42,344 bases of DNA from Rhizobiaceae bacterium (GTDB taxonomy: Bacteria > Pseudomonadota > Alphaproteobacteria > Rhizobiales > Rhizobiaceae), in NCBI GenBank assembly GCA_030065115.1, contig JASJDO010000012.1:1-42344 (forward strand), read 5' to 3'. This document shows positions 1-42,344 of the stretch, piece by piece; within the stretch, counting starts at the first letter, position 1; every line of letters starts with the position of its first letter. Under the pieces are notes generated by a model, which was not told the origin of the DNA, searched no databases, and saw nothing but the letters and a program-made list of their open reading frames with translations. A program made the translations under genes and the position numbers.

Positions 1-31
1 CGCCGCCCATAGAACTGAAAATCCCGTCCAT
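1..31 (-). CDS. Start of an unidentified leftward gene (cut by window edge)
   Basis: Reading leftward from base 31 there is an ATG preceded by a good ribosome binding site (AAGGAG about 6 bases upstream, complement of bases 36-43). The ten visible codons read MDGIFSSMGG and run open to the edge. That is too short to assign a family. The support is only the start codon and ribosome site, plus the fact that the upstream gene runs in the same direction. It could be chance. Confidence 0.4.
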   Translation of the reverse strand, partial: MDGIFSSMGG

Positions 32-168
32 ACTGTTCTCCTTCTTTTAAAAGAATAGCAGAAACAGGTTAATTTTGGGCTATCGGTCAAATGCGACCTG
101 AAAAGTCTTCCAGATTTTGAGTTTGACCGGCAGCTCTAAGCCCTTACTTGATGTTGGAATAGATGCCG

Positions 169-2757
169 CTAATCAATAGGTAGTGGTGGAATTTCTACTG
201 ATTTTTCTTTTAATTTTTCAACCGCCTCGCGAACTTTATCGGAGTCGATCTTTCCATTTAGGCGCCCGGAATATAGCCCCAATTCATTTAGTAATCGTTG
301 AAACTCAATTCGAGTTTCTACCGACCATAAACTTTCCGCTTTATGAGTCCTTAGGCCAATCGCGCCTCCAGTCTTGCGGAACCAATGCAGTCCGTAGATC
401 GCAGCTTTTCTATCGCTATTCTCTTCAGTTACGCCCCAACTGTAGAAATTCGCCATGATAAGTAAATTAAGGTGGTTTGTTTCACCTTCGGCTTTACGGT
501 ACCTAGTGAGTAACTGTTGAGTTATCGTTTCAACAGCTTCGCCCTTGGAATAGATTTTGTCGAGCAAGTTTTGAGAACCTGCCCGAATGAATTTGTCGGT
601 TGATGCTTGTATCAAAAATTGTGCCGCTTCAACGTATTTTTGTTCTTTGTATAAATAATATCCGACTCTATATTTAGCGATCGAGCTATCTCCAGTTTCA
701 AGCGCCAGTCTTGCTAACTCTATACCTTTTTCTTTGTCTTTCCCTACCCCTTGGCCGCTGTAAAACATTCCACTTAAATTCACTGTCGATAGATGATGTC
801 CTTTGCTGGACAATTTGGAATACAATTCATAAGCGACATCATAATATTTTTGAGATCCAAAATTTATTCCAGCAGCGTGGTGCGCTCTGGCAGTTTGGTA
901 AATCGTCGTCCTATCATTGGGGTATTGCTTGATTGCAAGCCGGCAGGCAGCAATAGGATTATTAGGATTAACAATCAAAGCTGAAAACGGTATGCCAAAT
1001 TTTACCAATCTATCCTCATCAAACGGACTAGCAGCATAAACATCGCAAAAATTTGGTTTCCGTTTGTTGGGTTTAGCGAGAGAGTGAACTTTTAATTCTG
1101 TGCTTGTTAGTTCAAGGGGACGCTTTAGCTTGGGCCAAATTTCTTGAGGGTTCAGTTTTTGGGAAATTTTACTTTTAACAGAAGAAACATTGCTAACGCT
1201 GTTTGGGTTTCTGAACAGACTGTTCAAAAATGGCTCCGTTTCAATCGCCTTTTTGAGTATGCTAAAGCTCAAGAATTTTCTGTTTGACTTGAGAATATCC
1301 ACTGGAACATTGGCGTTACCTACATTGCCATTAGATTTCGCCGCCTGGTGTCTGTCATTACATTCGTAAGGGATGCTCAATTTCACTCTAGTATTCTTGA
1401 GTGCATGAGAACCCGCTGCCGAAGCACAGCTGGTAGTTAGTGAAATGTCACCAATATCACCGACAATTCGGGCGTTAGTTTTTCTTTTTAACGTAATCGC
1501 GGCAAATGTGCCCGCTGATAATGTTTGTGGACTTACAAGAACTGTCAGATTGCCATTATATGATTTGTTTCCGAAAGTTTCGCGTCGGGTCGACAGTTTG
1601 TATTGTCTATTTACCTTCTTTGCCCGCTTGAAATATTTGAGATAAGCGGTTGTGTCCCTTTCTACTTTTTTGGAGCGCCATTCAAATTCTTTGCCAAAGT
1701 CTGGCGTATTCACTTTTGTTCGCACGCTTACGCCAAAGCTGCTGGAAGTTGTGAGAAAATAGGAAAGAAACCGTTGTGTATTGATTTGCAAACCACCGGT
1801 ATTATCGGTGAGATCAATAACAACGTGTTTGGGATTTGCAGCGACTAATTCTCTAAGAGTTCGGTTAACCTCCCTGACCCACGATTTGCCTCCTCGAAAA
1901 TTTGGTACATATACATAATAAGCAGACTTATCTTGATTCGACCTAACGAAATATCTGCCGTGTGCACCCTGATCGTATTTCCATAAACCTGCTCGGGCCT
2001 CTATTCCAATCTTCTTTAAAAGTTCAGATCGTCCGGGCGAACCCGTAACGCGCCAACCGCTCAATTTGTAAGTGCTCAAAGAAGAATAAATGCGGTCTTC
2101 AATATCGTGCGACTTCGTATTCTTGAATTTGACATTAAATTCGGTGCCAGAGCCAATGAAATTAGTTAAGAGAACTGAGGATTTGTAAAGACTGCCAATA
2201 TGAAACGTGAAGAACTTCTCTCTTTTCTGACAACCGTCGACGGAATAGATTGACCGGAGAAACGAAATTATCTCAGTACTGCTTTTCTGGTTTATTGAAA
2301 TGACTTCTCGGGTTGTGTTTCCGTATCTGCTTTCATCAAGGTAAAGCTTATCACCATCCACTATTAAGCCAGTAGGGAAAACACTATTGCCTACAAGGTT
2401 GTTAGAAGCGAGCGCGTGATCGATCGACACATATGTGTGCAAATCGCAGACAGATGCCAATATTTGCTGAAGGAGAGAAGCGGCATCAAGGCGAGTTGGA
2501 TTGGTCGGCAATTTCTCTTCAAATCCAGCCCAAATTTTTTCTAATTCCCTTTGCGATCTGTGCGCATATAAGTTTGGGTGAATTTTCCTAAGTAGCAGTT
2601 TTGCACGATTAACATCCTCCAATATCAAATCTCGTGAGATTCGCTCCGACGACAACGCGTGCGTCATAAAGACCTGCATGGTAACTAGAGCAGCTACAGA
2701 TAAAACTCTTAAAATGGAGAATATAACTCTACCAGTCAATTCACATACAACCCACAA
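169..2757 (-). CDS. Exported S41 peptidase-like protein with Sel1 repeats and a peptidoglycan-binding domain
   Basis: 862 residues. The N-terminus has a basic start and a hydrophobic stretch (about residues 9-35), consistent with a signal peptide or anchor. Residues 270-500 resemble the core of S41 (tail-specific/tricorn-type) peptidases: a VVIDLTDNTGG strand-turn near 312 and an SPQTLSAGTF segment where Ser414 sits at the usual nucleophile position. I do not see the usual S41 lysine motif, so activity is uncertain. Residues 570-740 carry TPR/Sel1-like repeats of the kind found in rhizobial exported proteins (start CDVYAASPFD, then Sel1 around 655-700). Residues 815-850 look like a PG_binding_1 unit (FQRLLNELGLYSGRLNGKID). 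I infer a cell-envelope role. Base composition is more AT-rich than cobQ next door. The start is the most upstream plausible Met; an internal Met at residue 27 is less likely because it splits the hydrophobic segment. Confidence 0.7.
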   Translation of the reverse strand: MWVVCELTGRVIFSILRVLSVAALVTMQVFMTHALSSERISRDLILEDVNRAKLLLRKIHPNLYAHRSQRELEKIWAGFEEKLPTNPTRLDAASLLQQILASVCDLHTYVSIDHALASNNLVGNSVFPTGLIVDGDKLYLDESRYGNTTREVISINQKSSTEIISFLRSIYSVDGCQKREKFFTFHIGSLYKSSVLLTNFIGSGTEFNVKFKNTKSHDIEDRIYSSLSTYKLSGWRVTGSPGRSELLKKIGIEARAGLWKYDQGAHGRYFVRSNQDKSAYYVYVPNFRGGKSWVREVNRTLRELVAANPKHVVIDLTDNTGGLQINTQRFLSYFLTTSSSFGVSVRTKVNTPDFGKEFEWRSKKVERDTTAYLKYFKRAKKVNRQYKLSTRRETFGNKSYNGNLTVLVSPQTLSAGTFAAITLKRKTNARIVGDIGDISLTTSCASAAGSHALKNTRVKLSIPYECNDRHQAAKSNGNVGNANVPVDILKSNRKFLSFSILKKAIETEPFLNSLFRNPNSVSNVSSVKSKISQKLNPQEIWPKLKRPLELTSTELKVHSLAKPNKRKPNFCDVYAASPFDEDRLVKFGIPFSALIVNPNNPIAACRLAIKQYPNDRTTIYQTARAHHAAGINFGSQKYYDVAYELYSKLSSKGHHLSTVNLSGMFYSGQGVGKDKEKGIELARLALETGDSSIAKYRVGYYLYKEQKYVEAAQFLIQASTDKFIRAGSQNLLDKIYSKGEAVETITQQLLTRYRKAEGETNHLNLLIMANFYSWGVTEENSDRKAAIYGLHWFRKTGGAIGLRTHKAESLWSVETRIEFQRLLNELGLYSGRLNGKIDSDKVREAVEKLKEKSVEIPPLPID

Positions 2758-2778
2758 TCAGTTTGGAACAAATAAACG

Positions 2779-2847
2779 GCGAATACAACAAATTGTATTA
2801 TTCCAGAACACGTTAGCCAATTCTTACCTAAATCACATTGTATTCGC
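2779..2847. repeat. 10-bp inverted repeat with a third internal copy upstream of the S41-like gene
   Basis: GCGAATACAA at 2779-2788 is repeated in perfect inverted orientation as TTGTATTCGC at 2838-2847. An extra TTGTATT at 2793-2799 forms a tight stem-loop with the first arm (AATACAA, loop CAAA). It lies 22-90 bases upstream of the leftward gene at 169-2757, where a promoter or operator would be expected. Function is inferred from position only. Confidence 0.4.
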
Positions 2848-2926
2848 GATGTCTATAAATAGTAGAGCATAAATTGGCCACAGGATTACAAATTTATTAG
2901 GTCAGCTTCATCTGCTTACCCGCAAT

Positions 2927-4393
2927 TTACCCCGCCAGCCTAAGCAACCCGTCAATGTCCAGATGCTCTTCCATCGCGCTAGCGAGTTCGTCCAGCGCCT
3001 GCTCGACCGATGCTGAATAAGACATAGTCTCGTCCGCTTCAAATCCGCATTGCTTGAGCAATGCCTTTCGATAGGCGTCTGAACCAAACAATCCATGCAG
3101 ATAGCAGCCGCGAACGTTGCCCGCAGCATTGATTGCACCATCAAACCGGCCATCGAAATTGACCATCGCGCGCGCGCAATCGGGGCCGTCGGTATATCCC
3201 ATGTGAATTTCATATCCGGTTAATTCGCAACCAAATTCGCAGGATGCAGGTTCGAACGTTTGCACTGTTTTCTCGGGTAAGAGGTCGGTTTCCACGTTGA
3301 GCAGGCCAAGCCCTTCAATCTCCGGCACATCTCCTTCGAGACCTTTCGGATCAGAGATTTTCTTGCCCAACATCTGATAGCCACCACACACCCCGATCAC
3401 CACGCCGCCTTTGGACGCGAACTCCTTGATCGGTTGCTCCCAGCCGTTTTCGCGAAGTTCAATCATGTCAGCGATCGTGGATTTTGACCCTGGCAGCACG
3501 ACCATATCCACCTTGTCGGGAAACGCATCGCCCTTGCGGATGAATTGCAGCGCAACGCCCGGCTCGGCACGCAACGGGTCAAAATCATCGAAATTCGCGA
3601 TCTTACCCATGGCCGGAACGACAATCCGGAAGCCTTCCGGCAACGCGCCATCGAGTTTATCCAGCGCCACACTGTCCTCTGCCGGAAGGCGTTTGATTGC
3701 ATCGACCCATGGCAAAATGCCAAACGAGGGCCAGCCGGAAAACTGTGTGATCAGTTTCAACCCGTCATCGAAGAGCGAAATATCACCACGAAACTTGTTA
3801 ATCAGATAGCCAGCAATTGTTGCGCGATCTTCATCCGGCAAAATCGTATGCGTGCCAACAATGGACGCAATCACCCCGCCCCTATCAATGTCCCCAATAA
3901 GAACTACAGGAACTTTGGCTTCAGTGGCAAAGCCCATATTGGCAATATCGCCCTCGCGCAAATTGATTTCGGCGGGTGATCCAGCCCCCTCAACCAATAC
4001 GATGTCAGCTTCCGCATTGACCCGTTCATAGCTTTCCATCACGGCAGTCATGAGCTTGGGCTTTAACGCCAAATACTCCCGCGCCTTGGCATTGCCCCAG
4101 ACCTTGCCCTGCACCACGACCTGGCTGCCAATCTGGCTTTGCGGCTTTAGCAAAACCGGGTTCATGTGAACGCTGGGTTCAACACCGCAGGCAAGCGCCT
4201 GAAGCCATTGGCCGCGACCAATTTCACCCTGGCCATCATCGGCTTGTGCAACCGCCGCATTGTTCGACATGTTCTGCGGCTTGAATGGCATCACCTTCAG
4301 GCCGCGTTTTTTCAGCGCGCGACAAAGCCCGGCAACCAGCACCGTTTTGCCGACATCAGAACCGGTTCCCTGAAACATCAATGCGCGGGCCAT
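2927..4393 (-). CDS. cobQ: Cobyric acid synthase (adenosylcobyric acid synthase, glutamine-hydrolysing)
   Basis: 488 residues, the normal family length. It catalyses ATP- and glutamine-dependent amidation of the b, d, e and g side chains of adenosylcobyrinic a,c-diamide in cobalamin synthesis, in the cytoplasm. The synthetase domain starts with the P-loop-like GTGSDVGKT (residues 9-17), followed by the conserved FKPQNMSNN. The C-terminal class I glutaminase-like domain carries the nucleophile in GVCGGYQMLG (Cys336) and the His in YLHGLFG (His433). The ribosome binding site GGAG lies just upstream of the ATG. No other cobalamin gene is adjacent, and I found no cobalamin riboswitch in the 165 bases between it and the divergent L,D-transpeptidase gene. 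Confidence 0.97.
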   Translation of the reverse strand: MARALMFQGTGSDVGKTVLVAGLCRALKKRGLKVMPFKPQNMSNNAAVAQADDGQGEIGRGQWLQALACGVEPSVHMNPVLLKPQSQIGSQVVVQGKVWGNAKAREYLALKPKLMTAVMESYERVNAEADIVLVEGAGSPAEINLREGDIANMGFATEAKVPVVLIGDIDRGGVIASIVGTHTILPDEDRATIAGYLINKFRGDISLFDDGLKLITQFSGWPSFGILPWVDAIKRLPAEDSVALDKLDGALPEGFRIVVPAMGKIANFDDFDPLRAEPGVALQFIRKGDAFPDKVDMVVLPGSKSTIADMIELRENGWEQPIKEFASKGGVVIGVCGGYQMLGKKISDPKGLEGDVPEIEGLGLLNVETDLLPEKTVQTFEPASCEFGCELTGYEIHMGYTDGPDCARAMVNFDGRFDGAINAAGNVRGCYLHGLFGSDAYRKALLKQCGFEADETMSYSASVEQALDELASAMEEHLDIDGLLRLAG

Positions 4394-4558
4394 ACCATCT
4401 CCATGAATTGCTGTTCCGATGTAAACAGTGTGGCGTGACGTGGCAATCCACTCCGCGCCAAGTCAGATGGAAAACGCGCCTCTGGACCCACTCAAAATCC
4501 AAGGTTACCTTCGGTAAGGCGATTCGCTCCGGCTGGGTGATTTGCAGGGAGAAATGAC

Positions 4559-6157
4559 ATGTGGAAACCTGTTTCAAGCTTTTTCCATAAATGCCTGATT
4601 GCAGCGGCTCTGGGTGCAATATCAATAAACATTGCAGCAGCTGCCAATGTTTCAGAATATCTCGAATATCAGGCGTTGGACTGGAACGACACTGTCATCG
4701 ACATGCAGCCGCTTGTAGAGTTTTACGCAGCGAGACAAGGCAACGGTATATGGACTGATGAAACGGGCCTAAACCAGAACGGCAAAGATCTGCTTACAGC
4801 AATCAAGGCTGCGGATGCCGACGGTCTTGAGCCTAAAGACTATTTAAGTGCCTATCCGGACGGTCCGGTCGAGATTTCACCATCAGCTCTTCCCGGTGTC
4901 GAACTTTATTTCAGTCAGGGCTTTTTGAAATTCGCCCGTGACCTGCATGCCGGGCGCACCACACCTGCGGTCAGCGAACCGGATATTATCATCAAGCGCA
5001 AAACCCTTGATCCGGGAGAATGGCTCAACCGCGTTGTCAGAGAAGGCGTGGCAGAAACATCCCGCGCTTTGCGCCCATCGCACCCCCAATATGCCCAGCT
5101 GCGCCAGATGTTGACCGGTTATCGCAATCTCGCGCGCCTCGGCGGTTGGCCAGCCGTTTCCAAAGGACCAACACTCAAGCCCGAGATGACCGACCCGCGC
5201 GTGGGAGAAATGCGACGCAACCTGCAAGGGCGTGGCTATCAGGGTATCACCACTTCAGAACCGGACTTTTATGATGAAGGCCTGGTCGATGTCGTAGAGC
5301 ATTTTCAAAAACGCCACGGTCTGGATGTGGACGGTGTCGCGGGCCCGGCAACCATTGCTGCGATGAGCCATTCTGTCGACTATCGCATCCAGCAGATCGT
5401 TACCAACATGGAGCGTTGGCGCTGGCTTCCCGGCAATCTTGGCAATCGCCATGTCTTTGTCAATCAGGCCGCATTCAACCTGCATATCCGAAACAATGGG
5501 AAGATCACGGATCAGCGCAAAGTGATTGTAGGAAAGGAATTTCACAAAACGCCCATATTCTCCGACCGCATTCGCTATGCAGAATTCAATCCGACCTGGA
5601 CGGTTCCAGGCTCGATTGCCGGCCGTTCAATCCTGCCAAAGCTGAAGCAAAATCCGGGCTATCTCGATGCAAACGGCTTCAGGCTTTATACGAGTTGGAA
5701 GTCTGGCGCGCCGGCAATGAGCCCCTATTCAGTTGACTGGTCAAGCGTAAACCCGAAACGCTTTCCCTACCGCATTGTGCAGGGCCCAGGCGAGAAAAAC
5801 GCGCTGGGGCAGGTGAAATTCATGTTCCCGAACAAACATGCAATCTATCTGCATGACACGCCACAGCGCGGGCTTTTCTCCAAGGCGCGGCGGGCCTTTT
5901 CTTCGGGCTGCATTCGCGTGTTCAAGCCACTCGAATTTGCGCAGAAACTGTTCAACGAAAGCGGTAACCTGCCGAAAAGCAAAATGAACTCGATTCTGGG
6001 ATCTAAGAAAACCACCCGCGTGAACCTCAACCAACCAGTTCCGGTGCACCTCACCTATTTTACAGTCTGGGTGAACGAAAACGGTGTGCCAAGTTTTTAT
6101 GAAGACATTTACGGCCGCGACAGACTGGTGGGGAATATCCTATTCGGGAAGGTGTGA
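4559..6157 (+). CDS. L,D-transpeptidase of the YcbB/LdtD type
   Basis: 532 residues. It makes 3-3 cross-links in peptidoglycan in the periplasm. A signal peptide (Met to about residue 29, ending AAA-ANV) is followed by a scaffold domain, then a PG_binding_1 domain (about 210-270, VVEHFQKRHGLDVDGVAGPAT), then the YkuD catalytic domain (about 297-470). The catalytic signature is complete: His432 in LHDTP, and FSSGCIRV with Cys451 as nucleophile. The domain order matches E. coli LdtD. AGGGAG eight bases upstream fixes the start. It is transcribed divergently from cobQ. The specific paralogue cannot be named from sequence alone. Confidence 0.93.
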   Translation: MWKPVSSFFHKCLIAAALGAISINIAAAANVSEYLEYQALDWNDTVIDMQPLVEFYAARQGNGIWTDETGLNQNGKDLLTAIKAADADGLEPKDYLSAYPDGPVEISPSALPGVELYFSQGFLKFARDLHAGRTTPAVSEPDIIIKRKTLDPGEWLNRVVREGVAETSRALRPSHPQYAQLRQMLTGYRNLARLGGWPAVSKGPTLKPEMTDPRVGEMRRNLQGRGYQGITTSEPDFYDEGLVDVVEHFQKRHGLDVDGVAGPATIAAMSHSVDYRIQQIVTNMERWRWLPGNLGNRHVFVNQAAFNLHIRNNGKITDQRKVIVGKEFHKTPIFSDRIRYAEFNPTWTVPGSIAGRSILPKLKQNPGYLDANGFRLYTSWKSGAPAMSPYSVDWSSVNPKRFPYRIVQGPGEKNALGQVKFMFPNKHAIYLHDTPQRGLFSKARRAFSSGCIRVFKPLEFAQKLFNESGNLPKSKMNSILGSKKTTRVNLNQPVPVHLTYFTVWVNENGVPSFYEDIYGRDRLVGNILFGKV

Positions 6158-6179
6158 TCGATATAGGTTTATTGAATGC

Positions 6180-6659
6180 TCAGGCACTTTTGAACTCGAC
6201 GATCAAATGGTGAAAATACTCTTTTAGCAAATCACTCGGCTCATAGAATTCACTACCGCCTTCATCATCATCCTCATAAAAAAATGTGTTATGTGAAATA
6301 GTAAATCGATTGCCTTCATCTTCACGCAGAAGAAAAATTGTTATGAACCCAAATTTGTTGCCACGATCCAAGCTTTTGAGCCTTCCATAGTGGATATTGT
6401 CAAATTCTTTCAATTGAAAATCACTTGGACAAAACGAGGGATGAATTACAAAAAATTGCGCATGGATTTTTGTGGGAAGTTGCCAATTCTCAATTGGACC
6501 AAAATCTACGCTATTCGATATCAGTTCATTCGGTATTGTCTCGGGATGATCATGATAAAAGATGTCGGCATCATATATCTTGCCACCATCTTCAACCACC
6601 TTTTGGAGAAACCTGCGCACTTTCTCTTCTTTAACATTCTTTCTTGTAAAGGTTCTCAT
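6180..6659 (-). CDS. Hypothetical protein, AT-rich orphan
   Basis: 159 residues from the ATG at 6659, seven bases after the stop of the LysR gene. The GAGAGGGGG at the end of that gene serves as ribosome site; a TTG start at 6680 inside the LysR gene is less likely. The protein is soluble, without signal or membrane segment. It has an acidic patch (YEDDDEGGSEFYEPSD near the C-terminus) and many aromatic residues. I recognise no family. Base composition is clearly more AT-rich than the genes on both sides, which suggests a late arrival placed downstream of the regulator. It is probably co-transcribed with that regulator. Confidence 0.6.
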   Translation of the reverse strand: MRTFTRKNVKEEKVRRFLQKVVEDGGKIYDADIFYHDHPETIPNELISNSVDFGPIENWQLPTKIHAQFFVIHPSFCPSDFQLKEFDNIHYGRLKSLDRGNKFGFITIFLLREDEGNRFTISHNTFFYEDDDEGGSEFYEPSDLLKEYFHHLIVEFKSA

Positions 6660-6666
6660 TCTCGTT

Positions 6667-7578
6667 TTACCCCCTCTCAATCAACTCCCCAGCCACCTCT
6701 CTCAGTATCTCCGCCAACTCACCCATCTGCTCGCGCATGGGGGATGTATCGCGCCAGACGAGCGATATCTGGCGGCGGGCTACTGGGTGATCAATCCGGC
6801 GGACGCTTAATGCTTGGTCACGGCGGGCTTCCACCAATGCATAGAGACTCGGCAGCACTGCAACTCCAGCTCCCATAGCCGCCATCTGCCTGATCGCATC
6901 AAGGCTGGTTCCTTCATATTCATGGCTCACAAAAGCGCCGGAAAGCCGTGCCACTTCGCGAATCGCCAGATTGAGATTATGCCCATGCCCCAGGCTCAAC
7001 AGCGACAGACCTTTCAATTCCTTTGGGCCGATCGGCCCCTGTTCCTTTGCCAGTGGATGGTCCGGCGCAACGCAAATCCACAAATCCTCCGTGAACAAAG
7101 GCACGCTGTGCGTATTTTCATGATCTTCAGCAGTCGAGATTAATGTGTCGACCTGCCCTTCACGCAAACGCTGATCAAGGTCAATCGTGCGCTCTTCTTG
7201 GACGGATATTCGGAAGTCAGGATATTGCCCGTGGAGTTTGCTGGTCACGCTTGGCAACAAATAAGGTCCGACGGTTGGAATAACGCCCAACCGCATCCTG
7301 CCAGAAAACCCATCCGAGCCTGCGACGGCATGCGCCTTCAACTCTTCCACACTCGCCAGGATCACCCGCGCCCGTTGGACGGTATCTTCACCTATTGGCG
7401 TGAGGGTCGCGCCATGACGGCCCCGTTCAATCAAAACCGTATCGAGTTCAAATTCCATATCCGCCAATTGCGTAGACAGGCTTGGCTGACTCACATTCAT
7501 CATCCGCGCTGCATCGGCAAACTTGCCGGTTTCGGCAATCGCCACAAGATATTGAAGCTGCTTAAGGGTGGGTCTCAT
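6667..7578 (-). CDS. OxyR-like LysR-family regulator lacking the redox cysteine
   Basis: 303 residues from the ATG at 7578 (an upstream ATG at 7599 adds MCDKLIP; neither has a strong ribosome site, but the family begins at M-x-P-T-L). The winged helix-turn-helix is at residues 1-60 and the LysR substrate domain at about 90-290. The sequence follows OxyR closely: TSLDAIRQMAAMGAGVAVLPSL corresponds to the segment after the redox region. The peroxidatic cysteine region (GHC in E. coli OxyR, Cys199) reads GHN here (Asn201), and the only cysteine is Cys169. Peroxide sensing through a disulfide is therefore not possible. It is divergent from nhaA, with an OxyR-consensus site between them. I call it OxyR-like, not OxyR. 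Confidence 0.85.
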   Translation of the reverse strand: MRPTLKQLQYLVAIAETGKFADAARMMNVSQPSLSTQLADMEFELDTVLIERGRHGATLTPIGEDTVQRARVILASVEELKAHAVAGSDGFSGRMRLGVIPTVGPYLLPSVTSKLHGQYPDFRISVQEERTIDLDQRLREGQVDTLISTAEDHENTHSVPLFTEDLWICVAPDHPLAKEQGPIGPKELKGLSLLSLGHGHNLNLAIREVARLSGAFVSHEYEGTSLDAIRQMAAMGAGVAVLPSLYALVEARRDQALSVRRIDHPVARRQISLVWRDTSPMREQMGELAEILREVAGELIERG

Positions 7579-7602
7579 GGGAATGAGTTTATCACACATT
7601 CC

Positions 7603-7639
7603 ATAGTTTTAAACTATTAATACGATAATTTCTTTCGAT
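7603..7639. promoter_or_regulatory. Candidate tandem OxyR-type operator
   Basis: ATAGTTTTAAACTAT (7603-7617) is a perfect inverted repeat and fits the OxyR half-site pattern ATAGntnnnanCTAT at every defined position. Exactly seven bases later, ATAATTTCTTTCGAT (7625-7639) matches the same pattern at most defined positions. That is the tandem geometry known for OxyR operators. It lies 25 bases upstream of the regulator's start and about 175 bases upstream of nhaA, so it could serve autoregulation, nhaA, or both. Confidence 0.6.
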
Positions 7640-7692
7640 TTGAATAATGCAATAGAAACACCAGATACCTCTCATGCAATGGGCAAATACAC

Positions 7693-7806
7693 CCACCCTG
7701 CGCATATCTAAACGCAAAACCTAACCCTCCAAACCCAGGGTTTTGCCGATTTGCCAGCCACTCGTCCTTCCCCCGGGTGGCTGGCCATTTATATTTTGAA
7801 AGAGAG
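7693..7806 (+). promoter_or_regulatory. Structured 5' leader of nhaA, candidate cation-responsive RNA element
   Basis: Two strong hairpins stand just upstream of nhaA. GCAAAACC (7714-7721) pairs with GGTTTTGC (7739-7746), and GCCAGCCAC (7753-7761) pairs with GTGGCTGGC (7777-7785) across a 15-base loop. The right arm can also pair with CCACCC at 7693-7698, so alternative folds exist. The weak ribosome site AGAGAG (7801-7806) could pair with CTCTC at 7669-7673. Known families such as the nhaA-I and nhaA-II motifs (lithium/sodium-responsive riboswitches) sit in this position. I cannot confirm a match by eye. Confidence 0.45.
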
Positions 7807-7813
7807 CGAAAAC

Positions 7814-9025
7814 ATGCCGAGGATCGTAAACCGCATTCAGGATTTCATGAAATTGGAAACCTCGGCTGGTATCATTCTGATGTTTGCAGCCGCGTTGGCG
7901 CTGTTCGCAAATAATTCGTTTCTCAGCGGATATTATGACCAGTTTCTGAATACACCGGTCAAGATACAGATTGGCGCTCTTATCCTTGCAAAGCCGCTTC
8001 TGCTTTGGATAAATGATGGCTTGATGGCGATCTTCTTCTTCCTGGTGGGTCTGGAAGTCAAACGTGAAATTCTGCAGGGCGAGCTCTCCTCGCTTAGCAA
8101 AGCATCGCTACCCCTGATTGCAGCAATTGGCGGTATGGCAGGCCCTGCAATCATCTACTCATTCATCAACTGGGGTGACGCTGACACCATGCGAGGTTGG
8201 GCGATACCGTCTGCCACAGACATCGCCTTTGCCCTTGGCGTTTTGGCACTACTTGGCCCACGCGTGCCCGTGAGCCTCAAAATCTTTCTCCTTGCGCTAG
8301 CGATCATCGATGACATTGGTGCCATATCCATTATTGCGATTTTCTACACAGAGAACCTCTCAGTCACGACACTCGGCCTTGGCTTTATCGGCTTCATTGG
8401 CTTGGTGATCATGAACAAGATGGGCGTGAAAGCCATTACGCCTTACGCTCTGGTCGGCACCTTCATCTGGGTGTGCGTCCTCAAGTCTGGCGTCCACGCC
8501 ACGCTGGCTGGTGTGTTGACCGCGCTCACCATTCCAATCGCAGGCAAAACCGGCAATGACCAGTCACCATTGCATCACCTTGAGCACGCGCTGCATCCTT
8601 GGGTCGCATATCTCGTCCTGCCAGTCTTCGCCTTTGCCAATGCAGGCGTTTCGCTCGCGGGCCTGTCTTTGGCGGATCTTACAGCCACCGTACCGCTTGG
8701 CATTGCACTGGGCCTCTTCTTCGGCAACCAGATCATGATCTTTGTCCTATCGTTCCTTGCGGTGAAAATCGGCATATCCAAAATGCCGGAAGGCGTACGT
8801 TGGGTGCATATTTATGGCACCGGCTGTCTCGCCGGTATCGGGTTCACCATGAGCCTGTTCATCGGAACGCTTGCATTTAGTGACCCTGATCTCGTGAACC
8901 AGGTACGACTCGGTGTCCTGATGGGATCGTTTGCTTCTGCTATCCTCGGTTTTACAGTGCTGAAACTGACACTTGGTCAAGAACAGAGCTCAAAGGCCAA
9001 GCTTGAAGCTCAACCAGCAGAGTAA
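7814..9025 (+). CDS. nhaA: Na+/H+ antiporter NhaA
   Basis: 403 residues, aligning with E. coli NhaA through its whole length (12 membrane segments, inner membrane). It exchanges internal Na+ or Li+ for external H+. The ion-binding aspartates are present in LAIIDDIGA (Asp166, Asp167), and the TDIAFALGVLALLG motif (Asp136 region) and LKSGVHATLAGV are intact. The position matching E. coli Lys300 (GKPLG) reads GNQIM, so this lysine is Asn305. The start MPRIVNRIQ fits the family length; an in-frame TTG at 7751 would place coding sequence over the leader hairpins. It is preceded by a structured leader and is divergent from the OxyR-like gene. Confidence 0.96.
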   Translation: MPRIVNRIQDFMKLETSAGIILMFAAALALFANNSFLSGYYDQFLNTPVKIQIGALILAKPLLLWINDGLMAIFFFLVGLEVKREILQGELSSLSKASLPLIAAIGGMAGPAIIYSFINWGDADTMRGWAIPSATDIAFALGVLALLGPRVPVSLKIFLLALAIIDDIGAISIIAIFYTENLSVTTLGLGFIGFIGLVIMNKMGVKAITPYALVGTFIWVCVLKSGVHATLAGVLTALTIPIAGKTGNDQSPLHHLEHALHPWVAYLVLPVFAFANAGVSLAGLSLADLTATVPLGIALGLFFGNQIMIFVLSFLAVKIGISKMPEGVRWVHIYGTGCLAGIGFTMSLFIGTLAFSDPDLVNQVRLGVLMGSFASAILGFTVLKLTLGQEQSSKAKLEAQPAE

Positions 9026-9059
9026 AACGGTTTACGACGCTACGTCTGCGACTTGCGGG

Positions 9060-9929
9060 TTACACCAATGCGTCGATGAATTTTGATGCAAGCCCATCCT
9101 TGGGAGAATTGTGCGGACGTACTGCAAAAACGCCGATTGGCTCCAGCAACCATTCGGGCAGGATTGATTGCATACTACCGTTTTCGAGATCATCGTCAGC
9201 CATAAACCGGGGAAGAATAGCCAAACCCGCTCCTGATCGGCACAACTGATAAAGAGCCGCAGCGTTGTTTGCAGCCAGGTGACTTCTCGGCTTGATTGAA
9301 ACCGTTTCTCCGCCAGGGCTTTTAAAAGCCGGATTGAGCGATACCGGTGAAAGTTCAAGCCAGTTCCACTCAACTAGGTCACTTGGTTCTTGTGGCTCTG
9401 GCAGGGTGTCGGCATATTCAGACTGGCAAATCAGGACACGCTCCTCTTCATAGAGCTTGCGCGCCTTCAACTGGCTGTCACGCAACCAGCCAGCGCGGAT
9501 CGCCACATCAATTCCCTCGGCAACCACATCGCGTTGAATCTCGGAAAAATCGATATCCAATCTGACTTTCGGATTGGCGATTGAAAACTCCGCTATTCGT
9601 TGGCCGAGAACGGAATTAGCGAATAATGCGGGCGCGGTCACCCGTAAAGACCCGCTAAGTTCCCCAACACTGTCGAGAGCGGCGGCAATTCCCTCCTCCG
9701 CTGAACGGACAATCAGGTTGGCATGAGGAAGCAGGCGCTCACCATTGCGGGTGAGTGAAAGCTTGCGGGTCGAGCGGTAGAGGAGTGCAACACCAAGTTC
9801 TTCTTCCAGTTGGGAAAGGTGATGACTGACAACAGAAGGCGAAAGCTTGAGTTCCCTCGCCGCACCGCGCAACGAGCCCTGCTCCACCACTTTCGCAAAC
9901 ACTGCCAAGGAACGTAGCTGATGTATCAT
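9060..9929 (-). CDS. LysR-family transcriptional regulator
   Basis: 289 residues. The N-terminal winged helix (residues 1-60, GAARELKLSPSVVSHHLSQLEEELG) is followed by a LysR effector domain (about 88-287) of the DmlR-like group, with the expected GxAIRAGWLRDSQL and GAGLAILPRF stretches. The effector is unknown. It is divergent from the secreted SnoaL-like gene at 10046, and a LysR-type box lies between their starts. By the usual logic of the family it regulates that neighbour and itself. It converges on nhaA with a 34-base gap. Confidence 0.9.
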   Translation of the reverse strand: MIHQLRSLAVFAKVVEQGSLRGAARELKLSPSVVSHHLSQLEEELGVALLYRSTRKLSLTRNGERLLPHANLIVRSAEEGIAAALDSVGELSGSLRVTAPALFANSVLGQRIAEFSIANPKVRLDIDFSEIQRDVVAEGIDVAIRAGWLRDSQLKARKLYEEERVLICQSEYADTLPEPQEPSDLVEWNWLELSPVSLNPAFKSPGGETVSIKPRSHLAANNAAALYQLCRSGAGLAILPRFMADDDLENGSMQSILPEWLLEPIGVFAVRPHNSPKDGLASKFIDALV

Positions 9930-9931
9930 TG

Positions 9932-9946
9932 TTCTAATTTATAGAA
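9932..9946. promoter_or_regulatory. Candidate LysR box (T-N11-A) upstream of the LysR gene
   Basis: TTCTAATTTATAGAA is a perfect 5-bp inverted repeat with a 5-base centre, the classical LysR geometry. It begins three bases upstream of the regulator's ATG (9929) and lies about 100 bases upstream of the divergent gene at 10046. Autorepression is the likely effect. Function is inferred from form and position. Confidence 0.5.
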
Positions 9947-10045
9947 TAATGACTCAAATTAAAACCATCTTATGAATTTTTTGGACCTCTCCTATTTTGA
10001 TCATGCAGCCGCAACGGCTGAACTGAAACAGACAGGAACATCACC

Positions 10046-10531
10046 ATGAAAACGACTTCAACATTTCTCGCAGCGCTTGCATTCACCGCAGCCCCTTTGA
10101 TGGCTACTGCAACTGCATTTGCGGATGACAAAGCCACGGTAGCAAGCTTTTATGAATACCTCAGCAATCCGGGTTCAGAAAGCCATGCGGCAACCTTCAA
10201 GGGCAACGTTTCCAGCGACTGGCAGAGCGTTGGTGATTATTCCGGGAAATTCAAAACTGCCGATCAACTCATCGGGCAACTTAGCGGATTTGCAAAACTG
10301 ATCCCTGACATGAATTGGGCTATCGAAGAAATGCTTGTTGCTGACAATCGCATCATTGTTCGCGGTCGTGCAACGGGAACCCCAAACGGCCCGCTGTTTG
10401 GCGTTGACGGCAAAGGCAAGAGCTTTGAGATCATGTCCGTGGACATCCACACGCTGGAAGGTGGCAAGATCACCAAGACCTATCATGTTGAAGACTGGGC
10501 AGGCGCATTGCAGCAATTAAGTGCAAATTAA
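10046..10531 (+). CDS. Secreted SnoaL-like (ester cyclase/NTF2-fold) protein
   Basis: 161 residues. The signal peptide is clear: MKTT, a hydrophobic core, and cleavage after TAFA near residue 26. The mature part has the SnoaL/NTF2 pattern: ATVASFYEYLSNP helix, a LSGFAKLIPDMNWAIEEMLVADNRIIVRGRATGTPNG strand pair, and IMSVDIHTLEGGKITKTYHVEDW at the end. That last motif is typical of the ester cyclase group. Enzyme activity is unproven; many such proteins are only small-molecule binders. The ribosome site AGGA precedes the ATG. It is divergent from the LysR gene, which probably controls it, and is followed by a hairpin. Confidence 0.85.
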   Translation: MKTTSTFLAALAFTAAPLMATATAFADDKATVASFYEYLSNPGSESHAATFKGNVSSDWQSVGDYSGKFKTADQLIGQLSGFAKLIPDMNWAIEEMLVADNRIIVRGRATGTPNGPLFGVDGKGKSFEIMSVDIHTLEGGKITKTYHVEDWAGALQQLSAN

Positions 10532-10548
10532 GTTCCCGAATAGTTGCA

Positions 10549-10568
10549 GCGGGCTACCTGTAGCCCGC
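10549..10568 (+). terminator. Hairpin after the SnoaL-like gene
   Basis: GCGGGCTA and TAGCCCGC form a perfect 8-bp GC-rich stem with a CCTG loop, 18 bases after the stop codon. The following TTCGCATTTG is only moderately T-rich, so termination may be partial. Confidence 0.6.
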
Positions 10569-10617
10569 TTCGCATTTGCACCTTTCACAAATTTTCAAAG
10601 CCTGTCATGATCTACCA

Positions 10618-11601
10618 ATGACAGAGAACAACGCCTTTTCCCGCCAATGGCATTATATGCCGGATCTACCAATCCAGACATCACCTTTGTTTTCCTGGCC
10701 GCCAAACCCAAGCAAAATAGCAAGGTGGATTGCCGGAAGCTGGTTTGTCATTGGTGAAAATATAATTCTCGTGGCGCTTGCAACGGCGTGTTGGTTCTTT
10801 TTTCAACCTTCTCTTGAAACGGCCAAGACGATTGAACTGGGATGGGTCGCCCAAATCTTTATTCGCAACATCATCTTGATGTTTCTAGTTGCCGGTGGAC
10901 TGCACTGGTTTTTCCATTCGGGCAAGAAACAGGGCCAAAATCGTAAATACGACAAGCGCGATATCGGCGGCAGTGGCAAAATATACACGTTTAATAATCA
11001 GCTCTATGACAATATGTTCTGGACGCTGGCAAGTGGCGTCACGCTTTGGACAGCCTATGAAACTGTCATGTTCTGGGCCATGGCGAACGACTATGCACCG
11101 GTTTTGTTCTGGAGTGACAATCCGGTCTGGTTTGCCGCCCTTTTGTTTCTGACACCTCTTTGGATTTCGTTCCATTTCTACTGGATACACCGCTTCCTGC
11201 ATTGGAAGCCGATGTATGATCTTGCGCATGCCGTTCATCACCGCAACACCAATGTTGGGCCATGGTCAGGCCTCTCCATGCACCCGATTGAAACCCTGCT
11301 TTTCTTCAGCTCTGTACTGATCCATTTTGTTTTGGCAAGCCACCCGATCCATATACTCTTTCACATGCAGCATCAGGCACTGACTGCGGCCACATCGCAT
11401 ACAGGTTTTGAAGGGATGGTCATCGGTGACGAAAACCGGCTGGCGCTCGGACGCTTTCATCATCAGATGCATCATCGCTATTTCGAATGCAACTATGGCA
11501 ACCTGGAAGTGCCTTGGGACAAGGCGTTCGGCTCATGGCATGACGGTACACAGGAAGCCCATGAGGCAATGAAGGAAAGACGGCGTTTCGGAACGGGTTA
11601 A
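10618..11601 (+). CDS. Sterol desaturase/fatty acid hydroxylase family membrane protein
   Basis: 327 residues from the ATG at 10618 (an in-frame TTG at 10576 would overlap the end of the terminator region and is disfavoured; no strong ribosome site is seen for either). Four or five hydrophobic segments alternate with histidine clusters that bind a di-iron centre: HRFLH, HAVHH and HHQMHH, in the correct order for the family. It is an inner-membrane oxygenase that hydroxylates or desaturates a lipid. The substrate (sterol, hopanoid, carotenoid or fatty acyl) cannot be told from sequence. No lipid-pathway neighbours help. Confidence 0.88.
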   Translation: MTENNAFSRQWHYMPDLPIQTSPLFSWPPNPSKIARWIAGSWFVIGENIILVALATACWFFFQPSLETAKTIELGWVAQIFIRNIILMFLVAGGLHWFFHSGKKQGQNRKYDKRDIGGSGKIYTFNNQLYDNMFWTLASGVTLWTAYETVMFWAMANDYAPVLFWSDNPVWFAALLFLTPLWISFHFYWIHRFLHWKPMYDLAHAVHHRNTNVGPWSGLSMHPIETLLFFSSVLIHFVLASHPIHILFHMQHQALTAATSHTGFEGMVIGDENRLALGRFHHQMHHRYFECNYGNLEVPWDKAFGSWHDGTQEAHEAMKERRRFGTG

Positions 11602-11622
11602 AAGCCACGCAACGTTCTACAG

Positions 11623-11913
11623 CTATTTCTTCCCACGATTTCGTCTTGAAATTTCAACTTCAATCCTACCCCAAACAAGCCATGCAATAAACCACCATGG
11701 TACGGCAAGCCAAATCCGGTTGTCAGTATGATTCCCAGATTGAAGTGTTTCAAAATCAACCAAGGACATGATGAAAAACGTCGGAAAAACAAATGTAAAT
11801 GCTTTTATGAATGAGACAAAATGCGCGGAATAGCTTTTGAAGTTTTTATTGGGGCAAAACACGCCCCAAACGATCGAAGTTAGAATGGATACGAGAAAAA
11901 TCGTTTTTAGCAT
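11623..11913 (-). CDS. Small membrane protein of unknown family
   Basis: 96 residues, three likely membrane helices (about 1-18, 32-51, 66-82) and a basic C-terminus (RRNRGKK). AAGG just upstream of the ATG supports the start. It lies 37 bases after the stop of the SLC13/RCK permease on the same strand, so it is probably the last gene of that transcript and may be an accessory subunit. I recognise no family. The base composition is AT-rich. Confidence 0.55.
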   Translation of the reverse strand: MLKTIFLVSILTSIVWGVFCPNKNFKSYSAHFVSFIKAFTFVFPTFFIMSLVDFETLQSGNHTDNRIWLAVPWWFIAWLVWGRIEVEISRRNRGKK

Positions 11914-11950
11914 ACCTTAGATATGGGAATTAAAGCGATGAAATTAAAGA

Positions 11951-13834
11951 CTAAAACACCCAGTTCATCATGGTCATCGACACCACCAAAAACAGAATGG
12001 TCATCACACCACCCGTTTTCATGAAGTCCGTCACCTTGTAACCGGCAGGCCCCATGATCAGGGCATTGACCTGGTGAGTTGGTATTAGGAATGAGTTGGA
12101 CGTGGAAATCGCAACCGTCATCGCAAAGATTGCCGGATCTCCACCCGCTGCAATTGCGATGGAAACCGCCAAGGGCACCAACAATACCGTCGCACCAACA
12201 TTGGACATTATCAGTGTGAATATCGTCGCCAGAATGGCAACTCCCACCTGAAGCGACCAGACCGGCCAACCATCCAATACAGAAAGAATTTGCTGGGCAA
12301 TCCACTCGGCAGTGCCAGTGCTTTGAACTGCCAATCCAAGCGGGATCAAACTTGCAAGCAGAAACACCGTACTCCAACTCACCGCACGATAGGCTTCATC
12401 AATGTCCAGAACTTTTGTCACCACCATTCCAATCGCACCCACCAGTAGACAAAGAGAGAGCAGAATATCCGTGAACAAAATCATGCCCAGCGCAACAGCG
12501 AAGAAGAACATGGCCCACCAGACTTTTGAAGGACGCAGCTCATCGCGAGGGAAATCCGAGGTCACAACGACAAAATCCCGGTCGCGGGAAATGCGCGTCA
12601 ATGCCTCCCAGGTACAATGAATGGCAAGCGTATCGCCCTGATGAAACGGCACTTCACCAACCGGCGTTGAAACATGATCCTCTGTCTCGACATAACTCAG
12701 CGTTTCGCCATAACGATGGATACCAAGGAGGCTCGCGCCATAGCGTTTGCGGAACACCACGTCATGCGCACATTTGCCGATAAGAGAGGAGTCGGGCGGG
12801 ATAACCACTTCGGCAACACCCGATTTGGTTGGCGCATAATCTTCAGCAAACACTTCAAGTGATGTGCGAACACCGAAGCCTTCAACCTTCGCCATTTCCA
12901 GCACGTCTTCCTTGCGCCCCAAGACTGCCAAGCGGCAGGGCGGTGTAATTGGTGTCTGGATCACCGGCGCAAACCATCGCTGCCCCTTGTAGAAAGAGCC
13001 AATGATGTAGACATGATCACGCTGCATGATGTCGTCAAAGGTTTGCCCTTCACAAGGGTGGCCTTCCGGAACAATCACTTCAAAAACATCAGCCTCTATT
13101 TCATACATGCGCTTGAGATAACTCTTCAGCGTTTGCGAACGTGCACCCTTCCCGTCTTCCTTGACCTTGGGCAGCACCCATTTTCCGAAAAGAACAAAGT
13201 AAAGGATGCCAGTGAGAACAAGGGCAATTCCAACCGGTGTGACATCAAACAATTCAAATGTTTTCATTTGCGCCTCAGGGGGCAGGTCCCGGTTGGCTGC
13301 AATAATTAGATCATTCAGCAGGATCAGCGGAGACGAACCCACCATCGTCATGGTACCGCCCATGATCGCGCAAAAGCCCATTGGCATCAGAAGACGCGAC
13401 AGAGGCAACTCGGTCCGCAGGGATATTCGCGAAACAACCGGCAGAAAGAGTGCGGCTGCACCCACATTCTGCATAAATGACGATATGATCCCAACTGTGC
13501 CGGAGATAATGGCAACCAGTTGCCTTTCCGTGTTTCCAGCATATCGCAAAATAATCGCCGCTACACGGCTCATAACACCGGTCTTGTCCAATCCGGCACC
13601 GATAATCATGACAGCAATGATTGAAATAACAGCGTTAGATGCAAAACCATCAAACAGGTTGTTGACGTCAGCCAGGCCCTCAAGACCAGGCACAAATGTC
13701 AGCAAACCCAGGACAAGCATGACCAAAATCGCTGCCAGATCAACCCGCAGGATTTCAGAAACAAACAGAAAAACAGTGAACCCCAACAGTCCCAAAACCA
13801 CGGACATTTCTGTGGTCAACGCCAAAGCGTCCAT
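11951..13834 (-). CDS. SLC13-family permease with two RCK-C (TrkA-C) domains, likely anion (sulfate) transporter
   Basis: 627 residues. Two blocks of membrane helices (about 1-215 and 425-627) flank a soluble centre with two TrkA-C-like domains (about 240-310 and 330-400). This is the usual make-up of the bacterial SLC13/DASS-like permeases annotated as sulfate or dicarboxylate carriers. NAVISIIAVMIIGAGLDKTG and SNVGATVLLVPLAVSIA are typical repeat motifs. AAAGGAGAG precedes the ATG. It follows cysH by 132 bases on the same strand, which makes sulfate the best guess for the substrate, by context only. Transport is expected to be Na+-coupled, as known in the family. Confidence 0.85.
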   Translation of the reverse strand: MDALALTTEMSVVLGLLGFTVFLFVSEILRVDLAAILVMLVLGLLTFVPGLEGLADVNNLFDGFASNAVISIIAVMIIGAGLDKTGVMSRVAAIILRYAGNTERQLVAIISGTVGIISSFMQNVGAAALFLPVVSRISLRTELPLSRLLMPMGFCAIMGGTMTMVGSSPLILLNDLIIAANRDLPPEAQMKTFELFDVTPVGIALVLTGILYFVLFGKWVLPKVKEDGKGARSQTLKSYLKRMYEIEADVFEVIVPEGHPCEGQTFDDIMQRDHVYIIGSFYKGQRWFAPVIQTPITPPCRLAVLGRKEDVLEMAKVEGFGVRTSLEVFAEDYAPTKSGVAEVVIPPDSSLIGKCAHDVVFRKRYGASLLGIHRYGETLSYVETEDHVSTPVGEVPFHQGDTLAIHCTWEALTRISRDRDFVVVTSDFPRDELRPSKVWWAMFFFAVALGMILFTDILLSLCLLVGAIGMVVTKVLDIDEAYRAVSWSTVFLLASLIPLGLAVQSTGTAEWIAQQILSVLDGWPVWSLQVGVAILATIFTLIMSNVGATVLLVPLAVSIAIAAGGDPAIFAMTVAISTSNSFLIPTHQVNALIMGPAGYKVTDFMKTGGVMTILFLVVSMTMMNWVF

Positions 13835-13966
13835 CTCTCCACTCTCCTTTGGTCGTTTTTGAGATAGAACGATCAGATTTGCAAGGTAGTGGGACTACTG
13901 GACCCAAAAAGTTGTGAAATTGGGTTAACTATTCGGGGGATTTCACCGAATGCAAAAAAAATGGTT

Positions 13967-14599
13967 CTACAAACGATTGTGCAACCCGCATTCCAAATGA
14001 GCATCTACTTTCGTAGGATCATTGACTTCCGGCCCCACGGGCAATTCATGGAGCATCATATAGGTTTCCATGTCGTGATCATTCCAGTCGATCAGGGGAC
14101 ATACTTTCAGGTTTGATTGCTCATTGATTTGAAATAATGAAAGCGTGCTTCGGAACTGTGTTTGTTCACGTCTCAGCGCTGTAATCCAGACATCAGGATT
14201 GAGATTTGAAAGTGCGCGTTTGAATGGCTCAAGCTTAACCTTCCGCGCAAAGTGCCCGAGTTTCCCGGTTTCAGATGTTGGGACATTACCGCTGCAATGG
14301 CTGGTCGGCCGGTAAATATGTAGGTTAAGTTCCAATTCGTTTCTCAACCGATCCACATACGCATGGGTCTCCGCTGAATTGAAGCCTGTATCGACCCAAA
14401 CCACATCAATATCCGGTTTCAAACGCGTTGCCAGATGCAACAACACTGCAGATTGTGGGCCAAATTTTGTACTCACGATCGGTTTTTGCGAACGACGCAA
14501 GGCCAAGCCTAGAACATCAAAGGCAGCATTTGTTCTTGCCATCATGTTAAGCAGCGCGGGCGATTCTATGGTCGAATTCTGGGCAGTCGTCGCGTCCAT
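13967..14599 (-). CDS. cysH: Phosphoadenylyl-sulfate reductase, unusually short form
   Basis: 210 residues from the ATG at 14599, placed one base after the stop of the DUF2061 gene with AAGGA as ribosome site; a start at 14692 inside that gene is unlikely. It reduces PAPS to sulfite using thioredoxin. Seen: nucleotide-binding STKFGPQSAVLLHL (43-56), VWVDTGF (67-73), ALRREQTQFR (141-150), and the catalytic ECGLH tail (Cys204). Fe-S cysteine pairs of APS reductases are absent (only Cys102, 167, 204), so it is PAPS-type. The region between LPVGPEV and ECGLH is about 25-30 residues shorter than in E. coli CysH, lacking the SVGDTHTTR segment. It may be a divergent but active enzyme. Confidence 0.85.
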   Translation of the reverse strand: MDATTAQNSTIESPALLNMMARTNAAFDVLGLALRRSQKPIVSTKFGPQSAVLLHLATRLKPDIDVVWVDTGFNSAETHAYVDRLRNELELNLHIYRPTSHCSGNVPTSETGKLGHFARKVKLEPFKRALSNLNPDVWITALRREQTQFRSTLSLFQINEQSNLKVCPLIDWNDHDMETYMMLHELPVGPEVNDPTKVDAHLECGLHNRL

Positions 14600-14600
14600 C

Positions 14601-15167
14601 TTATCCAATCCTTGTTCCGGTTTTAACAAACAGCCAAAACCGCTCATGCAGAAAATACAGCACCAGTTTGGTGAAAACTTCTGCGCTGCCAATAGAAATC
14701 GCGGTGCTGATATCGCCAGTGAAAATCCAAGCCAATAGCATCGTGTCTAACGATGCAAGAACACGCCAGACAGCCATTTTTGAAACGGATCGAATGCGGC
14801 TTTCGTGACGACGCCCATTTACAACAGAGACACCCCACCCCGCCCGGTTCCAGGCTCTTTCATGTGCAGTAAACAGAAATATTTTCGTGAGTATCTCAGT
14901 CACCGCGATCAGGCTTGCCATTTTGGCTATGTCCAGATTTGCGAGGCCTTCCCCGGCTCCGAAATACGGCCCAAGATATTTTATAATCACATAGGACAAA
15001 AAGAAGGTATCCAGCGTTCCAATGACACGCCAGCTGATCGCCTTGAATAACGAACGGGTCGCCGTCTCATTCGCTTGAGAATGCGCCGAGGATGATTTTG
15101 ATCTTGTCATCGTTTCATCCATGAACCCGTAACTCTCAGAAACAGCCATATTCATCGGTCTCGTCAT
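14601..15167 (-). CDS. Membrane protein with two DUF2061 domains
   Basis: 188 residues containing two copies of the DUF2061 pattern: SLFKAISWRVIGTLDTFF ... TKIFLFTAHERAW (about 39-110) and SVSKMAVWRVLASLDTML ... TKLVLYFLHERFW (about 127-182). Each copy has two membrane helices. The function of DUF2061 is unknown. The stop codon is separated from the cysH start by one base, so translation is likely coupled, and a role in sulfate/sulfite handling at the membrane is a fair inference. The first 38 residues are a soluble Ser/Thr-rich tail, and two internal Met codons (residues 6 and 20) are alternative starts. Confidence 0.85.
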   Translation of the reverse strand: MTRPMNMAVSESYGFMDETMTRSKSSSAHSQANETATRSLFKAISWRVIGTLDTFFLSYVIIKYLGPYFGAGEGLANLDIAKMASLIAVTEILTKIFLFTAHERAWNRAGWGVSVVNGRRHESRIRSVSKMAVWRVLASLDTMLLAWIFTGDISTAISIGSAEVFTKLVLYFLHERFWLFVKTGTRIG

Positions 15168-15434
15168 TTATCTTACACCTAGAATGGTCAAAAAATGAGA
15201 CTCGAAAAAGAAACCATTTTCCAAAGTTTGGACGCCAATCGAAAGTAATTTTTCTTCTGCTCACGCTAAGCAAAAACACCCACCCGAATGCGAAACGGCC
15301 AAAACTTCAGAATTTTCAACAAGGACCACTTCAATGCGGAATAAAAATTTGTCCGCCGTGAAATTATGCTTGATTTTTTCATCCTCCTGATATTCCATGA
15401 AATTTCTAGATATGACGTTTGCCCAGGAAACTTC

Positions 15435-16028
15435 ATGAGCGTTGTTGCGACAGACAATCTGTATTCGGTTGCAGAGAATGTTCACTCTGTGGGCAATGAT
15501 ATTCGCGCGCTTCGCAAATCCCGGTCCATGACGTTGGTGGAGTTTGCTGAAACAATCGATCGTTCTGTTGGGTTTGTAAGCCAGATCGAACGCGGTATTT
15601 CCGAACCTTCCATCTCAGACCTGCGCAACATCGCCAAACTGTTCGATGTGCCGCTCAGCTTTTTCTTCGGCGATAATCCCGGTTCAGAAGAAGAATACCG
15701 CCATATTGTACGGGCAGATCATCGCCGCAAGCTTGGCAATCCTGAAGAAGGTTTGCTTGAAGAACTGCTTTCTCCAGACCTCGGTGGCACGTTTGAGATC
15801 ATTCATTCGGAATTCGCACCCGGAGCCCGGCTCGCAACACCTCAACAACGGGATACCGAGGAAGCCGGATACATTATTTCTGGCCAACTGGACCTCGAAC
15901 TGGACGGCGTCTGGCACACACTCAAAACCGGAGATTCTTTCCGTTTCTCCGGCGAAGCCTATCGTTGGCGCAACACAACCAACAAACCAACAATCGTGAT
16001 TTGGGTGGTCTCCCCACCCGTCTACTAG
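15435..16028 (+). CDS. XRE-family regulator with C-terminal cupin domain
   Basis: 197 residues from the ATG at 15435, chosen because AGGAAA lies six bases upstream; the frame is open back to 15366 but without a ribosome site. An XRE helix-turn-helix (about residues 14-70, IRALRKSRSMTLVEFAE and SQIERGISEPSISDLRNIAKL) is followed by a small cupin effector domain (about 110-190, EAGYIISGQLDLELDGVWHTLKTGDSF). This architecture is that of amine, amino acid and sulfur-compound catabolic regulators such as PuuR and SutR. It is the first gene of the demethylation-type operon, 19 bases before the next gene, and is its probable local regulator. The cupin would bind the pathway substrate or an intermediate (inference). 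Confidence 0.9.
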   Translation: MSVVATDNLYSVAENVHSVGNDIRALRKSRSMTLVEFAETIDRSVGFVSQIERGISEPSISDLRNIAKLFDVPLSFFFGDNPGSEEEYRHIVRADHRRKLGNPEEGLLEELLSPDLGGTFEIIHSEFAPGARLATPQQRDTEEAGYIISGQLDLELDGVWHTLKTGDSFRFSGEAYRWRNTTNKPTIVIWVVSPPVY

Positions 16029-16047
16029 TTAATACAAGGAAGAAGAA

Positions 16048-18495
16048 ATGGCTGAAATCCCATCCACGGCACGCGTTGTCATCATCGGCGGAGGCGTTGT
16101 CGGCGTTTCCGGATTGTATCATCTTGGAAAAGCTGGGTGGACAGATTGTGTGCTTTTGGAGAAGAACGAGCTGACTGCCGGTTCGACCTGGCACGCAGCC
16201 GGTAACTGCCCGAATTTCTCTGGCTCTTGGGCCATCATGAACATGCAGCGCTACGGTCTGGAATTGTATCGTGGCCTTGCTGACGAAGTCGATTATCCGA
16301 TGAACTATGCGGTCACAGGCTCAATTCGCCTGGCGCACTCAAAAGAGCGGATGCAGGAATTTGAACGCGTTGCAGGCATGGGCCGATATCAGGGCCTAGA
16401 GATCGACATTTGCACAAATGCGGATTTGAAGGAACTGAACCCGTTCATGGAAACCCATGACCTTGAAGGCGGCATGTGGGACCCGCTGGATGGCGATATT
16501 GATCCGGCTCAATTGACACAGGCGCTAGCAAAAGGCGCTCGTGAAATGGGACAGAAAATCATTCGCATGTGCCCTGCAACAGGCGTTTCCAAGGATGGTG
16601 ATGAGTGGATTGTTCATACGGACAAGGGCGACATCCGTTGTGAATATGTGGTGAATGCAGCAGGTTACTATGCCCAACGCGTTGGCGAGTGGTTCAAGCC
16701 ATTTGGCGGTCGTACTGTTCCTCAAGTCGTAATGAGCCACCAATATTTTCTCACCGAAGAAATTCCTGAACTCGAAGCTTGGACCAAGGAAAAAGGGCAT
16801 AAAATGCCCATGATCCGTGACGTGGATACCTCTTACTACCTGCGTCAAGACAAGAATGGTTTGAACCTCGGCCCATACGAACGCAATTGTAAGGCGCATT
16901 GGGTGACCCCTGATGACCCGATGCCGGATGATTTTTCGTTCCAGCTTTACCCGGATGATCTGGACCGTCTGGAATGGTACATTGAAGATGCCATGGCTCG
17001 TGTTCCAATCCTTGGAACGCAAGGTGTTGGCCGTGTCATCAATGGTCCAATCCCTTACGCACCGGATGGGTTGCCGTTGATCGGCCCTATGCCTGGTGTC
17101 AAAAACGCATTTGAAGCACATTCATTCACATTCGGCATCGCCCAGGGCGGTGGCGCTGGTAAAGTGCTGGCAGAATGGATCGTGCATGGTGAAACCGAGT
17201 GGGACATGTGGGCTGTCGATCCCCGTCGTTACACCGATTATGCCGATCATGACTATTGCCTTGCAAAGGCTCTTGAGACTTATGGTCATGAATACGCAAT
17301 GCATTTCCCGCATCATGAATGGCCTGCAGGGCGCAACAAGAAATTGTCTTCTGTTCATGAAAAGCTTCTCGCAAATGGCGCGCAAATGGGAGCCTATAAC
17401 GGATGGGAACGCGCCAACTGGTTTGCTAAAGATGGTGATGACACTTCAGAAGAAGCGACACAGACCTGGAACCGGAACGGACCATGGGAAGTTCGCGTTA
17501 AGGAAGAGTGTGAAGCAGTTCGCGATGCTTGTGGCATTCTCGATATGCCTGGCTTCTCACGCTTTACGCTGAAGGGCGACGGCGCAGCCGATTGGTTGAG
17601 AACTCAAATCACTGGCGGTCTGCCAAAAGTTGGACGGATGAACCTCGGTTATTTTGCTGATAATCGCGGCCGAATTGTCACTGAGATGTCGATCATGCGC
17701 CACGACGACGACCTCTTTACACTCATGACTGCAGCTGTAGCGCAATGGCACGACTGGGAATGGCTGCAAAACGCATTGCCGGAAGATGGTTCACTTACGC
17801 TGACGGACCATACTCTCGGGTTTGCTGTCCTATTGGTGACTGGCCCAACATCACGCGATGTGCTGTCAGGACTTACAGATGCCGATCTGTCCGCTTCGTG
17901 GCTTTCACACCAGAAGACCGAAATTAACGGCATCACCTGCTTGTTGGCACGTGTATCATTTGCAGGTGAACTTGGCTGGGAAGTGCATGCTGCCAGCAAC
18001 GATATTCCTGAGCTTTACGACGCGATTACCGGCGCTGGTGCGAAACCTTTCGGCATGTACGCGTTGAATTCACTTCGGATCGAGAAAGGATATCGTACCT
18101 GGAAAGGCGATCTTTCAACGGACTATTCGTTGCTCGAGGGCGGCATGGGACGCTTCATCAAGTGGGACAAGCCCGCCTTTACCGGCAAGGCCGCACTTGA
18201 AAACGAGAAACAACAAGGCAGCTCAAAGCAATTTGCTACCCTGATTGTGGATGCGGGCGATGCTGATGCACCTTACATGTCTACCATCTGGAAAGATGGT
18301 GAAGTGGTTGGCGAAACCACATCGGGCGCATGGGGCTACCGCGTTAACGCCTCTATAGCGCTCGCCATGGTGAAAGCTGATCTGGCTGCGCCAGGTACTG
18401 AACTCGAAGTGGAAATTTACGGCGAACGCCGCAAGGCAATTGTACAAGAAGACCAGCCATTGTGGGACCCGGCCAACGAAAGGATCCGTGCATAA
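16048..18495 (+). CDS. FAD-GcvT oxidoreductase, dimethylglycine dehydrogenase-like (enzyme 1)
   Basis: 815 residues, same length and domain order as mitochondrial dimethylglycine dehydrogenase. The FAD domain (1-390) has VVIIGGGVVG (10-19) and STWHAAG, with His49 at the position that carries covalent FAD in the family. The GcvT/tetrahydrofolate half (430-810) has the expected VSFAGELGWEVH and LRIEKGYRTWKGD. Known relatives oxidise N-methyl groups and pass the carbon to tetrahydrofolate, giving 5,10-methylene-THF, with electrons going to ETF. The stretch after WHAAG reads NCPNFSGSW, unlike the sarcosine/dimethylglycine type seen in enzyme 2, so the substrate probably differs. AAGGAAG precedes the start. 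First structural gene of the operon. Confidence 0.93.
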   Translation: MAEIPSTARVVIIGGGVVGVSGLYHLGKAGWTDCVLLEKNELTAGSTWHAAGNCPNFSGSWAIMNMQRYGLELYRGLADEVDYPMNYAVTGSIRLAHSKERMQEFERVAGMGRYQGLEIDICTNADLKELNPFMETHDLEGGMWDPLDGDIDPAQLTQALAKGAREMGQKIIRMCPATGVSKDGDEWIVHTDKGDIRCEYVVNAAGYYAQRVGEWFKPFGGRTVPQVVMSHQYFLTEEIPELEAWTKEKGHKMPMIRDVDTSYYLRQDKNGLNLGPYERNCKAHWVTPDDPMPDDFSFQLYPDDLDRLEWYIEDAMARVPILGTQGVGRVINGPIPYAPDGLPLIGPMPGVKNAFEAHSFTFGIAQGGGAGKVLAEWIVHGETEWDMWAVDPRRYTDYADHDYCLAKALETYGHEYAMHFPHHEWPAGRNKKLSSVHEKLLANGAQMGAYNGWERANWFAKDGDDTSEEATQTWNRNGPWEVRVKEECEAVRDACGILDMPGFSRFTLKGDGAADWLRTQITGGLPKVGRMNLGYFADNRGRIVTEMSIMRHDDDLFTLMTAAVAQWHDWEWLQNALPEDGSLTLTDHTLGFAVLLVTGPTSRDVLSGLTDADLSASWLSHQKTEINGITCLLARVSFAGELGWEVHAASNDIPELYDAITGAGAKPFGMYALNSLRIEKGYRTWKGDLSTDYSLLEGGMGRFIKWDKPAFTGKAALENEKQQGSSKQFATLIVDAGDADAPYMSTIWKDGEVVGETTSGAWGYRVNASIALAMVKADLAAPGTELEVEIYGERRKAIVQEDQPLWDPANERIRA

Positions 18496-18941
18496 TGCAA
18501 AGCTTTGCAAAACCTCATCGGGAACCGGATTTCAAAGACTGCTTTTCAGGTGCCAATGCATACCCTGAAAAGTCAGCAAAAGAGCTTGCTGAACTCGCTT
18601 TGGCAAGCTCACCATTCTGGTTCCGGGTGATGTTTGCAATGCGGCAAAAACTGGCGAACATTGTTGGCTTAAGAACCAAAACGGATCAGGGCGAAAATCC
18701 GGGAGTTTCCTTTCTGCTGTCTTTGCCAGAGCTGGAAAACACCGAAACTGCCTATGAAGCTGGTCTCGCGGACAAACACCTCGATTTTACGATTCGTCTG
18801 GAAAAGACCGCCGACAGGGTAAATTTAATGACGCAAATTTGGTTCAACAACTTTTGGGGCAAGATTTACCTCAAGTTTGTCCTGCCGTTTCATAATATGA
18901 TTGTTTCGCATTGGGTCAAGAAACTGGGGCGAATTCAATGA
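18495..18941 (+). CDS. DUF2867 domain protein
   Basis: 148 residues from the ATG at 18495, which shares one base with the TAA of the preceding gene (TAATG). It shows the DUF2867 pattern: SPFWFRVMFAMRQKLANIVGL, then a DKHLDFTIRLEK strand, a TQIWFNNFWGKIYLKFVLPFHN segment and a basic end. The family fold is of the START/polyketide-cyclase-like type by general knowledge, but its activity is not known. Coupled translation with enzyme 1 and the cupin suggests a role in the same pathway, perhaps binding a hydrophobic or aromatic intermediate. Confidence 0.85.
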   Translation: MQSFAKPHREPDFKDCFSGANAYPEKSAKELAELALASSPFWFRVMFAMRQKLANIVGLRTKTDQGENPGVSFLLSLPELENTETAYEAGLADKHLDFTIRLEKTADRVNLMTQIWFNNFWGKIYLKFVLPFHNMIVSHWVKKLGRIQ

Positions 18942-19408
18942 CCGGAGAAGTATTACATCTTGGTCCCGGCGAAGGCCCCAACTACAACTGGGAAAACGAC
19001 CATACCTTTGTAAAGGTCGGCTCCGAACATACAGGCGGCGCCTACACGCTTATGGAAGACAATCTCAAAGCGAGTTTCGCCTTGGGATTGCACAAGCATG
19101 AAACGCATGCGGAAACCTTCTATTTTCTCGAAGGGGTCATTGATTTCTATCTGGATGGAAAGTGGATCAAGGCTGAGCCCGGCACGACAATTCACGTCCC
19201 CCCCGGTGTGCCACATGCATGCAAAGTTGCGAACGACCAACCGGCAAAAATGCTCATGATCTATCAGCCTTCCGGTTTCGATGGATTTCTTGCCGAAATG
19301 AGCAAAATGAGCGATTCAGATTTTGCAGATGAGGCCAAAATGGCTGCATTGAACGCAAAATATGACATTGTTCCCATGGGGCCGGTGCCCGAGCACCCGG
19401 GCAACTGA
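18938..19408 (+). CDS. Single-domain cupin protein
   Basis: 156 residues; the ATG overlaps the preceding TGA by four bases. Both cupin motifs are complete: GLHKHETHAETFYFLEG (metal ligands His52, His54, Glu59) and PGTTIHVPPGVPHACKV (His93). It should bind one divalent metal. Such single cupins include dioxygenases, isomerases and lyases. The motif alone does not decide, and I see no feature that singles out the DMSP lyases. Its place between DUF2867 and the flavin-barrel gene indicates a pathway enzyme. Confidence 0.9.
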   Translation: MTGEVLHLGPGEGPNYNWENDHTFVKVGSEHTGGAYTLMEDNLKASFALGLHKHETHAETFYFLEGVIDFYLDGKWIKAEPGTTIHVPPGVPHACKVANDQPAKMLMIYQPSGFDGFLAEMSKMSDSDFADEAKMAALNAKYDIVPMGPVPEHPGN

Positions 19409-19418
19409 GACCAGTTCC

Positions 19419-19877
19419 ATGTCACTGAATGATTTCGCAAAGCAATTGATCAAAAACTTCCCACTGGGCTTTGTTGCTACGGTGAGCGAGGAAGGATTGC
19501 CGTCATTATCGCCTAAGGGAACATTCTTTGTTCTCGATGATGAGACGATTGCTTTCGCAGAAATTCGGTCGCCTAACACCATGAAGAACATTGCGCATCA
19601 ACCAAAGGTTGAGGTCAATTTCATCGATATTTGGTTGCGCAAGGGTGTTCGCGTTTTCGGTGGCACAGAGATTTGTGAACGCGGAACAGATGATTTCAAT
19701 GACATCATCAACATTTGGGAGGCACCCTTCCCTGCATTGGCGCCCCGCATCAATGCGATCGTCAAGGTCAAAGCTGAGCGGGTCAGGCTGATGACCACCC
19801 CGCCCTATGATGATGGCGTAACAGAAGAAGAGATGATCGCCACCTATAAGAAAAAGTGGGGAGAGATTTATTCATGA
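19419..19877 (+). CDS. Pyridoxamine 5'-phosphate oxidase-family flavin split-barrel protein
   Basis: 152 residues from the ATG at 19419, ten bases after the cupin stop. The N-terminal half follows the FMN split barrel: PLGFVATVSEEGLPSLSPKGTFFVLDDETIAFAEIRSPNT, then a NIAHQPKVEVNFID strand pair. Relatives use FMN or F420, or bind haem. It is not PdxH itself, since it is shorter and lacks the PNPOx C-terminal region. A reductase or flavin-binding role in the operon is likely. Its stop overlaps the next start by four bases. Confidence 0.85.
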   Translation: MSLNDFAKQLIKNFPLGFVATVSEEGLPSLSPKGTFFVLDDETIAFAEIRSPNTMKNIAHQPKVEVNFIDIWLRKGVRVFGGTEICERGTDDFNDIINIWEAPFPALAPRINAIVKVKAERVRLMTTPPYDDGVTEEEMIATYKKKWGEIYS

Positions 19878-20752
19878 GCGACATCACAATTCTGGATGGT
19901 GGTATGGGGCAGGAACTCATTCATCGCTATGGCCAACCACCAACGCCCTTATGGTCAACTCATGTGATGATGCAAGAGCCTGATCTGGTTGGCGATATCC
20001 ATGACGACTATTTCGCGGCGGGTGCGCATGTCGCGACCACAAACACATATGCCATTCACCACGATCGACTGTTGCGCCAGGACCCGGAGCTGGACAAGCA
20101 GTTTTCTGAGTTGCACGTGAAAGCTTGCGAAATCGCATGTAAATCACGTGACAAAAACGGCAGCGGCATGGTTGCAGGTTCGCTTGGGCCACTCGGTTTT
20201 TCTTATCGTCCCGATCTCAGCTTCCCTCCCGAAGAAGCGAGAAAGATGTTTGCTGAAATTGCTCGGCTACATGAGCCCTATGTCGACGTTCACCTGATTG
20301 AAACGGTCAGCAAGATTGAACATGCTCATGGATGCCTTCTCGGCACAGCAGGCTCGTCCAAACCAACATGGCTTGGCGTAACTGTGTCTGATGAGGATGG
20401 CACGATACTGAGATCAGGTGAACCACTGTCCGATGTCAAAGCGCTCTTTGGCGAATATGATGTCTCAAAATTGCTGATCAACTGCGCAACGCCAGAAGCC
20501 GTTGATCAGGCAATGGACATAATCGCTGACATCGAAATTCCGTTTGGTTCCTATGCTAACGGCTTCACCTTTATCACCTCTGACTTCACCAAAAAGGAAA
20601 CGGTGGATCAGCTTGAAGCACGTACAGATCTGAGCCCGGAAAAGTATGCAGACTTCTGCTCAAAGTGGGTTGATCAGGGCGCAAGCATCGTCGGTGGATG
20701 TTGCGAAGTCGGACCTGCCCATATTGCAGAATTGAGCAGGAGGTTCGGATAA
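19874..20752 (+). CDS. Homocysteine S-methyltransferase-family protein
   Basis: 292 residues; ATG overlaps the preceding TGA (ATGA). It is a TIM barrel with the family's zinc-thiolate ligands: Cys204 in LLINCATP and Cys276-Cys277 in VGGCCEVGP. The N-terminal ILDGGMGQEL is also conserved. Known members (MmuM, BHMT) move a methyl group from S-methylmethionine, glycine betaine or a related donor to homocysteine, giving methionine. Here the donor is not known. With two demethylating FAD-GcvT enzymes in the same operon, a betaine-like donor is the natural inference: first methyl to homocysteine, remaining methyls to tetrahydrofolate. Confidence 0.92.
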   Translation: MSDITILDGGMGQELIHRYGQPPTPLWSTHVMMQEPDLVGDIHDDYFAAGAHVATTNTYAIHHDRLLRQDPELDKQFSELHVKACEIACKSRDKNGSGMVAGSLGPLGFSYRPDLSFPPEEARKMFAEIARLHEPYVDVHLIETVSKIEHAHGCLLGTAGSSKPTWLGVTVSDEDGTILRSGEPLSDVKALFGEYDVSKLLINCATPEAVDQAMDIIADIEIPFGSYANGFTFITSDFTKKETVDQLEARTDLSPEKYADFCSKWVDQGASIVGGCCEVGPAHIAELSRRFG

Positions 20753-21924
20753 TGCCTTTACCTTCCAATAGGATAACGCAAATATCTGAATCAGATTTGG
20801 AAGGCTGGGAAGTCTATATTGAGGCCTTGCGTCTGCAACGCGAAGGCAAAGACGTGATCATGACCAGCATTGGGGAACATGATTTCGACCCGCCTCAGGA
20901 AACAATTGACGCCTGCAAACATGCCCTCGATTCAGGTCACCACAATTACACCGATATACCCGGCAAACCAGACCTGCGCGAAGCAATGGCCCGGGTTTCT
21001 CAAAAAGCGCTGAAGCTCGACATCAAACCCTCCGAAGTAATCGCGATGCCCGGCGGTCAGTCATGCCTATATGCTGCCATGCAGGCAACGCTTGATCCTG
21101 GTGACCACATCATCGTTATTGGTCCACATTACGTTACATATCCCGGCACTATTCGCGCGGCAGGGGCGACCTTCACCGTTGTCGACGCCTACTCTGAAGA
21201 TGGGTTTCAGCCCAAGGCAGAAGCAATTGAAGCTGCCATACAGGACAATACCAGAGCGATACTGCTGAACACACCAAACAATCCGACCTGTGCAATTTAT
21301 AGCCGTGAGACACTGGAAGCGATCGCAGAAGTTTGCGTGCGCCATGACCTTTGGATCATTAGTGACGAAGTCTATTGGTCTCTGAGCAATGGGAAACACA
21401 TTTCACCGATGGCGATTGATGGCATGCGTGATCGTACATTGGCACTGCTATCCATGTCCAAAAGCCACGGATTGACTGGCTGGCGGGTAGGCTGGATCGT
21501 ATCCACAGAAGCAATGTCCTACAATTTCAGCCAGCACAATCTGGTAAGCAATTACGGCATGTGTGATTTCATTTCAAAAGCAGCGCAACAGGCATTGGAT
21601 GGTGATTTCGGCTTAAACGAAATCGCAGAAACCTATCGCAATCGCGGCACGGTCTTTCTTGAAGCATTGGGAGACACAAACGATATTCGCGTACTGAACG
21701 AACCGGGCAGCATGTATTTCATGCTAGACATTCGCGCCAAGACAAATAACACGCAAGGATTTGCCTTCAAACTCCTTCAAGACGAACTGGTTGCCGTAAT
21801 GCCAGGCGAAAGTTTTGGGCCAAGTGCTGCCGGTCATATTCGCATCAGCCTCGGTGAATCCGAGGAAAGACTTAAAGAAGCGGCTTCACGGTTGCGCCGC
21901 TTTGCTTCCAACTACACAGAATAG
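20752..21924 (+). CDS. Class I/II pyridoxal-phosphate aminotransferase
   Basis: 390 residues; the ATG shares one base with the preceding TAA. Fold-type I features are all visible: NTPNNPT near 173, ISDEVYW with the pyridine-binding Asp205, the Schiff-base lysine in SMSKSHGLTGWRVG (Lys237), and the carboxylate-binding arginine in GHIRISLG near the C-terminus. The substrate cannot be told. Within the operon it probably deaminates the demethylated amino acid, or recycles an amino donor. It is of the aspartate/aromatic-like branch by general appearance. Confidence 0.93.
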   Translation: MPLPSNRITQISESDLEGWEVYIEALRLQREGKDVIMTSIGEHDFDPPQETIDACKHALDSGHHNYTDIPGKPDLREAMARVSQKALKLDIKPSEVIAMPGGQSCLYAAMQATLDPGDHIIVIGPHYVTYPGTIRAAGATFTVVDAYSEDGFQPKAEAIEAAIQDNTRAILLNTPNNPTCAIYSRETLEAIAEVCVRHDLWIISDEVYWSLSNGKHISPMAIDGMRDRTLALLSMSKSHGLTGWRVGWIVSTEAMSYNFSQHNLVSNYGMCDFISKAAQQALDGDFGLNEIAETYRNRGTVFLEALGDTNDIRVLNEPGSMYFMLDIRAKTNNTQGFAFKLLQDELVAVMPGESFGPSAAGHIRISLGESEERLKEAASRLRRFASNYTE

Positions 21925-21939
21925 AGAAAGACACACAAA

Positions 21940-24393
21940 ATGAGCAAACCTGTTCCTTCCAAAGCTTCTGCTGTCATCATTGGCGGTGGCGTTGCCGGAT
22001 GTTCGGTCGCCTATCACCTGGCCAAACTGGGCTGGAAAGATGTCGTCCTTCTCGAGCGTAAGCAGTTAACCTGTGGCACGACCTGGCATGCTGCTGGCCT
22101 GATTGCCCAGTTACGAGCGACCAAGAACATGACCAAGCTCGCAAAATACTCGCAAGAGCTCTACGGCACACTGGAAGAAGAAACCGGGGTTGCGACCGGC
22201 TTCAAGCGCGTTGGTTCAATCACGGTTGCACTAACCGACGAAAGAAAAGAAGAAATCTATCGACAGGCCTCAATGGCGCGCGCTTTTGGCGTTGAAGTTG
22301 AGGAAATCTCTCCAACCGAAGTCAAAGAGCGCTATGAACACCTCAATATCGAGGATGTAACAGGCGCGGTTTACCTGCCACTGGATGGTCAGGGGGACCC
22401 GGGAAACATTGCCCATGCGATGGCAAAAGGTGCGAAGCAAAACGGCGCTTCAGTCATTGAGGGTGTTAAAGTCACAGAAATCCATCAAAAGGACGGTCGG
22501 GTCACCGGTGTGAGCTGGAGCCGCGATGGCTCTGATGAACAAGGCACAATTGATGCAGACTATGTTGTAAACTGCGGTGGCATGTGGGCCCATGAGGTTG
22601 GCCGCATGGCGGGCGTGAATGTGCCGCTTCATGCATGTGAGCACTTCTACATCGTCACAGAAGGCATCGAAGGCCTCAAGCAATTGCCGGTCCTTCGGGT
22701 GCCTGATGAATGTGCATACTACAAGGAAGATGCCGGCAAAATGCTTCTCGGGGCGTTTGAACCAAACGCCAAACCTTGGGGCATGGAAGGCATTAAGGAA
22801 GATTTCTGCTTTGACCAGCTGCCGGAAGATTTTGACCACTTTGAGCCAATCCTTGAACAAGCTGTAAACCGACTTCCAATGCTGGGCGAAGCGGGCATTC
22901 ATACGTTCTTCAACGGCCCCGAGAGTTTCACACCAGATGATGCTTATCACCTTGGCGAAGCGCCAAACCTGAAGAATTTTTATGTTTGCGCCGGCTTTAA
23001 CTCTGTCGGCATCCAGTCTTCCGGCGGTGCTGGCATGGCCCTTGCCCAATGGATGCATGATGGCGAGCGTCCATTTGACCTTGGAGATGTGGACATCGCG
23101 CGGATGCAACCTTTCCAGGGCAACAAGCACTATCTCTTTGAAAGATCAAAGGAAACGCTTGGCCTACTTTACGCGGACCACTTCCCGTTCCGTCAAAAGG
23201 CCACCGCGCGAGGCGTGCGCAGAACACCCTTCCACAACCACCTGCTGGAGCGTGGCGCCGTTATGGGAGAGCTCGCGGGCTGGGAACGCGCAAACTGGTT
23301 TGCACGCGAAGCGCAGGAAGCCGAGTATCAGTACAGCTGGAGCCGTCAGAACTTCTTTGACAATGTTCGTGAGGAACATATGGCGGTTCGCCAGAATGTC
23401 GGCATGTATGACATGTCATCCTTTGGCAAAATTCGTGTCGAAGGTCCTGACGCTGAAAAATTTATGAACTATGTTGGAGGTGGCGATTATTCCGTTCCCA
23501 ACGGTAAAATTGTCTATACGCAATTCCTGAACAATCGCGGCGGCATTGAAGCAGACGTAACGGTGACCCGCCTCACCGAAACCGCCTATCTCGTTGTGAC
23601 ACCTGCTGCAACGCGGCTTGCGGACCAAACCTGGCTAGAACGCAATAAAGGCGATTTCAACGTCGTCATCACCGACGTCACCGCAGGTGAAGGCGTTTTG
23701 GCAGTTATGGGTCCGCGTTCTAGAGACCTGTTGCAGGCGGTTTCGCCGGGTGATTTTTCAAATGACGTCAATCCGTTCGGTACAGCACAGGAAATTGAAA
23801 TCGGCATGGCGCTTGCCCGCGTCCATCGCGTCACCTATGTGGGTGAACTTGGCTGGGAAGTCTATGTCAGTGCCGACATGTGCGGCCATGTATTCGAAAC
23901 TCTGGCGGAGGCCGGGTTTGACTACGGCATGCGTCTATGCGGCATGCACATGATGGATACCTGCCGTATCGAAAAAGGTTTCAGACATTTCGGACATGAT
24001 ATCACCTGTGAGGATCACGTGATGGAAGCCGGATTGGGGTTTGCCGTTAAAAAGGATAAGCCGGAATTTATTGGCCGGGATGCTGTTTTGAGAAAGCAGG
24101 ATGAAGGATTGGAAACACGTCTGGTACAGTTCCGTCTGACAGATCCTGAGCCCCTGCTCTATCACAATGAGGCAATTATCCGGGATGGCGAGGTAGTCGG
24201 ATATTTGACTTCAGGCGCATATGGACATGCTCTGGAAGGCGCCATGGGCCTTGGATACGTCCCGTCTAAAGGCGAAAAAGCATCAGAAATGCTTGCATCC
24301 AGCTTCGAAATTGAGGTCGCGGGTACTCGCGTGAAAGCAGAAGCAAGCCTCAAGCCAATGTATGATCCAAAGTCAGAACGCGTGAAGGTTTAG
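21940..24393 (+). CDS. FAD-GcvT oxidoreductase, sarcosine/dimethylglycine dehydrogenase-like (enzyme 2)
   Basis: 817 residues. The FAD domain has AVIIGGGVAGCS (11-22) and GTTWHAAGL with the covalent-flavin His50. The substrate-side stretch LIAQLRATKNMTKLAKYSQELY is the typical sarcosine/dimethylglycine dehydrogenase form. The GcvT half runs from about 425, with VTYVGELGWEVYV and CRIEKGFRHFGHDI. It is expected to remove an N-methyl group and load it on tetrahydrofolate. It begins 15 bases after the aminotransferase with a GAGAAAG ribosome site. It is only distantly similar to enzyme 1, so the pair is an old divergence, not a recent duplication. Confidence 0.93.
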   Translation: MSKPVPSKASAVIIGGGVAGCSVAYHLAKLGWKDVVLLERKQLTCGTTWHAAGLIAQLRATKNMTKLAKYSQELYGTLEEETGVATGFKRVGSITVALTDERKEEIYRQASMARAFGVEVEEISPTEVKERYEHLNIEDVTGAVYLPLDGQGDPGNIAHAMAKGAKQNGASVIEGVKVTEIHQKDGRVTGVSWSRDGSDEQGTIDADYVVNCGGMWAHEVGRMAGVNVPLHACEHFYIVTEGIEGLKQLPVLRVPDECAYYKEDAGKMLLGAFEPNAKPWGMEGIKEDFCFDQLPEDFDHFEPILEQAVNRLPMLGEAGIHTFFNGPESFTPDDAYHLGEAPNLKNFYVCAGFNSVGIQSSGGAGMALAQWMHDGERPFDLGDVDIARMQPFQGNKHYLFERSKETLGLLYADHFPFRQKATARGVRRTPFHNHLLERGAVMGELAGWERANWFAREAQEAEYQYSWSRQNFFDNVREEHMAVRQNVGMYDMSSFGKIRVEGPDAEKFMNYVGGGDYSVPNGKIVYTQFLNNRGGIEADVTVTRLTETAYLVVTPAATRLADQTWLERNKGDFNVVITDVTAGEGVLAVMGPRSRDLLQAVSPGDFSNDVNPFGTAQEIEIGMALARVHRVTYVGELGWEVYVSADMCGHVFETLAEAGFDYGMRLCGMHMMDTCRIEKGFRHFGHDITCEDHVMEAGLGFAVKKDKPEFIGRDAVLRKQDEGLETRLVQFRLTDPEPLLYHNEAIIRDGEVVGYLTSGAYGHALEGAMGLGYVPSKGEKASEMLASSFEIEVAGTRVKAEASLKPMYDPKSERVKV

Positions 24394-24473
24394 ACTGCTA
24401 GACTTCCGGATATCATTGCAATGACGGCATTTTATGAATCAGATATCACCTTGTTTTTGCAAGGCATGCCCCA

Positions 24474-25043
24474 ATGAACGATGATACCCGGAAGTTGATT
24501 GACTTCATTCTTGAAAGCGAGAAGCTCAAAGGCGTTTTGCGCCTGAACAAGCCGGTTGGCCTCGACCGCTATGAAAACTCCGCAGAGCACAGTTGGCAAA
24601 TTTCCCTAACTGCTCTTGTTTTGCTGGACACAAGACCTGAGCTTGATGCGCTCAAAGTGCTCAAGATGCTATTGATTCACGACCTTGTGGAAATCGATGC
24701 TGGCGATGTGCAGGTCTATGATGACGCAGCTCGAAAGGCCATTGAAGTCGAGGAAAAAGCTGCGGCAGTACGAATTTTCGGTATATTGCCCGATGCGATT
24801 GGTTCAGAATTACATGATCTGTGGCTGGAATTTGAAGCAGCACAAACCCCGGAAGCAAAATTTGCCAAGGCAGTGGATCGAGTAAATCCCGTACTCCAGA
24901 ATCTCACGCAGAATGGCCAAAGTTGGGTCGAAAACGGCATAAGGCGCGGACAGGTTCTGGAAAAGAACCAAAGGATCGCCGATGCAAATGGGCCGCTTTG
25001 GGACGAAATAGAAAAGAAAATCAAAGAAGCCGACTGGTTCTAG
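24474..25043 (+). CDS. HD-domain phosphohydrolase (YfbR/HDDC2-like)
   Basis: 189 residues. HD-fold metal ligands are all present: His39 in AEHSW, His69-Asp70 in LIHDLVEID, and Asp135 in KAVDR. The pattern matches the YfbR/HDDC2 group, which are 5'-deoxynucleotidases in studied members. It is 80 bases after enzyme 2 on the same strand. It may be read through from the operon, but a housekeeping nucleotide role is equally likely. An inverted TCATTGCAATGA lies in the gap. Confidence 0.9.
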   Translation: MNDDTRKLIDFILESEKLKGVLRLNKPVGLDRYENSAEHSWQISLTALVLLDTRPELDALKVLKMLLIHDLVEIDAGDVQVYDDAARKAIEVEEKAAAVRIFGILPDAIGSELHDLWLEFEAAQTPEAKFAKAVDRVNPVLQNLTQNGQSWVENGIRRGQVLEKNQRIADANGPLWDEIEKKIKEADWF

Positions 25044-25053
25044 CATTAACCCC

Positions 25054-25073
25054 GTTGGCGGATCGGCGCTAAC
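25054..25073. terminator. Stem-loop between convergent genes
   Basis: A 7-bp stem (GTTGGCG with CGCTAAC, one G-T pair) and a 6-base loop lie in the 35-base gap between the convergent HD and sulfotransferase genes. No T-run follows on either strand, so its role as a two-way terminator is only suggested by position. Confidence 0.4.
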
Positions 25074-25078
25074 TTTGC

Positions 25079-26704
25079 TCAACCTTCCAGCGCAGCCAGT
25101 TCACTTTCATATTCTTCAACACAGCTTCCCATGGCTTTGATCATGGGTTGCAACTGCGTCTCGTAATGCTTCCATTTCGCCACTGAAGAAGTATAGATCG
25201 GTTGGCGCACCTGCCATTGGGAGGCGGTACTGACATCCCGTTTCGAACTTGTGTGATCGAGACAATTCTCGTCCCATTCAAGTCCGATATGCTGGATCAT
25301 CCCGCGTGCAACCGCTTCCGTATTAACCACTGTATCTTCATAAAACACTTCATGCATTTTTCCGGGAAGAACGCTCCGCCAATGTTCCATCAGCTTCCAA
25401 TATTCCTTATAATACTGCCCGAGAAACTCTAAATCCGTTGCATAGGCATGAAACTCCGAAAAACTGGACTTAAAGCATGAAAGCGCACAATCCACCGGGT
25501 GTCTTCGACAATGGATGATCTTTGCATTGGGGAACATGAGGTGGATCATGCCTACAGAGAAGAAATTGTGCGGCAGTTTATCGACCTGATACTTCTTTAT
25601 GTCTGTTCGATACCCGGATTCGTTGAAATATCTCTCTGCAACTTTCTCAAAGGAATCAGGGATCGCATGGTCGAAATAGAACTTGAAATCGGGCGCCGAG
25701 GGACTAGCCCTCGGCGAAAGTGGCGAATAAACGCCATAGTTCTTTAACAAATTAAGAACAAACGGCAGTTCACCATTGTCAATGATCTGACCGTGTCCGG
25801 CTAGAATACTTTCGATGAGAGTTGTCCCTGAACGTGGCATTCCGACAATAAAAATTGGACTATCCGATGCGCGCCCATGCCCTCCAAGTCGCTTGAGCAA
25901 TTCAGAAGTGAACACTGTCTTCACATTGCCGAATGGAGTTAACTCTTTGTTTTTATTCAGTTCTGATCTGCCAATTTCATTTGCTTTACCAAAATTGTCA
26001 AACGCCTTGTCGAATTCTTTGATACGCTCATAAGCCAACCCAATATTGGAATAAGCATGTAACTTTCTCATTTGATCATCAAGAGCATCTGCGAGCGAAA
26101 CAAACTCATCGATCTCTTCCGGAGCGACCGCCTCACCCGGCAAATTGAGAATGCGGCTTGTAACATCCAAAGTCCCGCCCAATTCTTTGCATCGCTGCAA
26201 GGCTTTGCGGGTTTCATCCACATCACCGCGCTTGGCATAGACGGTCGCATAGGTTTCGAAGATAACCGGATCATTGGGCAGCAAACGCTCGGCTTTTCGC
26301 ATGCTAGCAAGGGCATCATCGAGCCTGTTTGCAGCCAACTCACATCTGGCGAGCCTGGTTAAAACATCTGCAGAATTACCGGAAGTCTTGAGCCACTTTT
26401 TGTAGTAGGGAATCGCTTCTTTGAATCGAAACCGCTTTGCGACAAGCAATTCAGTGATTTTCGCATAAACAGGCGCAGATTGAGAAAACCGTTTCAGGGC
26501 CTTTTTGTAGAAGTCCATCGCTTCATCATATTGCGCGGATTCGGCACACAACATGCCTAGAGCAAACAAAACATCGCCATTTCGCGGATTTTTTTGCAGA
26601 ATTTGCCGATATTTTGCGATTTCCTGGGCAATTGCCCTTTCTGGCGCTTGCTTTAAATGCTTGTCAAATCGCACATAATCGAATGTAGTCGGAGGTACGG
26701 GCAC
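25079..26704 (-). CDS. TPR-containing sulfotransferase
   Basis: 541 residues. The N-terminal 240 residues are TPR repeats (ALGMLCAESAQYDEAMDFYKKAL and later units). The C-terminal part is a sulfotransferase: the 5'-phosphosulfate loop IFIVGMPRSGTTLIES (284-299) and the 3'-phosphate region CRRHPVDCALSCFKSSF (399-415) of PAPS-dependent enzymes. Relatives in bacteria sulfate proteins, lipids or small molecules; the acceptor here is unknown. No signal peptide, so cytoplasmic. It shares PAPS with the CysH made elsewhere in this window. The GTG-free ATG at 26704 follows a weak upstream region. Confidence 0.9.
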   Translation of the reverse strand: MPVPPTTFDYVRFDKHLKQAPERAIAQEIAKYRQILQKNPRNGDVLFALGMLCAESAQYDEAMDFYKKALKRFSQSAPVYAKITELLVAKRFRFKEAIPYYKKWLKTSGNSADVLTRLARCELAANRLDDALASMRKAERLLPNDPVIFETYATVYAKRGDVDETRKALQRCKELGGTLDVTSRILNLPGEAVAPEEIDEFVSLADALDDQMRKLHAYSNIGLAYERIKEFDKAFDNFGKANEIGRSELNKNKELTPFGNVKTVFTSELLKRLGGHGRASDSPIFIVGMPRSGTTLIESILAGHGQIIDNGELPFVLNLLKNYGVYSPLSPRASPSAPDFKFYFDHAIPDSFEKVAERYFNESGYRTDIKKYQVDKLPHNFFSVGMIHLMFPNAKIIHCRRHPVDCALSCFKSSFSEFHAYATDLEFLGQYYKEYWKLMEHWRSVLPGKMHEVFYEDTVVNTEAVARGMIQHIGLEWDENCLDHTSSKRDVSTASQWQVRQPIYTSSVAKWKHYETQLQPMIKAMGSCVEEYESELAALEG

Positions 26705-26858
26705 TAAATTGGCTCTTTAATATGGCTAGCGGTACAAATTCTTTGTTTTGCGGGGCTACGAAAGTCAAGGTCTTCGACAACGCTGTTGCAAAAATGCACC
26801 ACGAATTTGAATAACATCTGCACAAACGCAAATTTCGCCTTCTCCACAGGTGCGTAAA

Positions 26859-26922
26859 TTGACTTGTTAACCTCTCAAAACCTAAAAGAAGATCACCAAA
26901 AGACGGGGATTCCCCAATTTGG
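26859..26922 (+). promoter_or_regulatory. Possible porin promoter and 5'-leader hairpin
   Basis: TTGACT (26859-26864) followed at 17 bases by CTAAAA gives a poor but alphaproteobacterium-like promoter. Downstream, CCAAA (26896-26900) and TTTGG (26918-26922) enclose GGGG-ATT-CCCC (26905-26915), a nested hairpin about 28 bases upstream of the porin start. Both calls are by eye and weak. Confidence 0.3.
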
Positions 26923-26950
26923 CTATCTTGTAACCTATAGGGATAATATA

Positions 26951-28111
26951 ATGAACATCAAATCTCTTCTTCTTGGCTCAGCAGCTGCGATGGTAGCTGT
27001 GTCAAGCGCACAAGCAGCTGATGCTGTTGTGGTTGAGCCAGAGCCAGTTGAGTATGTACGCGTTTGTGACGCTTACGGCTCAGGCTTCTTCTTCATTCCA
27101 GGCACAGAAACATGTATCCGCTTTGCAGGATATGTTCGCTCTGTTTACCGTCACAACGAGACCGAAGTTAATGGCATTACAGTAGACGCTACTGAGGACT
27201 GGGTGAACCGTGCGCGCATGTCAGTCGACACTCGCAACGAGACAGACTGGGGCACACTTCGTGGTCTCTTCCGTCTTGACACAGACATTCGTGGTTCAGG
27301 CAGCGATGCCGCTACACTTGACCGTGCAGTCGTATCACTTGGTGGCTTTCGTGTTGGTCAAACAGCTAACTACTGGACAACAAACCATGGTTTCGCTGGC
27401 ATCGACTTGTCAGGTATTAATGGCGAAGACGGTAACTATTTTGGTGCAACAACTGCAGCAACTGTTTTTGACTACACATGGGCTGCAGACGGTTTTGCAG
27501 TAACCGCAGGTGTTCAATACACATCAGCAGGTGGCGGTGATATACGCGATCGTACATTGGGTGCCGCTGCTATACCTGCATTGGGTCTGCTTCCAGATGG
27601 TACAATCGATGTTGGCACTCCTGCAGTACCAGCTACAGGCAACCTGTATGACTACTACATTGGCTTTAACTGGTCTGCCGATTTCGGTACAATCGCCGGT
27701 ACATACATCGTTGATGGCAACGGCGGAGCAGCTGGTGTGAATGATGATGGCGATGCGTGGAAAATCTCCGCAACATTGGATCTGTCAGAATTCGTACCAG
27801 GTGGCACACTACATGCTATGTACATGACTGACGATGGTGATCTAGTTGAACATATTGTTGGCGATGATGTTTGGTCTATCGGTGCAGACTTCAATCTCAC
27901 TGACGAACTGGTACTTGCCGGTAACTACTACAGCCATGAGTTTGACTCTGGCCGTGATATCGACATGTTCGGTGCCGGTCTTAGCTGGAGACCAGCTGCT
28001 GCTCCAGGTCTGAAGCTTTACGTTTCTTATACATCAGTTGAAGACACTTCTGCTGCTGGTGTAGAAACAGATAGCGACGGTTACGCGATCGAAATCCGCC
28101 GCTCATTCTAA
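26951..28111 (+). CDS. Porin of the Omp2b/RopA type (Hyphomicrobiales)
   Basis: 386 residues from the ATG at 26951 (AGGGAT ribosome site); the frame is open further upstream but the signal peptide fixes the start. Cleavage is predicted after SSAQA (about residue 22). The mature protein is a beta-barrel with the Rhizobiales porin hallmark VCDAYGSGFFFIPGTETCIRFAGYVR split over residues 38-63, including two cysteines. It ends in an aromatic residue (RRSF), the barrel signal. It forms trimeric outer-membrane pores for small hydrophilic solutes. Codon use is strongly biased, as in highly expressed genes. Confidence 0.95.
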   Translation: MNIKSLLLGSAAAMVAVSSAQAADAVVVEPEPVEYVRVCDAYGSGFFFIPGTETCIRFAGYVRSVYRHNETEVNGITVDATEDWVNRARMSVDTRNETDWGTLRGLFRLDTDIRGSGSDAATLDRAVVSLGGFRVGQTANYWTTNHGFAGIDLSGINGEDGNYFGATTAATVFDYTWAADGFAVTAGVQYTSAGGGDIRDRTLGAAAIPALGLLPDGTIDVGTPAVPATGNLYDYYIGFNWSADFGTIAGTYIVDGNGGAAGVNDDGDAWKISATLDLSEFVPGGTLHAMYMTDDGDLVEHIVGDDVWSIGADFNLTDELVLAGNYYSHEFDSGRDIDMFGAGLSWRPAAAPGLKLYVSYTSVEDTSAAGVETDSDGYAIEIRRSF

Positions 28112-28141
28112 TCATCTGATTAGAATAAGTTAAGGTTTGAA

Positions 28142-28169
28142 CCCGCCAGCCTAGGTTGGCGGGTTTTTT
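28142..28169 (+). terminator. Rho-independent terminator of the porin gene
   Basis: CCCGCCA (28142-28148) pairs with TGGCGGG (28157-28163), and a run of six T follows at once (28164-28169). It starts 30 bases after the porin stop. A textbook terminator. Confidence 0.9.
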
Positions 28170-28204
28170 GTTGCCTGAAAGTGAGCAATCCAAAGCAAGG
28201 CAAG

Positions 28205-28230
28205 AAAAAAGGGCGCTCATCACGCCCTTT
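28205..28230 (-). terminator. Rho-independent terminator of the leftward dehydrogenase operon
   Basis: On the minus strand AAAGGGCG (28230-28223) pairs with CGCCCTTT (28215-28208) around a 7-base loop. The stem runs into a T-run (complement of the A-run at 28205-28210). It lies 38 bases after the stop of the gene at 28268. Confidence 0.85.
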
Positions 28231-28267
28231 CCAATTTCACTCACAATTCACGAAACGAGAGCGTTTC

Positions 28268-29038
28268 TTACTTCGGCGCCATCCGTATCGCACCATCAAG
28301 GCGGATTACTTCGCCGTTCAACATCGCATTCTCGCAAATTGAGATGGCTAGCTTGCCATATTCTCCCGGCTGACCAAGGCGAGATGGAAATGGCACCATA
28401 GCTCCAAGCGCATCCTGAACTTCCTGCGGCATGCCAGATACCATCGGCGTACCGAAAATACCGGGAGCAATGGTCATCACCCGAACCCCGTTACGCGAAA
28501 GATCTCGCGCCATTGGCAAGGTCATCCCAACCACGCCACCTTTTGAAGCGCTGTAAGCAATCTGACCGATTTGACCGTCGTAGGCGGCAACCGATGCTGT
28601 GTTAATGATTACTCCCCGCTCGCCATCATCATTGAGAGGGTCTTGTGCGCACATGCCTGCCGCACTTTGCGAAGAAACATTGAACGTCCCGATCAGGTTC
28701 ACACCAATCGTTTTCGCATAGGTCGCTGCGTCGTGCGAATTCCCGTCGCGATCCACAGTCTTCGCAGCCGGGGCAATCCCCGCACAATTGACGCATATGC
28801 TTTCCTGACCATTTGTGGCACGAACGATATCAAGCCCTCCAGCAACCGAGTCGGGATCCGATACATCAACCTTGGCGAAAGTGCCGCCGATCTCAGCCGC
28901 AACGCGATTGCCACTTTCTTCATTGACGTCAAAAATACCGACTTTAACGCCCTTCGCAGCAAGTGCGCGCGCAGTCGCTTCACCCAGCCCAGAGCCACCT
29001 CCGGTGACGACTGCAGCTAACGTGTCGTTCAATTTCAT
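28268..29038 (-). CDS. HSD10-type short-chain dehydrogenase (3-hydroxyacyl-CoA dehydrogenase-like)
   Basis: 256 residues. The Rossmann motif TGGGSGLG (12-19), NCAG (84-87), and the catalytic set Ser149, Tyr162, Lys166 (YSASK) are intact. The sequence follows mitochondrial HSD17B10 (2-methyl-3-hydroxybutyryl-CoA/3-hydroxyacyl-CoA dehydrogenase), including the PMARDLSRNGVRVMTIAPG stretch. It is separated from the thiolase gene by two bases on the same strand, which makes a hydroxyacyl-CoA to ketoacyl-CoA to thiolysis sequence the natural reading. It uses NAD+. Isoleucine or short fatty acid breakdown is a likely setting. Confidence 0.92.
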   Translation of the reverse strand: MKLNDTLAAVVTGGGSGLGEATARALAAKGVKVGIFDVNEESGNRVAAEIGGTFAKVDVSDPDSVAGGLDIVRATNGQESICVNCAGIAPAAKTVDRDGNSHDAATYAKTIGVNLIGTFNVSSQSAAGMCAQDPLNDDGERGVIINTASVAAYDGQIGQIAYSASKGGVVGMTLPMARDLSRNGVRVMTIAPGIFGTPMVSGMPQEVQDALGAMVPFPSRLGQPGEYGKLAISICENAMLNGEVIRLDGAIRMAPK

Positions 29039-29040
29039 CT

Positions 29041-30222
29041 TTATACCCTCTCAATTGCAATCGCGGTTCCTTCACCACCACCAATACAGATAGCAGCTAG
29101 TCCGCGTTTTTTGTCGTGTGTTTCCAACGCGTTAAGCAGTGTCACGATAATTCGTGAGCCTGATGCACCAATCGGATGACCAAGCGCACAGGCCCCGCCA
29201 TGCACGTTGACCTGATCGCGGTCGAGCCCAAACTCATGCATAAAAGCCATCGGAACCACAGCGAAGGCCTCATTCACCTCCCATAAATCCACATCATCCT
29301 TGGTCCAACCAATTTTTTCCATCAGTTTCTTGGCAGCAGGTACAGGCGCAGTCGTAAACCAACCCGGTTCATGCGCATGGCTCGCATGGCCATGGATAAC
29401 AGCCCGAACTTCCATTCCTTCTCGTTCAGCAACACTTTCGGTGGTAAGGACCAACGCGGCCGCACCATCCGAAATGGAAGAAGCGTTAGCAGCCGTGACG
29501 GTGCCATCTTTTTTAAACGCTGGTTTCAGATTCGGAATTTTCTCGGGCATGGCCTTGCGCGGTTGCTCATCGCTTTCGATTGAAATATCCCCTTTGCGCG
29601 TCGAATAGGAAACAGCGCTGATTTCATTGGCAAATTTACCGTCAGCTTCTGCCTTTTGCGCATTCTCCAGAGAGCGGATGGCATAGGCATCCTGTGCCTC
29701 ACGGGTGAATTGGAACTTTTCCGCGCAGTCTTCAGCAAAAGACCCCATCAGCTTGCCCTTGTCATAAGCATCTTCCAACCCGTCGAGGAACATGTGGTCG
29801 ATCACCTGACCATGACCAAGGCGAGCCCCACCACGCATCTTTTCGAGTAAATACGGCGCATTGGTCATGCTCTCCATGCCACCGGCAACAATTATTTCAC
29901 CGTTTTCCGCCTTGAGTTGATCGAAAGCGACCATGGTCGCCTTCATGCCTGAGCCACACATCTTGTTGAGTGTCGTGGCAGGCACGCCTTTATCCAGCCC
30001 CGCGTGAAATGCTGCCTGACGCGCTGGAGCCTGACCTTGTCCGGCTGGCAATACATTGCCCATAACCACTTCATCCACTTTTGCAGGATCAAGCTTTGCA
30101 TCTTCAAGTGCCGCCTTGATCGCAGCGCCGCCAAGCTCCGACGCTGTTAGAGACGAAAACTCTCCCTGAAAACCACCCATGGGTGTGCGTTTCGCGCCTG
30201 CAATTACAATTCTGTCAGCCAT
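29041..30222 (-). CDS. Acetyl-CoA acyltransferase (thiolase)
   Basis: 393 residues, the standard length. Catalytic residues are complete: Cys89 in NKMCGSG, His349 in GHPIGASGSR, and Cys379 in CIGGGEG. It cleaves 3-ketoacyl-CoA to acetyl-CoA and a shorter acyl-CoA, or runs in reverse. It lies 22 bases downstream of the glycerate kinase gene and two bases upstream of the HSD10-type gene, so the three form one leftward operon. Chain-length preference cannot be read from the sequence. Confidence 0.95.
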   Translation of the reverse strand: MADRIVIAGAKRTPMGGFQGEFSSLTASELGGAAIKAALEDAKLDPAKVDEVVMGNVLPAGQGQAPARQAAFHAGLDKGVPATTLNKMCGSGMKATMVAFDQLKAENGEIIVAGGMESMTNAPYLLEKMRGGARLGHGQVIDHMFLDGLEDAYDKGKLMGSFAEDCAEKFQFTREAQDAYAIRSLENAQKAEADGKFANEISAVSYSTRKGDISIESDEQPRKAMPEKIPNLKPAFKKDGTVTAANASSISDGAAALVLTTESVAEREGMEVRAVIHGHASHAHEPGWFTTAPVPAAKKLMEKIGWTKDDVDLWEVNEAFAVVPMAFMHEFGLDRDQVNVHGGACALGHPIGASGSRIIVTLLNALETHDKKRGLAAICIGGGEGTAIAIERV

Positions 30223-30244
30223 GGAAACTCCTCAATTCCGGCAT

Positions 30245-31528
30245 TTATCCCGTAATCAGGATCGCCCGGAAATCATTGACATTGGTACCTGTGGGTCCCG
30301 GTATAAATAGGGCGCCGATTTTGTCAAACGCCGTGTACGCATCATTGTTCTGCAGATATGCAACCGGATCAATACCGGCCATTCGCATTTTGCCTGCAGT
30401 ATCGCCATCAACAAAGGCACCTGCATTGTTTTCTGACCCGTCAATGCCATCCGTGTCGGCGCTTAGCAGATGAACGCCCTTTTCTCCTGCGATTTCGATC
30501 GCAAACGATAACAGGAATTCGGTGTTTCGCCCGCCCCGGCCATTGCCTTTGAGCGTAACTGTGGTCTCCCCGCCCGAAAGCAGCAATACCGGTTTTTTGA
30601 ACGGGCGATCACGATGCAAAATTTCCTTGGCAATTGCCGCTTGCGTGCGTGCCGCTTCCCGCGCCTCTCCTTCAATCGCATCGGAAAGAATATGCGTCTC
30701 AATGCCGTGAGATTGCGCCAGCGCCTGCGCCACTTCCAGCGAAATTGCAGCCGACGCAATGATGTGATGTTCTGCCTTAGACAGAGCCGCATCTGTCGGC
30801 AATGGCGCATCTGCGGCAGATGTCTTGACATGCGCCAACACTGCATCGGGCAATGGCATCTTGTATTGATCGATGATCGCCAGTGCATCTTCCCGTGACC
30901 CTTCATCAGCGACCGTAGGACCGGAGGCAATAAATTGAGGATGGTCGCCCGGAATATCTGACACCAGCAAGGATACGGTTTTTGCAGGATATGCGACCGC
31001 AGCAAGCCTTCCCCCCTTGATGAGGGAAACATGCTTACGCACTGTATTCATTGCAGAAATTGGTGCGCCAGACGCCAACAAGGTCTCATTCACAGCGATC
31101 TCGTCAGCTAAGGTCAAACCCTCAGGCGGCGCGGGTAGAAGCGCAGAGCCGCCGCCGGAAATCAGCGCGACCACCAAATCATTTTCGGACAAATCAGCCA
31201 CTGCGTCCAATAACCGTTGCGCGCCAACCAGCCCAGCCTCATCTGGCACCGGGTGCGCAGCCTCCAACACCTCCAGATGCTCGCAGTCACACGCATAGCC
31301 GTAGCGGGTGACAATCACTCCTTCCACCGCCTCTCCGTGCTTCTCCATCCACGCTTGCTCGAAAGCCCGACCCATCTGGGCAGAACCCTTCCCTGCACCA
31401 ATGATGACGAGGCGCCCTTTTGGCTTTTCAGGAAGAAAACGGGTGATCACTTTTTCAGGCTGTGCGGCATCGACCGCAGCATCAAAAAGGGATGTGAGAA
31501 ACGGAACTGGCTCTATAGGTTTTGTCAT
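30245..31528 (-). CDS. Glycerate 2-kinase (MOFRL family)
   Basis: 427 residues from the ATG at 31528; the frame is open to 31636 but the added residues look non-native. It has the two-domain GckA/TtuD structure: N-terminal VIIGAGKGSAQM and ISGGGSALL, and the C-terminal MOFRL domain with LLLSGGETTVTLKGNGRGGRNTEFLL and LSADTDGIDG. It phosphorylates D-glycerate to 2-phosphoglycerate, serving glyoxylate, tartrate or serine-type routes. Its position at the head of the thiolase/dehydrogenase operon is unusual. It is divergent from the glutathione transferase. Confidence 0.93.
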   Translation of the reverse strand: MTKPIEPVPFLTSLFDAAVDAAQPEKVITRFLPEKPKGRLVIIGAGKGSAQMGRAFEQAWMEKHGEAVEGVIVTRYGYACDCEHLEVLEAAHPVPDEAGLVGAQRLLDAVADLSENDLVVALISGGGSALLPAPPEGLTLADEIAVNETLLASGAPISAMNTVRKHVSLIKGGRLAAVAYPAKTVSLLVSDIPGDHPQFIASGPTVADEGSREDALAIIDQYKMPLPDAVLAHVKTSAADAPLPTDAALSKAEHHIIASAAISLEVAQALAQSHGIETHILSDAIEGEAREAARTQAAIAKEILHRDRPFKKPVLLLSGGETTVTLKGNGRGGRNTEFLLSFAIEIAGEKGVHLLSADTDGIDGSENNAGAFVDGDTAGKMRMAGIDPVAYLQNNDAYTAFDKIGALFIPGPTGTNVNDFRAILITG

Positions 31529-31605
31529 GCAGAACCTATGCAAGGACAGCGCGCAGCGGTCAAGATAGTGAAAGCAATTGTGCCGAATATTGGGAGGATT
31601 GAAAA

Positions 31606-32244
31606 ATGGCAACGATCTGGGGAAGAGCCACTTCAAGCAATGTTCAACTTGCCATGTGGGGCGCAGCGGAAGTTGGATTGGATATTGAACGCATCGATGC
31701 AGGAGGCGCGTTTGGTGGAACCGAAACGGAAGATTTCAAAGCCATGAATCCGAATGGCCTTGTTCCTGTTTTGAAGGACGGTGACCTTGTGCTTTTTGAA
31801 AGCGCCGCAATCTTGCGCTATCTCGGCGCTCAATATGGATCAGATGCATTCTGGCCACCGAAGCCCAAACAACGCGCACCACTGGATGCCTGGGCCGAAT
31901 GGACAAAAACCACACTTTGTCCGGTATTGATTTATCAGGTTTTCTGGACCCTAGTCCGCACGCCTAAAGTTGATCGGGATATGGAGGCACTTTCGGAACA
32001 AGTCACTCAATTGGGAGAATTGATGTCACGCATCACGCCGGAATTTGCAAACAAGCCATTCCTGGGCAGCGATCATTTAAGTTTTGCGGATATCATGTTT
32101 GGTCACACGCTCTACCGCTATTATACTCTGCCAATTGAAAGACCTGACCTCCCGGACTTGGCCGCATATTATGACCGTCTAAAAGCAAGACCCGCTTACC
32201 AAGAGCATATTATGGTCGATTATAGTTCCTTACAAATGGGGTAA
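31606..32244 (+). CDS. Glutathione S-transferase family protein
   Basis: 212 residues. N-terminal thioredoxin-like domain (1-80) with NPNGLVPVLKDGDLVLFESAAILRYL, including the conserved cis-Pro and the Glu-Ser that bind glutathione. The helical C-terminal domain has FLGSDHLSFADIMFGHTLYRY, with the conserved N-capping Asp. Ser10 or Ser11 near GRATSSNVQ is the likely glutathione-activating residue. GGGAGG lies eight bases before the ATG. Substrate unknown. Confidence 0.92.
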   Translation: MATIWGRATSSNVQLAMWGAAEVGLDIERIDAGGAFGGTETEDFKAMNPNGLVPVLKDGDLVLFESAAILRYLGAQYGSDAFWPPKPKQRAPLDAWAEWTKTTLCPVLIYQVFWTLVRTPKVDRDMEALSEQVTQLGELMSRITPEFANKPFLGSDHLSFADIMFGHTLYRYYTLPIERPDLPDLAAYYDRLKARPAYQEHIMVDYSSLQMG

Positions 32245-32249
32245 TGCTC

Positions 32250-32984
32250 CTAACCGCAACTTATTGGTTTTCCAATAAGTATAATATTGTATGGAAACGC
32301 AGGTTTAAGCGTCGTGCTACCAGTTCCCCTAACGGTTCTTAGAATCCGGATACAAGACTTATCTTTCAAGAACGAAATCGGTTTCGCATTCAGTGGCTGA
32401 GTGTCGCTTCGCAATATTCCATATTGAGGATTATACCACGGTCTGGAAGTGTTCGGTTCGCGTCCGGTCAGGCCACCGGCTGTTTTTGCACGTACTGCAA
32501 CGACGCTACCCGATACCAATTTGCCAAAATACTCAATGAATTCTTGCGCATACTCATCATCATTTTTCTGGGGATGGTAGCAACCAGCAAGGTCAGAAGA
32601 TTTTCCTTCGTTTTCCCCGCTGAAGAAACGCTCTAACACTGAAAATTTTTGCTGTTCACAAGGGCTTTGGCTATTATAAACAGCGTCTTCATCTAGACAA
32701 CTCAGCGTATTTTCACCCCTTTTTTTCTTCGCCCGATCTTCCCAACTCTTAATATAAAAATTTGCCTCACCGCTATTCCCTGGTCTTATTTGAACAAATT
32801 CACCGTTTCTAAATACACAAAAATCATCAAAGAAATATGCAGCTTCAGTGGAAAAATAGTGATTTGCTTCTCGAAGGGTCCATGGAAACACAAAAACAAG
32901 TGTACCTAATAATATTGGTATTATTGCAATAAACGCAATTATTGAGTTTACATATTCAATCCTAATATTAGATTTGTCTTTCAA
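32250..32984 (-). CDS. Hypothetical membrane-anchored protein, AT-rich orphan
   Basis: 244 residues. One strong membrane segment (about 12-36) follows a short cytoplasmic start, and the rest is likely periplasmic. Six of its seven cysteines lie in the soluble part. I recognise no family. Codons and base content are clearly more AT-rich than in the genes on both sides, which suggests transfer. Its 3' end runs through a perfect stem-loop (32259-32280) and finishes five bases after the stop of the convergent glutathione transferase gene. It could be a relic or a lineage-specific gene; the open frame of 735 bases supports a real gene. Confidence 0.55.
   Translation of the reverse strand: MKDKSNIRIEYVNSIIAFIAIIPILLGTLVFVFPWTLREANHYFSTEAAYFFDDFCVFRNGEFVQIRPGNSGEANFYIKSWEDRAKKKRGENTLSCLDEDAVYNSQSPCEQQKFSVLERFFSGENEGKSSDLAGCYHPQKNDDEYAQEFIEYFGKLVSGSVVAVRAKTAGGLTGREPNTSRPWYNPQYGILRSDTQPLNAKPISFLKDKSCIRILRTVRGTGSTTLKPAFPYNIILIGKPISCG
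32259..32280. terminator. Perfect stem-loop, candidate terminator of the glutathione transferase gene
   Basis: ACTTATTGG (32259-32267) pairs perfectly with CCAATAAGT (32272-32280) around a TTTT loop, 15 bases after the glutathione transferase stop. ATAATATTG follows in place of a T-run. It also lies inside the last codons of the convergent gene. Confidence 0.5.
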
Positions 32985-33093
32985 TTTATCACCATTTCAC
33001 GTCGAAAATATTATAAATAGAGAGAATATCAATTGCAAAAAATAAGCAAGGTATATGTAGACCACCATCCAAATTGAAAGTATTGCGTGGTAC

Positions 33094-34140
33094 ATGACCC
33101 AATCCTCCCTAACCTCCCTCCTAGGCATCACTCATCCCATCATTCAGGCACCCATGGCCGGGGCTTCGACGCCCGCAATGGCAGCAGCCGCATCCAACGC
33201 CGGCGCCTTGGGTTCGCTTGGCTGCGCAATGATGAAGCCGGATGCGTTGCGCGATCTTGGTCAAGAAATGAAATCACAAACCAATCGACCGGTAAACTTC
33301 AACTTCTTCAGCCATCAAGAACCACAAAGCGATGCTGCAACGGGTGAAGCGGCCCGTGCACTCCTTAAACCCTATTATGATGAACATGAACTCGGTGAAG
33401 TCAAAGACGCACAACCAACACATTTTCCGTTTGGCGAAGATATCTGCGACGCCATGCTGGAAATTGCGCCCAAGGTGGTCAGTTTTCACTTTGGCCTGCC
33501 ACAAGCAGAACTGGTTGAGAAACTGAAAGCCAATGGCTCGGTCATTCTCTCATCTGCCACAACGGTGAAAGAGGCGAAATGGCTGGAGGAAAACGGCGCA
33601 GATGCCATAATCGCGCAGGGGTTTGAGAGTGGTGGCCATCGCGGGTTCTTTCTGGAAACCGAAGATGCCTGCATCGGAACCATGGCCCTGGTGCCCAATG
33701 TGGTTGATGCGGTTTCGGTTCCTGTGATTGCCGCCGGTGGAATAGCAGACGCCCGCGGCATCAAGGCCGCAATGGCGCTTGGCGCATCTGGTGTGCAAAT
33801 CGGGACGGCTTTCCTCAATTGCGTAGAGGCTGGTATTCCTGATATTCACAAGAGAGAACTCCTGGCTTCAGACGGGTCCAATACACGAACCACCAAAGTC
33901 TTTTCCGGTCGTCCGGCTCGAGGCATTGTCAACCGCTACATGAACGACTTACGCGCCCATGAACCGGACCTTCCGGATTTCCCGATCATGAACACACTTA
34001 CCGGCCCATTGCGCAAGGCAAGCGCCGGCAAGGACAGTCCGGATTTTGTGTCCATGTGGTCAGGTCAGGCAGTGGATCTGAACCGTGAAACTACGACGGC
34101 CGAACTCATCCAATCTTTGGTCACTGAAGCGGGGCTCTAA
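33094..34140 (+). CDS. Nitronate monooxygenase family protein (FMN), copy 1
   Basis: 348 residues. TIM barrel starting with ITHPIIQAPMAGAS, the family's FMN entry. The catalytic-type histidine is in GFESGGHRG, and the phosphate-binding loop is IAAGGIADARGI with GASGVQIGTAFL after it. Members oxidise alkyl nitronates (2-nitropropane, propionate-3-nitronate) or act on other substrates. The ribosome site is weak. The stop overlaps the stop of the opposite-strand gene by four bases. It is only moderately similar to copy 2 at 38060. Confidence 0.93.
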   Translation: MTQSSLTSLLGITHPIIQAPMAGASTPAMAAAASNAGALGSLGCAMMKPDALRDLGQEMKSQTNRPVNFNFFSHQEPQSDAATGEAARALLKPYYDEHELGEVKDAQPTHFPFGEDICDAMLEIAPKVVSFHFGLPQAELVEKLKANGSVILSSATTVKEAKWLEENGADAIIAQGFESGGHRGFFLETEDACIGTMALVPNVVDAVSVPVIAAGGIADARGIKAAMALGASGVQIGTAFLNCVEAGIPDIHKRELLASDGSNTRTTKVFSGRPARGIVNRYMNDLRAHEPDLPDFPIMNTLTGPLRKASAGKDSPDFVSMWSGQAVDLNRETTTAELIQSLVTEAGL

Positions 34141-34466
34141 AGATAGATCGGCGGCATGTTTACCGTGTCGCGACTGATGAATACCGATTGTCGGTAAACC
34201 AGATTCTTGCCCCAATAGACTTCCAGATAGTACGGGTCACGATCCATGGGAATACCAAAGAAACTGAACCTGCCATACTCATCTGATGACGTTGGGACAC
34301 TTCTTCCAAATTGTGGGTGAACAAGGGATACTGTGAGCCCCGGTGCGGGTTTGCTGTCGCTTTTGGTAAGCAATTGACCAATGACTTTTGCCTGTGAATT
34401 GGCAGCAATGGACGGAAAGGCGACAACCCAGACCAGACAAAGGACGAAAACTCTGAACAAAGGCAT
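34137..34466 (-). CDS. Small exported carboxypeptidase-regulatory-like protein
   Basis: 109 residues from the ATG at 34466, which overlaps the stop of the upstream gene (TGATG); a GTG three bases further up is possible. Signal peptide MPLFRVFVLCLVWVVAFPSIAA, cleavage near residue 22. The mature part is one beta-sandwich of the carboxypeptidase-regulatory-like type (VIGQLLTKSDSKPAPGLTVSLVHPQFGR, then DEYGRFSFFGIP). Such domains bind or scaffold in the periplasm. Translational coupling points to a joint role with the membrane protein upstream. Confidence 0.75.
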   Translation of the reverse strand: MPLFRVFVLCLVWVVAFPSIAANSQAKVIGQLLTKSDSKPAPGLTVSLVHPQFGRSVPTSSDEYGRFSFFGIPMDRDPYYLEVYWGKNLVYRQSVFISRDTVNMPPIYL

Positions 34467-35056
34467 CACTGTGTACCCCCGAATTGACCGCTGGCTTCCA
34501 GGCTGTCCAGTTGAACATGGGCTGGAACAGGCGCAATGGTGGGCGAGAGGTTTTCAAAGGCTATGCTCTGTTCAAGCGTAATATCTCCCAAATCCGCGGT
34601 CCCGTTTTCCAGTCTGGAAAGCTGTATCGTGCGCGTTAACGGCCTGTATCCCGGAGCTGAGACGACAATCTGTAGCGTGTCCACATACGGGTGATGGGTT
34701 TCCAGGATCTGACCGGTATGTTGCAGGTTTTTGTTCCAGCCACCCGCAAGCAGCCTCACAGAAACCGGTTCATTCACTCCAATTGTATTAGCCTTGATTG
34801 TGAAGGGTTGCGTCTCTGACGGGCGGCCCAGAAATGCCGAAATCACCACAAACATCAGGCCAATAATGAAAATGCCAAGCGCCGGATATTGCGTGGTTAT
34901 TCGCAACTCTTTTTTAAACTCAACGGTTAGCGCATCAGCGGTGGCACCACCCAGGGTAATAGCACCCTTGTATAAAAGAAGTATTCCACCGAGCACCATC
35001 ATGATGCCACAAAATGCACCGGAAAGAAGAAGGTAAGAAAAGGTCTCATGCTGCAT
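34466..35056 (-). CDS. Membrane-anchored protein with a PEGA-like domain
   Basis: 196 residues from the ATG at 35056; the frame runs to 35122 but the later start is preferred because GGGGTT precedes it and the first membrane helix follows directly. Two membrane helices (about 8-32 and 54-76), then a periplasmic domain with APGYRPLTRTIQLSRLENGTADLGDITLE, typical of PEGA or carboxypeptidase-regulatory domains. It is the first of a two-gene unit. I cannot assign a role beyond surface or envelope binding. Confidence 0.75.
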   Translation of the reverse strand: MQHETFSYLLLSGAFCGIMMVLGGILLLYKGAITLGGATADALTVEFKKELRITTQYPALGIFIIGLMFVVISAFLGRPSETQPFTIKANTIGVNEPVSVRLLAGGWNKNLQHTGQILETHHPYVDTLQIVVSAPGYRPLTRTIQLSRLENGTADLGDITLEQSIAFENLSPTIAPVPAHVQLDSLEASGQFGGTQ

Positions 35057-35176
35057 GATATCAACCCCAGCATTAGAGAGCCCCTCTTGACTTAAAATAA
35101 CACAAATTGCCGAAAAATTCAAACCTGGACAACCGAAACGGGTTCCAAGCGTTTCAACAATGCGACCATCAATATC

Positions 35177-36601
35177 TCACGTTGAGATCAAGCCCGATGG
35201 GTTCTTTTGCGGCCAGAGGGTCGCTTCATGATAGGCTTTTCCAAGCCGCAGCAGCTTCGCATCGCTCGCTCGGGCACCAATCAGCTGAAAGCCAACCGGC
35301 AATCCGGTCGTTGAGAAACCTGCCGGCAGGTTCAATGCCGGAAGCCCAACCAATGATGCAGGGATGACGATTTCCATCCATTGATGATAGGTCGTCATTT
35401 GCTGCCCATTGATTTCATCCGGCCAGTGACGTTCTGCATCGAAAGGCATGACCTGCGCGCTTGGCAGGACAATCGCGTCATAGGTTCCGTACAATTCAGC
35501 CAGATAGGCGAACCATTGTGACCGTACCAGTGACGCTTCAGCAATTTCATTGCCGGACAGAGCAAGACCTGCCTCAATCTCGTATATCGCCTCTGGTTTG
35601 AGTTTCGCGCGCCATTCCTTGTTTTCATAGACTGGCCGCAAACGGGATGCGACTGCGAAATTTCGCAAGCGTACCCAGGACATCCAGAGCGCTTTGGGGT
35701 CAAATTCCAGTTGAAGTGGCTCCACTGAATGCCCCAGCGCTTCGAAGGTCTTGAGACCGTTTTCACTGACTTCCAGAATATCACCCTCAATCTGATAATG
35801 TCCGTTCCAGTCTCCCAGCCAACCGATTTTTGCCTTCTCACAGGGTGTGCCAAGGGCCGTCAGAAACGAGGATTGTTGCGGCAAGCAGAACGGATTGCCG
35901 GCCTGCGGCCCCGAAAGAACATCGAGCAACAATGCCAGATCATCGATGGAACGCGCCATAGGCCCAAGCGTTGCGAGCGGATGAAGAAAAAGCTCACCGA
36001 TCGGATCATCGGTCACAAGGCCAAAAGTCGGGCGAAGACCATACACATTGCACCATGCAGCGGGGTTGCGAAGCGACCCCATCATGTCAGAGCCATCTGC
36101 GACGGGGATCATGCGTGTGGCAAGCGCTGCGGCCGCTCCCCCACTGGACCCGCCAGCCGTGCGTTCAAGGTTGTAAGGGTTGCGGGTCACACCATGGACA
36201 GGGTTGTAGGAATGCGACCCCAAACCGAATTCCGGTGTATTGGTTTTGCCAATAAAAATCAGCCCCGCTTCGCGCATGCGTCTGGCTGCCAACGCATCTT
36301 TCTCCGGCAAATAATCTGCAAAAACAGGAGAGCCATGTGTTGTCCGAATGCCTTTGGTTTCCAAAAGGTCCTTTACGGCAATCGGCAGGCCATGAAGTTT
36401 CGAAGCTTTGGGTTGCATGGCAGCCGCTTTTGCTTCTTTCAACAGGGTTTCCCGATCACGCAGAGAAACAATTGCATTCACTTCCGCATTGACAGCATCC
36501 ACCCGATCAAGACAGGCCTCCATGATATCGACATAGGTGAAGTCACCGCGATCAACACCATCAGACAGTTCAATGGCGCCCAGTTCCAGCAATTCGCTCA
36601 T
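35177..36601 (-). CDS. Amidase-signature family amidase
   Basis: 474 residues. The Ser-cisSer-Lys triad is complete: Lys77 in PIAVKDLLE, Ser152 in AGGSSGGAAAALA and Ser176 in GSDMMGSLRNPA. It hydrolyses an amide. Family members range from general amidases to indoleacetamide hydrolases, and the sequence does not single one out. It is not GatA, because no gatB or gatC is adjacent and the C-terminal region differs. It starts three bases after the thioesterase gene stop, so the two are co-transcribed. Confidence 0.92.
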   Translation of the reverse strand: MSELLELGAIELSDGVDRGDFTYVDIMEACLDRVDAVNAEVNAIVSLRDRETLLKEAKAAAMQPKASKLHGLPIAVKDLLETKGIRTTHGSPVFADYLPEKDALAARRMREAGLIFIGKTNTPEFGLGSHSYNPVHGVTRNPYNLERTAGGSSGGAAAALATRMIPVADGSDMMGSLRNPAAWCNVYGLRPTFGLVTDDPIGELFLHPLATLGPMARSIDDLALLLDVLSGPQAGNPFCLPQQSSFLTALGTPCEKAKIGWLGDWNGHYQIEGDILEVSENGLKTFEALGHSVEPLQLEFDPKALWMSWVRLRNFAVASRLRPVYENKEWRAKLKPEAIYEIEAGLALSGNEIAEASLVRSQWFAYLAELYGTYDAIVLPSAQVMPFDAERHWPDEINGQQMTTYHQWMEIVIPASLVGLPALNLPAGFSTTGLPVGFQLIGARASDAKLLRLGKAYHEATLWPQKNPSGLIST

Positions 36602-36604
36602 TGG

Positions 36605-37051
36605 CTACGCTCCTTCTTTATCCGGCAGATGTTGGCCCTTTACAGTTCGGGAATTACCACGCATTTCAGCGATCACCTTTCCATCCTGATTGGTCACCGT
36701 ACAGTCATAAATGCCGGACCGCCCTTCCCGATAGCGCTCCTGCGCAACTGCATCGAGAACATCCCCTTCAAAGGCAGGTGCCAGGAAATCAATCTTGCAG
36801 GCCTGTGCAACAGTGAATTGGTTATAACCATTACAGGCAAAAGCGAATGCGCTGTCGGCCAGCAGAAACATATATCCCCCGTGACAAATCCTCTGGCCAT
36901 TGAGCATGTCCGCGCGAACCGGCATTGAGAGGACCGCCCGTCCCGCACTGATATCCTCAATCTTCATGCCAAGCGATTGGCTGGCTTCATCATTGGCCCA
37001 CATGGAATCTGCGCAAGCCCTGGCCATTTCATCGGGTGTCATATCGGACAT
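36605..37051 (-). CDS. paaI: PaaI-family hydroxyphenylacetyl-CoA thioesterase
   Basis: 148 residues of hotdog fold. The signature LNGQRICHGGYMFLLADSAFAFACNGYN is that of PaaI, with the catalytic Asp in LADSAF. PaaI hydrolyses ring-hydroxylated phenylacetyl-CoA to rescue stalled CoA pools in phenylacetate breakdown. No other paa gene is in the window; instead it is followed at three bases by the amidase. A role in releasing an acyl-CoA linked to the amidase substrate is possible. GGGGAGGG lies 11 bases before the start. Confidence 0.88.
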   Translation of the reverse strand: MSDMTPDEMARACADSMWANDEASQSLGMKIEDISAGRAVLSMPVRADMLNGQRICHGGYMFLLADSAFAFACNGYNQFTVAQACKIDFLAPAFEGDVLDAVAQERYREGRSGIYDCTVTNQDGKVIAEMRGNSRTVKGQHLPDKEGA

Positions 37052-37176
37052 TAGTGGTGACCCTCCCCTAACCTACAACATGCGGGATCGAGGGCACGTT
37101 AAACTATCGATTGCCAATGGCAAGCCTCTGAACTAACGGTGTTAACAGACAAGTCTCGCTGGCACAGAAAGCAAAA

Positions 37177-38058
37177 ATGGAACGAAAAACTGGAATAGAC
37201 GCAACCGGAGCGCTGATGCTTCTCGTGATCATGTTGGCACTAGGTCTGAACCAGGTTGGTATCAAGATCGTCAACGAAGGTATTCCACCCACCTTGCAGG
37301 CAGGTTTGCGCTCTCTTGCAGCACTTCCCATTATTCTCATGCTGTGTCTGGTTCGAAGAACAGAAATACCCTTCCGCCGTGAAATACTTATTCCTGGTCT
37401 TTTAACCGGGTTCTGTTTTGCAGCGGAATTCGCGCTGTTGTTTCAAGCCCTAAATTGGACTTCCGTCGCCCGTGCTTCAATCTTCTTCTACACCATGCCG
37501 TTTTGGGTCGCGTGTGCGGCACATTTTCTAATCCCGGGAGAACGGCTGACCTTCATCCGCATCCTCGGTTTGGTACTGGCGATATTGGGGGTTACGCTGG
37601 CACTTTCCAACAACACTTCAACGGCAGGCCCTTACGCTCTGGCCGGCGACTTAATGGCGCTTTTGGGAGCCGTTGGCTGGGCTGCAATTGCAATCATCGC
37701 CCGAACGACCAAATTTTCCACCATCAAACCTGAGGCGCAGCTGTTCTATCAGTTGATTGTTTCTGCGGGCTTATTGCTGATTTTGGCCCTACTGCTCGAT
37801 GAGGGATTGAGCCAGCCCACTGTATTTCATTGGAGCATTTTTGCATCTCAAGTACTGTTTGTTGTGTGTACGTGCTTTCTGCTCTGGTTCTGGATCTTGT
37901 CTGTTTATCCAGCGTCTGACATGGCCTCTTTCAGCTTCCTTGCTCCTGTATTTGGCGCTGTCTTTGCATGGTTGATTTTGGACGAGCAAATGACCTGGTC
38001 CATTATTCTCGCTCTCGGTCTCGTTGCGTTGGGCATCTTGCTTGTGAACAGGAGATGA
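37177..38058 (+). CDS. DMT-family (EamA) transporter
   Basis: 293 residues with ten predicted membrane helices in two EamA repeats (about 12-138 and 150-290). The repeat-end motif is visible in LILDEQMTWSIILALGLVALGILL. Family members export amino acids, metabolites or drugs. A second ATG at 37216 has a better ribosome site (GGAG) but would cut into the first helix start, so I keep the upstream start. One base separates its stop from the next ATG, giving an operon with the nitronate monooxygenase. Divergent from the paaI/amidase unit. Confidence 0.9.
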   Translation: MERKTGIDATGALMLLVIMLALGLNQVGIKIVNEGIPPTLQAGLRSLAALPIILMLCLVRRTEIPFRREILIPGLLTGFCFAAEFALLFQALNWTSVARASIFFYTMPFWVACAAHFLIPGERLTFIRILGLVLAILGVTLALSNNTSTAGPYALAGDLMALLGAVGWAAIAIIARTTKFSTIKPEAQLFYQLIVSAGLLLILALLLDEGLSQPTVFHWSIFASQVLFVVCTCFLLWFWILSVYPASDMASFSFLAPVFGAVFAWLILDEQMTWSIILALGLVALGILLVNRR

Positions 38059-38059
38059 C

Positions 38060-39031
38060 ATGATCAAAACCCGGTTGACCGAAGCACGTGGCATCGAGCA
38101 CCCTATTATTCAGGCACCCATGGCATTTGCAGCCGGCGGAAAACTTGCTGCAGCCGTTTCACAATCCGGCGGGCTTGGATTGATCGGCGGTGGATACGGC
38201 GATGCAGACTGGCTCGATGAACAATTTTCAGAAGCTGGCAATCAACCTGTCGGATGCGGGTTCATCACATGGTCTCTGGCCAAACAACCCGAATTGCTGA
38301 CCAAAACACTGGAACGCAATCCATCAGCAATTTTCCTGTCTTTCGCCGATCCTGAGCCATTCGTTGAGGAGATCAAACAAGCCGGAACAACGCTCATCTG
38401 CCAGGTACAGACCCTGAAACACGCGCGACATGCTGCAGACTGCGGGGCAGATATCATCATCGCACAGGGAACCGAAGCCGGCGGGCATGGCGCAAAGCGA
38501 GCAACAACCACCCTCGTTCCGGAAGTTGCTGACATGCTCGCAAAACAACATCCCGACACCTTGCTGGTTGCAGCAGGTGGTATTGGCGATGGGCGCGGCC
38601 TCGCAGCAAGTCTGATGCTTGGCGCCGATGGTGTGCTGGTCGGTTCGCGGTTTTGGGCGGCAACCGAGGCGCTGGTCGGCAGGAATATGCATCAAGCATC
38701 CATTGATGCCACAGGCGATGATACAATCCGCTCATCCGTGATGGACATCGCCCGGCGTTTGGATTGGCCGGGTGACTACACGTGCCGTGTCCTGCAAAAT
38801 CCCTTCACAGATCGCTGGCATGATGATCTGCCGAGTTTAATTGCAAATGCTGATGAAGAGGCCGCAAAATGGCGTGCTGCCTGGCAAGCTGACGATCCGG
38901 ACGACTCAAACACCTTTGTGGGCGAAGTGACAGGGCTGATAAGAGACATAAAACCTGCCTCGGAGATTGTCGAAAACATTATGTCGGAAGCGGAAGATCT
39001 TCTGAAAAATGCAGGCAATCGAGTCAGCTGA
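38060..39031 (+). CDS. Nitronate monooxygenase family protein (FMN), copy 2
   Basis: 323 residues. It has EHPIIQAPMAFAAGGKLAAAVSQSGGLGLIGGG at the start, GTEAGGHGA with the family histidine, and VAAGGIGDGRGLAASLMLGADGVLVGSRF at the FMN phosphate site. The distinct N-terminal glycine-rich stretch and the C-terminal extension after ISSV place it in a different branch from copy 1. Substrate not known. It follows the EamA transporter by one base, so the two are translated from one message. Confidence 0.92.
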   Translation: MIKTRLTEARGIEHPIIQAPMAFAAGGKLAAAVSQSGGLGLIGGGYGDADWLDEQFSEAGNQPVGCGFITWSLAKQPELLTKTLERNPSAIFLSFADPEPFVEEIKQAGTTLICQVQTLKHARHAADCGADIIIAQGTEAGGHGAKRATTTLVPEVADMLAKQHPDTLLVAAGGIGDGRGLAASLMLGADGVLVGSRFWAATEALVGRNMHQASIDATGDDTIRSSVMDIARRLDWPGDYTCRVLQNPFTDRWHDDLPSLIANADEEAAKWRAAWQADDPDDSNTFVGEVTGLIRDIKPASEIVENIMSEAEDLLKNAGNRVS

Positions 39032-39087
39032 TATCTGATCAACAATTTGTTGTTTGACCTGACCATTTATGAAGGCACACTGCACCT

Positions 39088-39831
39088 ATGCAGTCTGTTT
39101 TCATGCTCATCGCGAAAATCTGTTTGTCAGCAATTTTGGTTCTTTTGTTTCCAGTCTCCCACAGCTTTGCACTGGAAGAGGTTGATGTAGAACTTGTCAT
39201 GGCGGTGGATGGCTCCGGCTCGGTCAGCCCTGAAGAAATGCATCTTCAGTTTCAAGGATATATTGACGCCTTTCGCAATCCTGTTATCCAGAATGCCATG
39301 CGATCCGGGCCCACAGGCAAAGTAGCCGTTTCGCTTGTCGTATGGTCGGACCGTTATCTCCCCAAACTGCAGAGTGAATGGTTTCGTATTTCTTCGGTGC
39401 AGGATGCAGAAGGGTTTGCACAAGCGCTGGAAAGCTTGCACGAGCAGGTAAAGATTCTCTACATCACCAAGGGTGGTACAGAGATTGGCGCGGGCATCGG
39501 TTATTCGCTTGCCATGTTGGACAACAATAAATTCAACGGTCTTCGCAAAATAATTGATGTATCCGGCGATGGCATAGAAACCCGACCCTATTCAAATTCT
39601 GTAATGCGATTACCCCAGGCACGCATCATCGCCCAATCCCGGCAGGTGATAATTAACGGCCTGGCAATTGCCAACGATTTTTACAACCTTGCCCGCTACT
39701 ACCGTGAGAACGTCATCAGCGGGCCTGGGAGCTTTGTCATCGAAGCAAAGGATTTCAATGATTTCGGTGAGGCAATTCACCGAAAATTGTTGCGCGAATT
39801 CTCAAGCCAGGTTTCCAATTTGCGGCAGTAA
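39088..39831 (+). CDS. DUF1194 family protein, exported, von Willebrand A-like
   Basis: 247 residues. Signal peptide (about residues 1-28, ending SHSFA). Then a von Willebrand A-like fold: VELVMAVDGSGSVS carries the MIDAS DxSxS (Asp41, Ser43, Ser45), and GGTEIGAGI and IDVSGDGIET match later MIDAS loops. DUF1194 is common in alphaproteobacteria and its role is unknown. It probably binds a protein partner in the periplasm in a metal-dependent way. It stands alone, with 71 bases to the next gene. Confidence 0.9.
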   Translation: MQSVFMLIAKICLSAILVLLFPVSHSFALEEVDVELVMAVDGSGSVSPEEMHLQFQGYIDAFRNPVIQNAMRSGPTGKVAVSLVVWSDRYLPKLQSEWFRISSVQDAEGFAQALESLHEQVKILYITKGGTEIGAGIGYSLAMLDNNKFNGLRKIIDVSGDGIETRPYSNSVMRLPQARIIAQSRQVIINGLAIANDFYNLARYYRENVISGPGSFVIEAKDFNDFGEAIHRKLLREFSSQVSNLRQ

Positions 39832-39902
39832 ATCTGTCTGTCGGCGACTTGGAAACTGTATCCAAAGGCGTAGCATTATTCGTGACATTTGGAGGAATTG
39901 TC

Positions 39903-40703
39903 ATGGCCAACCACGATCTTGCAAAAATCAAATCAGACTATGAACGCGATGGATATGTTTCAGGGATAGAGCTTCTGAACCAGTCGGAGGCGAATACCCA
40001 TCGTGAAAGACTGGAAAGAGCGGAAACTGACTTTGGCAACATGCATTACAAGTCGAAGATTCACACGCTGCTCACTTCACCGCTCGAATTGGCGACGATG
40101 CCAGCCATGCTGGACATTGTCGAACAGATGATCGGCCCTGATATTCTTTTGTACAACGTTACTTACATCATCAAAGAAGCTAATTCGCCGTCTCATGTAA
40201 GCTGGCATCAGGATTTGACCTATTGGGGCCTGTCCCATGATGATCAGGTATCCGCCTGGCTTGCATTATCTCCAGCAACTGCAGAGTCCGGGTGCATGCG
40301 CATGATCCCGGGCAGCCATACTGATGGTGTCTATGATCATGAGACCGGGGAAGATGAGACCAATGTACTTCTGCAAAGCCAGACCATACGTGGCATTGAC
40401 GAGAGCAAATCTGTCATGTGTCCTCTTAAACCGGGGGAAGCCTCCTTCCACCATGGTTGGACCCTTCACGCTTCAATGCCCAACAATTCCAACGACCGCC
40501 GCATCGGATTGAACATTCAATATCTCGCAGCGCATGTCCGCCAGACCAAACATGATCTCGATACTGCAATGCTGGTACGCGGCAAGGACGACTACAACAA
40601 TTTCGGTATTGATCTGCCAGCGGAACGAGATCTTGATCCCGTGGCGATAGCGCGGCAAGCCGAACTTGAACGCATGCATGTGGAAACCGCTGGCACAGCG
40701 TGA
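39903..40703 (+). CDS. Phytanoyl-CoA dioxygenase (PhyH) family Fe(II)/2-oxoglutarate oxygenase
   Basis: 266 residues from the ATG at 39903, preceded by GGAGG at the right distance; the frame is open back to 39849 with no ribosome site. The iron ligands are His102 and Asp104 (WHQD) and His189 (LHASMPN). The 2-oxoglutarate-binding arginine is in NSNDRRIG. Members hydroxylate small molecules; this branch is often of unknown substrate. Nothing next to it names the substrate. Confidence 0.92.
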   Translation: MANHDLAKIKSDYERDGYVSGIELLNQSEANTHRERLERAETDFGNMHYKSKIHTLLTSPLELATMPAMLDIVEQMIGPDILLYNVTYIIKEANSPSHVSWHQDLTYWGLSHDDQVSAWLALSPATAESGCMRMIPGSHTDGVYDHETGEDETNVLLQSQTIRGIDESKSVMCPLKPGEASFHHGWTLHASMPNNSNDRRIGLNIQYLAAHVRQTKHDLDTAMLVRGKDDYNNFGIDLPAERDLDPVAIARQAELERMHVETAGTA

Positions 40704-40848
40704 CGCGGTCAATTCGCAACAAAACCCTATTTGGATAAATCACACTTAATCCCAAGTGCGCCGTAAAACGTGTCTTTACGTTGACATATATGTTTGCCTA
40801 TTCTGAACTCTGAATTGGTCAGATTGAATGTATTAGGGAGTTGCAGAA

Positions 40849-42165
40849 ATGGTATTTCGACAGGTAGCAATTGGAATCTTGTCTTTTGGTTTTGGGGTGC
40901 AGATCGCATTGGCTGAAAATCGTATCGATCAACAACTTCCCGGAGCACCGGAGCTGGCAAAATATGGCGACTTTTCTGTCGGCGTACGGACGCTTGATAT
41001 CGTCAACCCTAATCAGGTGGAAGTATTGAACATCAATGGCGCTGCGGAAAAACCCGATCCATTGCCGAGGTATGACCGACCATTGACGCTGGAAATCTGG
41101 TATCCGGCAGAGAGTGGCGCGGCAGGTGAAAACACCCTGAATGTGTTTCTGCGCGATGGCAAAACCAAGGTGCAAATTGAAGGCAAGGCTGTTAGGGATG
41201 CAATGCCAGAGGGGGAAAATCATCCGCTGGTCGTCATCTCTCACGGTTATCCGGGAAACCGTTTCCTGCTTGCTCACCTGGCTGAGAACCTCGCCTCAAA
41301 GGGATACGTGGTGGCTTCCATTGACCACACAGACTCCACATACCGTACACAAGCTGCATTCGGCTCCACACTGATCAATCGTCCCTACGACCAATTGTTC
41401 ACGCTTGCCGAAATGGACCGCCTTTCAAAGGAAAAGGGTTCATTTCTGAATGGGCTGGTCGATGCGTCCAATGCTGGGCTAATCGGTTATTCGATGGGCG
41501 GTTACGGGGCTGTCATCACAATGGGCGGCGGCGTCACACAGGCTTCGGTCGACTACGCCTGGGGCGGGCCGCATGGCACCTTGGGCGTTCATCTGAGCGG
41601 ATCCGAAACCCATAACAATCTTCCCGACGAGCGTTTCAAAACCGCAATCGCTTTTGCACCCTGGGGCATGAATACCGGTTTCTGGAGCGCGGAAACCCTG
41701 AAAGGCATCGAAACTCCGATGCTGTTTGTTGCTGGCTCCGTCGATGATGTTTCCGGATATGAAAACGGCATTCGAGCAATTTGGGAGAATGCCGTTAACG
41801 CGGACCGGTCTCTCCTGACCTTCGAAAACGCCAACCACAACGCAGGCGCGCCTATGCCCGCACCAATTGAATCAGACAAATTTGACGATCAACTCGGCTT
41901 CAATGTTTCCGAGCATTACACTGATGCTGTCTGGGATTCAGTTCGCATGAACAATATCTCGCAGCATTTTGTAACCGCCTGGCTCGGCAAATACCTCAAA
42001 GGCAATGGCGAGATGGACGCCTATCTTGATTTGGTTCCAAATTCCAATGACAGCGTCTGGGCAAAGAATGAAGACGGCTCAGAAAAGCCAGAGCACACGC
42101 ATTGGCACGGGTTCCCTAACCGCACAGCAAAGGGCCTGCGTTTTGAGACGCTGAAAGCGAAATAG
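40849..42165 (+). CDS. Exported alpha/beta hydrolase (PAF acetylhydrolase/dienelactone hydrolase-like)
   Basis: 438 residues. Signal peptide (about 1-22, cleavage after ALA). The fold includes LTLEIWYPAE, the oxyanion VVISHGYPGNR (near 132), the nucleophile elbow GYSMGG with Ser215, an acid in AGSVDD (Asp299 or 300) and His330 in ENANHNAG. This is the platelet-activating-factor acetylhydrolase/dienelactone hydrolase-like group. It should cleave an ester in the periplasm. GGGAG precedes the ATG. Its stop shares one base with the next start. Confidence 0.9.
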   Translation: MVFRQVAIGILSFGFGVQIALAENRIDQQLPGAPELAKYGDFSVGVRTLDIVNPNQVEVLNINGAAEKPDPLPRYDRPLTLEIWYPAESGAAGENTLNVFLRDGKTKVQIEGKAVRDAMPEGENHPLVVISHGYPGNRFLLAHLAENLASKGYVVASIDHTDSTYRTQAAFGSTLINRPYDQLFTLAEMDRLSKEKGSFLNGLVDASNAGLIGYSMGGYGAVITMGGGVTQASVDYAWGGPHGTLGVHLSGSETHNNLPDERFKTAIAFAPWGMNTGFWSAETLKGIETPMLFVAGSVDDVSGYENGIRAIWENAVNADRSLLTFENANHNAGAPMPAPIESDKFDDQLGFNVSEHYTDAVWDSVRMNNISQHFVTAWLGKYLKGNGEMDAYLDLVPNSNDSVWAKNEDGSEKPEHTHWHGFPNRTAKGLRFETLKAK

Positions 42166-42344
42166 TGATCCGGCATATCGTCCTTACAAAATTCAGAGAA
42201 GAAACGAGCGAGGACACGATCAATGAGATTTACCGGCAATTAAGCGATTTAACTGCACAATTGCCGGGATCAAGAAACTTCACAGGTGGCCGATCAGAAA
42301 GTCTGGAACATTTGGAACGTGGCTACACGCATGGCTTCACGATC
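42165..42344 (+). CDS. Dabb-family (stress-responsive A/B barrel) protein, cut by window edge
   Basis: A GTG at 42165 overlaps the TAG of the hydrolase by one base (TAGTG), and the frame is open to the end of the window (60 codons). It reads IRHIVLTKFREE at the start and ERGYTHGFTI at the end, both typical of Dabb domains, which form small dimeric ferredoxin-like barrels. Only the N-terminal part is present. It is likely co-translated with the hydrolase. Confidence 0.85.
   Translation, partial: MIRHIVLTKFREETSEDTINEIYRQLSDLTAQLPGSRNFTGGRSESLEHLERGYTHGFTI

Follow-up and report, generated by a model that had tools for sequence, protein, structure and literature searches.

A conserved demethylation cassette of Alphaproteobacteria and its possible link to methylated taurine

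Two FAD-dependent enzymes fused to folate domains (FADa and FADb), a homocysteine S-methyltransferase (HMT) and an aminotransferase stand in one operon together with smaller genes, and the question that this locus raises is which methylated compound they take apart. The operon lies in the window, by which we mean the whole stretch of 42,344 nucleotides that was analysed, and the draft genome comprises 3.18 Mb at 94% completeness. The host is a marine bacterium. An earlier note on this DNA had called the genes an undescribed operon of the demethylation type and had read the extra genes as a sign of a different or larger substrate than glycine betaine.

The operon and its conserved core

An ORF check of the window found the seven genes that the note had listed, all on one strand between 16048 and 24393, with overlaps of 1, 4, 4 and 1 bases and gaps of 10 and 15 bases, as its ranges of 1-4 and 10-15 had it, and Pfam bore out its family assignment for every one of them. 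What the note had overlooked is an eighth gene, a regulator with XRE and cupin domains that lies 19 bases upstream of FADa, and with it the unit runs from 15435 to 24393 as eight same-strand genes that overlap by 1-4 bases or stand 10-19 bases apart (Table 1).

Table 1. Genes of the operon, with positions in the window
Gene product	Position	Strand	Evidence
Transcriptional regulator, XRE (HTH_3) + Cupin_2; first gene of the unit	15435..16028	+	Pfam, scanned from 15438
FADa, FAD-dependent N-methyl dehydrogenase fused to GcvT-type folate domains	16048..18495	+	Pfam DAO, FAO_M, GCV_T, GCV_T_C
DUF2867 protein, accessory	18495..18941	+	Pfam PF11066, E 7e-18
Single-domain cupin, accessory	18938..19408	+	Pfam Cupin_2
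Small PNPOx/HupZ-like split-barrel protein, accessory	19419..19877	+	Pfam PNPOx_N
Homocysteine S-methyltransferase (HMT)	19874..20752	+	Pfam S-methyl_trans
Class I/II aminotransferase, accessory	20752..21924	+	Pfam Aminotran_1_2
FADb, second FAD-GcvT demethylase (predicted)	21940..24393	+	Pfam DAO, FAO_M, GCV_T, GCV_T_C

For the comparison with other genomes, loci were pooled from a scan with an FADa alignment (80), relatives found by search, annotated plasmids, 60 regions of a second order (inferred to be Rhodobacterales) and 18 loci of the window's own order (inferred to be Hyphomicrobiales), and the gene maps of the relatives were made by tblastn. Counts are given on 158 non-repeated loci with FADa from other genomes, the window itself standing outside the count; repeats (L123, L035, L125, L131, L137 and L138), loci without FADa (L030, L176, L178 and L181) and loci added later (L213-L217) were left out. 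Since contig ends truncate some of the loci, these gene counts are lower bounds. FADb is present in 146 of the 158 neighbourhoods, the regulator in 135 and HMT in 97. The pairing of FADa (56-87% identical to that of the window) with FADb thus recurs across at least two orders, which is more than chance would give. FADa was found in 27 of 297 genomes of the window's order and, in the second order, in 200 of 292, and a common Rhodobacterales gene order is thiolase-GAF-regulator-LysE-GFA-FADa-methyltransferase-FADb-RluA. We conclude that the core of the operon, regulator-FADa-methyltransferase-FADb, is a widespread alphaproteobacterial cassette and that the window carries a lineage-specific version of it.

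The split-barrel gene occurs in 19 of the 158 loci, the cupin and aminotransferase genes in 5 each and the DUF2867 gene in 4, and none of them is conserved with the core. The earlier note had read the seven genes as one operon and had itself named the failure of the cupin, DUF2867 and split-barrel genes to travel with the others as an outcome that would speak against this. With the accessory genes so patchy, the seven-gene reading fails, and these genes do not carry the weight that was given to them. Among known structures, the cupin matches a quercetinase-type cupin in the PDB (E 6e-16), the split-barrel protein matches HupZ (E 2e-7), and the aminotransferase is nearest to AspAT 1bkg (221 bits). 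The five aminotransferase-bearing loci include a short one, L034, of 8.5 kb.

SPO3396-SPO3402 of Ruegeria pomeroyi seem to correspond to the core, a presumed orthology based on gene numbering and annotated names. Compared by annotation, that cluster fits the Roseobacter form (LysE, FADa, HMT, FADb), with SPO3398 annotated as a homocysteine S-methyltransferase and SPO3402 as LysE in passages of PMC4809877. In the passages of PMC4744692 on these genes, SPO3400 is a dimethylglycine dehydrogenase and SPO3396 a sarcosine dehydrogenase in a hypothesised pathway of glycine betaine demethylation, and the mutants of section 9 of that paper are in fhs, not in SPO3400 or SPO3396. These two papers hold the only open-access mentions of the locus tags SPO3396-SPO3401 that we found. 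The word undescribed was therefore too strong for a core that appears to have been assigned in part, by hypothesis. In comparison with the R. pomeroyi cluster, the window adds the cupin, DUF2867, split-barrel and aminotransferase genes, and LysE and GFA genes were not seen in the window operon.

FADa, FADb and the removal of the first methyl

The domain order DAO, FAO_M, GCV_T and GCV_T_C is complete in both FADa and FADb, with all four domains above the Pfam cut-offs. The nearest solved structures of FADa are mammalian dimethylglycine dehydrogenases (DMGDH), at 543-556 bits (543 for the human enzyme), while FADb scores 456 bits against DMGDH and 411 bits against DMGO, the dimethylglycine oxidase of Arthrobacter. 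The mitochondrial DMGDH (PDB 4P9S, 4PAB and 5L46) and DMGO (1PJ5) have in common with the window's enzymes a two-part architecture, the WHAAG histidine, a His-Tyr pair and the folate domain; they differ in that the window's operon combines two paralogues with a regulator and has relatives in a taurine context. The WHAAG histidine aligns at H49 in FADa and H50 in FADb, which we take, by counting along the chain, to be His91 of human DMGDH. His91 is the residue that binds FAD covalently in human DMGDH according to passages of PMC5082570, which we also follow for the roles of the catalytic and FAD-binding residues, and H49 and H50 are putative covalent FAD-binding histidines. The His-Tyr pair (H225/Y259 in DMGO) aligns at H231/Y263 in FADa and H235/Y260 in FADb, and both pairs are among the positions invariant in at least 99% of 159 FADa and 140 FADb sequences. 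The chemistry of the two enzymes is likely to be oxidative N-demethylation with transfer to tetrahydrofolate, and the note's picture of a demethylation-type operon with two tetrahydrofolate-linked FAD enzymes and HMT is supported.

The substrate is less readily fixed. GCV_T matches number 15 in the window genome, 13 of them over the family cut-off and some of them fragments, and the genome holds several further FAD-GcvT genes with different neighbours. Two of these paralogues reach 519 and 505 bits with human DMGDH, and because this is nearly as high as FADa itself, the closest structure is no sure guide to the substrate. The window's FADa and FADb each differ from the 95% family consensus at a single position, and by an 80/80 criterion none of the alignment columns tells the taurine-linked FADa sequences (14 of 159) or FADb sequences (13 of 140) apart from the rest. 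Taken together, this suggests a single substrate class across the family, with changing neighbours.

HMT falls below the cut-offs of both the canonical BHMT model NF005718 (66.8 bits, cut-off 338) and the MmuM-type model NF007020 (PRK09485; 129 bits, cut-off 215). At least 97% of 98 aligned in-cluster members share C204, C276, C277, W27 and Y59; the alignment takes in the window's own HMT and some repeats. The three cysteines are presumably zinc binding, a role given by analogy, and we take W27 and Y59 to stand at the sites that bind the methyl donor in BHMT. As a lone guide to relatives HMT proved poor, its best plasmid relatives (61, 54 and 53% identity) standing outside such operons. In Limimaricola, a stand-alone HMT with 61% identity to that of the window has a BKACE gene at a distance of about 8 kb and a carnitine 3-dehydrogenase gene at 10 kb, surroundings that count against a taurine substrate. 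MttB-family genes are present in 24 of the 158 loci, and HMT occurs in 5 of these 24 against 92 of the 134 others, a test of exclusion that overstates independence because the loci are related. A Rieske protein is found in four loci, two of named Rhizobiaceae and two in the window genome's own family. These patterns of co-occurrence fit HMT, MttB and Rieske proteins as three interchangeable ways to take the first methyl off a quaternary amine.

Taurine genes beside the core

Genes of the known tauR-tauABC-xsc-pta clusters for taurine dissimilation neighbour the core in 14 of the 158 loci, which come from several lineages and have tauABC and/or xsc no more than 13 kb away from FADa. Among the 18 loci sampled from the window's order, 8 are taurine-linked, two of them from one genus. 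Regulator-FADa-split-barrel-FADb stands between tauR-tauABC and pta-xsc in G022 (L029), as does regulator-FADa-FADb, with no split-barrel gene given, in Ahrensia kielensis (L065), and Paracoccus seriniphilus (L117) has regulator-tauABC-cupin-FADa-FADb-ETF-folD-purU with xsc adjoining. Further taurine-linked cases from the Rhodobacterales are L103, L122 and L175, and FADa follows tauABC on the same strand in L197. The locus L192, whose FADa is 79% identical to the window's, reads tauC-tauB-tauA-tauR, regulator, FADa, HMT, split-barrel (FMNb), FADb, MttB, pta. Just beyond tauC it carries a betaine/choline ABC transporter of the ProXWV/ChoXWV type, seen in no other of 162 loci, which fits taurobetaine and glycine betaine alike. 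The two TauA proteins tested fall in the taurine family at 157 and 171 bits, below the model cut-off of 304, and taurine is their putative cargo. What is new here is that the core is repeatedly found next to taurine genes.

In the tree of FADa, a quick tree with SH-aLRT support only and two long rows flagged, the 13 rows labelled taurine only require 9 changes, at least 7 of them forced by well-supported branches. The clade that holds the window's FADa (support 93) has 5 taurine-linked rows out of 12. In the FADb tree, the rows nearest to the window are from aminotransferase-bearing and then methyltransferase-bearing loci and are not taurine-linked. HMT is absent from 13 of the 14 taurine-linked loci, L192 being the exception, and the window's form therefore differs from most of them. 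A mutual exclusion of taurine linkage and HMT had held for 6 of 6 taurine-linked loci among the first 131 (four of the 131 being repeats), a pattern that L192 breaks. Unlike in the taurine-linked relatives, no taurine gene adjoins the operon within the window; xsc is present in the genome at the edge of another contig, C161, and tauA was not found in this 94% complete genome. In the same-genus genomes G004 and G007, tauA lies near xsc.

The 292 genomes of the second order allow the link with xsc to be followed genome-wide. Of these, 197 have xsc, 279 BHMT and 158 dmdA. FADa and xsc are both present in 181 genomes and both absent from 76, with one or the other alone in 19 and 16 (phi 0.72), and the control pair dmdA and xsc is more loosely associated (phi 0.52). 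The association of FADa with xsc holds in dmdA-positive (138, 8, 4 and 8) and dmdA-negative genomes (43, 11, 12 and 68); p-values would overstate independence because the genomes are related. Among the matches listed, 99 genomes allow FADa and xsc to be compared (49 have the two genes on a single contig), and in 12 of them the distance is within 30 kb, in two within 10 kb and in the other ten, all of genus g343, at 24-27 kb; for BHMT and xsc the count within 30 kb is 0 of 77 genomes (19 with the two on a single contig). The nearness of FADa to xsc within this order is weak evidence by itself and is not our main argument.

Candidate substrates

Since relatives often keep the core inside taurine genes, the target may well be methylated taurine, and we tentatively favour the reading that the window operon is a version of the cassette that demethylates N-methylated taurine stepwise, with the methyl groups passing to homocysteine and tetrahydrofolate. 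It draws on the domains, the catalytic residues, the conserved core, the taurine context of the relatives and the presence of xsc in the genome. HMT would take a methyl from trimethyltaurine (taurobetaine) and place it on homocysteine, with methionine and dimethyltaurine as products, a first step at which an MttB-family or Rieske protein may replace it in relatives. FADa would then oxidise dimethyltaurine to the monomethyl form and FADb N-methyltaurine to the free amine, each handing the carbon to tetrahydrofolate. Taurine could lose its nitrogen to give sulfoacetaldehyde through a class III aminotransferase in some relatives and possibly through the class I aminotransferase here, and Xsc and Pta would convert sulfoacetaldehyde to acetyl-CoA and sulfite. 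To our knowledge, no class I aminotransferase is known to act on taurine. Also against this reading count the lack of taurine genes beside the window's operon and of tauA in its genome, the five aminotransferase-bearing loci without taurine linkage, the lack of HMT in most taurine-linked loci, the low TauA scores and the window's neighbours on the FADb tree. Weinitschke et al. reportedly described in 2006 a degradation of N-methyltaurine with release of methylamine; it also ends at sulfoacetaldehyde and Xsc, whereas the methyl here would leave as tetrahydrofolate-bound carbon.

The main alternative is glycine betaine, with HMT making dimethylglycine, FADa acting as dimethylglycine dehydrogenase and FADb as sarcosine dehydrogenase, and with the nearness to taurine genes reflecting islands of osmolyte catabolism. 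We regard it as a serious possibility, if a somewhat doubtful one. The hypothesised roles of SPO3400 and SPO3396 and the annotations of SPO3398 and SPO3402, which match the Roseobacter gene order found here, favour it, as do the DMGDH structures nearest to FADa and FADb and the conserved His-Tyr pair and FAD-binding histidine, but the almost equally DMGDH-like paralogues weaken the structural argument. Of 131 loci, four of them repeats, 20 have a GlxA-type regulator placed between the two FAD enzymes, and one such regulator resembles GbdR at 149 bits against a cut-off of 480. In two Rhizobiaceae, Neorhizobium (L213) and Rhizobium CC-CFT758 (L214), a Rieske protein most like GbcA (about 257 bits, cut-off 670) comes after FADa-FADb, with carnitine 3-dehydrogenase and acyl-CoA genes farther along; glycine betaine is a possible product of carnitine breakdown. 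The transporter of the betaine/choline type in L192 is in keeping with this route too. Against this, the window genome has a separate BHMT-model gene (523 bits) on a different contig (C125), and a BHMT is present in 279 of the 292 genomes of the second order. Among the matches listed, 0 of 76 genomes (16 of which have the two genes on a single contig) carry a canonical BHMT less than 100 kb away from FADa. The window's BHMT-model gene adjoins an MttB-like gene and a gene for an MtgC-like corrinoid protein, which is closest to the glycine betaine-specific MtgC (194 bits, cut-off 370), and these genes are candidates for a separate betaine route. Glycine betaine also leaves the taurine context unexplained. 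The taurine-linked loci and the distance of BHMT make a substrate other than glycine betaine plausible, as the earlier note had proposed; its argument from the extra genes falls away, and nothing found in this analysis implies a larger substrate.

Two further readings let the substrate vary within the family. The aminotransferase-bearing group may have moved to a methylated alpha-amino acid such as alanine betaine, whose demethylated product would be transaminated to a 2-oxo acid, which we consider unlikely. The aminotransferase is of the aspartate-type class I, is confined to loci from the window's order, none of them taurine-linked, and the genome's other FAD-GcvT genes have different neighbours, but the single departure from consensus in each of FADa and FADb gives no sign of a change of substrate. 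It is more improbable still that FADa and FADb form a broad-range cassette that takes several small dimethyl and monomethyl amines, with HMT, MttB or the Rieske protein setting the substrate and both the taurine and the carnitine/betaine contexts being genuine. The tendency of HMT and MttB to exclude each other, the Rieske protein in four loci and the lack of a separating column are consistent with it, but the relatedness of the loci inflates the first of these.

If methylated taurine is indeed the substrate, the route would supply methionine, one-carbon units and sulfonate metabolism together, a class of osmolytes would gain a defined bacterial sink in which the turnover of methyl groups is tied to that of nitrogen and sulfur, and a widespread annotation (dimethylglycine/sarcosine dehydrogenase) would be wrong. 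With FADa in 200 of the 292 genomes of the inferred Rhodobacterales, the true substrate bears on the diet of a major marine group. With rather more doubt, we put forward the wider proposal that a widespread, undescribed route demethylates tri-, di- and monomethyltaurine in marine and plant-associated Alphaproteobacteria, with interchangeable first enzymes, and that SPO3400 and SPO3396 would be methyltaurine demethylases. Among the open-access papers listed, we recognised no bacterial demethylation route for methylated taurine. A homarine route, the first candidate, was dropped when no supporting paper was found in the open-access literature searched. On the other side, a protein named DMGDH in Phaeobacter MED193, linked to the enzymes discussed here by name, was raised together with Bet proteins, apparently on phosphatidylcholine, according to passages of PMC10132767, and this counts against the taurine reading.

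Other methyl-metabolism loci

Contig C125 of the window genome (locus L182) groups a BHMT-model gene with an MttB-like gene and the gene of a corrinoid protein that resembles MtgC; this group is a candidate for a separate betaine route. Another FAD-GcvT enzyme is encoded on contig C51 (L183) of the same genome. Behind its gene come three genes similar to the enolase superfamily and one for a class III aminotransferase, with a Rieske-like gene close to the group; judged by eye, as were its members, this gene set looks like one for (hydroxy)proline betaine catabolism. The stand-alone homocysteine methyltransferase of Limimaricola shares 61% identity with that of the window, and genes for BKACE and carnitine 3-dehydrogenase lie ~8-10 kb from it.

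Genes flanking the operon

The window's SLC13-type permease is 66% identical to a protein (L211 3885-5765) encoded close to pta-xsc in the same-genus genome G009, through which a link of the permease to sulfur is possible. The divergent arrangement of PAPS-reductase-like gene, small membrane protein and regulator recurs in G004 (L027), where the PAPS-reductase-like protein is just 47% identical to the window's. A thiolase of the same cluster as the window's thiolase-like gene was found at 45 of the 91 loci, the window counted in, and in roseobacters it is placed upstream of the core.

Ureohydrolases beside tauA

A ureohydrolase gene adjoins tauA in three same-genus genomes, and the L209 protein scores above the cut-off of the agmatinase model TIGR01230 (195 bits vs 174). 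The ureohydrolase may be meant for guanidinotaurine.

Coordinates of the features (L, fetched locus; otherwise window)
Feature	Position	Strand	Remark
SLC13-type permease	11951-13834	-	Upstream of operon; family recognised by eye
PAPS-reductase-like gene and small membrane protein	13967-15167	-	Divergent to regulator; recognised by eye
SDR-like and thiolase-like genes	28268-30222	-	Downstream of operon
Stand-alone homocysteine methyltransferase, Limimaricola	L023 14010-14867		
Ureohydrolase	L209 6462-7427		Beside tauA
Ureohydrolase	L210 12658-13626		Beside tauA
Ureohydrolase	L212 6611-7585		Beside tauA
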